Source: Malus domestica
Lineage: Eukaryota > Streptophyta > Magnoliopsida > Rosales > Rosaceae
Direction of reading: 5' to 3'
Length of the DNA stretch: 64,000 nt
Assembly: GCF_042453785.1 (NCBI RefSeq)
Contig: NC_091668.1
Coordinates: 2,310,501-2,374,500, forward strand
In this document: positions 1 to 64,000 of the stretch, piece by piece
Position numbering within the stretch: the stretch's first letter is position 1
How the letters are laid out: every line of letters starts with the position of its first letter
Notes under the pieces: generated by a model
Seen by the model: the letters and a program-made list of their open reading frames with translations, nothing else
What the model was told of the DNA's origin: nothing
The model's database searches: none
Position numbers and translations under genes: made by a program

Positions 1-5020
<5,020 letters not shown>

Positions 5021-5638
5021 TTCAGAATTCAGATTATGCTGAAAAACTTCTCAACCAAATTCCCTGCATTGAAGAATTTGTTAATTTTCGACCAAAAATA
5101 AATAAATTTTCATACTTCTACCAAAAAAAAAAAAAAAAAGAAATTTTGACAAACAGCTCTCACGCACTGTAAAACAATCAAATTGCAGCAAAAAATATTC
5201 TCTTTTCCTAGCGTTTCTCGGGAACCAAACAGAAAATCTAATCAAATTGCCATTTTCTTTCCCCTTTTTGTCAGCTGATCATTTTTCCCCGATCTATGTA
5301 CAAAACTGAATCCATACTTTTGCAGACGGTGTGTCATCTCAGGCTGTAACATCACGTCGCACTCAATTGAAAAAAAATTCGATAAATAAAGCTGGCGTGA
5401 AAGAAACGCGACCAAAATTGCGATCAAGTCCGACTGGAAATTAAGAAATTAATCGAACAAAATAAACAAATATTAAAAAAAAAATGGAGATGATTTTTAC
5501 CTGGTGAGGTTTCGAGAAGGGGATATTCTTGGTGCGGAAAGAAGGAAGATAGATTTGTAGATTGGCAAAAGCTTTGGAAGTTCGTTAAAAAGGAAAGAGA
5601 GAAGCTTCCGGCTCCAAGTGTCACCGGGCCCACTAGGA

Positions 5639-6170
5639 GAACCCGTCACGTGAAACCGTGGGTGCTTTTTCGGATGGATCGGACACGTGGCAAAGCGCGG
5701 TGGAATAAAAATTGGAAAAAATGAAAAGTTAAATTGAGAAAGTTCCTTTGCCGGGTATGGAACCCGGGTCACGTAAAACCATGGGTGCTTTTTCGGATGG
5801 TTTGACACGTGTCAAAGTGCAGTTGCATTGAAAAACGGAAAGAGATTCTATCCGGATCTCTTCCACCAAGATTATCGGATAAAGTGATCTGGATCTTTAA
5901 AATTTTATCCAACGATCCATTTATTTTAATCCCTCAAAAGTTATAATAATTTTTTACTGTTCGATGAAATTTAAAAAATCTGAATCATTTGCTCTGGTGA
6001 TCTTGGTGTAAGAAATCCAGAGCCGTTGCCTGGAATCGAACCCGGTCACGGGAAACTGTGGGTGCTTTTTCCAGATGGATTGGACGCGTGGCAAAATGCG
6101 ATAGGAAAGGGGAAAAATGCATGTGAAACTGTGGGTGATACGCGTGGCAAACTGCGATTGTATAGGAACT
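5639..6170. repeat. Decayed tandem array derived from tRNA-Glu 3' half
   Basis: Four partial copies (about 5639-5705, 5742-5825, 6022-6105, 6110-6170) share a core read as gaaaccgtgggtgctttttc followed by a gacacgtggcaaa-type tail. Copies 2 and 3 begin with a degraded T-arm/B-box of the tRNA-Glu next door (ccgggtatggaacccgggtc; gcctggaatcgaacccggtc). Copies 1 and 2 are 123 bp apart. Copies 2 and 3 are separated further by an inserted short inverted-repeat element. The array lies between PGIC and the intact tRNA, so local tandem duplication of a tRNA-containing segment followed by decay is the simplest reading. Confidence 0.65.
5855..6018. mobile_element. Short terminal-inverted-repeat element (MITE-like)
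   Basis: The left end ggatctcttccaccaagat is matched in inverse orientation by the right end atcttggtgtaagaaatcc (two mismatches). The 160-bp interior is AT-rich and non-coding. It splits the tRNA-derived tandem array. Similar internal text recurs near 51.9-52.05 kb and 60.97-61.13 kb, so it is a dispersed family. I see no clear target duplication. Confidence 0.5.
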
Positions 6171-6204
6171 AGGAAGGGGGAAAAATTAAAAAAATTAAAA
6201 AAAG

Positions 6205-6276
6205 TTCCGTTGCCGGGAATCGAACCCGGGTCTCCTGGGTGAAAGCCAGATATCCTAACCGCTGGACGACAACGGA
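6205..6276 (-). tRNA. tRNA-Glu (anticodon UUC)
   Basis: The minus-strand 72-mer folds as a full cloverleaf. The 7-bp acceptor is TCCGTTG/CAACGGA with discriminator A from base 6205. The anticodon loop CTTTCAC gives UUC. The T-arm CCGGG/CCCGG encloses GTTCGATT, and the A and B boxes are intact. No intron. A minus-strand T-run that could end Pol III transcription is not obvious immediately downstream (the plus strand there is A-rich, so the transcript would run into U-rich sequence at about 6180-6203, which fits termination). Confidence 0.97.
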
Positions 6277-6758
6277 TTTGTTGTTCATGTTACCTCACTA
6301 AATAAAGTTATACAAATTACGGGGGCACTTGGAACCGAAAACCAAAATGTAGACACAGGCCAACTGTTACCCCTCACACTGATGAAATCACATTAGATAA
6401 AAAGAAACATTTACAAATTGGTATTCATAATATATGGTACTTAAGAGAGTTATATTTCCCTTGTATACAAATACTATCAGTTGTGATATGTTTATAGTTT
6501 TGTTTCTAAAGGGGCTTCTCACTGCATTTCAGTATTCTGCTATGGTGTTCTTCACTCCATTCCCGGTACGATCCGGCCGCTTTTGAGCCTCTAAACTTCC
6601 TCTGCAAAACTTTGTTTGAGTTTGACAACTTCTGCTGCAACATGAAACATAGGTTATAAATCTATATCGTTCCATTAACCTGAAGGACAAATAGTTTACG
6701 GTGAAAAGAACAAGCAGTGAAGTACATTCTCATTTCTCACCATTGTGAAGACATATGA
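6277..6758. other. 3' flank of the LIKE-COV gene
   Basis: No gene is seen here. Most of this AT-rich stretch is probably the 3' UTR and terminator region of the minus-strand LIKE-COV gene that ends at 6759. Confidence 0.5.
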
Positions 6759-8771
6759 TCATACTTTTGGCTCTTCAAAGTGCGGAACTCTTCTTGGTGT
6801 AAGGACTTGTGCATCCACCGTAGTTAAAAGTTGCGGTATGGATAGACCTCCGGAGATGACAATTTCTGCAGCGAACGAAAATCAAATGCGAAACAAATTT
6901 AAGAAGCCGAGATTCATAATTAGAGAGTACATTATGTTGCAATCTCTATGTACAAAAGAATCGTACCAATCCCCTCTCGAACGGACAGATTAGGTCTCAG
7001 AATATCCTTGGGACTGATCAGAAAAATATCCCCAAGATAAAGGTGGTTCGTAGGTATATAAACACAGCATAGTTCTTCTCCTACGTTTCTTTGAGAAAGA
7101 ACAACAGTTGAAGTGATAAACCCTAATGCATACTCCCCAATTCTCGGATGCTTTATGATCGCCACTTCCTTAAAGGCTTTCGAGCTCTGATCTGCAAAGT
7201 GATGTAAAATGGATCAATGTTTCAGAACATGTAGGCTTAGATGACAATGTATGGTTTAAAAGTACCTGGTGAAATTGCTATGCTAATTTGTTTTGATGCA
7301 GCGTAGATATAGCTTATGAGCGGCATTTTCTTAATAAACCACTCCCAAAGAGTAAGAACAGAAGTTCCCAACCATGATTGCATGAAAATGCCGACTAAGA
7401 AGATGAAGGTGAGGGAGGTAGCAAATCCAAGACCTGCAGATTGACACCAACAAACATGTTTTGTTCCGTAAACTAGGCCCCAAAAAATGAATGAAACAGC
7501 CTTCTACCTAACATATTGCAGATCATATATTGAGATCATCCTTTTGCTTTGCTCAAAAGATTTGATTACGTCTTCAAAGGCTATATATATGCCTACTTAC
7601 ACACGTTGACTAACCCAAGCAAATCACGTTAAAACTCGAACGATGATGAGTTGGCAACACACAAAAATCAAGTTCTTTGACTCTTTGGAGATAAATCTAC
7701 AAACCAGATAAGTAATAACTAATAATTCTACTTACCGAAAATATTGATCCCAAGGTGATTGTAGATCGGGGAGAAGAAACCATCAACAAATTTAATGAAA
7801 GCCCATGTGACGTAGAATGTAATAGCTATTGGAAGAAGAATGACACTGCAAAGAAAAAAAAAGAATCATGAAACATATCACGAAAGACTGTAACTTATAT
7901 ACATTTCAAGAGAATGTAACGAGGTTGGAAATGCGGGTTAAGTAAGTTGGCGTGGGCAGAGTGTACACCCCAGCACTCGAGTTCAAATTCCCACTCCGTA
8001 AATTAGACTATTTTATAACCAACTAGCTGGGATTGGCTTCATGGAATCTCCTCCTCCCCCATCCCCACAAACAAAAGGGTTATTTCAGAACATATGAATG
8101 CTAATCATGGCACATTAGGGTTCGTTGCGGCAGATGCCTGGAGGAAGTCCGGCCTCATTCGAATCATAACGCGTGCAAATGCCACGGAGGAACTAAACAG
8201 TGTTGAGTAAGAAGTAAGAGGGATTAGAAGAGACAATATGTTACCATCCTGTCATAAACTTCTTGGAAGCCCAGCTCTGAATAACTTTCGAAAAGGCCTA
8301 CACAAAATAACAAGCATAGAATTCAATATCATGCAACAGTCTGAGAAAATATTTGATCTAACACATCACAACACAAGTAAAAAAAAAACAAGAACATTAA
8401 CGACGAGATCACGATATTTCAGGTTACGTTAGAATGTAAGCATCCAACCTAAATCAATCTGCCAACCGGCCATGTTAGACGTTCGACATGAAAATGGATC
8501 AGCCATAATTACCAAAAATATATTCCCACATTTCATCCGCATTATATGATATGAAATATTCCGATCATATATAGACCTAATGCAGAAGGTCAAGAGAAAA
8601 ATGAAATTAGACGAGAACCTCGCGGCCGGTTTGATGATGGGAATGGGAGGTGGTGGGAGGTGGGGAGTTTGCTGGGGAGGACGATTTGGAATCTCCTCCG
8701 GTTTCGGAAACGGCAGCAACTGGGATGAGGAGCTCGAGATCCCTTTCCCTTTCTCTCTCTCTGGTCGCCAT
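6759..8771 (-). CDS. LIKE-COV (COV1-type, DUF502) membrane protein
   Basis: A member of the CONTINUOUS VASCULAR RING/LIKE-COV family: integral membrane proteins of the Golgi/trans-Golgi system needed for vascular patterning and some vacuolar trafficking in Arabidopsis. Six exons (5'->3'): 8619-8771, 8245-8297, 7736-7845, 7266-7433, 6967-7191, 6759-6865. They total 816 bp, giving 271 residues, the usual family length. The start MATRERERERDLELLIPV is the conserved family N-terminus; an in-frame upstream ATG exists but is not family-like. Two hydrophobic segments are seen: VILLPIAITFYVTWAFIKFV (exon 3) and ATSLTFIFLVGIFMQSWLG (exon 4). The conserved cores WASKKFMTGC, HPRIGEYALGFITS and VPTNHLYLGD are present. 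A low-complexity Ser/Pro stretch follows the N-terminus. A (TCTTCC)n tract lies about 90 bp upstream of the ATG, likely in the 5'UTR. Confidence 0.94.
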
Positions 8772-8862
8772 TGTTGCTTTGCCTCTGCGTCTCTGCTTCC
8801 CTTTGTGTTGTTTAGGAATACTCGGACGACTATAACTGAATGTCAAATTCAACCAATCATCG

Positions 8863-8894
8863 CTTCCTCTTCCTCTTCCTCTTCCTCTTCCTCA
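8863..8894. repeat. Hexanucleotide microsatellite (TCTTCC)n
   Basis: About five copies of ttcctc/tcttcc lie in the presumed 5'UTR or promoter of the LIKE-COV gene. Read on the transcribed strand it is a purine-rich GAAGAG tract. Confidence 0.8.
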
Positions 8895-9523
8895 GCTGTT
8901 GTTACTTATATTTCCCGGGTTGAACCGGGTCCAAATAAACCAACCCATAACGTCTATAGTCCGGCATTTTTTTTCTCCGAATGTTGGTTAATTTGAAACC
9001 CTATTTTCACAGTTTAGATTAGTTTAAAGTATAACATAATTTTTATTGTATCAAAATGAGAAATTTATATCAACAATTATAATATATTAATAACAAAGTT
9101 CGTATTTGAATACAAAAGAAGTTAGGCCAACTAATTAACTTAACTCACGTATGCTATTGAACTTATTTATTCATTATTGGTGATTTTCCTTTGTTTATAG
9201 ATAAGTCACTAAACATGCCTAATACATTAATATGATATTGTTATGTGAATTTGGATCCTTTCCAGACATTAGTATCTGGAGCTTAAGGTGCAGGAAAATC
9301 CTAGTCTTTGATTTGTGTGAAAGAGAAATCGGAGCCCTTGATTTGTTTGAGGTGAGCTAGCGAAATAAGTTAATGCATACTGTTTTTTTAGACTCAATTT
9401 GAGTGGTCCTAAATGCCTGGTCTTTGGGCTTCGATAGTGAGATCTAGAGTGAGTCTCTATCCTTGTTATGTCACCAAAAATACACAACAAAGCGAGATGA
9501 CATACTACAAAGCAATACTTATC
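8895..9523. other. Intergenic spacer
   Basis: Promoter side of LIKE-COV and 3' side of the GH17 gene. AT-rich; I see no coding region or named element. Confidence 0.5.
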
Positions 9524-9717
9524 ACTTGCAAATTTCAGTTTAACACGTATGTAAAATATAACTTGTAAAAATTACAAAAGTTATGTAGAAAGAGTCTTTG
9601 AAAAACATGAATTACATAATACTTGCAAATTTCAGTCTAACACGTATGTAAAATATAACTCGTAAAAATTACAAAAGTTACTTAGAAAGAGTCTTTGAAA
9701 AACATGAATTGCATAAT
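9524..9717. repeat. Two-copy 97-bp tandem duplication
   Basis: The sequence starting acttgcaaatttcagt at 9524 is repeated from 9621 with only a few substitutions and no obvious indels. It is a young tandem duplication about 190 bp beyond the GH17 stop codon, so it probably lies in or just past that gene's 3' UTR. Confidence 0.9.
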
Positions 9718-9905
9718 TAGAAGACTCAAGTACAGATTTGAGTACTCAAAACCATGACATCAAACACCAACTCTCTCATAAGATAAATATACAGACACTT
9801 CTTGACAAAGAAACCTAATTCCTAAGCAAACACATATATTAAGGAGGCAGATTAACTGAAATCCCTCCATACACATTGAATCTTCCCAGGTTCCTCCATA
9901 CATCT

Positions 9906-11991
9906 TTAGGTACTCCCACCTGGGTAGTTGCAGCTATCATAGCCTACGTAACACAAAAGGGTACAAGTTTAATGAATGAAAAGAAGAAAAAATATCAAGG
10001 TTACAAACTTACTAGGGTTGTTGGATGAGAGTGTGGCGGTTTGCGAAAAATCGCAGTTTTGAGTATCCCCGCCGGTGGTTTGATAGAGGAGATTCATAGC
10101 ATATGCAGCATGGGATTTTACGTTGTTTGGTTCAAAACAAGACCCTCCAGGTTGAATTGGAGTGCAATCAAAACCACTTCCACAAACATAATCTATATTT
10201 GCCTGCAACTGAGAGTCCGATACGCCGGCCTTGGGTACACAATATGATTCTTTCTTTGGATTTGGCCCCGATGGGTTAACCGGCGTTTTGGGTACTGCTG
10301 AAGGCATAGGTGACGCGGACGGCGTGGTGGGTGTGATGGGTGTGGTAGGGGTCTGAAGCAAAATAAATCAAGTTAAATTTAAACACTGCAACAAAAACAT
10401 TTAGAACATATGTAAATCCCTTTATAACTTGTTACTAGCTGATAACATAATCAATTTCGATTAGCCCTAGCTAATTCCGTCAGGGTTTGTAGTACAACTA
10501 AACGTCAACAAGTCTTAACCTAATCGACAACCGGTTGGATCAGCGTATCAAACAACAACAACAACAAAATCATTTCTCACTAAATAAGGTCGGCTATATG
10601 AATCATAGAACGTCATTACCCTCGGTTTTGTATCATATCTTCTGTTAGATGGATCAGCGTATCAAAATTACCATAAAATCCCAAATTGTTGATAGTGATA
10701 TCATGTTTTTTACCTGGCTGCTCTTAGAGAGGCCAACATCATAAGCCATGGTGAGGTCAGGCTTGAAGAGACCAAATGCTCTCTCAGACCCAGGGCCAGG
10801 CTTCAAGTTCTCATCATAGAGTGCGAAGAGGTAAGTGTCCACAGACTTCCCCGGCATCAATGGCGTCCCGAGCATCGATCGAAGGTGCGCAATCAGGTTT
10901 CCGTTATAAGCTTTTGCGTTCTCGACACTCGGACCAACCTCATTGTCGTCTCCTTTGTACGGCCATCCGGTCTCCGCCACCACAATTTCCACCCCCTTGA
11001 AGCCCATGGAGTCCAATGCCGATCTTATTGCATCCACCTGCGCATAATTGGGGACGACAATTAGTTTAAAGTTGAATATCGCTAGTAAAGAAAAAAACCA
11101 ACTAATAAATAACGGTCTTGTACCGTACAAAACCGGTGCAGATACTTCACCTGAGCATCGAACATGTTCATGTACTTAATATTTGTGTTGGTGTCGAGCC
11201 GCCCCTCATTCGGTTGGAATAGGCAAAAAGCAAGTGTCTCGGGTCTCGGGTCGCCCCGGTAGGCGAAATAAGGGTACGGGTTGATTGAGAAAGGCGAACC
11301 GGTGGCGTTGTTAAACCCAAGCAACCCCTTCATGACGTCGCCGAAACCGGGGTCGAAGCTTCCCGAGGACGGCGGTTCGGATTGCTTGAGCACCGCCATG
11401 GAATGTACGGTGGAGACCTTGATTTTCCCTCCAAGAGACGCGGAATTGAGGGCGTTTTGGACATTCTGAATCGCCGGGACCAGCTGAGAAATAAGGCCCT
11501 GGTCGCCGGATGTCAACACCTCGTTGCCGACGGTGATGAGGATAATGTTGCTCGCCGGGTAGAACGGGGACACGTTGGCGCCGACCCAGCTCTTGGCGAA
11601 ACTCGGGTCGGATGCGAGACCCGGGATGTCGCCGTTCGCCGCTCCGATGACGATTCCGACGCCGGTGTTCGCCAGGGCTTTGATTATGGCCGGGTCGGAA
11701 CCGTAAAGCCGAACCTTTTGTATTGAGGTGGACTGGAGCAGCTTCGCGGTGGATGACGGTGGCGGGAGGTTGTCGGCGACTTGGCCGTAGTTTACGCCGA
11801 TAAATGATTGGCAATCTGCGTTGAAAAAACAGAGCAATTTATCCTTTAATTTAAATTATGGGGTTTATTTCTTAAAAGTAAAAAATATTTTTTCGATAGT
11901 AGGGTTGAGTTAATCAACATTTTAAGAGCTTACTTGCGAGGTTAACAGATAAAACGAAGAGTGATACTGCATGAAGGAATGTAATCGCCAT
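9906..11991 (-). CDS. Glucan endo-1,3-beta-glucosidase, GH17 with C-terminal X8/CBM43
   Basis: A secreted enzyme expected to cleave beta-1,3-glucan (callose) in the wall. Five exons (5'->3'): 11934-11991, 11151-11815, 10714-11037, 10013-10352, 9906-9943. They total 1,425 bp, giving 474 residues. Residues 1 to about 21 are a hydrophobic signal peptide (MAITFLHAVSLFVLSVNLA). The GH17 barrel starts at FIGVNYGQVADNLPPP. The acid/base Glu lies in ILITVGNEVL (about 118) and the nucleophile in VVAETGWPYKGD (about 263); both are intact. A Pro/Thr/Ser linker (about 350-384) leads to an X8/CBM43 domain (about 385-472) with its conserved Cys pattern and the ending YDSCNYPGG. There is no hydrophobic C-terminal tail after X8, so a GPI anchor is not indicated and the enzyme is more likely soluble apoplastic. 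The last coding exon is only 38 bp. Confidence 0.95.
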
Positions 11992-13299
11992 GGCTGAAGA
12001 CAGAGTGCTCTGTTAAATTCTCCGAAGGTGAAAGAATGGAGGGAGAATATAAATAGAAGGTCGGAAAGAGCAAGACTTGGGGTAAAATCGTAAATTAATT
12101 GTAACTTCCACGTGTTGAAATATGTGGACGACATAATTAATAAACTCGTTTATAAGTGATTTTAAAATGATTAAAAGCGTTTTTAGATAAAATATTTATA
12201 ATTATAAACACACTTGAAACTTCCTACAATAAACACTAGTTATGTTAAAGGAAGCACTAAAAGTATTTTTTTTAAGGTTTACTTGCATTTTTACTAAAAA
12301 TTGGTTTAAAAATATTTTCATTAAAAATGCTTTCATTTATTTTAAAAATACTTCCAAACAAGCTCAATATTTGTCGCTCCTAAAATATACTAATTAAAAA
12401 TAAATACAATCTTATAATTTAAGTATAATCGTAACACTATGTAGTAGTATTACGATAAAAAAAATTGCTAGCACGGACACTTGAGAACATTTTTTTAAAT
12501 TTTTTTTAAATTTTAAGAGAAAGAACACCTTAGCACATAAGTAATGACAACAACAACATATTTTTTTTTTTTTTCGGTCAGTTCAATTTGTTTATCAAAA
12601 GAACCAAAAAATCCATCCAAAACCACTTTAATTCATTACCATTATTTTATGAAAAGAAAGCACTTTTGTGAATCTACGGTCTACCAAAATCAACCAGCCA
12701 CGTTACACAAAGCTAATTTTACTTCATCACTAAGGAAGAAGGAAGCACTTCGTTTTAGAAAGTGACGACAATTTCAGATTAAAAGAACTTTGAACAACAT
12801 AAAATAACCTACAATATAAAGCAAACTGGGAAAAAGTGCTTCTCATATATTAGTAGAATATTAATTTGGTCACTTGAATAACAACAAAAGAATTGAGATC
12901 ATTTTTGAATTTTTGTGTTCGGAGTCAACGAATCTAGAGATTTCGACAACTCATTTTAAATTCTACGACTCGTATTAATCCATTCACTTGTTCACTTCAT
13001 ACAAATTAAAAGTCTGGATTTCTCTTTTTCATATGAATGGCCCACATCTCTTTGTCTGTTGGCTTCGGACATCGAGATTCGAAGAGGATCTCTATTCCAA
13101 CAAACGCACAAAGGTAAGGAAAATTTGAGAAGTTGGGTATAATTGGCGCGCAAGTAACCTTTTGAATGATGCTAACAATAATGGAAAAGAAAGAAGATTT
13201 CAAACATTCAAAACTAAGCTTTCTGCCTAACACTTCTTGAATGCTTTAACTAAACGGTTCGCAAAAGAAATTCCAGTTCACGTGGAGCAAGAGCAAGCG
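11992..13299. other. AT-rich intergenic spacer
   Basis: Upstream of the GH17 gene. It contains short poly-T and poly-A runs (e.g. about 12560) but no convincing gene or classified repeat. Confidence 0.5.
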
Positions 13300-13304
13300 G
13301 AGCA

Positions 13305-13575
13305 TGTAACATCCCACATCGTTTAGGGGATGTATATTTTCATATCTACCTAATAAGAGACATTTTGAGAGTTCACTGGCTTCGGGTTCCATCGGAACTC
13401 CGAAGTTAAGCAAGTTCGCACGAGAGCAATCTCAGGATGGGTGACCCATTGGGAAGTTCTCGTGTGAGTTCCCAGAAACAAAATCGTGAGGGTATGGTCG
13501 GGGCCTAAAGCGGACAATATCGTATTACGGTGGAGTCGAGTCCGGATGTGATGGGGTCCAGACCGGGATGTGACA
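13305..13575 (+). mobile_element. Cassandra-type TRIM solo LTR carrying 5S rRNA sequence
   Basis: The 271-bp LTR starts TGTAACATCCCACATCG and ends GGGATGTGACA. It contains a 5S-rRNA-like block (about 13378-13460) including ccgaagttaagc, the internal control region A-box, and gatgggtgacc. Cassandra elements are non-autonomous terminal-repeat retrotransposons in miniature with 5S promoters in their LTRs. The LTR is flanked by perfect 5-bp direct repeats GAGCA (13300-13304 and 13576-13580), so it is a complete insertion reduced to a solo LTR by LTR-LTR recombination. Confidence 0.93.
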
Positions 13576-13580
13576 GAGCA

Positions 13581-13951
13581 TGGCGATGATGTTAACGGCA
13601 ACAAAAGTAACCAGTACGAGCTCAGGTGGAGCTTTCACCCTTGCGGAATTACTGTTATCTCTTGCAAAATTGGAACGATACAGAGAAGAGTGTGACCGTA
13701 AGGACGACATGCATAAATCGAGAACAAATATGAATTTGGTGATGACAATTTTGATTAGTGGAATAAATCCTCATGATTAAAACAAAAATGCACACTCATT
13801 ACAAGAAAATTCTTCAATTAAGGTTTACATTATAATTTATCTCTTCGAAAATCAAATATATCGAAAAAAAATAAAACAAACTTTGCTCAAATGGCGTAAT
13901 AAATCCTTTTCGTGTTGATAATGGTACTTCCAAGTGTTGGTATTCAACAGG
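13581..13951. other. Intergenic, 3' flank of the DUF3741-like gene
   Basis: A 66-codon plus-strand open frame (13580-13780) starts at the LTR border, but it shows no recognisable domain and is probably chance. The rest is AT-rich 3' flank. Confidence 0.4.
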
Positions 13952-16900
13952 TTAATGTATTGCAGAAAAACCAGTGCGACGGAGGTCTCTGGCAAGCTCA
14001 TCTACAAGTCCATTGAGCAGAAGCCTCTCCAAATCTTTCACAACTTCATCCACTTGAATAACTGCAAACATAGTTTCATCCCAACCCATATCCCACATGC
14101 AATTCACGTCCGGCTCCCAGTTATGCATATCGCTTTCCAGCATTTGCGGCAGATACGCTTCCACCTCACATTCATACTTTCCTTTTCTTCCGTAGAACTT
14201 CAGTGTCTCGAAATCTTTATGCAGTTGCCTAACCAGCTCATCCAAGGAATGTATTTTGACAAAACTTATCGATGTCTTCGTGCAGTTAGGATGGACATTG
14301 AGCTCATGCCTTCTCCCCTTTCGTTTCATTACTTCATAGCCGCATTCTAATGTGAGCTTGATGTCTACATCCGGGCTGCAGTCGCGTCCGCTGTCGTGAA
14401 GAATGCCAAAAGGGATTTCGAGTTTGAAAAGTGCTTCTGCTGTGTTGAGGAAATGATGGCTCTTGATCACTACCTGCTTCAAGCGGTTTTCGCTTTCTGT
14501 CAGCGGCTCTTGTTTTCTTAGGTTGAATGCTTTATGGTGCTCCCGTACTTCTTGATAACAAATGTCCAAGCCGGCTTCACGGTTTCCTGCAACTTTTAGA
14601 AACCTAATGAGTTCGCATTTTGTGTTAGACGAGAAAAACTTACCTGCAACTAGATGTCATTGTGAGCTACTTAAGTATTGCCACTTGTTCACATGGCAGT
14701 GAGTGATTGGCTTGAAATACTGCCACAATGACATTCCCCGTTGCAGAGAAGTTCTTCTCATGTAAGATGGGAATTTGAATTGAAAGCAGAGGTTGTACTT
14801 ACCATTAAGTGTAGTTGATGCAGTTATGCACTCATCATCTCCGAAAACAGGTGCTTGATATTGCTGATCATACTGCATAACATCCAAAAAAGCTTAAGTC
14901 AGTTATCCGCCAATTTGAATTACACAAATTTTGTAACTGAAGACGTATCTTTTATTTGGAAGTTATGAATTTTCAGATTTTGTATAGATGGACTTACACT
15001 TTCATTTGGAAGTAGATGAACTTCATTGGGATCACACAGAGTGGGAGCCTCCAGCTTGGCTTCTATATGTAGGTTTTGCGTTGAATCTACTGATTGAATG
15101 CTTGCTCTTGACTTGTTGGACTTGACGATGCGTGGCTCAGCTTGTTTTAGCCTGCTGGCTCTAACTTTTTCTGCTGCATTCTGGCTACCAAGTTTTTCAT
15201 TGCTTCTTCTGGTTGCCACTTCATCGATTCTTCGAGGCATTTCACTTTTATTCACTCTTCTAGATTTTGCCTTCTGCAATGGTGGTGCAGCATGAACAGG
15301 TCTCTCCTCCATAGCCAGTGGAGTGCCAAAATTTTCTTTTGATGGTTCAGGATCCAGGTACTTTGGAGAAGAATTGTTCGTGGCAAAATTCAAATCAGAA
15401 GAGCTTTTGCTTCTGACCGGATTTTCATGGAATCTGCCATTTGAAACTCCTTTGGGTTGCATTGCACCACCGACTTCTCTCGTGTTTTTCCTATGTAGTC
15501 TAGCTTGGTCTGTAAGTGTCTGCTTCTTTTGCAAATCTACTGCTCCTGTTGACTTAGTCCTTGATATGATTTCGCCTCCTCGTTGTTTTCTTGCTGGCAA
15601 CTTTGGTTGTGGACTCTGCTGCTCCTTCGTCTCTCTTCTGCGCTTATCTTCCAGTGTCTCTGATTTCAAAAACATGGATTGCTGCTGAAGTTCATGATTG
15701 TTCGGTGACTTATGCTGATTTCTCAGGGGAATCTTGATCCCGTTTTGCTTTTCCGTCTGAACCCTATTTTCCTTGAACTCTGTTTTTCCTTGTGTCGCAA
15801 GTCTCGCTTCGGAATTGTTATGCACCACAGCTTTATTCGGTTTGACGCTCTGAGTGGTTTTTTGCTGCTTATCTGATTTGATGGTTGCCTTTTCTGATCT
15901 TGCTACCGGTTTAAATCCTTCCGGGTCTTTCCATTGCGATGTTCCATCATGAACAACTAACTCAAGGCTGACATTGTTGGGAAGCATGTTTTTTTCTGCT
16001 TGCAAAACAAATGTGGTATTATGCATCAATGGATCCTTAGTCTTAACTCCAGAAATCTTACTCCTTTCGCGCATTGTTTGCTCTCTCGTCCGGCTTTCTG
16101 TTTTTGACTTGGAACTCAAGTCTTCATGCGCTTTGTGCTTCATGCTTTCGTTTTTCGGAAGCTCATTCAACCCCATTAGTTTTGCAATTACATTTGGAAT
16201 TCTTTCCTTTTCTGGTTTAGACTCTTTATATTCTGCTGATGGATTCTTGACGCCGGAGCTATAGCTGACCGACTGCCTCTGAGTAACTGATGGGGAGGAG
16301 GTTATTTTCCCTTGCTTTTCGCGGTTGAAGCTACTACCTTCTGTAGTATAAGTCAGAGCTGCAGTCATCTTCTGCATGAACCCCGTCCTTCCAACTTCTT
16401 GAACTTTACGCCCGTGTCTCGAACCCTTGTCAAATGAGAACCTTGGAAGATCAATTTGCTTTTGCTCATCTATTTTAACAGCATTATCTTCGTCATCTTC
16501 CTCCTCATCTAGCAATGTGATCCGATTTTTCCTCTGAGAGCGGACCATGTAATCAGAAGTTTCCTGCAGGTTTACGAGCATTCTCAAGGACTCTTCCAAA
16601 TCCATCGCCCCTTTCATTAACTCCTTCCCAACTTCTATTGAAAATCCATTGACATTAAGACCATTCGAGCAGGCTTTTAGGATCTGATTCAATTTATGTG
16701 CCCCTCTCGATATTTCTTCGATATGGAGATGAGAAAGGTTAGGAAATTGGTTACTTGAACCAAAGTACCTATTCGTGCTACCTTTTCTTTCCATCTTGCT
16801 GAACTCCATGGCTCCCCTCCCAATTTGATTCAAAAATCCTAGCATTGAACTTCTGCTAGATGTATCCGCCCTCCCGAGCTTTCCTCCATTTTCAAGTGCA

Positions 16901-17849
16901 AAAGCCAATGCCATGGAAAGATCTCCCATTTGTTGTGAGCTCCTACCTCCTCTCCCATAAGCAACAATCTGATTCGAACCATCTTGAATAATCGGTGTTC
17001 TGCTACTTCCTCTGGAGCCAATCTGCAGTAATTCGAACGAAAATAAAAACATTTGGACCAAACCAAGTTCATTCCATTCCGATTCCTCAAATAACTGGAA
17101 TACAACAATTTCGCGTCAGATTACTTACTGTTCCACTGGTTCTTGCATCCCCTCTTCCTCTATAAGCTTGCTTGGAATAAGCATATGCATCTGTATCAAC
17201 ACATGAAAACAAAGAAACGCACATTATTTTTTGCACTGCATATGGATTTGGTCAATAAGTACACAAATAAACGTTACTTTAACGAAAGAACACATCATTC
17301 AAGCCTATTTAGGCCTAAACAGACTATCAAGATCGTTGCAAACGAAAAATGGACCGCAAATATGTTCGATCGAGTCACATTCAGAAAAATTTCAAAGATG
17401 AAACAGAAAAACCATACACTATGTCCTTTCCCCGATGTGGGATTCACTCTCGAGTCTCGACAAGATGATATATTGGTCTATGATGTTTGCAATATTTGAT
17501 TTTTTTGACCTTACATAAACTTTTTTTGATCCATGATTACTTGCAGTAAAAAGGACACAAGAAGATTCTTTCCTTCAAAACTGGTTTTGTGCTTATAAAT
17601 TTACACAGTTCGTGCTGCTTTAACTGTAGCCTTCACTCGTGCTCTGTGCTAGTGATGAAGAATTAAACATTTTCCTCATCAAGGACTAATTAGCGAAATT
17701 AATGAACATTTAAATGGGGTGTATTAGATTAGAAACTTACCTATTGCCATGGAGTTCGACCGGTTCGAGCTCTGAGACGCACCCATTTTCTCCTTGCGGA
17801 CGCGAAGATCATCCAACAGCTTCTGCGCAAAATCCGATCGCTTTGCCAT
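13952..17849 (-). CDS. Plant-specific DUF3741/TRM-like protein of unknown biochemical role
   Basis: Five exons (5'->3'): 17741-17849, 17129-17190, 14998-17022, 14803-14872, 13952-14586. They total 2,901 bp, giving 966 residues with all phases consistent. The N-terminus MAKRSDFAQKLLDDLRVRKE and SMAIDAYAYSKQAYRG is followed by GDLSMALAFALENGG, a block seen in a small plant family. At about residue 330 is RIPNVIAKLMGLNELP, the short 'P-x-V-I-A-K-L-M-G-L' motif found in DUF3741/LONGIFOLIA-TRM proteins, which associate with microtubules or TONNEAU1 in Arabidopsis. The middle (about 380-700) is Lys/Arg/Ser/Gln-rich and looks disordered. The C-terminal third is folded-looking (DVDIKLTLECGYEVMKRKGR; WDETMFAVIQVDEVVKDLER), resembling DUF4378-type tails. 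Function is not established from the sequence; a cytoskeletal role is inference from the motif. Confidence 0.88.
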
Positions 17850-18074
17850 GTTTTGCCTGCAGATCACTTGCAGCAATGTTCAAGCTAGAAAATGGTGTTT
17901 GGGGCCTTAAATTCCCTTAAAAAACAGAGAGGTGAGAGGGGAAGCTCAGTTTGCATAATTTGTGGGTGGATGGAGGGATCCTTTCAAAGTTTGGTTTAGG
18001 TGGCAAGTCTCAAATTATTTATGGAATTTCTGAATTTCTTTTTATCATATGATACAAGGGTTGACGTAAACGTC

Positions 18075-18122
18075 ATCTCTCTCTCTCTCTCTCTCTCTCA
18101 GCTTTCTCTCTCTCTCTCTCTG
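18075..18122. repeat. (CT)n microsatellite, interrupted
   Basis: Two CT runs separated by agctt lie about 230 bp upstream of the DUF3741-like start codon. On the transcribed strand this is a GA-repeat promoter or leader element, common near plant transcription starts. Confidence 0.85.
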
Positions 18123-18269
18123 TTACATATTGGTCGTGTGAATGACTACCGTATATTTCAATCTAAGCAAAGGCTGAGGTTTTTTCAATGGGGCTTCGCT
18201 TTCAAGCTTTTATTTTTCATCAACTTTCTATTGTTTTGCTTTGGTCTTTCAATGAGTATAAGTATCTGC

Positions 18270-18270
18270 T

Positions 18271-18309
<39 letters not shown>
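18270..18309. repeat. (CT)n microsatellite
   Basis: About 20 dinucleotide units with one interruption; a second GA/CT tract in the same promoter region. Confidence 0.85.
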
Positions 18310-18312
<3 letters not shown>

Positions 18313-20337
18313 CAAATTGTGTTTACCACACGATTCATGATGACGAGGAAGAAAGTGAAAAATGGCAAACGTGTTATCGACGAAAGTGGGTAAAAGATCA
18401 TATGATTACGTTTATCAACGACTAAATAATTACGTTTATCAACGTTTAAATAATAATTCAATCATCAACTTTTATGTTATTTAGTTTTAAAATTTTGTCT
18501 TCAAATTTGATCTTTCTAGCATTACATGTTGTTATCTTATATTCTATTCACTTAGGCTTTTGGGTCAACAGATTTGGACTAAATAATCTATATTCTATTC
18601 ACTAAGTTGGATAAAATTGTGTTATGTTCTTCGAATCTTAGTTTTTGTAGTTTTATTATTTTTAACACAATTTTAAAAGGTGTGGGCACTGGGCTTAAAA
18701 AATTGAGTACCGACCACATCAAATAGACTGACCATCCGTTTTTGGTTTAAAAATAAAACATAATTTCAATACTTTTCAAACTTAATGATAACTCGGAATG
18801 AATTAACTAAATAATTTAAAGAAATGCTACAATCTAGACAAACCGTATTTGGCTCAACTCCAATCTCCCAAAGCCAACTCACTCATTTGTTTTCGCGACG
18901 AAGAGAAAATTTTCATTATGATAAGAATACAAGTGGTACATTACACGTTTTAATAAAAATTGTAAGAAATTTAATTTTTTAAGTTATTTACTTTTTAGCA
19001 CACATATTTCACAATTTGTATAGTAACACGTGGTGTACCATCCTTTGTACCGATCACACTGAAAAATCTCTCCCCAACAAGTACCTCTGCTCCCGAATAA
19101 CACGTACACAACCGAACCGGGCGGCTGCTTGTTTAGCCACGTCAACAACTTCCACAATTCTGAAGCTGACGTCACCGGTTCATCTTATTTTGTCAACGGT
19201 CCAATCGGATAAACCGACGCCGATGACAGGGCCAATTCCAATTCTTTTTTTTTCTTGCTATGCAACGTTCATGCATGTAACAATTTCCATTATTTTTCTT
19301 TACCTAATTATTTTGATTTTGAGATATATATATATATATATTGTGAGTTCTTTACCTAATTATTTGATTTTGAGATATATATATATATATATATTTTTTA
19401 TTGTGAGTTCCATTTAAGTATAGTTGTTCTATACGGCATTTTTAAGTTGGGTTCAATGTGTGTTTTTCTTTTGGGAAAATTTGTAACAGTTTTTTTTTTT
19501 CATCTTGTGCTTTATGTTTACAGGAAAGATGGAAGACAGACTTTTATCTTGTGTTGTGTGTTTCAATCAAGGGATGTAGTCTTTCTTTTTTATAAATGAG
19601 ACTAGATAGTGGCTTTGTCGCTATAGTTTACCTTTCTAGGGGCCATGAAGATTCACATAAGCATTTCAGTCTCACTTTAACCATTATTGTGCGATTCACC
19701 AGCTGCATAAATTGAACCTAAGATGTGTCGTGTAGAATACGGGCCTAGAATTCGTCCACAACCACTACGTCATCTCGTGGTGGTTCAAGCCTTCAAGGGA
19801 TGTAGTCTTCGATTGGATTTAGATTTTGGCAAAACGTTATGTACTAGGGTGATGTGTACATATTCATCGTACTTATATTATGTAACATTTGCATCTAATT
19901 AGTTGATGTATGAAACCTAATTATTACTTTGCCGATAATACTTCTTGTTTCTTCATTTGGGTTGGTGATGGTATTAATTTCTGAATCATAAATATATTTT
20001 CAAAGAAATGAAAAAAATTATAAATATATTTAACTTTGAAAATGAGAGAACATGTATCATACAATTAATTGTAGAATGGAAATCGTTTTTAAATTAAAAT
20101 AATTCACAAAATGCAATAATGACAAATGCAACTAACAATGCATACTTAAAACTTAAATTAAGGGCCTTAATAATCGTCCTTAAAACTTTTAACATCCGCA
20201 CCTAATTTTTGTTAAACATCATACTTGTCTAGCTACGTGGCATAATAACTAGTAGGGTTGGAAATACGTACCTGTTTGTCCCTATTTTTAATTAATAAAC
20301 ACAATTTTTTGGTCTACTTGCTCTTAATTTTGTCGCG
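18310..20337. other. AT-rich intergenic spacer with (AT)n
   Basis: No gene seen. Around 19303-19409 a roughly 55-bp segment (ctaattattttgattttgag plus (AT)n plus ttgtgagttc) occurs twice in tandem, each copy with its own (AT)8-11 tract. Confidence 0.5.
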
Positions 20338-21037
20338 ACCGGCAATGGGACAAAAATCTGCCGGTCACGGATGCCGTGGGATCGCCACCTGACTGGTCCA
20401 GGATGTGACCACAACTCCTACTCCACTGTCCTCTCAAGGAACCCTTCCGGCAAATGGGGCTTCGTATCGTTCAAATCCCCTCCAACATTGAAAAACGCTG
20501 CCCACGCGCCCACGTTGGTCGGCTTTCGCACCAACCATATGAACATCTGTTGACTTAGCTCCAGCCCCCACGCGAACTCAGTGAGCTGCTCCGCCGTCAT
20601 CGTCCCGCCGCTGCCCAGAGCGATGAAAATGATCTGGAGGCTGCTGGTCTAGCCAGGCCAAGCATTCAGAGTCAACTTTGGTCAACAGTTCTTCCTCTTT
20701 AATCAAACGGTTCAACGCAGTGAAGTGGGATTGGGATGAGCTTATAAAAGGGATTTTTCTAATAAGAATGACGCAGAGGCGGGGGTCCCGGGGGGGGGGC
20801 ATTTCTGGGTGAACGAGGGTGGGCACTTCGGCAGGAGGGAGGTCGAAGACGCGGAGCCCGGAGGGGAGGGTTGGGGAGTGGAGGAGGTCGGTTGCGGTGG
20901 AAGCCTCGGTGGTGAAGTCGAGGAAGCTGACGTGAAAGCCGTGGTGGAGGACCAGACGCTTCGGGAGCTTGAGGAGTGGGATGATGTGGGACGGCAACGT
21001 GGTGGAGATTCATGGTTTCTACCGATTGTACAGCCAT
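20338..21037 (-). pseudogene. UGT72-type UDP-glycosyltransferase pseudogene
   Basis: Read on the minus strand it resembles family-1 glycosyltransferases of the UGT72 (hydroquinone/monolignol glucosyltransferase) group. An N-terminal piece HIIPLLKLPKRLVLHHGFHV is followed by LPSGLRVFDLPPAEVPTLV. After a large internal deletion comes CLAWLDQQPPD, then AEQLTEFAWGLELSQQ and KPHLPEGFLERTVE, and traces of the PSPG region (TSWTSQVAIPRHP, FLSHC). At least three frameshifts are needed (after the first about 15 codons, after WLDQQPPD, and after ERTVE), and the PSPG box is cut off near 20340. It is non-functional. Its 5' end lies within about 85 bp of the Helitron. Confidence 0.85.
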
Positions 21038-21140
21038 ATATGGTGGTTTATAAGATGAAAGCACACTGAAAGTTTATCTTCACCTTGTTATAGTGGTGTG
21101 TGGGACGTGTATATATTATACCTATACTAAAACCCCAAAA

Positions 21141-21169
21141 CCGCGTTACTGTTCACGGACAGTGCGCGG
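21141..21169. other. Perfect-stem hairpin at the Helitron 5' end
   Basis: CCGCG-tt-ACTGT-tcacgg-ACAGT-g-CGCGG forms two stacked 5-bp stems about 20 bases inside the element's 5' border. A subterminal hairpin at the 5' end might act in Rep recognition; that is inference. Confidence 0.6.
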
Positions 21170-21358
21170 ACTAAAATACCCCTCGATTTGTTTGTTAAGC
21201 CAAATTTTTGCCATCTTTTCCACAGTGAAAAGACTGCCTTGCCCTCGAAGGCCACGGGTTGATCCTTTCCTGTTTCGATTTCTTTGGATGCTCTTTCCTT
21301 TTTTCTAAATTGTTGTCGCCGTTCTCAGCCATTTTGGGATTAGCTTTCTTTATCTCTC

Positions 21359-21619
21359 AAACCCTAATTTTTCTCCCTTTTGAATCTCATCTCTGTCCGC
21401 TCGCGCCGGTCAATCGGTTTATAAAAATTTCCTCTGTCCGGTCGCTGTCGCTGCTTCGTATAAAAAGTTAGCTTTGCTGTGGTGAGGCACGGTCTCGAAC
21501 CCTAATTTTTCTACCTTTATGTTCTCATCTCTCTCTGCTCGCTCCGAACGGTTCGTTTGTAAAAATTCATCTCTGTGCCGTCGTTGTCACTGCTTGGTAT
21601 AAAAAGTTGGCTTTGCTGT
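21359..21619 (+). repeat. Tandem duplication in the Helitron leader
   Basis: About 120 bp beginning aaccctaatttttct (21359) recurs at 21498 (offset 139). Both copies contain tataaaaagtt and gctttgctgt at their ends. They lie 2.1 kb upstream of the RepHel ATG and look like a duplicated promoter or first leader exon. Confidence 0.75.
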
Positions 21620-22997
21620 CTTCAATTCCTTTTTCGTGAGTTTTGTGATTTCCTTCTGTCTACAGTTTTTTTTTTTTTTTTTTAATTTTTTGATATGTTT
21701 ACATGCGTTTTGTCTGTCAATTTTTTTTTCTTTTCTAGATATCGTTTGGACCGATGGTGTGAATGTGTTCTTTGGTTTTGTTTTTTATTTCAGAAGGTGT
21801 GGCTGTTCTTTTTTTTTTTTTGACCCTTTGTTATCTGCTGTTGTAACATTTTTCATGATTTCTGTAACTTGGGTTTTAAACAATTGGAGTACTATTAGAT
21901 TCTTATCATTATGTGCAAATTACTGGTGATTTGGATTGCTGCCTGAGATTTAGAGAATGGCTCGCAGCTTTAATTTCTTTTTGCTTCATTATTACTGTTT
22001 TCAAATTTTTTATTGCTGGTTATTGATGATTTGTAATCTGTGAGAGCTTCAATCTGTTGGAATTTTGGGTTATTGCATCATCGGAATTTGGGTGGTCCAA
22101 AATTTGAATTAGAAGAAACCCATTTGATTAATATTTTTGGTGGATTGACTCTCTCTGTGTTTTCTCTGTTATTTCTTGCCCAGTTGGAAAGTGGAAGCCC
22201 CAAATTTGAGCTTAGAGCTTTAATTTCTTAATCATTCGTTTCTCTGCACTCTCATCAGTCAGTCTTGATACTCTCTCAGAGGAGCCTACATATTTAAACG
22301 TGTTGCTGGTATGTGATTCTCGCTCCATCTCATCTTTTTTTTTTAATCTTACTGGGTAATTTTCAAACCTTTTATAGTAGTTTTCCAGGTCTGTTAAATA
22401 GTTCTCCATTTGATTCCAGTTGATTGCTTAATTGAGGTTTTTTGTTTCTGTTTTTCGATCTTTCATTAGTTCATTGGCTTTCATGTTGGGCTTAAGGAAA
22501 TGGGAAATCATTAATTGGCATTGTTCAAGATATGATTCTGTTTTTTTATTTATTTGTGAAACGACTTGGCTGATGAAGAAAGTAGTTTTTTGCATATAGA
22601 TTACACACATATGGGCTGATCTATCTTTCCTAATAAATTTCCCATTTGTTTCAGGTATAAAATTTTCTCATCTATTTGCAAACAAGTTTGGGTATGTTCT
22701 TACTTCTCGCAAAATGTTTTGTTTTTAGTAATTAGGCAGGCTTAATGTATATGACATTATTTTTGTTTTTTGGCAGCAAATCACAGTACAAAGGTGAGCC
22801 AATTATTCTCATGGTCTTCATTTTTATAATTTATTTCCTTGGTTAATTTATTAATCTTAGTGAAGGTGTAATTATTGTGTAATTAACTTTTTTTCTTGAT
22901 TCTATTCCCTTTATTTATGTGATTTTAAGCGGTGGGAAGCTGTTGCATACCTTGCATGCAATAAGTATAAAATTTGATGTCTTTTTATGAGCTTTCC

Positions 22998-23034
22998 CAA
23001 ACACCCCCCCCCCCCCCCCCCAAAAAAAAAAAAA
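22998..23034. repeat. Poly-C followed by poly-A
   Basis: A run of roughly 19 C directly followed by about 13 A, inside the Helitron leader. The exact length may be affected by sequencing error. Confidence 0.7.
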
Positions 23035-23694
23035 TTAGTGGAAATGCTCAATCTTTTTGTTTACAAAGGATATCTCCGATTTTGGCTTGGGTATCAGGCC
23101 TTCTTAATTATCATCTATTAATCTTTCCATTCATAGTGAAGCTTAATTTTCAACCTGTTTTGGGGTGGCCACGTGAACCATTCTTTGTCTTTCTGTTCAC
23201 CAAGCACATTTTCATCCTGACTGTTATTTGTACACTGTTTGTTTTTTCATGTGTATCGATTTTGTTACCGATGATTTTTTTTATTGATATAATGTGATGA
23301 TTTCTCTTGACAAATACAGGTGCTTGAAAAATTTCAACTCTGCAAGTTGGAAAAAAAAGGAGGGTTTCAAAATACTGTGCTTTCACGCTTTGGCGTCTTT
23401 GTCTTTGTGTTTGAAAGATTTCTGTACTAAAGGTGAGTGAGCTAAAATTTTGGAATTGTTAAGATCAAATTTTAAGTATTTGTTTCGATTTTGTTTTATA
23501 AAGTATGAATAAACTTGGTATTTCCTTTAACTTTAAATTGAAATCCTAATTTTGATGGTTTGTTCATAATTAATGTTTGTTATGTTTTTTTGCTGTGTGA
23601 TTTATGTGTTAATTTTTTTTTCACTTTTTTTTTCTTTTTTTTTCCCATCTTTTTTGCAGCTCTTCGCTTTTCCTCATAACAATTTGTTTTCAAC

Positions 23695-26600
23695 ATGTCT
23701 AAAAGATCTATAAATGCGTTGGTCAATGATGATAACAACAAAAAACAAACAAATAGTGATAATGAATATAATGTCTTGGTTCAGTGTGACCATCAGCCAA
23801 GAAAAGTGTGTAGAACCAGTTATCTTGAAAATCATGAAAACGCTGTTTTATCTCAGATTGATACATTTCTTCGAACTCCATATTTTAAACATCAGTGTAG
23901 TAGTAGTGGATCAGCTGTTGTACAATGCGATTTGAAAAATGCTAATTATGATAAAGTGCAGCATACTGCATCTGTTGAAAAAATTGTTCAGCCTTCTGAT
24001 CGAAAAGGTAAAAAACCTATTAATTTGTTGGATAATTCTGATAACATGGCTGAAAAAACGATTGATCCTCAAAATTACAATCTTATGAACAAGGGCCAAG
24101 CATTCTTCCAGAAAAGCAGAACTGGTATGTTTTTTAATTTATATAAAAATATATTTCTGTTATCGTGTAAATTTATATTTAGTTTATTGCATATCTTTCC
24201 TAAGTCCCGTTTTCTTTCTTTTCTTTCCTGTGTATTTTTTTTGCAGGGGTTTTAAAAGATTATGTGGATTTTGGGGATAAGAATTATAAATGTAGTCACT
24301 GCGGTGCCTATTTTTGGTTGAAAGAGTCTCTTAAGCAAGTATGTAAAAAAGATGAACCTATTTTCACTCTTTGTTGTCAACAAGGAAAAATTGCTTTTCC
24401 AAATCCAAAACCAACACCGCCTTTTTTAGAATCTTTGCTTGATCCAAATGGTGGTCCAAAAAGTTTATCATTTCGAGAAAATATTAGAGCTTACAATTCT
24501 ATGTTTTCATTTACTTCGATGGGAGCCAAAATTGATCACTCAATTAATGATGGTTCAGGTCCTTATATTTTCAAAATTAGTGGTCAAGTTTGCCATTTGA
24601 TGGGATCTCTGTTGCCTGCTGACAATGAGTGTCCAAAATTTGCACAATTATATGTGTATGATACATACAATGAAGTACAAAATCGATTGAAGGCTTTTGA
24701 ATCTGATGGAAATAATAGAAAGCTTGATCCAAAAATTGTTGAAGGTTTGATTAAGATGTTTGATATGTCAAATGAGTTAGTTAAGCTTTTTCGAACAGCA
24801 AGAGATAAGTTTGAAACTAATAGACTCACTTCTTTGAAAATGAGATTATCAGCAAGAGAAACAACAGATGGTAAACAATATGACCAACCAACAAGTGATG
24901 AAATAAGTGGTCTGATAGTTGGTGATATAGGACTTGCTGATTCTAATAGAGATATTATTATCGAGTCTAAAAGTGAAGGATTAAAGCGTGTTACAAAATT
25001 AAATCCAAAATTTATGTCTTTGCAATATCCTCTTCTTTTCCCATACGGTGAAGATGGTTATAGACCTGATTTAAAATGGAACAAAAATTATAAGGGTTCA
25101 GAGACTAAAAGACAAAGGATACCCATGAGAGCTTTTATAGCGTATCAAATTCAAGAACGAGAACCATGCTTAACAACATTGTTAAAAGGGGGGAGACTTT
25201 TTCAACAATATTTGGTTGATTCTTATGCAACACTTGAAGAAGATAGGTTAGATTACATTAGGCAAAACCAAAAAAATTTAAGAAGTGAAGTTTACAAAGG
25301 AATTTATGATGCGATGTCAAGGGGTGATAATGATGCAAACAATTTGGGACAAAAAATTGTATTGCCTGCTTCATACACAGGGAGTCCTAGATATATGATT
25401 AATAATTATCAAGATGCAATGGCTATTTGCAGAGAATATGGACATCCTGATTTATTCATAACATTCACATGCAATATAAAGTGGCCAGAAATCATAAGAG
25501 AATTTCAGAAAAAACCAGGATTCAAACCTGAAGATAGGCCTGATATAATTTCCAGAGTATTTAAAATGAAACTCGATGATATGCTTCACTTTATAAAATC
25601 TGGAAAACCTTTTGGAGAAGTTGAAGCAAGTAAGTCTCTAAGAGTCCTTCTTTTCCTTTATTAATGTTTATTTATTTTTCTCTGACCTAACATAATTTTT
25701 TTTCTCTGTTTGTTTGTTTTCTTTTATTTTTCTTATAAACAGATGTTTGCACGATTGAATTTCAAAAAAGAGGTTTGCCTCATTCTCATATATTAATATG
25801 GTTAAAATCAAACTTCAAGTGTCATTCCTCATGTGATATAGATTCTATTACTTCAGCTGAAATACCGGATAAAATTGTTAATCCAAAGCTTTATGAAATT
25901 GTTAATCAATTTATGATTCATGGTCCATGTGGTCACATTAATTCAAAGTCTCCTTGCATGCGAGAAAATAAGTGTTCAAAAAATTTTCCAAAACCATATA
26001 AAAATGAAACACTATTTAAGCCTAATGGTTTTCCAATTTATAAGCGTTGTGACGATGATCCAAAATTTTTCATAAAAAATGGCATCAAAATTGATAATAG
26101 CTTTGTTGTTCCTTATAATGCAGAACTACTTTTGAGATACAATGCTCATATAAATGTTGAATCATGTTGTCAATCTATGCTTATAAAGTATTTGTTCAAA
26201 TATATTAATAAAGGTTCAGATAGAGCACGGTTACTTCTTCAAGAAGATTCAAATGATGAAATATTAGCATATCTCAATTGTAGATACATATCACCATATG
26301 AGGCTGTTTGGAGATTGTTCCAATATTCAATACATTATAGAGAACCTTCTGTTGAGCGATTACCTGTCCATTTACCATTAGAACAAAACATTGTTTTCAG
26401 TGGTAATCAATCATTGGAATCAATTATTAATCAAAGAGCTTCTGAACATACTATGTTAACAGCTTGGTTTGAAGCAAATAAAATTTATAATGAATCACGC
26501 TTGCTAACTTATGCTCAGATGCCATCCAAGTTTTTATATGATGGACGACAGAAGTTTTGGAAGCCAAGGAAACGCAAAGGATCAATTGGTAGGATAGCAT

Positions 26601-28624
26601 ATGTGCACCATGCATCTGGTGAGTTATATTATTTAAGAATGCTTTTAAATTTGAAAAAAGGTGCATTGAATTTTGATGATATCAAAACTGTTAATGGTGT
26701 TCTCCATTCTTCATATCAAGCTGCATGTAAATCATTAGGATTATTAGGTGATGATAAAGAATGGTTAGATGCTTTATCAACTGCTACACATGTTGCATCA
26801 TCTCCTCAGTTAAGACAATTATTTGTTACAATAGTTTTGTTTTGCGATGTTGCAAATCCTGAAATTCTTTTTGATACTCATTGGAAAAATATGTATGACG
26901 ATATTTTATACAAGCTGCAAAAAACTTTTGCATTTCCTAATATGATTGTTCTGGAAGATGAACTAAAAAATTCTGTCTTATTTGAGCTAGAATTACTTTT
27001 TAACAATGCATCTAGCTCTTTGCAAAAACATTGTTTGCCAATGCCTGATGAAAAAAAGATGCTAGAAATAAAAAATAAACTTTTAAGAGAAGAATTAAAT
27101 TATGATTGTCAAGAATTATATAGAAAACATGAAATATTGAAATCACAACTTAATGAAGAACAAAAATATGTATATGATACTGTTATAGATACTGTAAATA
27201 CAAGAAAACAAGGATTATTTTTTGTCTATGGCCATGGAGGTACTGGAAAAACATTTTTATGGGATACAATTATAAGTAAGCTTAGATCTGAAGGCAAAAT
27301 TGTTTTAGCTGTGGCATCATCAGGAATAGCATCATTATTATTACCAAATGGTAGAACAGCTCACTCTAGGTTTAAAATTCCGTTGGTTATTACTGATACA
27401 TCAATTTGTCCAATAAAGAAAAAAATTCATCTTGCCACATTAATTCAAAAAACTGATTTGATTATATGGGATGAGGCACCTATGAATCATAAATATTGTT
27501 TTGAAGCATTGGATAAATCACTTTCTGATATTCTATCACATTTACATGCTCCGAATAACATTGTTCCATTTGGTGGTAAACCCCTTTTATTAGGAGGTGA
27601 TTTTCGACAAATATTACCTGTTATTCCTGGAGCAAACAAAGAAGATATAATAAATGCTTCTTTAAACAATTCTTATTTGTGGCCACATTTTAAAATTTTT
27701 CGTTTAAAAGAAAATATGAGGTTGTTAAGAAATGATATAAGCATTGATGAAAAACAAAAAATCAAAGATTTTGCAAATTGGATTTTAAAAGTAGGTGATG
27801 GAGAAATTGATAACATAGATGCACTAAATGATTCAAATGACATTGATACATCTGTGATTGAAATACCTAAAGATTTAATAATCCATTCTTCCACAAACCC
27901 AATTGCTGCAATCTTTTGTGCAACTTTTCCCAATTTTGAAAATTCTTTTGACGATTTTGTATATCTAAGAGAACGAGCTATTATTACACCTCGAAACACA
28001 ACTGTGTCGGATGTAAATGATTATATAACTAATTTATTACCTAGAGAACATCATACATTTTTAAGTTATGATTCTTTGTGTTCTTCAAATGGAAATTTTG
28101 AAAATCTTGAAACAATGTATCCTACAGAATTTTTAAACAAACTTGATTTCAACGGTTTGCCTGCACACAATCTCATTTTAAAAGTGGGAATGCCAATTAT
28201 GTTATTACGAAATTTAAACCAATCTTTGGGTTTATGCAATGGAACTAGATTGATTGTGACACAATTATTTGATAGAATTATTGAGGCTAAAATTCTTGCT
28301 GGAACTAATATTGGTCACAAAGTTTTCATACCAAGAATCACTCTTGCAGCAACTGAAAGCAAATGGCCTTTTATTTTCAAAAGACGCCAATTTCCAGTTA
28401 GACCATGTTATGCAATGACCATTAATAAAAGCCAAGGACAATCTTTGAAACAAGTTGGATTATATCTTCCTGAACCTGTTTTTACTCATGGTCAATTATA
28501 TGTTGCATTATCTAGAGTTACATCAAGAAAAGGTTTAAAAATATTGATAGGAAATGGAGAAAACAATTTAAACAATTATACAAAAAATATAGTATTTAAA
28601 GACGTGTTACAAAATTTACAATAA
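23695..28624 (+). CDS. Helitron RepHel protein (HUH replication initiator + PIF1-like helicase)
   Basis: It nicks and unwinds DNA for rolling-circle transposition. Three exons, 23695-24124, 24247-25629 and 25743-28624, sum to 4,695 bp, giving 1,564 residues with no stop or frameshift. Introns are GT-AG and short (122 and 113 bp). The N-terminal about 140 residues are variable. A Cys-rich motif YKCSHCGAYFW...CCQQGK opens the Helitron_like_N region. The HUH-type site is RGLPHSHILIWL (about 615-625). The two active-site tyrosines are in KYLFKYINKG (about Y754 and Y758). The helicase has Walker A GHGGTGKT (about 1101-1108), Walker B LIIWDEAPM (about 1180), GGDFRQILPV, and the C-terminal VALSRVTSRKGLK. 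No endonuclease or RPA module is fused. The intact frame suggests recent or current competence. The start was chosen as the first ATG of the open frame; no family N-terminus decides it. Confidence 0.93.
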
Positions 28625-29031
28625 TTTGTTTATAATCATGAGTACATATTGAGCAATTTATATAGTTATCATTTGATCACCTTCTTTTGTTAAATACTTT
28701 CTTACTGCTACATTAATATTCTTACCCACTTTTGTTCAACCAAATGCAGGTTACCTTCATTGGAACTACTGTTTTTAGTTTGCTTACATAGGAAATAAAT
28801 GCTGCAATTGCACATTTATTTTAATTATGGTAAAGCCTCAAAACTATTCCATCTGCCTATCCTATTTTTAATATATCCTTAAACATATAGTATATATCCA
28901 TTTCCAATTTTCTACCTAAATTAAAAAAAGAATTCAAACATTTTCAAAGAGATTAAACATGTTCTAATAAACAAAGTTTTTACAATTGCTTTTTCAATGT
29001 ATAGTGAGATGTTAACCTCTTCCTCCGCAGA

Positions 29032-29152
29032 TTCAATGAAAAGAAGACACATGACAAATTCAACAACCAAGTTGCAGCTAAGCACGGTATAAAAGCAAAG
29101 ATTATTAGGTATGGCCTAAATCCTCAACTACAATGGAATGACTTAATGGTAT
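29032..29152 (+). other. Possible extra exon or captured fragment inside Helitron
   Basis: A stretch bounded by a good 3' splice site (cctcttcctccgcag) and a good 5' splice site (aatg/gtatgt) is open for 40 codons in one frame (FNEKKTHDKFNNQVAAKHGI and onward, ending LQWNDLM). I do not recognise the peptide. It could be a 3' exon of the RepHel transcript or a host exon picked up by the Helitron. Confidence 0.35.
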
Positions 29153-29210
29153 GTTTTTCTTAACTTTTTTTTCTTTGCTGATTCCCGTTTAAATTCAATA
29201 TTTACTAACC

Positions 29211-29493
29211 TTTCTCTTCAGAGGAATTCGTTGCTACCAATGTATGTATATACAAACGATCTTCTTTTTACCTAATCTGAATACATAGCTTATTCCTTGC
29301 TTGACCATTGATGAGTTAAGGGGGACATATGTACAAAGTATATCTTCAATGAGAACATCTTCATCTATACTTTTGTATGTCCAACTCAAACCTCTCATTA
29401 GACAACCAACCAATTAGCCATGTGTTCACAATACGTCAAAAGGAGAAAGTTTTTGTGTATAAATTGGTAGCAACCAATTCCTCTGAAGAGAAA
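29211..29493. mobile_element. MITE-like TIR element nested in the Helitron
   Basis: The left end tttctcttcagaggaatt is matched by an inverted right end aattcctctgaagagaaa. The inverted match extends about 33 bp with few mismatches (gttgctaccaat / attggtagcaac). It is 283 bp long with an AT-rich non-coding interior. I see no unambiguous target duplication. Confidence 0.65.
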
Positions 29494-30574
29494 AGATGGA
29501 AGTGATGATTATTTCTCCAAATGATGAAGGCTGAAATAACTCAGCATACTTTGTCTCTATATTACAAAGAGGCATCTAACTAGCTATATCTGATCCATCT
29601 TTTTACATGTTTCACTTCACTTTTACAGATAAAATACTAATGAATTAACTCTTGATTAACAATGTCATTGTTTAAATTATTTCAAGTGTTGCTTTTATTC
29701 AACCTGTTTGAATTTTGCCATTTACACACTCCTATAGGATTTTGGATTTGTGTGAATTTTCAAGATTTTCCTTGGCTTCAATTTTTCTTTTTCAATCTGT
29801 CTATCATGTTTCCATTGACCATTTCATCATTTTCGCCCCACAGTAAAATTACAATTATCAATATGGATCCTACCAACAATGCATTGCCATATCGTTTTCA
29901 TTTTTTTCCTGTTTTGTTATTTGTAGTTTTCGTTGTGTGATTAGTATGAGGAAAATCATATAAGATTTTGGTTTTTTGTGGGTTTTCAACTTTTTTCATG
30001 GCTTTTTGACCATTTAATTGTTTTTGGCTCCAAAGAAAATTACAGTTCTCGATTTGCATTCTTCCAAGGGTGCATAACCGTATCCTTTTCTCATTTTTGT
30101 TTTTGTTTTTCTGTTGTTTCTAATTTGCTGTGTAGCATTCTATTCCATGTACAAAGTTGAGCCTTTAATAAATTTAGTTATGAATGTTTTGTAAACATGG
30201 AAGACCTTATAAAACTCAATCATGTGATGGTGGAGCACTCTTTTGCTCCCAATTGAGGTTAGTGTTCTTTATTGACTCTATAAAAGTTCAATGGTTGGAT
30301 AAAGTAAACAGAAGATTTTTTTTGGGTTTGTGAATGAACAAGGAAAACAACGGAAATATAGGAACTTATATTAGACTCTCAATAATTTTCTTTAAAACAT
30401 AGGTCAATTTTCTGTTTACTAACATCATAATACCTCTTCCTCTATTTGAATTTAATCCCTTTGTTCTCATTTTCTATACAAATGGTTCTGCACCTTTCAT
30501 TCAAACTTGATCATTCTATAAATATCTATATTATTTTATCCTTTTGAAACATATTTTCTCATACATTTTCTAAT

Positions 30575-30604
30575 CCCGCAGCAACGCGCGGGCACTATTT
30601 CTAG
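30575..30604 (+). other. Helitron 3' terminal hairpin and CTAG end
   Basis: The stem CCCGC/GCGGG (30575-30579 with 30588-30592), eight spacer bases, then CTAG, with T as the next host base. This is the standard termination signal for Helitron transposition. Confidence 0.93.
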
Positions 30605-30879
30605 TATAGGCTATATCTATATATTAGGATTAATTTATTGGAAAAAATCAAATTAATATAGAGGGATCATTTTTTTGTGCGTATAATTTTGCATGCATGC
30701 ATGCATTATTTGCATACATGGTATTGGTGTCCAAGTATTAAAGTTATAAATGTTTATGGCAGTCTGTAGTGTTATTTTGGTTCGTCTAACCAACCTCAGT
30801 AGAAAATATATTATTATATACGCACAACACTCCATAAAGGTTTCGTTTGTCAACTCGAACTGTACTGATTATTTCTGTC

Positions 30880-31690
30880 GAATAGGATAAATAACCACTG
30901 GATAGTACTGACTAAATTGTCGGGCGTTTGGTACAATATCGGATTAATGACCGTATTATTTATACTTTGTTTGGTATTATACCGAATAGGAGGAATCAAA
31001 CTTAAAATAAAATTAAAAAAAAAAAGGTGAAGTCATCTTTTTGTTCCCAGATCTCTCCGACCCCCCCTCCCAAAACTCCCTCCCACCTCTCCCTTCTTCT
31101 TCTTCCCCGACTACAGAAGAATCCCAAATAATTGTTCCCCATATCTCTTCGCTGCACCCCCTAAACTCCATCCCTCTCTCTCCCTTATTCTTCTTCCCCA
31201 ATTGCAGAAGAATCCCAAATAAATTCAAACAACCAGTTGCTGAAGAATCCCAAATTGAAATCATCTCTCCGCCGCACCATGTTTCTTTGCAAGACTCAGT
31301 TGCAGGGGAGGACAACGAGTAGGCGATGAGGAAGGCCACAAGGAAAGGAAAACGAGGAAGGCGACGAGGAATAGGAGAGCAAAGATGGCAAGAGAAAGCG
31401 ACACGACAGAAGGCAACAGAGAGGACGACGATGGCGAAGGAAGGTGACGGGGAGGACGATGATGCCGAGAGAAGGCGAGAGAGAGAGGGCCGAGTTCGCT
31501 AGAGAGGAGAGCAAAACCAACTAATAATCCGAGCGCTTTGGTTGCTTTTATTAAGCAGACGTATACTGTGTTAAATAAGCAGACCGGTTAAATTAATCCG
31601 GCGCTTATTTAGTACGAGTGAACGCCAAACACCCGAGTCTATATAACTAGTCATATCCGATCCTTTATCCGATCTGCCAAACAGGGCCAA
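30880..31690. mobile_element. Long-TIR DNA element with pyrimidine/purine interior
   Basis: Imperfect inverted arms at both ends share CGGGCGTTTGG / CCAAACACCCG and the CGGATTAAT / ATTAATCCGG blocks. Borders are approximate. The interior is pyrimidine-rich on the plus strand from about 31040 to 31270 and purine-rich from about 31315 to 31510. The pyrimidine half holds a direct repeat (cttcttccccgactacagaagaatcccaaat / cttcttccccaattgcagaagaatcccaaat type, about 31096 and 31189). No transposase is present. Confidence 0.6.
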
Positions 31691-34240
31691 AGGGTAGTGC
31701 CATCCTCACACTTTTTTTATCTTTCACAAATTCCTCTTAATTTCGGCTATCGAGTGTAATGAACTGAAAGATCAAATGATATAAATTTACAGGATATGTG
31801 TAGGAAGTGAAAAAGTGTATAAAACACTACCCTACATAAACTGAAAAATGTCAAGGGGAATTATTTTGCTTTGACAGAGACCTATTCTACGTTGCAAGAA
31901 AACGAGGCTTATGTGACAATGGTTTATGCAATGACACCCAAAAAATTGTCACAATAATTATCAAAATTAACTGGCCATTGCAATTTGTAATTATTTATAG
32001 ATATTTGTGGAAAATATTAGAGATACCATATAATGTGAACATGCATGTTATGTGAATGATTTGTATCTTGATTTATATATTAGTTATATATAACGATTTT
32101 ACTCATGCGCATTACTTGTCACGTCAAATTATGTATCACGTGATCTCCATACTAATTTGTGAATGAATGCATAAGAAATTAATCATGTTCAATTTTCAAC
32201 TACAGTTCCCTTTGCCAGGCCTCCTCGACTAAATTGGTGAAAATTGTTTAATCATGCCATTTTACTTGTCTTGTCTCCAACTCTCACACTTCTGCAGCAA
32301 CGCCGGAACTTTGCCTATCCTTACCAAATATTGCACATGCATGCAGTCACTCTTTCATCGACCCTCATGTATTACTGCTGAAAGTAATCACATTATTTTG
32401 AGTGGCACCTATCTAATAGAGGTAGGGCTTTACAAACACAACTAATTTATTATTTTTTTAATTAGAGAAGTGTTACAATGTGGTACAAAATAAAATATGA
32501 TTTCTTCAGCATAGATTTAATCTAAATTGCTAGAAAGTGCATTCAAACTTGGGTATAGACAGTGGTAGATTCAGAATTCGAACTTTGGGCGGATCCTAAT
32601 GTTAAATACAAGTTTTTATTATTATTTATATATATATACATAGCGCAAAGCGCGCACAAAAACTTCAGGTTATTCACTGAGTCATTTCGTCAATTACTTT
32701 ATAAGCTTGTTGTCGTCAACTAAACCATGTTGTATACATGTCTACAAATATCGATATATGCTGCACCAATCTAATGAATGATACAAAGAGAGAGAATTTT
32801 TGAATTTGTCGGAGGTGTTGTCGATACAACCTGTCAAAATATGCTTAACATACATTACATCAAACAGTTGGTAAGCACAAAAATGATTTGTCCCAACATT
32901 TGTCCCAACATTTGGAAGGTCTTCAAAAGACTTTCACATACATATTCTTCGATCTCGTGGGCCTTTTATCCCCATGGATTTACACTTACAGTTTTCAAAG
33001 TCATGCAACTTAATAGTAGATATTTGATGACTCCATAGAGGCCCAGACCGGCCCATGTGAAGAGGCCCAGTGGGACCAAGTCATATAGCCGACTAGCCGT
33101 TGGTTACCCACTGAGTTTGCACTTTGGATACTTTACTCAACGGTAAGGAACCCCTTTCCCCGCCACGTCACCGTATAAAGCGCACAAAACGTAACCCGTT
33201 TCACAATTTACATGCATAACGTTTACCAACTGAATGCGACTGGCGGCCTAAAGCGTCGGTTGTTCCTCCAACCGCCTCTTCCGGCTTCCCGGTTTGCTGC
33301 TTGCTGGTAGTTCGCTTTGAATATCCAAAATACCAATTTTACCCCTCATTTCTACCCCGTGAAAACCCAGAACCTTCTTGATGCTTTACGCACATTAATT
33401 GAAACCAATCCAAAGTATTTATCTTCCCTTAATTAAGTAGTTTTAGGTTTGCCGCTTCTTTTCTTTATATTTTGTAACAACTATAATACAATAATCACAT
33501 ATTAATAGACACATCACAAGCGTTAAGGGATACAAATATATACCCTCAGAAAACCAAATCTTCTGAAATTTACGAGAGTTTGAGAGAAACCATTAATTTT
33601 GAATTGGTGATTACAATACCAGCCATAAGCTTAAATATAATTAGCTCAACCCTTGAAAGCTTTGAGGAGTCTTAGAAAATGCAAAAAAAAGTCTTAAGAA
33701 ATGTACATAAATAAATTGGACGTTAAACGAAAAATCTAATTTTTATTAATGCAGTTTAGAAGTTTAAACTCTAAACTAATCTAACTTACGAAAGGAAAAT
33801 TTTGAACTCCAACATAACCAAGGGACATGTCGCAGTGCCTTGGGCAAATTGGATATTGGGGGAAGTTTCTCTGTCGCTTTCAAAACCAAAACGGTTAAAT
33901 GTCACCGACACGCAAGCATCACGGGCTGTTATCGGTACGTTACCCGTTCCAGCCTTCCGTTTTAAATCTGCAGAAAACGGTTCGTTTTTGCGTCACTTTG
34001 CTCCCCCCTCGCTTTCACCACTCCACTCTCCTCCTCTCCCCTTCCGCTCTCTGCTTCAAAATTCCAACTTACCATTTTACCCTCCGCTGACGCCCTAATT
34101 ACCCATCCAACCACCATCCCAAAGCAAAATACACAACACGCAAGGATAATAATAATCTTCCATTTCGACAGAAAATTCAGCTGAACCCGTCGTTTTGGAG
34201 CTCGAAATCGAACCGGCGGAGCTCGAATTCGAAGCTATCG
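31691..34240. other. Intergenic spacer; includes a segmental-duplication copy
   Basis: No gene seen. The part 33035-33430 resembles 52450-52960 (shared aagaggcc...agtgg, ggttacccactgag and aatatccaaaa blocks). The last few hundred bases are probably promoter and 5'UTR of the downstream glycosylase gene. Confidence 0.5.
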
Positions 34241-35935
34241 ATGGCAATGTCGGTGGCCAGTAAGCTTCAATCTCCGATTTGCGAGCCGCGAGCCGTGCTC
34301 GGTCCCGGCGGGAACAGAGTTAGGGTTTTGGAGGGCCCGAAACGCAAAGACGACGGCGCGAAGAAGCCGCCGCAGCAGACACCGAGGCCGAAAAAATCTG
34401 TACCGGAATTGCCGGAACCGGTGGTGCGGAGCGACGTGTCGGTGGACAGCACGTGCTCTTCGGACACGTCGTCGAGCGGTTACTCTGCGAAGACGGCGAG
34501 TCCTGGAAAGATTGTGAGGCGTAAGAGCTTGAGGCCGGCGAGGGTTGCTTCCGACGATGCCGAGGTGGCCAAGCCCGCCGGTCCGCCGAAACGGTGCGAG
34601 TGGATTACACCTCACGCTGGTAAATTTGCTGTGCTCTTTTTAGTAGTTTATATGGTGTTTGGCCGCCTAGAAAATTGATAAGAAAAAGAGGGGAAATTGG
34701 AATGTTTATTTGGAAAATTTGCCTAAATTTAGAAAATTGATAAGAACTTTAAATTCTTTTCATTTGCCAAAGATATATTAGAATTGCTTATAACATGCAT
34801 ATAGTTGAGTTGAGAATCAAGAGCTTGTTTGGATGCGATTGAAAACCTTTTAGGAAAATATTTTTCGGTTCCAAAAGCACTAAGCAATTATGTGTTTTTT
34901 CCGGAAAGCATTTAAGTGTTTTTTTTCAGGATTTTATTGTATTTTTACTAATGATTGGTTTTTAAAATATTTTTATCAAAAACCCTGCCCTCATTTTAAA
35001 AGCGCATCCAAACTTGAAATTTTGCAACATTTTGTTCAATTTGGATTGATTTGCCCGCTTTAATTGACACTATTATTTACTTAAATAGACCCGATTTATA
35101 CTTGTTTCCACGACGAAGAATGGGGGGTTCCGGTGTATGACGATAAGAGGCTGTTTGAACTGCTTGTCCTTTCACAAGCTCTAGCGGAACTCAGCTGGCC
35201 GGAAATACTGCACAAGAGAGACATATTCAGGTATGCTTGTTTCACAACAATCACAACTGCCATGGTTCATTTCATTTAAGCGTTTCGGATGAAGTAATGT
35301 CAGTGTTTGAGATTATACTTTTATGCTGGTTTCATCCCTTGGCAGGAAACTTTTCGACAATTTTGATCCGTCCTCCATTGCGAAGTTTGAAGAGAAGAAA
35401 CTACTGTCTCTCAAGGTGCTGTCCGAACAAAAGCTTCGTGCAATTGAAGAGAATGCCAAACAAATGCTCAAGGTAATCACTATTCAGTCAATGCACCTTG
35501 CGCCGTTGCTTAAGCTCACATTCATAGGGGAATTTTGCCGGTGAATTCCTTCTGAAATATAGGTTTCCATGCGATTCACTCGTTTTGCAGGTTCAGCAGG
35601 AGTTTGGTTCCTTCAGTAACTACTGCTGGAGCTTTGTGAACCACAAGCCCGTAAGAAATGGATTCCGTTATGCACGTCAAGTGCCGGTGAAGTCCCCAAA
35701 AGCTGAAGCCATAAGTAAAGATTTGATGAAGAGAGGCTTCCGCTGCGTCGGGCCTACTGTCGTTTACTCATTTATGCAAGTGGCGGGGATTGTGAACGAT
35801 CATCTCGCAACATGCTTCAGGTTCAAGGAATGCAATGCAAATGCCAACGCAGACTCAAAACATAAGATTGAGAAGAAGACAGGAGAAGATGGCACTAAAC
35901 TAACCGAAGCTACGAAGATCGGAGACCAGAAATGA
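34241..35935 (+). CDS. Plant TAG-type DNA-3-methyladenine glycosylase I
   Basis: A base-excision repair enzyme that removes 3-methyladenine from DNA. Exons 34241-34619, 35089-35230, 35346-35472 and 35591-35935 total 993 bp, giving 330 residues, all phases agreeing. The N-terminal about 118 residues are Ser/Lys/Pro-rich and plant-specific (likely nuclear or disordered). The TAG domain follows: RCEWITPHADPIYTCFHDEEWGVPV, LLVLSQALAELSW, FRCVGPTVVYSFMQVAGIVNDH. The Cys/His zinc ligands of the family appear present (Cys of RCEW, His of FHDEEWG, His and Cys of NDHLATCF). A hydrophilic Lys/Glu-rich tail follows. Between KKLLSLK and LSEQKLRA the usual loop of about five residues seems shortened compared with what I remember of homologues. 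The first exon carries the MAMSVASKLQ start; the second ATG is two codons downstream. Confidence 0.94.
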
Positions 35936-36619
35936 CCGAATTGACTGAGCCAAACTTCTTCGCTAATCGCACAAAATCTACATAATTTAGAAGTTACTGT
36001 AAGAAGGTGAAAAATCAGATGTTCTCTAGTAGTTTTTGCATGCTTTTATCATGTCTGTGTCATTAAACTAACTAGGTAAGAGTGTTATGCTTGCACAGTT
36101 GTATCTAAAAACCTTCTCATCCCTTGTAATTTGCTCTTCATTTAGTGTCCTGTAATAAATATCCGCTATTGTTTTGGTGTATTGCTTTGAATATTTTGCT
36201 CTCAATGGAAATTTTCGAGGCGTTACCCACACCGGCTTCGCTACGAAGGCGTCCCAAATGAATAACGTGATGTCATGTGTTTTAACGTTCTCACATGACA
36301 TTCCGTGGTGTATACCTGATCTTTATAACATTGCAATACTTGATTCGAAATTACGTTTTGGAAAATATTTCTACAAAAAATAAATTAAAAGTACATTTGA
36401 GAAAGAAAAACGATACACAACAACAATACCAATATCAAAATTAAAACATCTCAAACAAATTCGAACGGAAAAATTAAGAAATAAAATAACTTCAGATCTT
36501 ACAGACAACAAGTATGGTTTGAGATACGCAGATTGACCCAGAAAGGGTTGTGGCAGATCGCCAACCTCTTTTCTCCTCATTATCTTTCATAACTCAGTTG
36601 CTCACACTTCGGGATTGGA
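35936..36619. other. Convergent 3' flanks
   Basis: The space between the convergent glycosylase (+) and BES1/BZR1 (-) genes. It should hold both 3' UTRs. No other gene seen. Confidence 0.5.
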
Positions 36620-37637
36620 TTAAATCCGAGCCTTTCCATTCCCAAGCGTGAGCTCCAAGTCATCCAATCCCACCTCGTGAATCTTCTCTCCGATCCACGG
36701 CTTTACGTCCGGGATTTGATCCGCGGGAATATTCTGCTGAGGGAAAGCAGGCTTCACAAGACTGAAGGTCGGAGAGGCTGGCATTGCTGACAGAGAAGGA
36801 GCAAATCTCTGGAAGCAAACCCATTGTCCGGAATCGACGGTGGAAGCATCGGACTCGTCGCATTCGGGGATAGTGGCAGCTGTAGGATGAGGATGGTGTT
36901 GGCGGGTCGGGCTCGCTGGAGCGGAGACGGCGTAAAATGGGTAATCGAAAGAGGCCATGGACTGTTTGGCAATGGTGTCCCAGTTGGGAATTGGGTTGGG
37001 GCGTCTGCAGGTCGGGGAGGAGAGCGGCGGGGTTACAGGGGCACTGTTGGAAATTCGCAGGGGAGGAAGAGATGGTGGGATTGCAGAGCGGAGATAGTGA
37101 ATTGGATTGGACGAATTAGTGACGGGATCGAAACGGGTGGGACTGGGATAGGACGAAGACGACGGACTGACTTGGTAGGACGGGATTGGACTCGGATTTA
37201 GCGAAGAGTACGGGCTGATCTTGGTTGATGCGGCCGGCGTATCAGTTTGACTCGGCTTTAATCCCTGTACAACAACAAACACAATCCAATTAATTGAATT
37301 CATCATAATTTTCTACGGATCTAAGCTACAAGAAATTGAAATTAAAATTAACTATAAATTAAATAAGGATTTGGGATAATTAAAGTACGGCGACCTTCCG
37401 GTAGGTGGTGCCGTCGTCCTCGACGGTCCAGCCGGCCTGGAGGCAGAGAGCTTTAAGGACCTCGTTGTTGTCGCAGTGCTTGGGCAAATTGAAGCCTCCC
37501 TGAGCTCGGAGGCCGGCGAATATCTTCGCCGCGATGGCTCTCCTCCTCCGCTCTCTCCTCCGGTTGTTCTCCCTCTCCCGCCACGACGGCTTCCTCCGCG
37601 CCATCGTCGCCGCTGAAGTCGCCCCATCCGACGTCAT
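36620..37637 (-). CDS. BES1/BZR1 homolog transcription factor (BEH type)
   Basis: A brassinosteroid-signalling transcription factor acting in the nucleus on BRRE/E-box promoters. Exon 1 is 37395-37637 and exon 2 is 36620-37264, giving 295 residues with the family's typical two-exon layout. The N-terminus [20 protein letters not shown] starts the atypical bHLH DNA-binding domain ([28 protein letters not shown] in two parts, [20 protein letters not shown]). I chose this ATG over one four codons upstream because MTSDG is the family start. The Ser/Pro-rich middle carries GSK3 (BIN2) phosphorylation sites and [16 protein letters not shown], the 14-3-3 binding motif. A PEST-like [10 protein letters not shown] and the C-terminal EAR motif LELTLGN are present. 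In the family, activity is controlled by BIN2 phosphorylation, 14-3-3 retention and PP2A. Confidence 0.96.
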
Positions 37638-39183
37638 TCTTCGAACCAATTAGCTCCCTCTACCTCTCTCTCGGCCGCAGAGATTGTAAATGGTCGAGCT
37701 CAGGTGCGTCGCAGGGGATTTAAACCCGGCAGAATCACGAGGAATGCGCTTCCGCTTTTTCGCTGGTTTGTGTGGAAGAATCTCTCTCTTCTCCTTCTCT
37801 CTCCTCTCAGTGTTAGCTGAAAGAAAAAAGAAGCTGAGAAAGGATACCACGCACTGCGGGTGCACTGAAAGGCCTTGCGGTCGGCGTTTTTTATTGGTTG
37901 CACTCATAGTCGTTTCTCGATAGCTGATCAAGGGCCGTTAGATTAGGATCGTGTTATATATACGATCAGTGATTGAAGACCTATCTTTTGCATAGTGTTT
38001 CCGAGCGCAGGCGAGTTGGTCTCCGTTGCGAGTGTGTGAGAGAGAAACGCTTTTCGCCGCGTGGATTTTGATTATATAACTGTTTTTCCCGACGAACTAA
38101 TAATTCTCTCGCGGGTCCGGCAGTTTCCATGGGACCCACTTTTCTGGTTGGGTTTTTCTGTTTTGGGAAGGGATCTTAGGACTTTTATGATTGGGATAGT
38201 TTATCGTACATCGTATGGTTATAAATTATTTTAAAATTTAAAATTTAAAATTAAATATAAATAGTAACTAATGAAAACATACAATGTATAATAAACAATT
38301 AAGATCACAAAATCTTTAGAATCCCAAAAAAAAAAAAATCCAAGAAGGATCCTCAGAAATAGGATTCGGAAGGATCCCAGAAAAAGGATCGAGAAGGATC
38401 CTTTTCCTTCTGTTTTGTTCTCTTCATGGGGATTTGGGTAAGATAATGGGCTTTGAGTTCCAACATTTAATGCCTATTTCACCAGGCCCAACCCAAAATT
38501 ACGGGTTATGGATCAAACACGCTGAAAAACTGATTGCAATTTGCATTCATGCATCTTTGGGAGAAGAACTCGCATACAACTAACATGCTAAAGTGATGAT
38601 GTTTTAAACTAATCATGAAATATTATGTCAGTAAATTAAAGCACATGACGATGCATAAGGGATTGGGACACCGCCACTATGTAGTCCCACTTCTCTGAAG
38701 TTTTATGTTTTCATGAGTTTAATCTAGTACTCCGAATGAGCAAAATGCTAAATCATACGTATAATAGTTATGATTTTATACATGCACCCCCAAATTATGG
38801 GCTGAAAATTTGCCACAAGACAAGACCGTAAATGATTGAGGTTGAACTGGGAGACACGATATGTTGAATTGTTGTTTTATTAATAACTGCATCCCCAAAT
38901 TATCGAACCATCAACAAACAGCGGCCACGACATTGATTCAATTAAATTGAAATAGTAAGTCAAAACCAAGCCTTAACATGATGCCATGTTATTAATGGAA
39001 GGAAGATCAAAACTACACTAATACACGCTATCCTGCTACAAGTATGGGCTGAAAATGTGCCACAAGACAATCCCCCACCAAGTACTCACCTGAAATGCAG
39101 AAAACACCCCAGAAACACACAAACCTTCAACCTCATACAACCATGGTTGGAACACGGTGAAGCAAAACCCTAGATAAACCGAA
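37638..39183. other. Intergenic spacer
   Basis: Promoter and 5'UTR of the BES1/BZR1 gene and 3' flank of the UBC12-like gene. Small purine-rich aaggatcc repeats lie at about 38340-38400. A short phrase (gggctgaaaat.tgccacaagacaa) occurs twice at about 38800 and 39045. No gene seen. Confidence 0.5.
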
Positions 39184-40364
39184 TCAGTAGAAGTCACCCG
39201 TTTTGCACCCAGGAAAATGGGCGCCTCCCACCCATATGTTTCCCTCGATCGATTTTCTCACGTTCAATCCAAACAATTTTGGATTGTCCCTCAAAAGATC
39301 AGCTGCTTCTTGATTTAAGGGGTCCTCATGGTTAGGTTCCTGCATGAAGAAATGCAGGATTTGAGTTCACAACAGGTACACATCCAAATAAAACCTAGCA
39401 ACACCAAAACGGATAGTTTGTTTGAGGTCACGAAATATTTTGTGTTACGATCAGAGATACCGTGAATAGGTGATACAATCCGTAAATAACAGTGTTTATA
39501 TTTAAGACAGGTTTCCAGTCTTCCCGAAGAATGTTAAGGCAAGTGTTTCCTTCTAAGTCGATGTTGGGATGGTAGATCTGCACAGATGGTATGCATTATA
39601 CAACACCAGATATATATTATGGTTTGGATCGTAACCAATATACACGAAAGTTAAGTTTTGATATAACTAAGGTTTCGTTACCTTGGTTTTGCACTTGACC
39701 TTCGGAGGCTCATGAGGGTAGACTGCGGGAACTTTAAACGTGAAGACAAACCCACCACCCCTGCGACAAGAGGTACAAAATGTCGGTGTCAGCAAGATGA
39801 CATCGAAGTTGTAAAATCCAAACAACATATAGAGAGCCAAATGAAGCTTCAGATCAAAGGTTACTTACATATAATATCCCCGATAAGGTGTAATGGTGAT
39901 CTCAAAGTCCATCAAATCATCCTTTCCATTGGGGAATGAAATCTTGCATTCTTCTGGCATGTTCAACTCACTTATATCTACAAGACAACAACATAATACA
40001 ATTGAAGGACAACAACAAAGTCTTTTCTCCCTAAATGGGATCGGCAATATAAATCCTAGAATGTCATTTCGTTGAGTTCTGTGTCATGATACAAATGAAG
40101 GATTGTTCGAAGGAATTAAAATAAACACCGAAACCTTGCCTTTACGTACGTTGGAGTTAAACGTGTATTTAGGAACTTAATATGCGTGTAAGCGTATAAC
40201 TTTGTAATACATTGCAGCAAATCATAACATATATACATTCTAAAATCATATTTACCTCTATGAAGACGCAATTCTCCTGCACTTTGCTTCTTTACAAGAC
40301 CATTCTCCTTTGCGTTTTCAGCTGTTTCCTTTTGCTTTTCTTTCACTTTAAACAATCTGATCAT
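39184..40364 (-). CDS. UBC12: NEDD8-conjugating E2 enzyme, UBC12/RCE1-like, diverged C-terminus
   Basis: It carries NEDD8/RUB from the AXR1-ECR1 E1 to cullins in SCF-type E3 ligases. Exons (5'->3'): 40256-40364, 39869-39977, 39682-39760, 39461-39577, 39184-39339. They total 570 bp, giving 189 residues (family about 184). The N-terminal extension [20 protein letters not shown] is the E1-docking segment unique to UBC12. The E2 fold follows: [33 protein letters not shown]. The active-site Cys is in [19 protein letters not shown]. The end [20 protein letters not shown] is conserved, but the last about 20 residues ([22 protein letters not shown]) differ from the usual AGGYVGQT.FPRC ending and run a few residues longer. 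It may be a diverged paralogue; the catalytic core looks intact. A dyad minisatellite sits about 280 bp upstream of the ATG. Confidence 0.92.
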
Positions 40365-40644
40365 GGTTTCTGTAATTAAAAGAAAAGCACACATTTAAAA
40401 CGGATAATAAGATGAACCATACATGTCTGTTGTAAGTGTTAACAATTTGTGAACAAAAACATCGAAGAAAACCTGCTCGACGAAATGCCGCAGAAAAGCA
40501 AAAGGAAAGGAAATGGAATGGGAAAGCAAAGATAGGAGAGGCACAATGAAGATGGCCAAGGAATGAAACGGATTTATAGTCTTCCTTTTTTCTCTATTCT
40601 TGTCTTCCTGCTACTTGTTCGTGTGGCCATAGGCTTCTCTTTCC

Positions 40645-41081
40645 AAAATACAAATCATATCAACATGCCGTCGACTGTATTTGGAAAAAAAAAAAAATGT
40701 ATTCGAAAACTAAAAATACAAATCATATCAACGACATGTCGTCGGCTGTATTTGAAAAAAAAATTCCAAAGTATAAATCATATCAATGACAAGCCGTCAG
40801 TTGTATTTGTAAAAATAAAAATAAAAGTGTGTTCAAAAATTAAAAATACAAATCATATCAACGACATGTCCTCGACTGTATTTGAAAAAAAATAAAAATG
40901 TATTCGAAAACTAAAAATACAAATTATATCAACGACATGTCGGCTGTATTTGAAAAAAAAAATCCAAAATACAAGTCTTATCAATGATATGCCGCCGGTT
41001 GTATTGGAAAAAATAAAATTAAAATGTAATCAAAAATTAAAAATACAAGTCATATCAATGATATGCCGCCGGTTGTATTTG
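40645..41081. repeat. Minisatellite of about 7 dyad-symmetric units
   Basis: Unit consensus: aaatacaaatcatatcaa, then cgacatgtcg(tcggc), then tgtatttgaaaa, repeated about seven times with spacing of 43-85 bp. Each unit starts AAATACAA and ends near TTGTATTT, its reverse complement, and several have the palindromic core CGACATGTCG, so each can form a hairpin. The array lies upstream of the UBC12-like gene and ends exactly where the 4-kb palindrome begins. Confidence 0.85.
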
Positions 41082-41354
41082 GATGCACTTTTTCACTATA
41101 TTATTTCGGAGCAAATAGCAAATATCACCCTGAAAATAATTGCGTTCATAGAAATTGGGTATGTTAGGAAAATAATAGAGTTAGTTTTATGAGGGTTAGG
41201 ACGGTATTTACAGAATATTATTGACCCCTGTGTTCTAGGATGTCTTAGGAATAAAACTAACTCCATTATTTCCCTGACGTACCCAATTTCTATGAACGCA
41301 ACTATTCTCAAGTTGATATTTGCTCCCAGATGATATAGAGAAAAAGTGCATCAA

Positions 41355-41686
41355 ACATTATAAAAATAATGATACAAATGTAAAAAATGTCCAATTCCAA
41401 GACTCTTGAAACAGATGGAATAAATATAATAGAAGGCACGATAAACATAGCTTGAAAGAAGTTAAAAGATACCATCGCTCAGCTGAATACAATTTGTGAT
41501 TCAGCAACACCAACATCTTATGGTTGTTCACGCTGAGGATTCCTCTCCTCCGGAGGTTAGGCCGGCTGAGCATTCCCTTCATTCGAAGGCTGTTCTTCGG
41601 GTAAGTAAACAAAACATGATGAAAATCAAGAAAACAGTTCCGTAAACGTAAGGTAGAATAATAGCTAACTCGCCACGATGTTCCAT
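41355..41686 (-). pseudogene. Fragment of an unrecognised multi-membrane-segment gene (copy 1)
   Basis: The minus strand starts ATG at 41686 and opens with a hydrophobic N-terminus (ELAIILPYVYGTVFLIFIMF). It loses frame after about 25 codons, then gives hydrophobic pieces in other frames (LLTSFKLCLSCLLLYLF; LFQESWNWTFFTFVSLFL). It is broken by stops and frameshifts. I do not recognise the family. Confidence 0.55.
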
Positions 41687-42807
41687 TTCAGAAAAAGGAG
41701 AAAGAAAAGGAGAGAGAGCGAGTTTATAGAAAGCTAAGAGAGGGAGGGAGAGGAAGGAGATGGGGAGAGTGAGTATAGAGTGAGAGTGAGTGAGTGAGTA
41801 GGATGTTCCATTTTAGACAAATAAGAAAGGGAAACAGAAAATCAAAAAACATATGGCCACCGTTACGGCAATGGTCTTATACTGGTGTAAAACTTCCTCA
41901 ACCTAAAAATTATTACCACAAACTACTACATACATTTTTCGCAAAATGTTATTGTTCATGTGTTGTACAATAATCAGAAGACTGGTCATGCAAGTTGAAA
42001 TAACATATTTGGATACACTCTAAATTCACTTAACTTGTGGAAAGAGAAATTTGAACTTGAACGTTCCAAACTTCTTTGCATAAACAAATATCATAAGACC
42101 GGCGATTCAAGTCGAAACAACATATTTTTGCAGGCAATATTAACACACTTGAAAATGTATAATAAAGACTGAGTGATGTAGTTTTGATTACTAAATGTGG
42201 GTCTCTCTAATACATATAGACAAAATCTCTTTGTTATTATCTTTTTTCTTAAGAACAAAACCAAAATCCTGTGTCGATTTTATGCTGAGGTGTCGAAAAG
42301 GTACACCGCTCTTTCAACTACATGATCAAACCCCTTGATCTAAAAGTCTCAGCCATCCAACGGTCACAACCGTGGTCCTGCCTAACCAACTGATGGAAAC
42401 GCTCGGTTCTGTCCGCAATATAGCATTACTAATTCATTTAAACATTTTCGTTACATGGTTGAATGTATGAGTCACATACGATTGAATGTAAGTTTAATCG
42501 AAACAACATTTTTAAGTTCCGACCCGTAATTTTGAAATAGGATCGGAACACAACTTTTAAACTTAAATTTTTCAACACGTTATTCGGAAGTTCATATATT
42601 TTACAAGCTTTTGAGTATTCTCAAAAGTTTATTACATGTCATTTATTTGGTGGAATACTAGTATGATTATTCATTTTAGTTATGATGAATATAAAAAACA
42701 GTGAACAAACTATATCTAAAGCTAAAATACATAATTGATAACACATTTTATAATTGAGTGACAAATCAAAACATTTTGGTATCAGAATAAGTTAGGTGCA
42801 CACTTTG

Positions 42808-44373
42808 AAAAAAATTATGTCGGAAATTCCTAGTTATTAGAATTGCAAAATGCATTTTGATTTTCATTTCAACTTTTGAGAAAACATTAAGATTTGAAAT
42901 TTTTGCGTACGAATTCAAAAAATTTATCGTCGAAAATTAGAAACTCATTCTGACTTGGACCGCTAGTTGAATCTTATTATTTAAATCATTCAGATATCAA
43001 ATGAAATGAACCGTTGCCTACCCTGAAATAATAATTTCATCTTTATCACAAACCGGATGTCGTATCCACCATTAGCTATCTCATTTTTGCCATTCCCTTT
43101 ACGCTTTTGGATGCTTTTTTCTTCTTTATTATCAAGAAGCAAAGAGCAAATATCACCCCGAGAGTAGTGGCCATCATAGAAATTGGTTATGTCAGGGAAA
43201 TAATAGAGTTAGGTTTATGGGCTTTGGGACTATATATACAAAATATAATTGACCCCGAGTGCATCATATGCTTTTTCACCTTACTGAACTGTTCCTATTT
43301 CCTAATTTCTTTCGTCTTATTCCTGAGACATCCTAGAGCTCTATCCTTTCTAGATTTTGCCATAGGAATAAATGCTGTCATTTTAGTGTATTTCATAAAA
43401 CTAATTGACGGTGGAAGAAAACTCAAGGGTTACGAATACGGGTTGTTTAGTCTATCTATTACAACCTGCGTTTCTGTGCTTTTGTTCAAGAGCCATCAAG
43501 AAAGTGTAATAGCGGAGATCGAGAATCCGAACACTATATTTGCAATTTTAGGTATATCTATTTTCACACCTATTAGGCGATTCTTAGAATATCTATTTTC
43601 ACACCTAATAGGTGTGAAAATAGATATACCTAAAATTGCAAATATAGTGTTCGGATTCTCGATCCCCGCTATTACACTTTCTTGATGGCTCTTGAACAAA
43701 AGCACAGAAACGCAGGTTGTAATAGAGAGACTAAACAACCCGTATTCGTAACCCTTGAGTTTTCTTCCACCGTCAATTAGTTTTATGAAATACACTAAAA
43801 TGATAGAATTTATTCCTATGGCAAAATCTAGAAAGGATAGAGCTCTAGGATGTCTCAGGAATAAGACGAAAGAAATTAGGAAATAAGAACAGTTCTGTAG
43901 GGTGAAAAGTCATATGATGCACTCGAGGTCAATTATATTTTGTATATATAGTCCCAAAGCCCATAAACCTAACTCTATTATTTCCCTGACATAACCAATT
44001 TCTATGACGGCCACTACTCTCGGGGTGATATTTGCTCTTTGCTTCTTAATAATAAAGAGGAAAAAAGCATCTAAAAGCGTAAAGGGAATGGCAACAACGA
44101 GATAGCTAATGGTGGATACGACATCCAGTTTGTGATAAAGATGAAATTATTATTTCAGGGTAGGCAAGGGTTCATCTCATTTGATAACTGAATGATTTAA
44201 ATAATAAGATTCAACTAGCGGTCCAAGTCGGAATGGGTTTCTAATTTTCGACGATAAATTTTTTGAATTCGTACGCAAAAATTTCAAATCTTAATGTTTT
44301 CTCAAAAGTTGAAATAAAAATCAGAATGCATTTTGCAATTCTAATAACTAGGAATTTCCGACATAATTTTTTT
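42808..44373. repeat. Inner palindrome: two 769-bp arms, 28-bp spacer
   Basis: Arm 1 is 42808-43576, the spacer 43577-43604 and arm 2 43605-44373. The arms are of identical length and differ only by scattered substitutions. The spacer repeats part of the arm end (gaatatctattttcacac). Such near-identity implies a recent inverted duplication or gene conversion between the arms. Confidence 0.95.
43107..43577 (+). pseudogene. Longest open piece of the multi-membrane-segment family
   Basis: An open frame of about 157 codons in arm 1 begins MDAFFFFIIKKQRANIT. It contains at least four hydrophobic stretches (ECIICFFTLLNCSYFLISFV; LDFAIGINAVILVYFIKLI; FSLSITTCVSVLLF; NTIFAILGISIF) with charged links such as DGGRKLKGYEYG and FKSHQES. 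The frame runs on through the palindrome centre for 35 artefactual codons. The mirrored copy lies in arm 2 on the minus strand. Its start and end relative to the real gene are unknown. It could be an exon of a polytopic membrane protein. Confidence 0.45.
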
Positions 44374-44431
44374 GATTTTCATCGATATCTCTCTTAGCTT
44401 TCTGTAAACTCAATATCTCTCCTTTTCTGAA

Positions 44432-44780
44432 ATGGAACATCGTGGCGAGTTAGCTATTATTCTACCTTACGTTTATGGAATTGTTTTCTTCATTTTCATC
44501 ATGTTTTGTTTACTTAACGGAAGGATAGCCTCCGAAGGAGGGGGGGAATGCTCAGCCGGCCTAACCTCCGGAGGAGGGGAATCCTCAGCATAAACAACCA
44601 TAAGATGTTGGCGTCGGTGTTGCTGAATCACAAATCGTATTCAGCTGAGCGATGGTATCTTTTAACTTCTTTCAAGCTATGTTTATCGTGTCTTCTATTA
44701 TATTTATTCAATCTGTTTCAAGAGTCTTGGAATTGGACTTTTTTTTTACATTTTTATCATTACTTTTATAATGTTTGATG
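44432..44780 (+). pseudogene. Fragment of the multi-membrane-segment gene (copy 2, mirror of copy 1)
   Basis: ATG at 44432 begins MEHRGELAIILPYVYGIVFF and stays open for about 53 codons through a Gly/Glu/Ser linker (GGGECSAGLTSGGGESSA), then stops. Hydrophobic text continues in another frame (LLTSFKLCLSCLLLYLFN). It is the reverse complement of copy 1. Confidence 0.5.
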
Positions 44781-45360
44781 CACTTTTTCTCTATATTATC
44801 TGGGAGCAAATAGCAAATATCACATCGAGAATAGTTGCGTTCATAGAAATTGGGTACGTCAGGGAAATAATGGAGTTAGTTTTATGAAGTTAGTTTTATT
44901 CCTGAGACATCCTAGAACACTGGGGTCAATAATATTCTGTAAATACCGTCCTAAACCTCATAAAACTAACTCTATTATTTTCCTAACATACTCAATTTCT
45001 CTGAACGCAATTATTTTCAGGGTGATATTTGCTATTTGCTCCGAAATAATATAGAGAAAAAGTGCATCCAACATCATAAAGGGAATGATACAAATGTAAA
45101 AGGTGTCCAATTTCAAGACTATTGAGATAGGTAGAATAAATATAATAGAGGGCACGAACATGGCTTGAAAGAAGTTAAAAGATAACATTCCTAAGATGAA
45201 TACGATTTCTGGTTTAGCACCACCGAGACCGACAACTTGTGTTTTTGTTCATGCTGAGGATTCCCCTCCGAGGTTGGGCCGGCGGGGCATTTCCGTCCTC
45301 CGGAGGTTGTCCTTAGGTTAAGTAAACAAAACAGGCATACAGAATGAAAATCATGCTTGG

Positions 45361-45692
45361 AAAGGCCTTTCATTACACTGAGCCACCTAAGACTAAGGGA
45401 TTTCGAGTGTGATATTGATGGTGGTCCACAATGGGTGGAGGTTGTTGAACTTGGTGATCGGGTATTGTTTGTGAGCAACCTCCATTTCGCCGGTATATCG
45501 TACCTTTTATGGTTAGAAGGTTGACAGAAACCGTATTTATTTTGTCTTTGATTACCCGTGTTACGACTCAACCGGATGTGACTTTGGAGAATTGTTTTTC
45601 ACAAATAAGAGTATTAGGCATTTTAGTTGCCCCAAGAGTCGTTATTGGTCCGAGTTGCGTACTGCACCTTTATGGTTCGTACCCAATCTTTG
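45361..45692 (+). pseudogene. DUF295 (F-box-associated/KIB-like) gene fragment A
   Basis: Joined across frames it reads YTEPPKTKGFRV, DIDGGPQWVEVVELGDRVLF, HFAGIS, DRNRIYFVFDYPCYDSTGCD, FTNKSIRHFSCP, then PLWFVPNL and a stop. This is the C-terminal pattern of plant DUF295 F-box proteins (GDRALF, NxIYF, PxWFxP). Frameshifts at about 45408 and about 45515 break it and no F-box is present, so it is a 3' remnant. Confidence 0.75.
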
Positions 45693-45723
45693 ATAGATTA
45701 AATTTTGTTTTGTTTCCCTTTTT

Positions 45724-46035
45724 TAGTTGGAAGGATTTGTTTTTTATTTTTATGAAAATAGTTTACTTCTCAAACTTATATGCACTTATTACATATATAA
45801 ATCATGTGAATATGTGTATTTAGTTGGAAGGATTTGTTTTTTATTTTTATGAACATAGTTTACTTCTCAAACTTCTCAAACTTATATGAAAATAGCATTC
45901 ACCTCCTCCGCAGGCTGTCCCTGAGCAGCATTCCCACCTCTGGAGGTTGTCCCGGCTGAGCAGGCGGCTGAGCAGCATTCCCCCTCCGGAGGTTGTCGTT
46001 GAGCGTCATTCCCCTCCTCCGCAGCTTGTCCTAAG
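45724..46035. repeat. Local tandem duplications
   Basis: A block of about 55 bp (agttggaaggatttgttttt onward) occurs at 45724 and again at about 45822. It is followed at 45895-46035 by a GC-rich array of three to four units of the type gcattcccctcctccgcagc, which on the minus strand encodes the Glu/Pro/Gln-rich repeats of the multi-membrane-segment gene. Confidence 0.65.
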
Positions 46036-46159
46036 TAAACAATACAAGCATTTTGACAAACAAAAAAATGTAAACAAGACAAGCATATAGGATAAAAAGC
46101 AGGAAAATACCTCCGTAAACGGAAGGTAGAATGATAGCCAACTCGGGATGTTCCATTTC

Positions 46160-47140
46160 AGAAAGGTAGAACAGAGAAGAGGGAGAAAGAAGAAGGAGAG
46201 AGAGCGAGTTTACAGAGAAGAGGGAGAGAGGAATGAGATAGAGGGAGTGAGTAAGAGAGAGAGAAGGGAGGGAGGGAGTGTGAGAGAGTGAGAGTGAGTG
46301 AGTGAGAATGAGTGAGTGACTGTAGCTGGAAATATAGGACTTCAAACGTGACAGCTGGTAGGAATGGGTACTAAAAATTCCCTTAGACAAATAAAAAAAG
46401 AAAACAAAAAATCAAAAACATATAGCCACGGTGACCGCAACTGTATACTGGTGCAAAACCTCCTCAACCTAAAACTTAATCCCACAAACCTCCACTGATA
46501 TCCAGAATACCATTATGCCCTCGCATTCCTTTTGCAATTAACTTTATACATTTTATGGATACTATTACTGTTTTTGTCCATGTAGTCATGCAAGTATGTA
46601 AAGAAGTTAAATTTTTAAACCCGGTCACTTGTATACATTTTACGCAAAATGTTACTGTTTTTGTTCATGTATCGTACAAGAATCATAAGATCGATCATGC
46701 AAGTTGAAATAATATATTTGGATATGCTCTAAATTCACTTAACTTGTGCAAAGAGAAATTTGAACTCGAATGTTCAAGATTTCTTTGCATAAACAAATAT
46801 CATAAGACCGGTTATGCAAGTCGAAACAACATATTTTACAAGTATGATTAATATAAAAATCAATGAACAAACTATATCTAAAACTAAAATACAGAGTTGA
46901 CAACACATTTTATAATTCAATAGAAAACTATCAGAAATCAAAACATTTTGGTATCAAGGTGCACACTTAGAAAAAAAAATTATATCGAAAATTCCTAGTC
47001 ATCAGAATCTCTAAATCCATTCAGATTTTCATTTCAACTTTTGAAAAAACAACAGATTCGAAACTTTTGTGTAGATATTCAAAAAAAATTATTGTTGGAA
47101 ATTAAAATTCTTTGTTTCCACATTTTTTTGGAAACGCCAG
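46160..47140 (-). repeat. Promoter-like repeat block shared by four loci
   Basis: A long AT-rich block upstream of the minus-strand ATG at 46156. It includes GAGA-type runs (46180-46310) and the phrases gcaaaatgttactgtttttg, ataagaccgg and gcaagtcgaaacaacatatt. It recurs at 41690-42807 (same orientation), 48895-49330 and, shorter, 53060-53260. The shared structure suggests segmental duplication of a gene plus promoter. Confidence 0.7.
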
Positions 47141-47552
47141 TTGAACCTATGAACTTATGAAAGATGTGACAAGCTATGACTGATTGACTGCAGGCTGAGG
47201 GAGGGCCACAACTTTGATTTACCTATGGTAAGGACTCTGTCACGCATTTTTCTCTGGTGAGGGTGGGAGTGGTTGGGTCATGGTGTTTAAGTGGGCGTGG
47301 GGGGGGGGGGAAGGGAATAGGCTGGCTTTTCTGCTGCTTCCTGGTTGCGTAGCAGGTTTTGATGAATTTACCAACTTAGCCTTGTTTTTGGACTGGTGTG
47401 GAAGACCAAGCAATGACCAAGTCAATTTAAAATTAGATATATACAATAATTTTGGTGACCCAGAAAATTACTGAAATATTGTGATGGTGTGTCGGCAACG
47501 CAGACCCAGCACTTATCCCCTAAGTACACACCAAGCACGGCAACGCAGACCC

Positions 47553-47815
47553 TGTCTCATTCCAGACTGGTTTTATCGTAACACGATATTATCTGCTTTA
47601 GGTCCAACTAGCACGATTTTGTTTATGGAAACTCACACAAGAACTTTCTAGTGGCTCATCAATCCTGGGATTGTTCTCGCTCGAACTCGCTTAACTTCGG
47701 ATTCTGATGAACTTCGAAACTATAGAGCTTCCAAAATGACTCATAGTAAATGGAAATGAACGGGTACATATAAGGCATATCATTCCTTCTCTGTTAATCG
47801 ATGTGAGATGTTGCA
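47553..47815 (-). mobile_element. Degenerate Cassandra-type solo LTR
   Basis: Read on the minus strand it begins TGCAACATCTCACATCG, has the 5S block (ccgaagttaagcgagttcg), the family text aaagcagataatatcgtg, and ends TGAGACA. It has many substitutions relative to the LTR at 13305. Flanks GGGTT/GGGTC may be a decayed target duplication. It is an old copy. Confidence 0.85.
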
Positions 47816-49330
47816 AACCCAGCATGGAACATATACCCACTGAAATTTTTGACCTTTTGCTGGGTTTTGGGGTGGAAGAGAAGTAAACAGAGCCTATAGG
47901 AGGAACCAATTAATATGCAACTGGAAAACGAGTTTATCGAAATAATAAATATCATACTATTCTCATATAACAAGTTTGGGATGCAACTGTAACACAGAAT
48001 ACAGTCTATGACCCGTCAAGTCAGAGACAAAAATGGTGTCGCTCGGATTAAGCTATGGTAGGATGCCCATTTACTTTGGTCTAGCTCACCCCGCCAGTTT
48101 CATAAAACAAGGTTGATGTTTTTCATTTTTGTTAATAAAGTTAGATGAGTGTAACAACGGCAACTAGTTTTTGAATTCGTCGTATCATTTGGTATTCAAA
48201 GTTATGGAATTAAAATTGTGAACCCATATTGTTCCAAGAATACATGAAGCATATATGCTAATTAATAAACACGATTTTTACAAATAATTATCTATAAGCA
48301 ACAATTAAGCTTAGACGGGCTTGGCCCCAATGGCCATAGACATAACGGTTCGCCTAAATTCAAGCATTCAATTCAACCAACGATGGACTTGTAGCTTATT
48401 TAAGGGTACCCCTTATTTAATTAACTACTCAACATCTTGAGTTTGATTCTCACCCTTAAATATCGCCCGTCTCGATCTCTATCTCTCCCTCTCATCCATG
48501 GATGCTGAATAATTGCTGGAGGATATTGAGACGTAAAGAAAAGAGGGGAAGTGAAACATGTAGGAAACTTCCATGTAAAAGAAAAAAAATTATATTTTCA
48601 ATTTTAACTTTGATCTTTATATTACGACCATGGGATTTTTATCAAACGGATAAGAACAGAAGCTCAGGTAAGTGTCCGAGGAAGATAATTAGGACTACAC
48701 AATTCTTTCCCCATATGGTATTCGTTGACCACAATCAATCTTCAATGTTTCACACGGCAATGTCCTCTGTTCAATTTTTGACGCTTGTGCATCACACAAT
48801 AATGGCTATGGAGGCTAAAATACATCGGTAAGTCTTTTTGAACTCCAAAAAAATAGTAGAACTTTTTAATTTTCCTATTTATGTCCCATCCTCTAATATA
48901 TGAATATATATTTACGCAAAATATCATTATACCCTTGCATTCCTTTTGCAATCAACTTTATACATTTTATGGATACTCTTACTGTTTTTGTCCATGTAGT
49001 CATGCAAGTATGTAGACAAGCTAGATTTTTAAACTCGGTCACAAATATACATTTTACGCAAAATGTTACTATTTTTATTCTTGTACCTAGTGTGCATCAC
49101 AAGTTCGACTTTCACAATTGTACATGTGCAGGTTTTATTTGTGTCGTACAAGAATCATAAGACTGGTCCTGCAAGTTGAAACATCATATTTAGATATGCT
49201 CTAAATTCACTTAACTTGTGGAAAGAAAATTTTGAACTCGAACATTCCAGACTCCTTTACATAAACAAATATCGTAAGACAGACCATGCAAGTCGAAACA
49301 ACATATTTTCGCGGGCAATATTAACACCAA
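47816..49330. other. Intergenic; ends with a promoter-repeat copy
   Basis: No gene recognised. A 109-codon open frame at 48502-48831 has no domain I can name. From about 48895 the sequence is a copy of the 46.2-47.1 kb repeat block. Confidence 0.45.
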
Positions 49331-49639
49331 CATATCTACTATTCTTGCAAACCAAACACCAGCTTCTCCCTCACATTTGCCCGGCAACTTGCTCTCTCAC
49401 AATACAAACCAAAACAGCGAAGCAGCCACCTATTGCTAGACCAAAATTGTTGGAGCAGGCTTGGTGTTGTTATTGAAAGCAATTCCCGGAAAAGAAAAAA
49501 AAAAGCCGTATGAGGCGGCATTGAATTGGAACCCGAGATCGTCGTGTTTGTCATCTCCGGGCCATGACCTGTTTTGTACCCCTTTGGACAAACAGAAAAT
49601 GAAAATAGAAAAACAAAAAACGAGTGGCCAACCTCCTCC

Positions 49640-49850
49640 TCACACCTCCTCTTCACACCTCAATTAGAAATTGGGATTTCAATTCAACTTTTTTTAAGTA
49701 TATATGGTATTATTGTCTTCTCATAAACATTGTTAAATTCAATCTCCGATTACGATTTTGACTGTTCTCCTATTACAATTTTATCCATCATAACACACAT
49801 GATAACTTGTAGAGATTTTTGAAAATCTATCAGGAACAATGTTTGGTATA
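49640..49850 (+). repeat. Segmental duplicate of 52105-52300
   Basis: Both blocks share cacctcaattagaaat-, atggtattattgtctcct-, attttgactgttctc- and tttttgaaaat-type text in the same order and orientation, with moderate divergence. They are probably part of the same duplication history that produced the repeat copies at 48.9 and 53.1 kb. Confidence 0.65.
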
Positions 49851-50360
49851 ACAAAATGTAATAAAAGAAAACTAATGAAACAAGTTTGAAAACTTTGAGT
49901 TTTAATGTAAAAATAAAATAAAGGGTAAAGTGAATAGTATCATGATTGACTTTTTAGTATAAAATGTGATTTTTCGTTAAAGTGAACAATACTATAAGCT
50001 TTTCGTTAAAGTTTTCATGTAATAACTTAATTAGTTGGAAACTTAAAAAAAAAATCTACAAATTGCATTAGAACATTTGGTGTAATGTGTGTTTGTGTAT
50101 TATGCTAGACCTATTGTATCAGAGACATCAATCAATTCAAGAGCCTTCAATCTCTCTCTATATCATCTTCTTTTGAACTAATCTTTCATTTTTTGCAATG
50201 TAGTTAGCAGTTCCACAAGATAGATCGTGAGTACTGAATTCCATCTTCTAGTTTTAGTCTTTTAGGTTTGGTCTGTGATCGAGGGCTTGGTCTTGGAGAC
50301 TTGTTATGAGAACTCAACGAATTCTTCTCACATCTAGGTAAGACATTGGTTGGCATTTTG

Positions 50361-50432
50361 GAGGAAGTGTTCGGTGTGCCCATTTCAAAGGAAGTGTTCG
50401 GTGTGCCCATTTCAAAGGAAGTGTTCAGTGTC
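50361..50432. repeat. 27-bp tandem repeat, nearly 3 copies
   Basis: The unit gaagtgttcggtgtgcccat ttcaaag (27 bp) is repeated with only the last copy altered. The rest of 49850-51160 is AT-rich intergenic DNA without a recognisable gene. Confidence 0.85.
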
Positions 50433-51166
50433 AGGAAAATGACATGGTATACCAAGTGTTATAAGACAAATATTTGAATATTTTTTTTAAGTATTCAACG
50501 CTTGGTGTACCTGACATATTATCAGCACATTGAAAAATTTCTCGACAATTTGATGTTGTCTTGGTTTTTGTGTTTATGAGCTCGGAGATTAGTTATTAAC
50601 TTATTACTATACTGGTAAATCTTATTTATCTGTATTTTCGTTTTTTTAGGCTTATCGAAAATTGCGACACAAGGAGACTTATAATCCATAGCGTTACTGA
50701 GCCTAGCATGGAGATTTCCAAGTGGAAGTTATGCTCAATAGGGTGGAACGATGTTCATGATCTAATGTGACAATTCTTAGGCTTCGCATAAAACATTATC
50801 CCAGTAGCCGTTTTTTCAAGCAGTGTTTGATATGTCTTTGTTAGGAAAATGGACTATATGAAACGGGATTATCATTATATTGACGTCTTGCTACAATAAT
50901 AAAAAATTATTGAATCAAGACTCCACACGACATTAAATCTATTTTATATAATTTGATCTCAATGTAGTTATGTTCCGTTCATAAATGATTAAATGTAGTA
51001 ATTATATTAAATATGCATGTTCACATGATTTATATATGTATTAAGTGCATATAAGTATGACTGTATGAGAAGGAAACAACTTTTATAAAAATAAAAATAA
51101 AAATAAAAAAGCAAATCTTTTCAACTAAAAAAGGGAAACAAAACAAAATTTAATTAAACTAACCTA

Positions 51167-51352
51167 TCAAAGATTAGGTACGAACCATACAGGTGCAATA
51201 TGCAACTGGGATCAAGAACGACTCTTGGGACAACTAAAATGCCTAATACTTTTATTTGTGAAGGAAAATACTCCAAAGTCATATCCGGTTGAGTCGTAAA
51301 ACAGGTAATCAAAGGCAAAATAAATATTGTTTCTCTCAACCTTCTGGCCATG
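51167..51352 (-). pseudogene. DUF295 (F-box-associated) gene fragment B
   Basis: The minus strand reads ERNNIYFAFDYLFYDSTGYD, FGVFSFTNKSIRHFSCPKSR, an in-frame stop, then PVWFVPNL and the terminal stop. It is homologous to fragment A (45361-45692) but inverted relative to it; the homology continues past both stop codons into the 3' flank (51075-51166 with 45693-45770). It is closer to the usual DUF295 sequence (DFGVFSF, PVWFVP) than fragment A, yet also broken. Confidence 0.75.
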
Positions 51353-52449
51353 GGATACTATAGAATGGCAGAATGGTGATTAAAATGGAACTGGATCCGA
51401 CGAGGCAAACCTTAGGGATCATGCTGAGAGACAAACATGGGTCATTTAATTTCAATCAAACGGCTACAATTATTATAACTTTAAGAGGGATTCCCTGTTT
51501 GTAGTGTTTGTCGCTCATCAAGATCCCGAGGGTTTGTCTCGGAGAGAATCCAGGTCCGACTAAAATTACCTTTTTATCTTTTTGTAGTGTCTTTCGCTAC
51601 GGCTTTATTTGTTTTTTTTTTCATTAAAATTAATTTTCTTTTGAATTTTACGTTAATTTTTCTTACGAAAAATTATAAACAACTCCATAAATGCAGAATC
51701 TTTTGCTAGGTGAACGAAATCACAGCCATTGTAATGCTCTACTCTTGATCCATCATAATCAATGAATTTGTACCGATTGGACGTCTCCACCCATCAGCCA
51801 CAGACCTGAGGTCATAGTCTGAGGAGATAAGCTGCCAACATCGTACCAAAATCGTAGGAGATAAGCTGATCTTGTCCAGTCTTAGCTGGGGGTACCTACT
51901 CCTCCACCCAATCAATAAATTCGGATCATGAAATTTGATTAAACGACTAAAAATATGAGATTCTTTTAAAAGTTATAATGATTTTAGCCGTTATATCAAA
52001 TTTCAAGGATCCAAATGTATTGATTTAGTGAATTTGATAAAAGAGATCCGGAGATGGTCAATTTCCCAAGTTTTACACCAATTGACAGGGTCACTAGGAC
52101 CCACCTCCTCTTCACTCCTCAATTGGAAATCTGGAATTCAATTCAACCTTGTTCAAGTAGATATGGTATTATTGTCTCCTTAAAAACATTATTAAATTCC
52201 ATCTCCTATTATGATTTTGACTGTTCTCTTATCCACTATAACACACGTGCTAACTTGGAGATATTTTTGAAAATATAACGAGAACAATGTTCGTACATTA
52301 CTCTAGCTACCTTAGCCACACCATATTTCATAAAAAAAATAGCATAGAACTTAGATCAATCACTTGAGTTACAAACATGCATGTTGCATCTAATCCTAAC
52401 CTTTTATTTCTCAAGTACCGTAGTGTGTGAAAGCTTTGAGACAACCCAC

Positions 52450-52960
52450 GTTGAGGCCCATCAACTTTTTACAAGATCCAGCCCATGTCAAGAGGCCTAG
52501 TGGGCAGTCATAGCTGACTAAACCTCTGGTTACCCACTGAGTTGAGAGTGCTGATGTGTCCACTTTTAGGCGTGGGACTTTGGATTCTGTCGTTTCATTT
52601 TTTTTCTATATCCTCTGGATTCATTTACGGAACCGCCATGTCACAAAAACGTAACCATGCCACATAAAATTTTCGTTGTATCAAAAACACGGTCTGACAT
52701 GCTAAATATCATATTATAAACAAACACGGTCTGACATACTAAATATCATATTATAAACAAAAAAAAATCATTTTGAAGTGCTCAGTTACTTATATAATAC
52801 CACTTGGTTATCAATTTATGTTTGCGGTACAATAAAGTATTCTCTATTCAACTATTCACACACCCTAAATATCCAAAAACCCATTTCATGCCTCCCGGCT
52901 GAGTTGCAGGTGGTTCTATCCTGAATATCCAAAAAACTAGTATTATTTTCCCTAACTTAA
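52450..52960 (+). repeat. Segmental duplicate of 33035-33430
   Basis: Shared ordered blocks are gaggccca, cccatgt-aagaggcc-agtgg, ggttacccactgag, tttggat and aatatccaaaa. The copies lie almost 20 kb apart on either side of the second genic island. Confidence 0.6.
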
Positions 52961-53260
52961 GTAGAATGGTGCATGTAGTGTTACCGCACAAGACCTTCGA
53001 TTTTCTAAAACCCTCAAGTTTTTAGTCTAACAGACACAATCTATGAATCTAAATCCGATGACGTATGTACAATATGTGAATAGTGTAACCATTTTTGTTC
53101 ATGTAGCTTGGGAGCATCAAAATTTGGACTTTTATACACAACTGTACATGTACACTTTTTTATTTATGTTGCACAAGGATTATAAGACCGACCATGCAAG
53201 TCGGTGAATACTCCACATTCATCTAACTTATGAGAAAAAAGATTTGAACTCCAACGCAAG

Positions 53261-55147
53261 TGACATATCCCAAACCTACGACATGCTTGGGGGATTCAAA
53301 CCTGCGCGTATATATTTTCAAAGATTTAATTCACAAAACTGTAAATTCAGAAAGTGCAAAAGAACAATATAAGGAGTAAAAGTTAATTAATTGGTGCTAT
53401 GTTCAATTAATATAGCGGATGCAATCTGCGATTATATTAATTAAAGCCCAAATAATGAGGAGTAAATATTAAAGGACATTTTTGTAACTACCCGAGATTT
53501 ATTTGTGTTGCTGCGATTAAGGATGGGATAGATTAAAAAAATGTATAAATTTTTTAATATATATTAAAGCTTACTTTAAGGAATAATAAAGGATGAGAAA
53601 ATAACATTTCAATTTTTTAACTTTTTAAGGTGAGTGAAATTATAATGTGGCTAGGAAAATAGGACAATGGAGTTGGTCTATCAACACTCTAAAAATAAAT
53701 CGATATGCTAAAAAAAATTAATAATAGCAGTCAACCATACTATATTTCATATTGGGAGAGAAAAACTAAATATGGAACATGAGGAGGGAAAAATAATGAA
53801 AAAGAAATAAATAAAAAATAGCATATAGATTTTGAAAGAAATAAAAACAACGAGTAAGAAAGAGCTATAAATTAAAAATGGAAATTGTTATTAGCACTCC
53901 ACAAATCATATTTTTCATTCCAAACTTTCTATGATTAAAATATATATATATATATACTTTGTGAGGAATGTAGAATAAGATTTTTGGAATGCTAATAATA
54001 ATTCTTATTCAATTCAAATTATAACATGTGATTCTATAATTTTGGTTATGTTTATGCATTTAATTATTTATTTTGGAGAAAAAAAGACTTACCATTTACT
54101 TTCTGTTTAATTTCCTATAATCGAGGGGAATCAATACCATTTTCTCCTTCTCTCGACATAGCTGCAAAATTTGGAAAGGAAAGCTTATTCACCGGGAGCA
54201 TAAAAATATCTTCCAATAAGTTGACAGTGTTAAACCATAAAGATACCTTCCAATAAATTAGAATACATATTCTCAAATATCTTCCAAGTTGTTGAAGTCG
54301 TCACTCCAAATGTTGTTCCCTGGTGTGAAACCAGTTGGTTAAACCCTAGGCTAGAGCTAGGCTCGGCTCTTGACAAACGAGAATTAACTTTTCAATTTTA
54401 ATTACGCTTTGACCCTAAAAAATGGAAGATAATAAATAAATTAGCATTTTCAATGTGTAATGAAGAATGCTTATTATATTATTAGCCTGAAAACTGAAAA
54501 ATTATAAGGAAAATATGATCAAGCAATTAACATATTTTGAAGACCGATGTGTGTTCCCAACAATAAAAAGATTGAACCAGATATAAGAGCTCTGATTTAC
54601 TTTGCATTTCGGTTATGGATGGTCTAGAGATAGATCTTGTTTCATTGATCTTAATGAAAGGAAATTTCAATTGAACATGTAATTAGTTATCAGTACGCTC
54701 TACTCACTAGTCCTCGATATGTTGATATACTAAGTTGGGTGCAAGCTATGGGCACAAGAAAGAAGATTGACGGATATGAGATGACTTTCATCTGCAAATC
54801 ATTATTATTACTTTCTTTGTTGATCGAACGTTTAATTTCTTCCTAGAAAGCAAATGAGCAAGCAAACTGAAAAAATACAATGGATGTAGCTAGGTTACCA
54901 GAGAGGACGAGAGGACAAAAAGTTGAATTGAATGGGCATGTCTATTAGGGATTTGCATGCTATGCAACTTTCATATGCCACAGAAAGTGAAGGGCTTGTT
55001 TCTGGGATGGTGACAACTGACAAGGCCGAGCCCTCTCTTATCTCTCTTGCCAACCCGAAACGCATTGATGTGAATAAAGCAGCAGAAAAAAAAACCAAAC
55101 AACAAAATAGTACGTATTGAACAAGATATCCCCATTACTCCCCATTG
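53261..55147. other. AT-rich intergenic spacer
   Basis: It contains one copy (53716-53880) of a dispersed block also at 59253-59387 and 61614-61740, and an (AT)n tract near 53940. Short open frames on both strands at 54895-55120 show no recognisable domain. Confidence 0.45.
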
Positions 55148-55207
55148 CTCTCACCCACCAACCTCACCTCTTATACTCTCACCCACCAACCTCACCTCTT
55201 ATACTCT
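55148..55207. repeat. 28-bp tandem duplication
   Basis: Two identical copies of ctctcacccaccaacctcac ctcttata in direct succession. Confidence 0.9.
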
Positions 55208-57102
55208 AATTGCAATACCTACCAAGATTTTGAAGGCATCATCAAATCCTAAAATCTATCCGAATCGAGGCATCAAAACCTCGACGAGACTATATTTCCC
55301 ATTGCTACGTCTGTTGAAGCAGAAGCTGATTCTTGTGCTTTATATCCAAATGATGTTAACTTAATTGCCTAGTTATCTGATATATTCCAATTCATATAGG
55401 AGTAGGATTCTCTTCCTTTTAAATTTCATCATCTTCTCTCTTTTTTCACGTTTCTTTTTTTATTTATCTTTATTTATTTATAAAGAATTCAACACAAGGT
55501 GTTGACATAGCTTAATCGTAAGCGTCTAAATAGAACGGGACTAAAGGAAAAGAAAAATAGAAGAGGAGAGAATCGGATCTATTCATATATGTGTGTGTGT
55601 TTGTTTAACCTAGACTCCTAGTGCATGCCTTGTGGCGTTGCCTCCCACTCCTGTCATTTTAGTAACTACGTACGCTAATGCGTCAGATTCAGACAGCATT
55701 CCATGCAGTAGGAATCCCCACATGACGTTCAAATTAACAACTAAGTCTTTAATAAGGCCTAAAAAGCAGGGAATTGCCTTGCAGCCAATTTTATGAACTG
55801 AAGGGCCATTAATTTGTTTTTGTTTAATATGGTTAATTCAAATCGAAAATTTCTTATATGGTGTTAGGTCAATGTGTTCTTGTATAGGTATCTCCATTGG
55901 ATGGCACTAAATCCTCCATGACATTGATAGAACCTAAATCATTTACGCAGAATATGCACATAATTATGTATAATGTTCATGGATAAATTTAGATGGTCCA
56001 CCCTCATCTTACAATAATCCATATGCCATTTGGAAATTAACATTATAGAAGCCATAGTCACCCTCCCCTACCATCGATTTATAGACTTATAGTTATATGA
56101 TTTGTGTGCATATATATGTAATTAGTTGTACTCTAGTGTCAAGTAGCGTCAACAAAGTGTGGAAACATGCAAAGCAAAAGAAAAAACCGGCGAAAAAAAA
56201 GACAATAGGACCAACTTCAACAGTTGACTTAAAGTTTAAAATTTGCAATTGTAGTGGCAAAAAATCCATAAAGAATCTCACACTAAAAAAAAATCTCCTT
56301 AACATTTCTCGCTTTTTCAGAGGTTAACAATATGTATTTCTATATGCTGTCCACAAAGTAATTTAGTATGAATTTTTTGTATTGTGTTTGTCAATTTTGT
56401 GCCATCAGCCCACTTTTCTCCTTAGTTTTCTTTTTCACCCTGACGTATTCACATACGTCTGAGCTAGGAAATAGACTTTGGACATGAATTTACTCATTTC
56501 GTTATAATTTGAGTGGGTAACACATGGTTAATATGTCTCACTTCTAATTCATAACCAGAACATAGAAGGCAAAGAATCACAGGAGGAAGAAAGAAAAGGT
56601 GAAGTTTTGAAAGGAAAAAAGCTCTTGTATATTTGATAGCTGTTTTTATTATGCATAATGATTGTGTCCCCCACTTTGACATTATGTAAAGATTATATTT
56701 CGTTTAGTTATCCATACGTGTTATAAAACAATAGTTTTGATAACAAGTAGTATCCTCAAAATGAACCCTACATTTGTTTTATGCATATAAATGTCTAAAC
56801 GATCTTTAAATTGAATAATTTTTTTTGCATCTACGATCTTTAGATGGTGTTAAAGAGAAAAAACAATTCATATTATGACGTTCAGACGGTAACCATTCGT
56901 TAATCGTAAGTGAAGGGATAAGCAAATCTCGTATGAGAGTACACAAACATTGTCCTTTTTGTTATTCTAACTGAATGGGTTTAATTTAAAGCAATAGGAT
57001 CAGGTCCTTACGTACCCTTTTCCAACAATGCTTAGCATTTAAGCTAATAGGTGCTGACATGGCACATAGTGACTTATGATTAATACTACTATATGTTAAT
57101 AA
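55208..57102. other. Intergenic spacer
   Basis: No gene or classified element seen. Confidence 0.45.
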
Positions 57103-57604
57103 AAGAGTAAGTTGTAGCAATGGTCCCTGAACTTTAATCAAATTGAAGTAATGGTCCTTCAACTAAAAATCCATTTTCATTGGTCCCTCAACTTATCAAA
57201 ATGTGTAGCTATAGTCATTTTCATCAATTTCTTCAAAATTTTGTCAAAATATGTTATGTTGGAATAACCATTTATATAATTAGGATCCCTCAACTCATCC
57301 AAGTGTGTAATTATGGTCTTTTTCGTCAACTACGTAAAAAAATTTGTCAAAACGAGTTATGTTGGAAGGACCATTGCTACAATTGAGTTAAAATTAAGGG
57401 ACCATTTCTCCAGTTGAATTAAAGTTGAGGGACCAAAGGTAATAGATTTTTAGTTGAGGGACCATAGCTGCACGTTTTGATGAGTTGAAGGACCAATGGT
57501 AATGGATTTTTAGTTGAAGGACCATTGCTTCAATTAAGTTAAAGTTAAGGGACCATTGCTCCAATTAAGTTAAAATTAAGGGACCATAGCTACAATTTAC
57601 TCTT
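57103..57604. mobile_element. 502-bp TIR element with AATAA target duplication
   Basis: Ends aagagtaagttgtagc and gctacaatttactctt are inverted. Inverted similarity continues inward through repeated ggaccattgct/agcaatggtcc motifs. Direct AATAA repeats flank it (57098-57102 and 57605-57609). The interior is a chain of degenerate 30-60-bp units built around 'ggaccat' and 'tagttgaaggacc'. No coding capacity; a MITE-like non-autonomous element. Confidence 0.8.
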
Positions 57605-58668
57605 AATAAAAAGAGTAATGCTATTGCTCGGCACGCTAAAAAACTGTTAGAGAGATTGTATGTTTACCATGTGACAAATTAATAATATATATAATTAACA
57701 TTTATATGAGATAAGTTTATTAAGGCTTATTATATTAGCACCTCACAAATTATTGAACAAACCGTACATATTTAATACACCTCATATTTACTTTTTAAAT
57801 TAAAAATTATATTAATACACTCACTTCCTTCCCTATAATACCCTCACACCCCACATTCTTAATATATACCTTACATTTTCTATACACACCTTACATTTTT
57901 TATACACCCCACATTTCTCAAATCCTATAACAATCATTTTTAATTTTGCCGAATGATTTCAAACAATCTAAACTTTAGTTTGTCGAATGATTTCAAATTG
58001 AATGATTTGAAAAAATGTTTAGGTTCATTTGAATGTTTTTCAATAACAATAGTAATGATTTCAAAGCTTTCGAAACACCAATTTCGTGTTCTATTCATCA
58101 AAAATAATTTTTCTTAATCAACATGTTTGTAGTTTCATTGCTTAGAGTTTTATTCAACAATGGAGGGTGTGAGGGGTTTTGATAGTTGAAAGAGATAAAT
58201 AATACGTTAAAAGTTAATTTTATTATTTTTTTTAATAAGATCAAAATTGTCATTGCATAGTAGAGTAAATAAGTCATTAATATTAAATTTTAATATGGGG
58301 TGTATTCAACATTTTACAGGATGCTAATATAAAAAGCTTTTATTAATTGATGTGGCATGTATATATCATTTTAACACTTTAATTATTTAGTTAATTTAAT
58401 GGTACTTAATTTCAAATACACCTCTTGAGAATTCTCATGTTTTCACAAAATCTCCTAGATTTTAAAAACTAGACGAAACTCCATCCATTACATAAGACTT
58501 GTAACATATGGAGAGATGTTTTTGTGGGTCTAGGAAGTCCGGTATATATTTCGGTATACAAGTATAATAACATAATTGCTTGAAAACTTAAAAAAAAAAT
58601 TTAACTAATTATATTATGATACTTGATATCAAACCATATATATTTTTTTCACCTGAACATATGATTGC
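57605..58668. other. AT-rich intergenic spacer
   Basis: No gene seen. A short cac-att rich series (ccttacattttctatacacac) is locally repeated at about 57865-57910. Confidence 0.45.
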
Positions 58669-58962
58669 TCTCATGTGAGTTCCCAAAAACAAAACCGTGA
58701 GGGCATGATCGGGGCCCAAAGCGGAAAATATTGTGTTACGGCGGAGTCAAGCCTGGGATGTGGTAGGGGCACAGGCCAGGATGCGACAATTTGGTATCAG
58801 AGCCAATCCCTGACCGGAACTGTGCCAAAGATGACATTGGGCCCCTAAGAGGGGTGAATTGTGAGATCCCACATCGCCCAGGGGTGAGGATCATGTAAAT
58901 CATATATGTATATTCCTATTTCTACCTAGCACGAGACATTTTAGGAGCTCACTGGCTTCGAG
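58669..58962 (+). mobile_element. Cassandra-type TRIM, truncated at both ends
   Basis: The order is: 3' part of the 5' LTR (58669-58788, ending ggatgcgaca); a primer-binding site tggtatcagagc (58792-58803), complementary to initiator tRNA-Met; a 71-bp internal region; a purine-containing stretch aagaggggtgaat; then the start of the 3' LTR, TGTGAGATCCCACATCG (from 58860), which breaks off inside the 5S block at about 58962. It preserves the internal domain that the other two copies lack. Confidence 0.9.
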
Positions 58963-59387
58963 TATACGCTAAAATTTTCTTTAACATATGTGCATAATAA
59001 GTTAAAATTACAAAAAACACCCTCGCAGATTTCAACTAGTGTTTAGTTAACAAATTTTGATTAAATCAAATAAAATCCCCGAACTACTTGGCCAAACCCT
59101 AAAAAATCCTCGCAAGGTGGTTGTTAAATCCTAGCCATGCATTATAAAGAACTTGTGACTTCGTATCCCATCATGCTCCTATCCCATGCATGGCATTCTT
59201 CAAAACCATTTTCCTACGTTTATGGGGAAAGTACAGTTTTCTTGTTTAATTGAAATAGCAGTCGACCATACTATATTTCATATTGGGAGAGAAAAACTAA
59301 ATATGGCATACGAGGGAAAAAATAATGAAAAAGAAATAAAAAAAATAGCATACAGATTTTGAAAGAAAAAAAAAACACAACTAAGAT
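58963..59387. other. Intergenic; dispersed repeat block at the end
   Basis: No gene seen. 59253-59387 is a copy of the block at 53716 and 61614 (actatatttcatattgggag onward). Confidence 0.5.
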
Positions 59388-59939
59388 GAGGGTAGTCAAA
59401 TTCGGATTTGGAAGGATTTTAAAAGACTTTAAAATCCTATTGTAGTCAACCAAAGGATTTGAAATGATTTTTAGAATCCATGCAAATCTGGGTGTAATCA
59501 ATCAAGATTTTAATAGTCATTTTTAAAGTCCATTCAAATTTAGGTGTATTGAAAAATTAAAGATTTCGTAGGATTTCATTAAGTTATGAATTTTGTGGGA
59601 TTTGAGAGTAAAAAATATATATAACCAGAGATCGAATTTTGGATTTTTTGTGTCGGGTTTGATTCTGTTTTGCATGATTTTTGTTGGTTGAAACTGTTTT
59701 TGGCTTAATTGCATGATCGTATCTCAAGCGCTTCGACCTCGAATTATTGTTTCATGGAATTTTATTCGCATTTTCTTAGTTTTTCTAACTCTTTTTTCTC
59801 TAAAACATAATTTTAATTAAGCTGGTGGTGGTAAAATGATTTCTGCAGGTGGCGGGATGCGAATCTCATTGATTTTCTATATATGTTTAGTTGTAAGATA
59901 GCATTTAGAGACCCTTCATACAATTTTTTCTTCATGGCT

Positions 59940-60210
59940 GAGAAGGGGACTTGGAATTGGGTTGTGAAGGAAGAGGAGTAAGAAAGAGTCGCGGAAAACA
60001 TTTATTTCAAATTCATTTTAGTGGATTTATGACCTACATACATTTATCTCTATTTGATTTATTTAATGGTTAAGATTCAAGAGAAGGGTACTTGGAATTG
60101 GGTTGTGAAGGAAGAGGAGTAAGAGAGAGTTGCGGAAAACATTTATTTCAAATTCATTTTAGTAGATTTATGACCTAGATATATTTATCTTCATTTGATT
60201 TATTTAACGG
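59940..60210. repeat. 141-bp tandem duplication
   Basis: gagaaggggacttggaattg onward (59940-60080) is repeated from 60081. The second copy is interrupted by the SINE at 60211 and resumes at 60300. Confidence 0.85.
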
Positions 60211-60299
60211 GGTGGGGTAGTTCTAGGTCCCAGGTTCGAAACCTGGTGTGTGGGTTTGTGTGGGTGGTGGAGGGTAAAAAAAAAAAAAAAAAAAAAAAA
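60211..60299 (+). mobile_element. Short tRNA-type SINE insertion with 23-bp target duplication
   Basis: A 65-bp body with a Pol III B-box (ggttcgaaacc) ends in a run of 24 A. It is flanked by a perfect 23-bp direct repeat (tcttcatttgatttatttaa cgg at 60188-60210 and 60300-60322), the hallmark of L1-type target-primed reverse transcription. No clear A-box is seen, so the copy is probably 5'-truncated. The comparison with the first tandem copy confirms the empty site. Confidence 0.88.
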
Positions 60300-60474
60300 T
60301 CTTCATTTGATTTATTTAACGGTTAAAATTCAACATTATAAAATCTAACAAAACCCATCGAAATCTGTTAGATAAATCTTCTCAAATCTTTAAGTGTCAT
60401 AATTCTATAAAATCCATCACTTAACAAAATTTATTAAAATTCTTTCAAATCCTAAGTTGAGTACAACTTCTAAA

Positions 60475-62589
60475 AAAAAGCTATAAATAACAATGAAAAC
60501 TGTATTAGCACTTCACATGCAACCTCGCTTTGCAAAATTTATTTTAATTTATTTTCAATTGTAATAAAATTATAAAATGTCTCTGAAATGCTACGTATGC
60601 CTTTCACATCAATTTTCCTTTGACTTTGACTTTTATTTTACTATTGTTAAATAATACTCATTTCAACAAGCACTGTAGACGGAATTCAAATCGAAATTTT
60701 AAACAGACAAACTATGCTTAAACAGTAAAAAAAATTAACTGTTGACTGATGGGAGTAAAGAGAGGGCCTTGTACAGTGTGGGCCACTGTCCTCGTCTTGT
60801 TTGTCAGCGCCACTGCCCATCTGAAACCAGAGACATGCGTGGTCAGACATCATTTCTTTTTATTTTTTAAATACACTACCTCACTCTATCTCATTAATTA
60901 CACTCTTGCCATCCATCAAACATCATCTTCGCATCCAATTCCAAACCAACATCTCTTTTTGCAACTATTTCATTAAGTTTATCAGATTAAGTCATTTATA
61001 TTGTTCAAATTTTATTCAACGGTTAAAAATTATTACAGCTTTTAAATAATCAAAACAGATAAATTATTAGATAAAATTTAAAAAATCCGAATAATTTAAT
61101 CTGATGATTTTAGTACAAGAAATCCGAAAGGCATCTCTTTCCCTCTCTCACTCTCCCGTAGCTCTCTTAATCTTTCACTCTCTTCTTTTCGGCCAAAGAC
61201 AACAAAACACTACCACCACCTCAAAACTCCACCAGAGCCAGCAAACACTCATAACTACCCGGAACTCGGCAACTTTTTGACCAGGTCACACTCGGAGGAA
61301 ACCGAAAATTTACCTTCTTAATATGATTGAAATCTGGCGGGATCCTTTTTTCCCCGGACTTGAATTGTCTGTCCTCTCCATCGCATACGTTCCACATGCC
61401 CTTCTATATTCTGTCGTCACGGTTAAACCACGTCAACATTTTATATTTCATTACTTTTTATCTTTTTTTTTAAATTAATACAAAATTTTGATGTGCCTTA
61501 ACCGTGATCACATAATATAGATGATATGGGATCCTATACTATGCATAGGATTCTTCAAACCATTTTCCTACGTTTATAGGGAATGTATAGTTTTATTGTT
61601 TAGTTTAAACAGCTGTCGATCCATACTATATTTTATACTGGGAGAGCAAAACTAAATATGGCATATGAGGAAAAAAAATAATGAAAAAGAAATAAAAAAA
61701 CGAGTAAGAAAGAGTTATAAATAATAATGAGAATTGTTATGGACATTGTACATGTGACTTTTAGTTTTGAAATTTATTATTTTTAAATTTTAATAGTAAT
61801 GAACTTATTAAAATACTTCTGAAATGCTAAACTTTTCACATAGACCTTTTTTTTTTTTTTTTTAACTTTTCATTCTTATTTAACAATTTATGAATAATAT
61901 TTATTTTTTACGAATACGCAATGGTAAACAGAACTCAAAAACCAAATTTTAATGGACACGTTATGCTTAAAATTGTAAAAAATTTAACCGTTAATGATGG
62001 GACTAAAAGAGGGCTTTGTGCAGTGTGCGCCACTGCCCTGTATTGTCTGTCTGATCTCCGATGGCCATCATGCAGACCAAAGACATCAATAATTTCTTTT
62101 CCATTTTTTAAATACACTCTTTTCTCTCCTACTACCTCTCTTTCTCTCTCATTACCCTGATGGAGTCATCCATCAATTCGAAAGATTTTTCGATGTTATT
62201 TGAATTTGAGATAATATATCATGTGTTAGATAATAAATGTGTTAAGAAGTTATTATTAAAAATATATAATTTTTCATTATTTATATAAGGATGTGATATT
62301 CAACATTTTTTACTTCTTTCACACTTTTTTATTTTTCGATTGTCGGATCGGATGGATTGAAGAAAATCAACGAACATAAATTAACATGAGTTGTCTTAGA
62401 AGTAAAAAAGTTGTATGGATAACACATTTCTTTATATAAACATATGTGGTATACCAATTGTAATCCAATCACAATAAAAATTTCTCCATCAATTCCAACA
62501 AACATCAACCTTAACATCCCACCAACACCTCTGTCTCACCACTCAAACTCTAACCCGTAGCTCTCGCGCAATCTTTCACTCTTTCTGTT
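60475..62589. other. Segmentally duplicated intergenic DNA
   Basis: 60750-60960 resembles 61990-62160 (shared agagggc.ttgt.cagtgtg, ccactg and ttttttaaatacact). 61120-61340 resembles 62968-63250. 61614-61740 is the third copy of the dispersed block. No functional gene recognised. Confidence 0.55.
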
Positions 62590-63462
62590 GTTTAGGAGGT
62601 GTGGGAAGTGATCTTACACCTTGAAACTCGATCAATTCAACAAAGTTTGGGCGAGTTTAGCTTGAAAAAATTCTACAACTCGCTAGAAAACATGGTGGGT
62701 TAGGAATCATCTGTGTTCACCAAAATTGCATGCTAAGAATATTCATAGAAAACTTGAGGGGGAGTTTGAGAGTGAGAAAATGAAGCCTTACGGAGACGAT
62801 TCAATTGCTTGGATTTCGATAATGTTAAGAACGAAATTTTCGTTTTCCTCTCCGAGTGTGACAGGCCATAAAGTTGCAGAGATTCTCAGGCAGTTAGGAG
62901 AGCGTTTGCTGGCTCATGGTGGAGTTTTGAGGTGACGGTAGTGTTTTGTTGTGTTTGGCCGAGAAGAGTCAACCTTAACATCCCACCAACATCTCTCTCA
63001 CCTCTCAAACTCTCTTCCGTAGCTCTCTATCAATCCTTCTTCTTTTTTTTTTCTCTTTTTTTATGACGAACATCGTTCAGTCTTTTCTTTTCGGCCAAAC
63101 ACAATAAAACATTACCGCCACATCCAAACGCCACCAGGAGCCAGCAAACGCTCTCATAACTACATGGGACTCTGCAACTTTTTGGCCTGCCACGCTTGGA
63201 GGAAAATGAGAATTTCGTTCTTAATATTATCGAAATCCGAGCATTTGAATCATCTCCATAAGGCTTCATTTCTCACTCTCAAACTCCCCTCGAGTTTTCT
63301 TTGAATATTCTTAGCATGCATGCTTGTCTTTATGAACACAGATGAATCCTAACCTATCATGTTTTCTAGCGAGTTGTAGAATTTTTTTCAAGCTAAACCG
63401 CTCAAACTTTGTTGAATTAATCGAGTTTTAAGGTGTAAGACGACTTCCCACAACCCCTAGAC
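62590..63462. repeat. Second palindrome: 378-bp arms, 117-bp spacer
   Basis: Arm 1, 62590-62967, is the reverse complement of arm 2, 63085-63462, with roughly 85-90% identity by eye. The spacer start (62968-63050) is a direct copy of the sequence just before arm 1 (62508-62585). A third, non-inverted copy of arm 2 plus its leader lies at 61120-61340. Short open frames in the arms (KMKPYGDDSIAWISIM) match each other but no family I know. Confidence 0.85.
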
Positions 63463-64000
63463 TACAGAATTCAGCTTCCATGTCTAAATTTGGCAGTGGC
63501 TTATAGGCCATTTTCCGAGCACCTACGGCCAACCTTTGGTCCCCAAAGAGGTATAAAAATGTTCTTTTCGTACTAATCTTCGTGTTGATATCTCTTGTGC
63601 ATAAAATGGTTGAGAAATGATTATTGTATTAATTTGGAACTTTCCTGCGAAAGTTCTTTTCTTGAGCAAACTAAAGGGAATTAGGTTTATTACATTAATT
63701 ATTAGTAGTTTAATAATTAGTGTACTAATTTTCTATATTGGAGAGGACAGCCCGGAGGGCAGAATAGTTTGACAGTTATGATTTACATGTACTTGTGAGT
63801 GGGTCTCTCATTTGTGTGTGTGTGTGTATATATATGTATATATGATTTTTTTTCTAACAACTGTTTTTATATATTATGATGTAATATACTGTGTTTATTC
63901 TTATCAATAGACTTGTATTACATGTTATGTTGATAATATGATTTGTGAGCATGAACTTGTGGCGTGACATTCTTGCGTTTTATCTACTCATTATTACATA
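63463..64000. other. AT-rich right end
   Basis: No gene seen. A short (GT)n(AT)n tract lies at 63815-63845. Confidence 0.5.

What the first reader, a model, noticed from the sequence alone, without database searches (positions are those of the whole stretch)
41082..45070. Nested 4-kb palindrome built from a membrane-protein gene family: candidate hairpin small-RNA locus
Seen: two multi-part arms in mirror order, inner arms 769 bp each, outer arms about 0.66-0.69 kb, with intact and partial copies of the same gene text outside the palindrome. Known: in plants, inverted duplications of gene segments give long hairpin RNAs cut by DCL enzymes, and are the proposed seed of new MIR genes. Inference: a transcript across 43.1-44.1 kb would silence the family members at 45-46 kb and elsewhere in the genome.
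Basis: partly seen in the sequence, partly recalled or inferred. Interest (0 to 1): 0.85.

Follow-up and report, generated by a model that had tools for sequence, protein, structure and literature searches.

The report
Young palindrome of dead gene copies
A real four-kilobase palindrome in a plant chromosome, made by an inverted duplication of broken membrane-protein gene copies, could give a hairpin RNA if it were read, but nothing found in its sequence shows that it is used.

Summary
The palindrome is real. Inner arms 42808-43577 / 43604-44373 match at 746 of 770 positions, spacer 26 nt; outer arms at 618 of 651 aligned positions. "Nested" is better read as ONE inverted duplication whose right arm lost about 1.06 kb. 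No copy in the window is an intact gene.

The arms belong to a Pfam-less, hydrophobic family found here on C8, C17 and C15. With a frameshifted, non-palindromic C17 copy they form a clade (100/100). On C17 (22.07-22.57 Mb) an array carries 12 type-A and at least 11 type-B hairpins of the family, probably formed independently of the window's.

Tests for hairpin function were negative or inconclusive: inner arms look neutral (5 synonymous, 11 replacement changes) and show no G-U excess (8:9); in 7 of 12 A units hairpins vary as much as flanks (40/1356 against 75/2103, p=0.33). Of 750 inner-arm 21-mers, 1 matches the 45-46 kb copy exactly, 0 the intact C8 gene, 67 the dead C17 copy.

Verdict: ordinary origin, hairpin competence clear, small-RNA role unproven. 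Small-RNA mapping would decide.

The parts
41079..41743 (-). Outer left arm X: gene 5' part (to about aa 160) on minus, ending in a small tail-to-tail turn at about 41247
   Evidence: 618/651 identical to the right outer arm; tblastn aa 72-131 and 138-160 on minus, 121-178 on plus
41744..42807 (.). Upstream flank kept only on the left; the mirror stretch is missing from the right arm (about 1.06 kb)
   Evidence: homologous to 46444-46489, 46656-46837 and 46843-46917 (D13, D3, D9); right arm passes from 44373 to 44389 directly
41960..42150 (.). 190-bp element U, 85-91% alike at 39 other places listed, all in the C8 2.35-2.51 Mb and C17 22.06-22.57 Mb clusters
   Evidence: 40 of 51 candidates scored, so the list is a lower bound
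42808..43577 (+). Inner left arm: flank S (to about 43085) fused to gene 3' part V, about aa 112-284
   Evidence: fusion at an AGCTAT microhomology seen
43578..43603 (.). 26-nt spacer, centre of the palindrome
43604..44373 (-). Inner right arm: V' (one TGA in the frame) and flank S'
44389..44891 (+). Outer right arm X': gene 5' part, about aa 12-159; the arm's last part, to 45071, lies in copy 4
44904..46411 (-). Copy 4: gene text with its start region near 46141, cut by a foreign fragment, ending tail-to-tail against X' (44489-45348 is itself a 79% palindrome)
45347..45822 (+). Fragment of a KIB1-4 beta-propeller (F-box) gene inside copy 4
   Evidence: 84% to L029 3451-3947; the L029 frame 3592-4164 hits PF03478 at 1.9e-11

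Best explanation
A young inverted duplication of already incomplete gene copies, in a fast-rearranging cluster of F-box (KIB1-4) genes and a membrane-protein family. Order of events, inferred: a gene copy lost its 5' coding part by a deletion at a 6-nt repeat and became V; a template switch during replication or repair copied the block X-flank-V back on itself, with its turn inside the gene near codon 284; the right arm then lost about 1.06 kb. The locus has since drifted. If it is transcribed it will form a near-perfect duplex and be diced, so siRNAs may exist, but as a by-product; their best match is the dead C17 copy, not the copy next door.
For: One event: inner and outer arms have similar identity (96.9% and 94.9%). 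Apart from the C17 hairpins: both window arms group with a non-palindromic C17 copy, support 100/100, which still has the gene tail beyond the turn. Formed after that copy split off: against the outgroup majority, 12 sites are derived and shared by both window arms, 3 shared by the left arm and L029, 1 by the right arm and L029. Neutral afterwards: 5 synonymous and 11 replacement changes in 174 codons, near the site ratio 120:402, and a stop in one arm; against L029 dN/dS is 0.25 and 0.43 for two parts. No pairing bias: 8 G-U against 9 A-C. Fusion microhomology AGCTAT. Cluster prone to such events: many palindromes in C17 units.
Against: The turn lies at nearly the same codon (about 273-289) in the window and in C17 types A and B although the tree sets the window apart; drift alone does not explain that. 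The order of the two window arms and L029 is not settled by trees: one puts L029 with the left arm (85/82), the other pairs the arms weakly (71/41). The palindromes with gene text whose polarity I read (three in the window, types A and B, one in L042) are tail-to-tail, which gives sense-antisense RNA. Flank S sits directly before a type A hairpin gene too (L030), so a promoter may have been kept.
Confidence: 0.62

Rival explanations
1. A working hairpin-RNA locus: transcription from S gives a long hairpin, DCL enzymes cut it, and the siRNAs silence family members in cis and on C17.
For: Near-perfect duplex (-790.8 kcal/mol); S flank kept before V as in the type A unit L030, with the edge of S found beside 11 of the 12 A copies; at least 23 related hairpins on C17; 67 of 750 21-mers exact to the C17 copy L029. 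Reported for ARR17 fragments in poplar (PMC9636151, passages).
Against: No expression data. No arm-arm pairing bias in the inner arms (8:9), neutral arms; C17 A hairpins as variable as flanks in 7 of 12 units, 40/1356 against 75/2103, p=0.33. Open paralogue L027 has 0 exact 21-mers; copy 4 has 1 of 750.
Confidence: 0.25
2. Still a membrane-protein gene, the palindrome being incidental.
For: Left arm frame open for 216 aa stop to stop.
Against: First ~112 codons missing, frame runs through the spacer into the antisense arm, right arm has a TGA.
Confidence: 0.04
3. A fold-back transposon.
For: Inverted symmetry and relatives elsewhere.
Against: Relatives found only in two clusters plus one distant C15 gene; the inner arm ends are deletion breakpoints, homology continuing leftwards past 42808 (D8, D9), not element ends. 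Target-site duplications were not searched for systematically.
Confidence: 0.03
4. An assembly artefact (read folded back or haplotypes joined head to head).
For: Palindromes are a known failure of long-read assembly (recalled).
Against: 24 mismatches spread over 42857-43516, a one-sided 1.06-kb loss and 46 gap columns in the outer arms are not what a folded read gives; palindromes of the same family recur in 12 type A copies on C17. Raw reads were not available.
Confidence: 0.05

Closest known systems
Inverted pseudogene pairs giving siRNAs in rice (PMC2708354; passages seen)
   Same: Two adjacent inverted pseudogene pieces whose transcript can fold; the parent gene lies elsewhere
   Different: There the example had a 185-nt duplex with a 1,283-nt loop and small RNAs were mapped; here arms are 770 nt with a 26-nt spacer and no small-RNA data
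ARR17 partial duplicates, poplar sex region (PMC9636151; passages seen)
   Same: Inverted partial copies of a gene, relaxed selection, hairpin structure
   Different: There 24-nt siRNAs and a sex-linked target were reported; here only a dead copy is strongly matched
Fly hpRNA clusters such as hp-tHMG, 13 local inverted repeats (PMC10317233; passages seen)
   Same: The C17 array: many hairpin copies of one gene family in tandem units
   Different: No Dicer dependence, transcript or target shown; plant, not fly; type A hairpins not more conserved than flanks
Inverted-duplication origin of MIR genes (Allen et al. 2004, seen only in a reference list; content recalled)
   Same: A gene segment duplicated tail to tail
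   Different: No Rfam match; mismatches spread over the arm, no short kept stem noticed

Membership tests
Endogenous hairpin-RNA (IR-siRNA) locus | Long inverted repeat able to form an extended duplex | tested here: met
   746/770 identical, 26-nt spacer; fold -790.8 vs -206.9 kcal/mol
Endogenous hairpin-RNA (IR-siRNA) locus | Transcript crossing the spacer | not testable with these tools
   no RNA reads held
Endogenous hairpin-RNA (IR-siRNA) locus | 21/22/24-nt RNAs from both arms, DCL-dependent | not testable with these tools
   no small-RNA libraries held
Endogenous hairpin-RNA (IR-siRNA) locus | Sequence match to an intact target | tested here: inconclusive
   21-mers of inner arm, n=750, exact and <=2 mismatches: open L027 0 and 8; frameshifted L029 67 and 346; C15 gene 0 and 0
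Endogenous hairpin-RNA (IR-siRNA) locus | Selection on pairing or on the arms (supporting, not defining) | tested here: not met
   inner arms 8 G-U: 9 A-C; 5 S and 11 N changes; C17 A hairpins 40/1356 vs flanks 75/2103 in 7 of 12 units. Other hairpins: skews without a consistent sign
Known Rfam RNA family / MIR gene | Match at gathering score | tested here: not met
   window has 2 matches, a tRNA and snoZ103, neither here
Fold-back transposon | Dispersed copies with the same ends | tested here: not met
   C8 and C17 clusters and one distant C15 gene
Known protein family | Pfam match | tested here: not met
   no match for L027 and C15 proteins at E<=10 nor for 4 of 5 window frames at E<=1; the fifth has one hit far under its cut-off (12.7 of 25 bits)

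The most novel reading that the evidence does not exclude
The C17 array and the C8 palindrome are a plant counterpart of fly hpRNA clusters: one young membrane-protein family in conflict with its genome has repeatedly thrown off tail-to-tail hairpins with their turn at the same codons, and two types were then amplified in tandem units as a silencing arsenal against the remaining intact genes.
Probability: 0.1. Interest if true: 0.75.

Novelty: new member of a known kind. Interest (0 to 1): 0.38.

Why it matters
If the hairpins are expressed, this would be a natural series (one gene family, a young hairpin and two amplified types) in which the birth of a silencing locus could be followed in a plant genome. 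If they are not, it is a clean example of how gene clusters produce long palindromes by inverted duplication with no function, a caution for calling hairpin loci from sequence alone.

Tried and rejected
Rejected: nested origin in two steps (the one-sided flank is ancestral); fold-back transposon; link to the self-incompatibility locus (T2 ribonuclease matches on C17 lie at 31.45 Mb, not 22 Mb; that the S-RNase is of this family and on this chromosome is recalled); common origin of the window palindrome with the C17 ones (less simple on the trees, not excluded). Not decisive: G-U against A-C counts, plus strand. Inner arms 8:9, outer arms 11:7, small palindrome h1 7:6, the palindrome 44489-45348 29:10 (p printed as 0.00), C17 type A 19:37, 20:33, 18:36 in three of 12 copies (p 0.02, 0.10, 0.02), type B 9:9, 8:11, 8:11 in three of 11. 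The two skews favour the strand opposite to the gene-sense transcript of the copy that carries the upstream flank, they may be older than the hairpins, and several tests were made; I take no support from them. An attempt to compare all 12 A units was spoiled by unrelated flanks, so one search uses 7 of 12. No useful relative: Pfam, PDB sequences (one chance hit, E 0.47). A paper search with the words inverted repeat, hairpin, siRNA, apple, Malus gave 28 papers, 15 listed; by titles and abstract openings none of the 15 treats an endogenous hairpin locus of this kind. Further listings. No protein structure was predicted.

Dropped rows: L037 was taken out of the arm tree as a palindrome (the palindrome found there misses the gene match) and kept as a single copy; L036B_R has a long branch (0.49); the bootstrap had not settled. 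One search used one copy each of types A and B. Partial C17 matches (for example 22065347, 22182121, 22453980, 22255259) were not fetched.

Full report
WHERE IT IS. The window is G000:C8:2310501-2374500 of a 651,096,769-base genome in 19 contigs. Size and contig number suggest an apple-like (Malus) genome; this is recalled and was not tested.

THE OBSERVATION. The inner arms 42808-43577 and 43604-44373 are 770 nt each, identical at 746 positions without gaps, 26 nt apart. The 24 mismatches are spread from 42857 to 43516. The outer arms 41079-41743 and 44389-45071 agree at 618 of 651 aligned positions with 46 gap columns. In the whole window 10 ungapped inverted pairs reach 120 nt, and 8 of them belong to this block. 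As RNA, 43120-44070 folds at -790.8 kcal/mol against -206.9 for 20 shuffles.

ONE PALINDROME, NOT TWO. The left-only stretch 41744-42807 matches pieces of the flank beside copy 4 at 46.4-46.9 kb (families D3, D9 and D13), and the homology runs on past 42808 (D8). It is therefore the old upstream flank, and the right arm has lost its mirror. Inner and outer identity are close (96.9% and 94.9%), which fits a single inverted duplication: X (gene 5' part, minus) - flank U and S - V (gene 3' part, plus) | V' - S' - X'. That it was one event is inference.

THE GENE. The open C8 copy is one uninterrupted frame with a hydrophobic start, a repetitive hydrophilic linker and further hydrophobic stretches. 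A simple hydropathy scan gives 5 windows in the C8 protein and 8 in the C15 protein, two of them overlapping in each. It has no Pfam match. A protein search of the whole genome (102 of 102 candidates scored) gave 94 matches, all on C8 and C17 apart from one on C15. Four of the 94 have no stop over the match: C8:2478925 (319 aa stop to stop, 63% identical), C15:1945346 (392 aa, 31%), the window's own left arm, which lacks the first ~112 codons, and a 42-residue piece on C17. The closest relative, C17:22323654 (L029), is frameshifted and not palindromic there. Copy 4 in the window (minus, start region near 46141) is interrupted by a KIB1-4 fragment (45347-45822) and meets X' tail to tail at about 44895.

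HOW V AROSE. V has flank S directly before it. S is 84.6% alike to the flank before a type A hairpin gene of C17 (win 42746-43089 against L030 2365-2717); the edge of S is found beside 11 of the 12 A copies. In V the join is S ...TTAGCTAT / gene ...CAGCTATCTC..., sharing AGCTAT: a deletion from S to about codon 112. The join is seen in the sequence; the mechanism is inference.

THE C17 HAIRPINS. At C17:22.07-22.57 Mb, units roughly 20-30 kb apart carry two types. Type A: 12 of 12 fetched copies are palindromic; arms are 636-678 nt in 11 and 486 nt in one, identity 77-84% in the self-alignment. Type B: of 12 fetched, 10 have arms of 266-273 nt, one of 129 nt, and one has no palindrome at the gene match. 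Several partial matches were not fetched. The turn lies at codons of about 273-289 in A, B and the window. The left arms of the 12 A copies form one group and the right arms another (100/99 and 100/100); in the three A copies printed, same-side arms are 97.7-100% alike and the two sides of one unit 86-90%. The array thus grew from a unit that already held the hairpins. The window arms (95% alike in the 300 nt nearest the centre) group with L029, support 100/100, and are 69-72% alike to the A and B arms printed. L029 keeps the gene tail beyond the turn, so the simplest reading is a separate, later origin of the window palindrome. Whether L029 split off before the palindrome formed is not settled by trees: one search places it with the left arm (85/82), with a longer stretch, pairs the arms (71/41). 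Site by site, against an outgroup of L027 and one A and one B copy, 12 sites are derived and shared by both arms, 3 by the left arm and L029, 1 by the right arm and L029, which favours the later origin. A shared origin with loss in L029 is not excluded.

IS IT USED? (1) Coding: dN/dS against L029 is 0.25 and 0.43 for two parts of the left arm; between the two arms there are 5 synonymous and 11 replacement changes over 120 and 402 sites, as expected without constraint, and one stop. (2) Pairing: 8 G-U against 9 A-C in the inner arms; other hairpins show no consistent sign (full counts under tried and rejected). (3) Conservation: in 7 of 12 type A units with alignable flanks, 40 of 1356 hairpin columns and 75 of 2103 flank columns vary (p=0.33); the 60-nt spacer has none, too few to judge. 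(4) Targets: of 750 21-mers of the inner left arm, exact / up to 2 mismatches: copy 4, 1 / 25; L027, 0 / 8; L029, 67 / 346; C15, 0 / 0; a shuffled L027 0 / 0. Of 629 21-mers of one type A arm, L027 has 3 / 74; of 241 of one type B arm, 0 / 34. So the window hairpin fits the dead C17 copy best, and these C17 arms fit the open C8 gene better than the window hairpin does.

COMPARISON. Plants do make siRNAs from inverted gene pieces: rice pseudogene pairs (PMC2708354, passages) and poplar ARR17 fragments (PMC9636151, passages). The C17 array recalls the fly hp-tHMG cluster with 13 local inverted repeats (PMC10317233, passages). The window locus shares the anatomy; the features that define such loci, transcript and small RNAs, could not be tested.

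CONCLUSION. The palindrome is real, young and derived by inverted duplication of dead gene copies. It works like a hairpin gene only in the sense that its RNA would fold. The claim of silencing stays open, with the neighbour at 45-46 kb an unlikely target. What deserves a look is the C17 array and the repeated placing of the turn at nearly the same codons.

Noticed in passing
G000:C17:22.065-22.567 Mb (L030-L042 and others): Array of units roughly 20-30 kb apart holding two hairpin types of the same gene family, with KIB1-4 fragments among them; at least one A and two B copies are in the opposite orientation.
   Followed up: partly
window 41960-42150: 190-bp element 85-91% alike at 39 other listed places, all in the C8 and C17 clusters, and better kept than the gene text beside it (about 70% between window and C17 hairpins); function unknown.
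   Followed up: partly
window 40009-40938: 95.5% identical over 936 columns to a C17 unit (L031 3216-2281), far more alike than the neighbouring gene text: recent transfer or conversion between chromosomes?
   Followed up: no
window 40645-41081: Tandem repeat (periods about 198, 130, 126 and 71 nt) ending within 3 nt of the left edge of the palindrome.
   Followed up: no
L031 2030-2281 and equivalents: Small palindrome that seems to hold the gene's 5' part, sense and antisense; one search lists similar sense-antisense neighbours in many C17 units.
   Followed up: partly
window 6205-6276 (-) and 29496-29598 (+): tRNA gene and snoZ103 snoRNA by Rfam.
   Followed up: no
L027 5300-5970: GA-rich repeat, by eye about 149 nt apart, directly upstream of the open C8 paralogue's start.
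   Followed up: no
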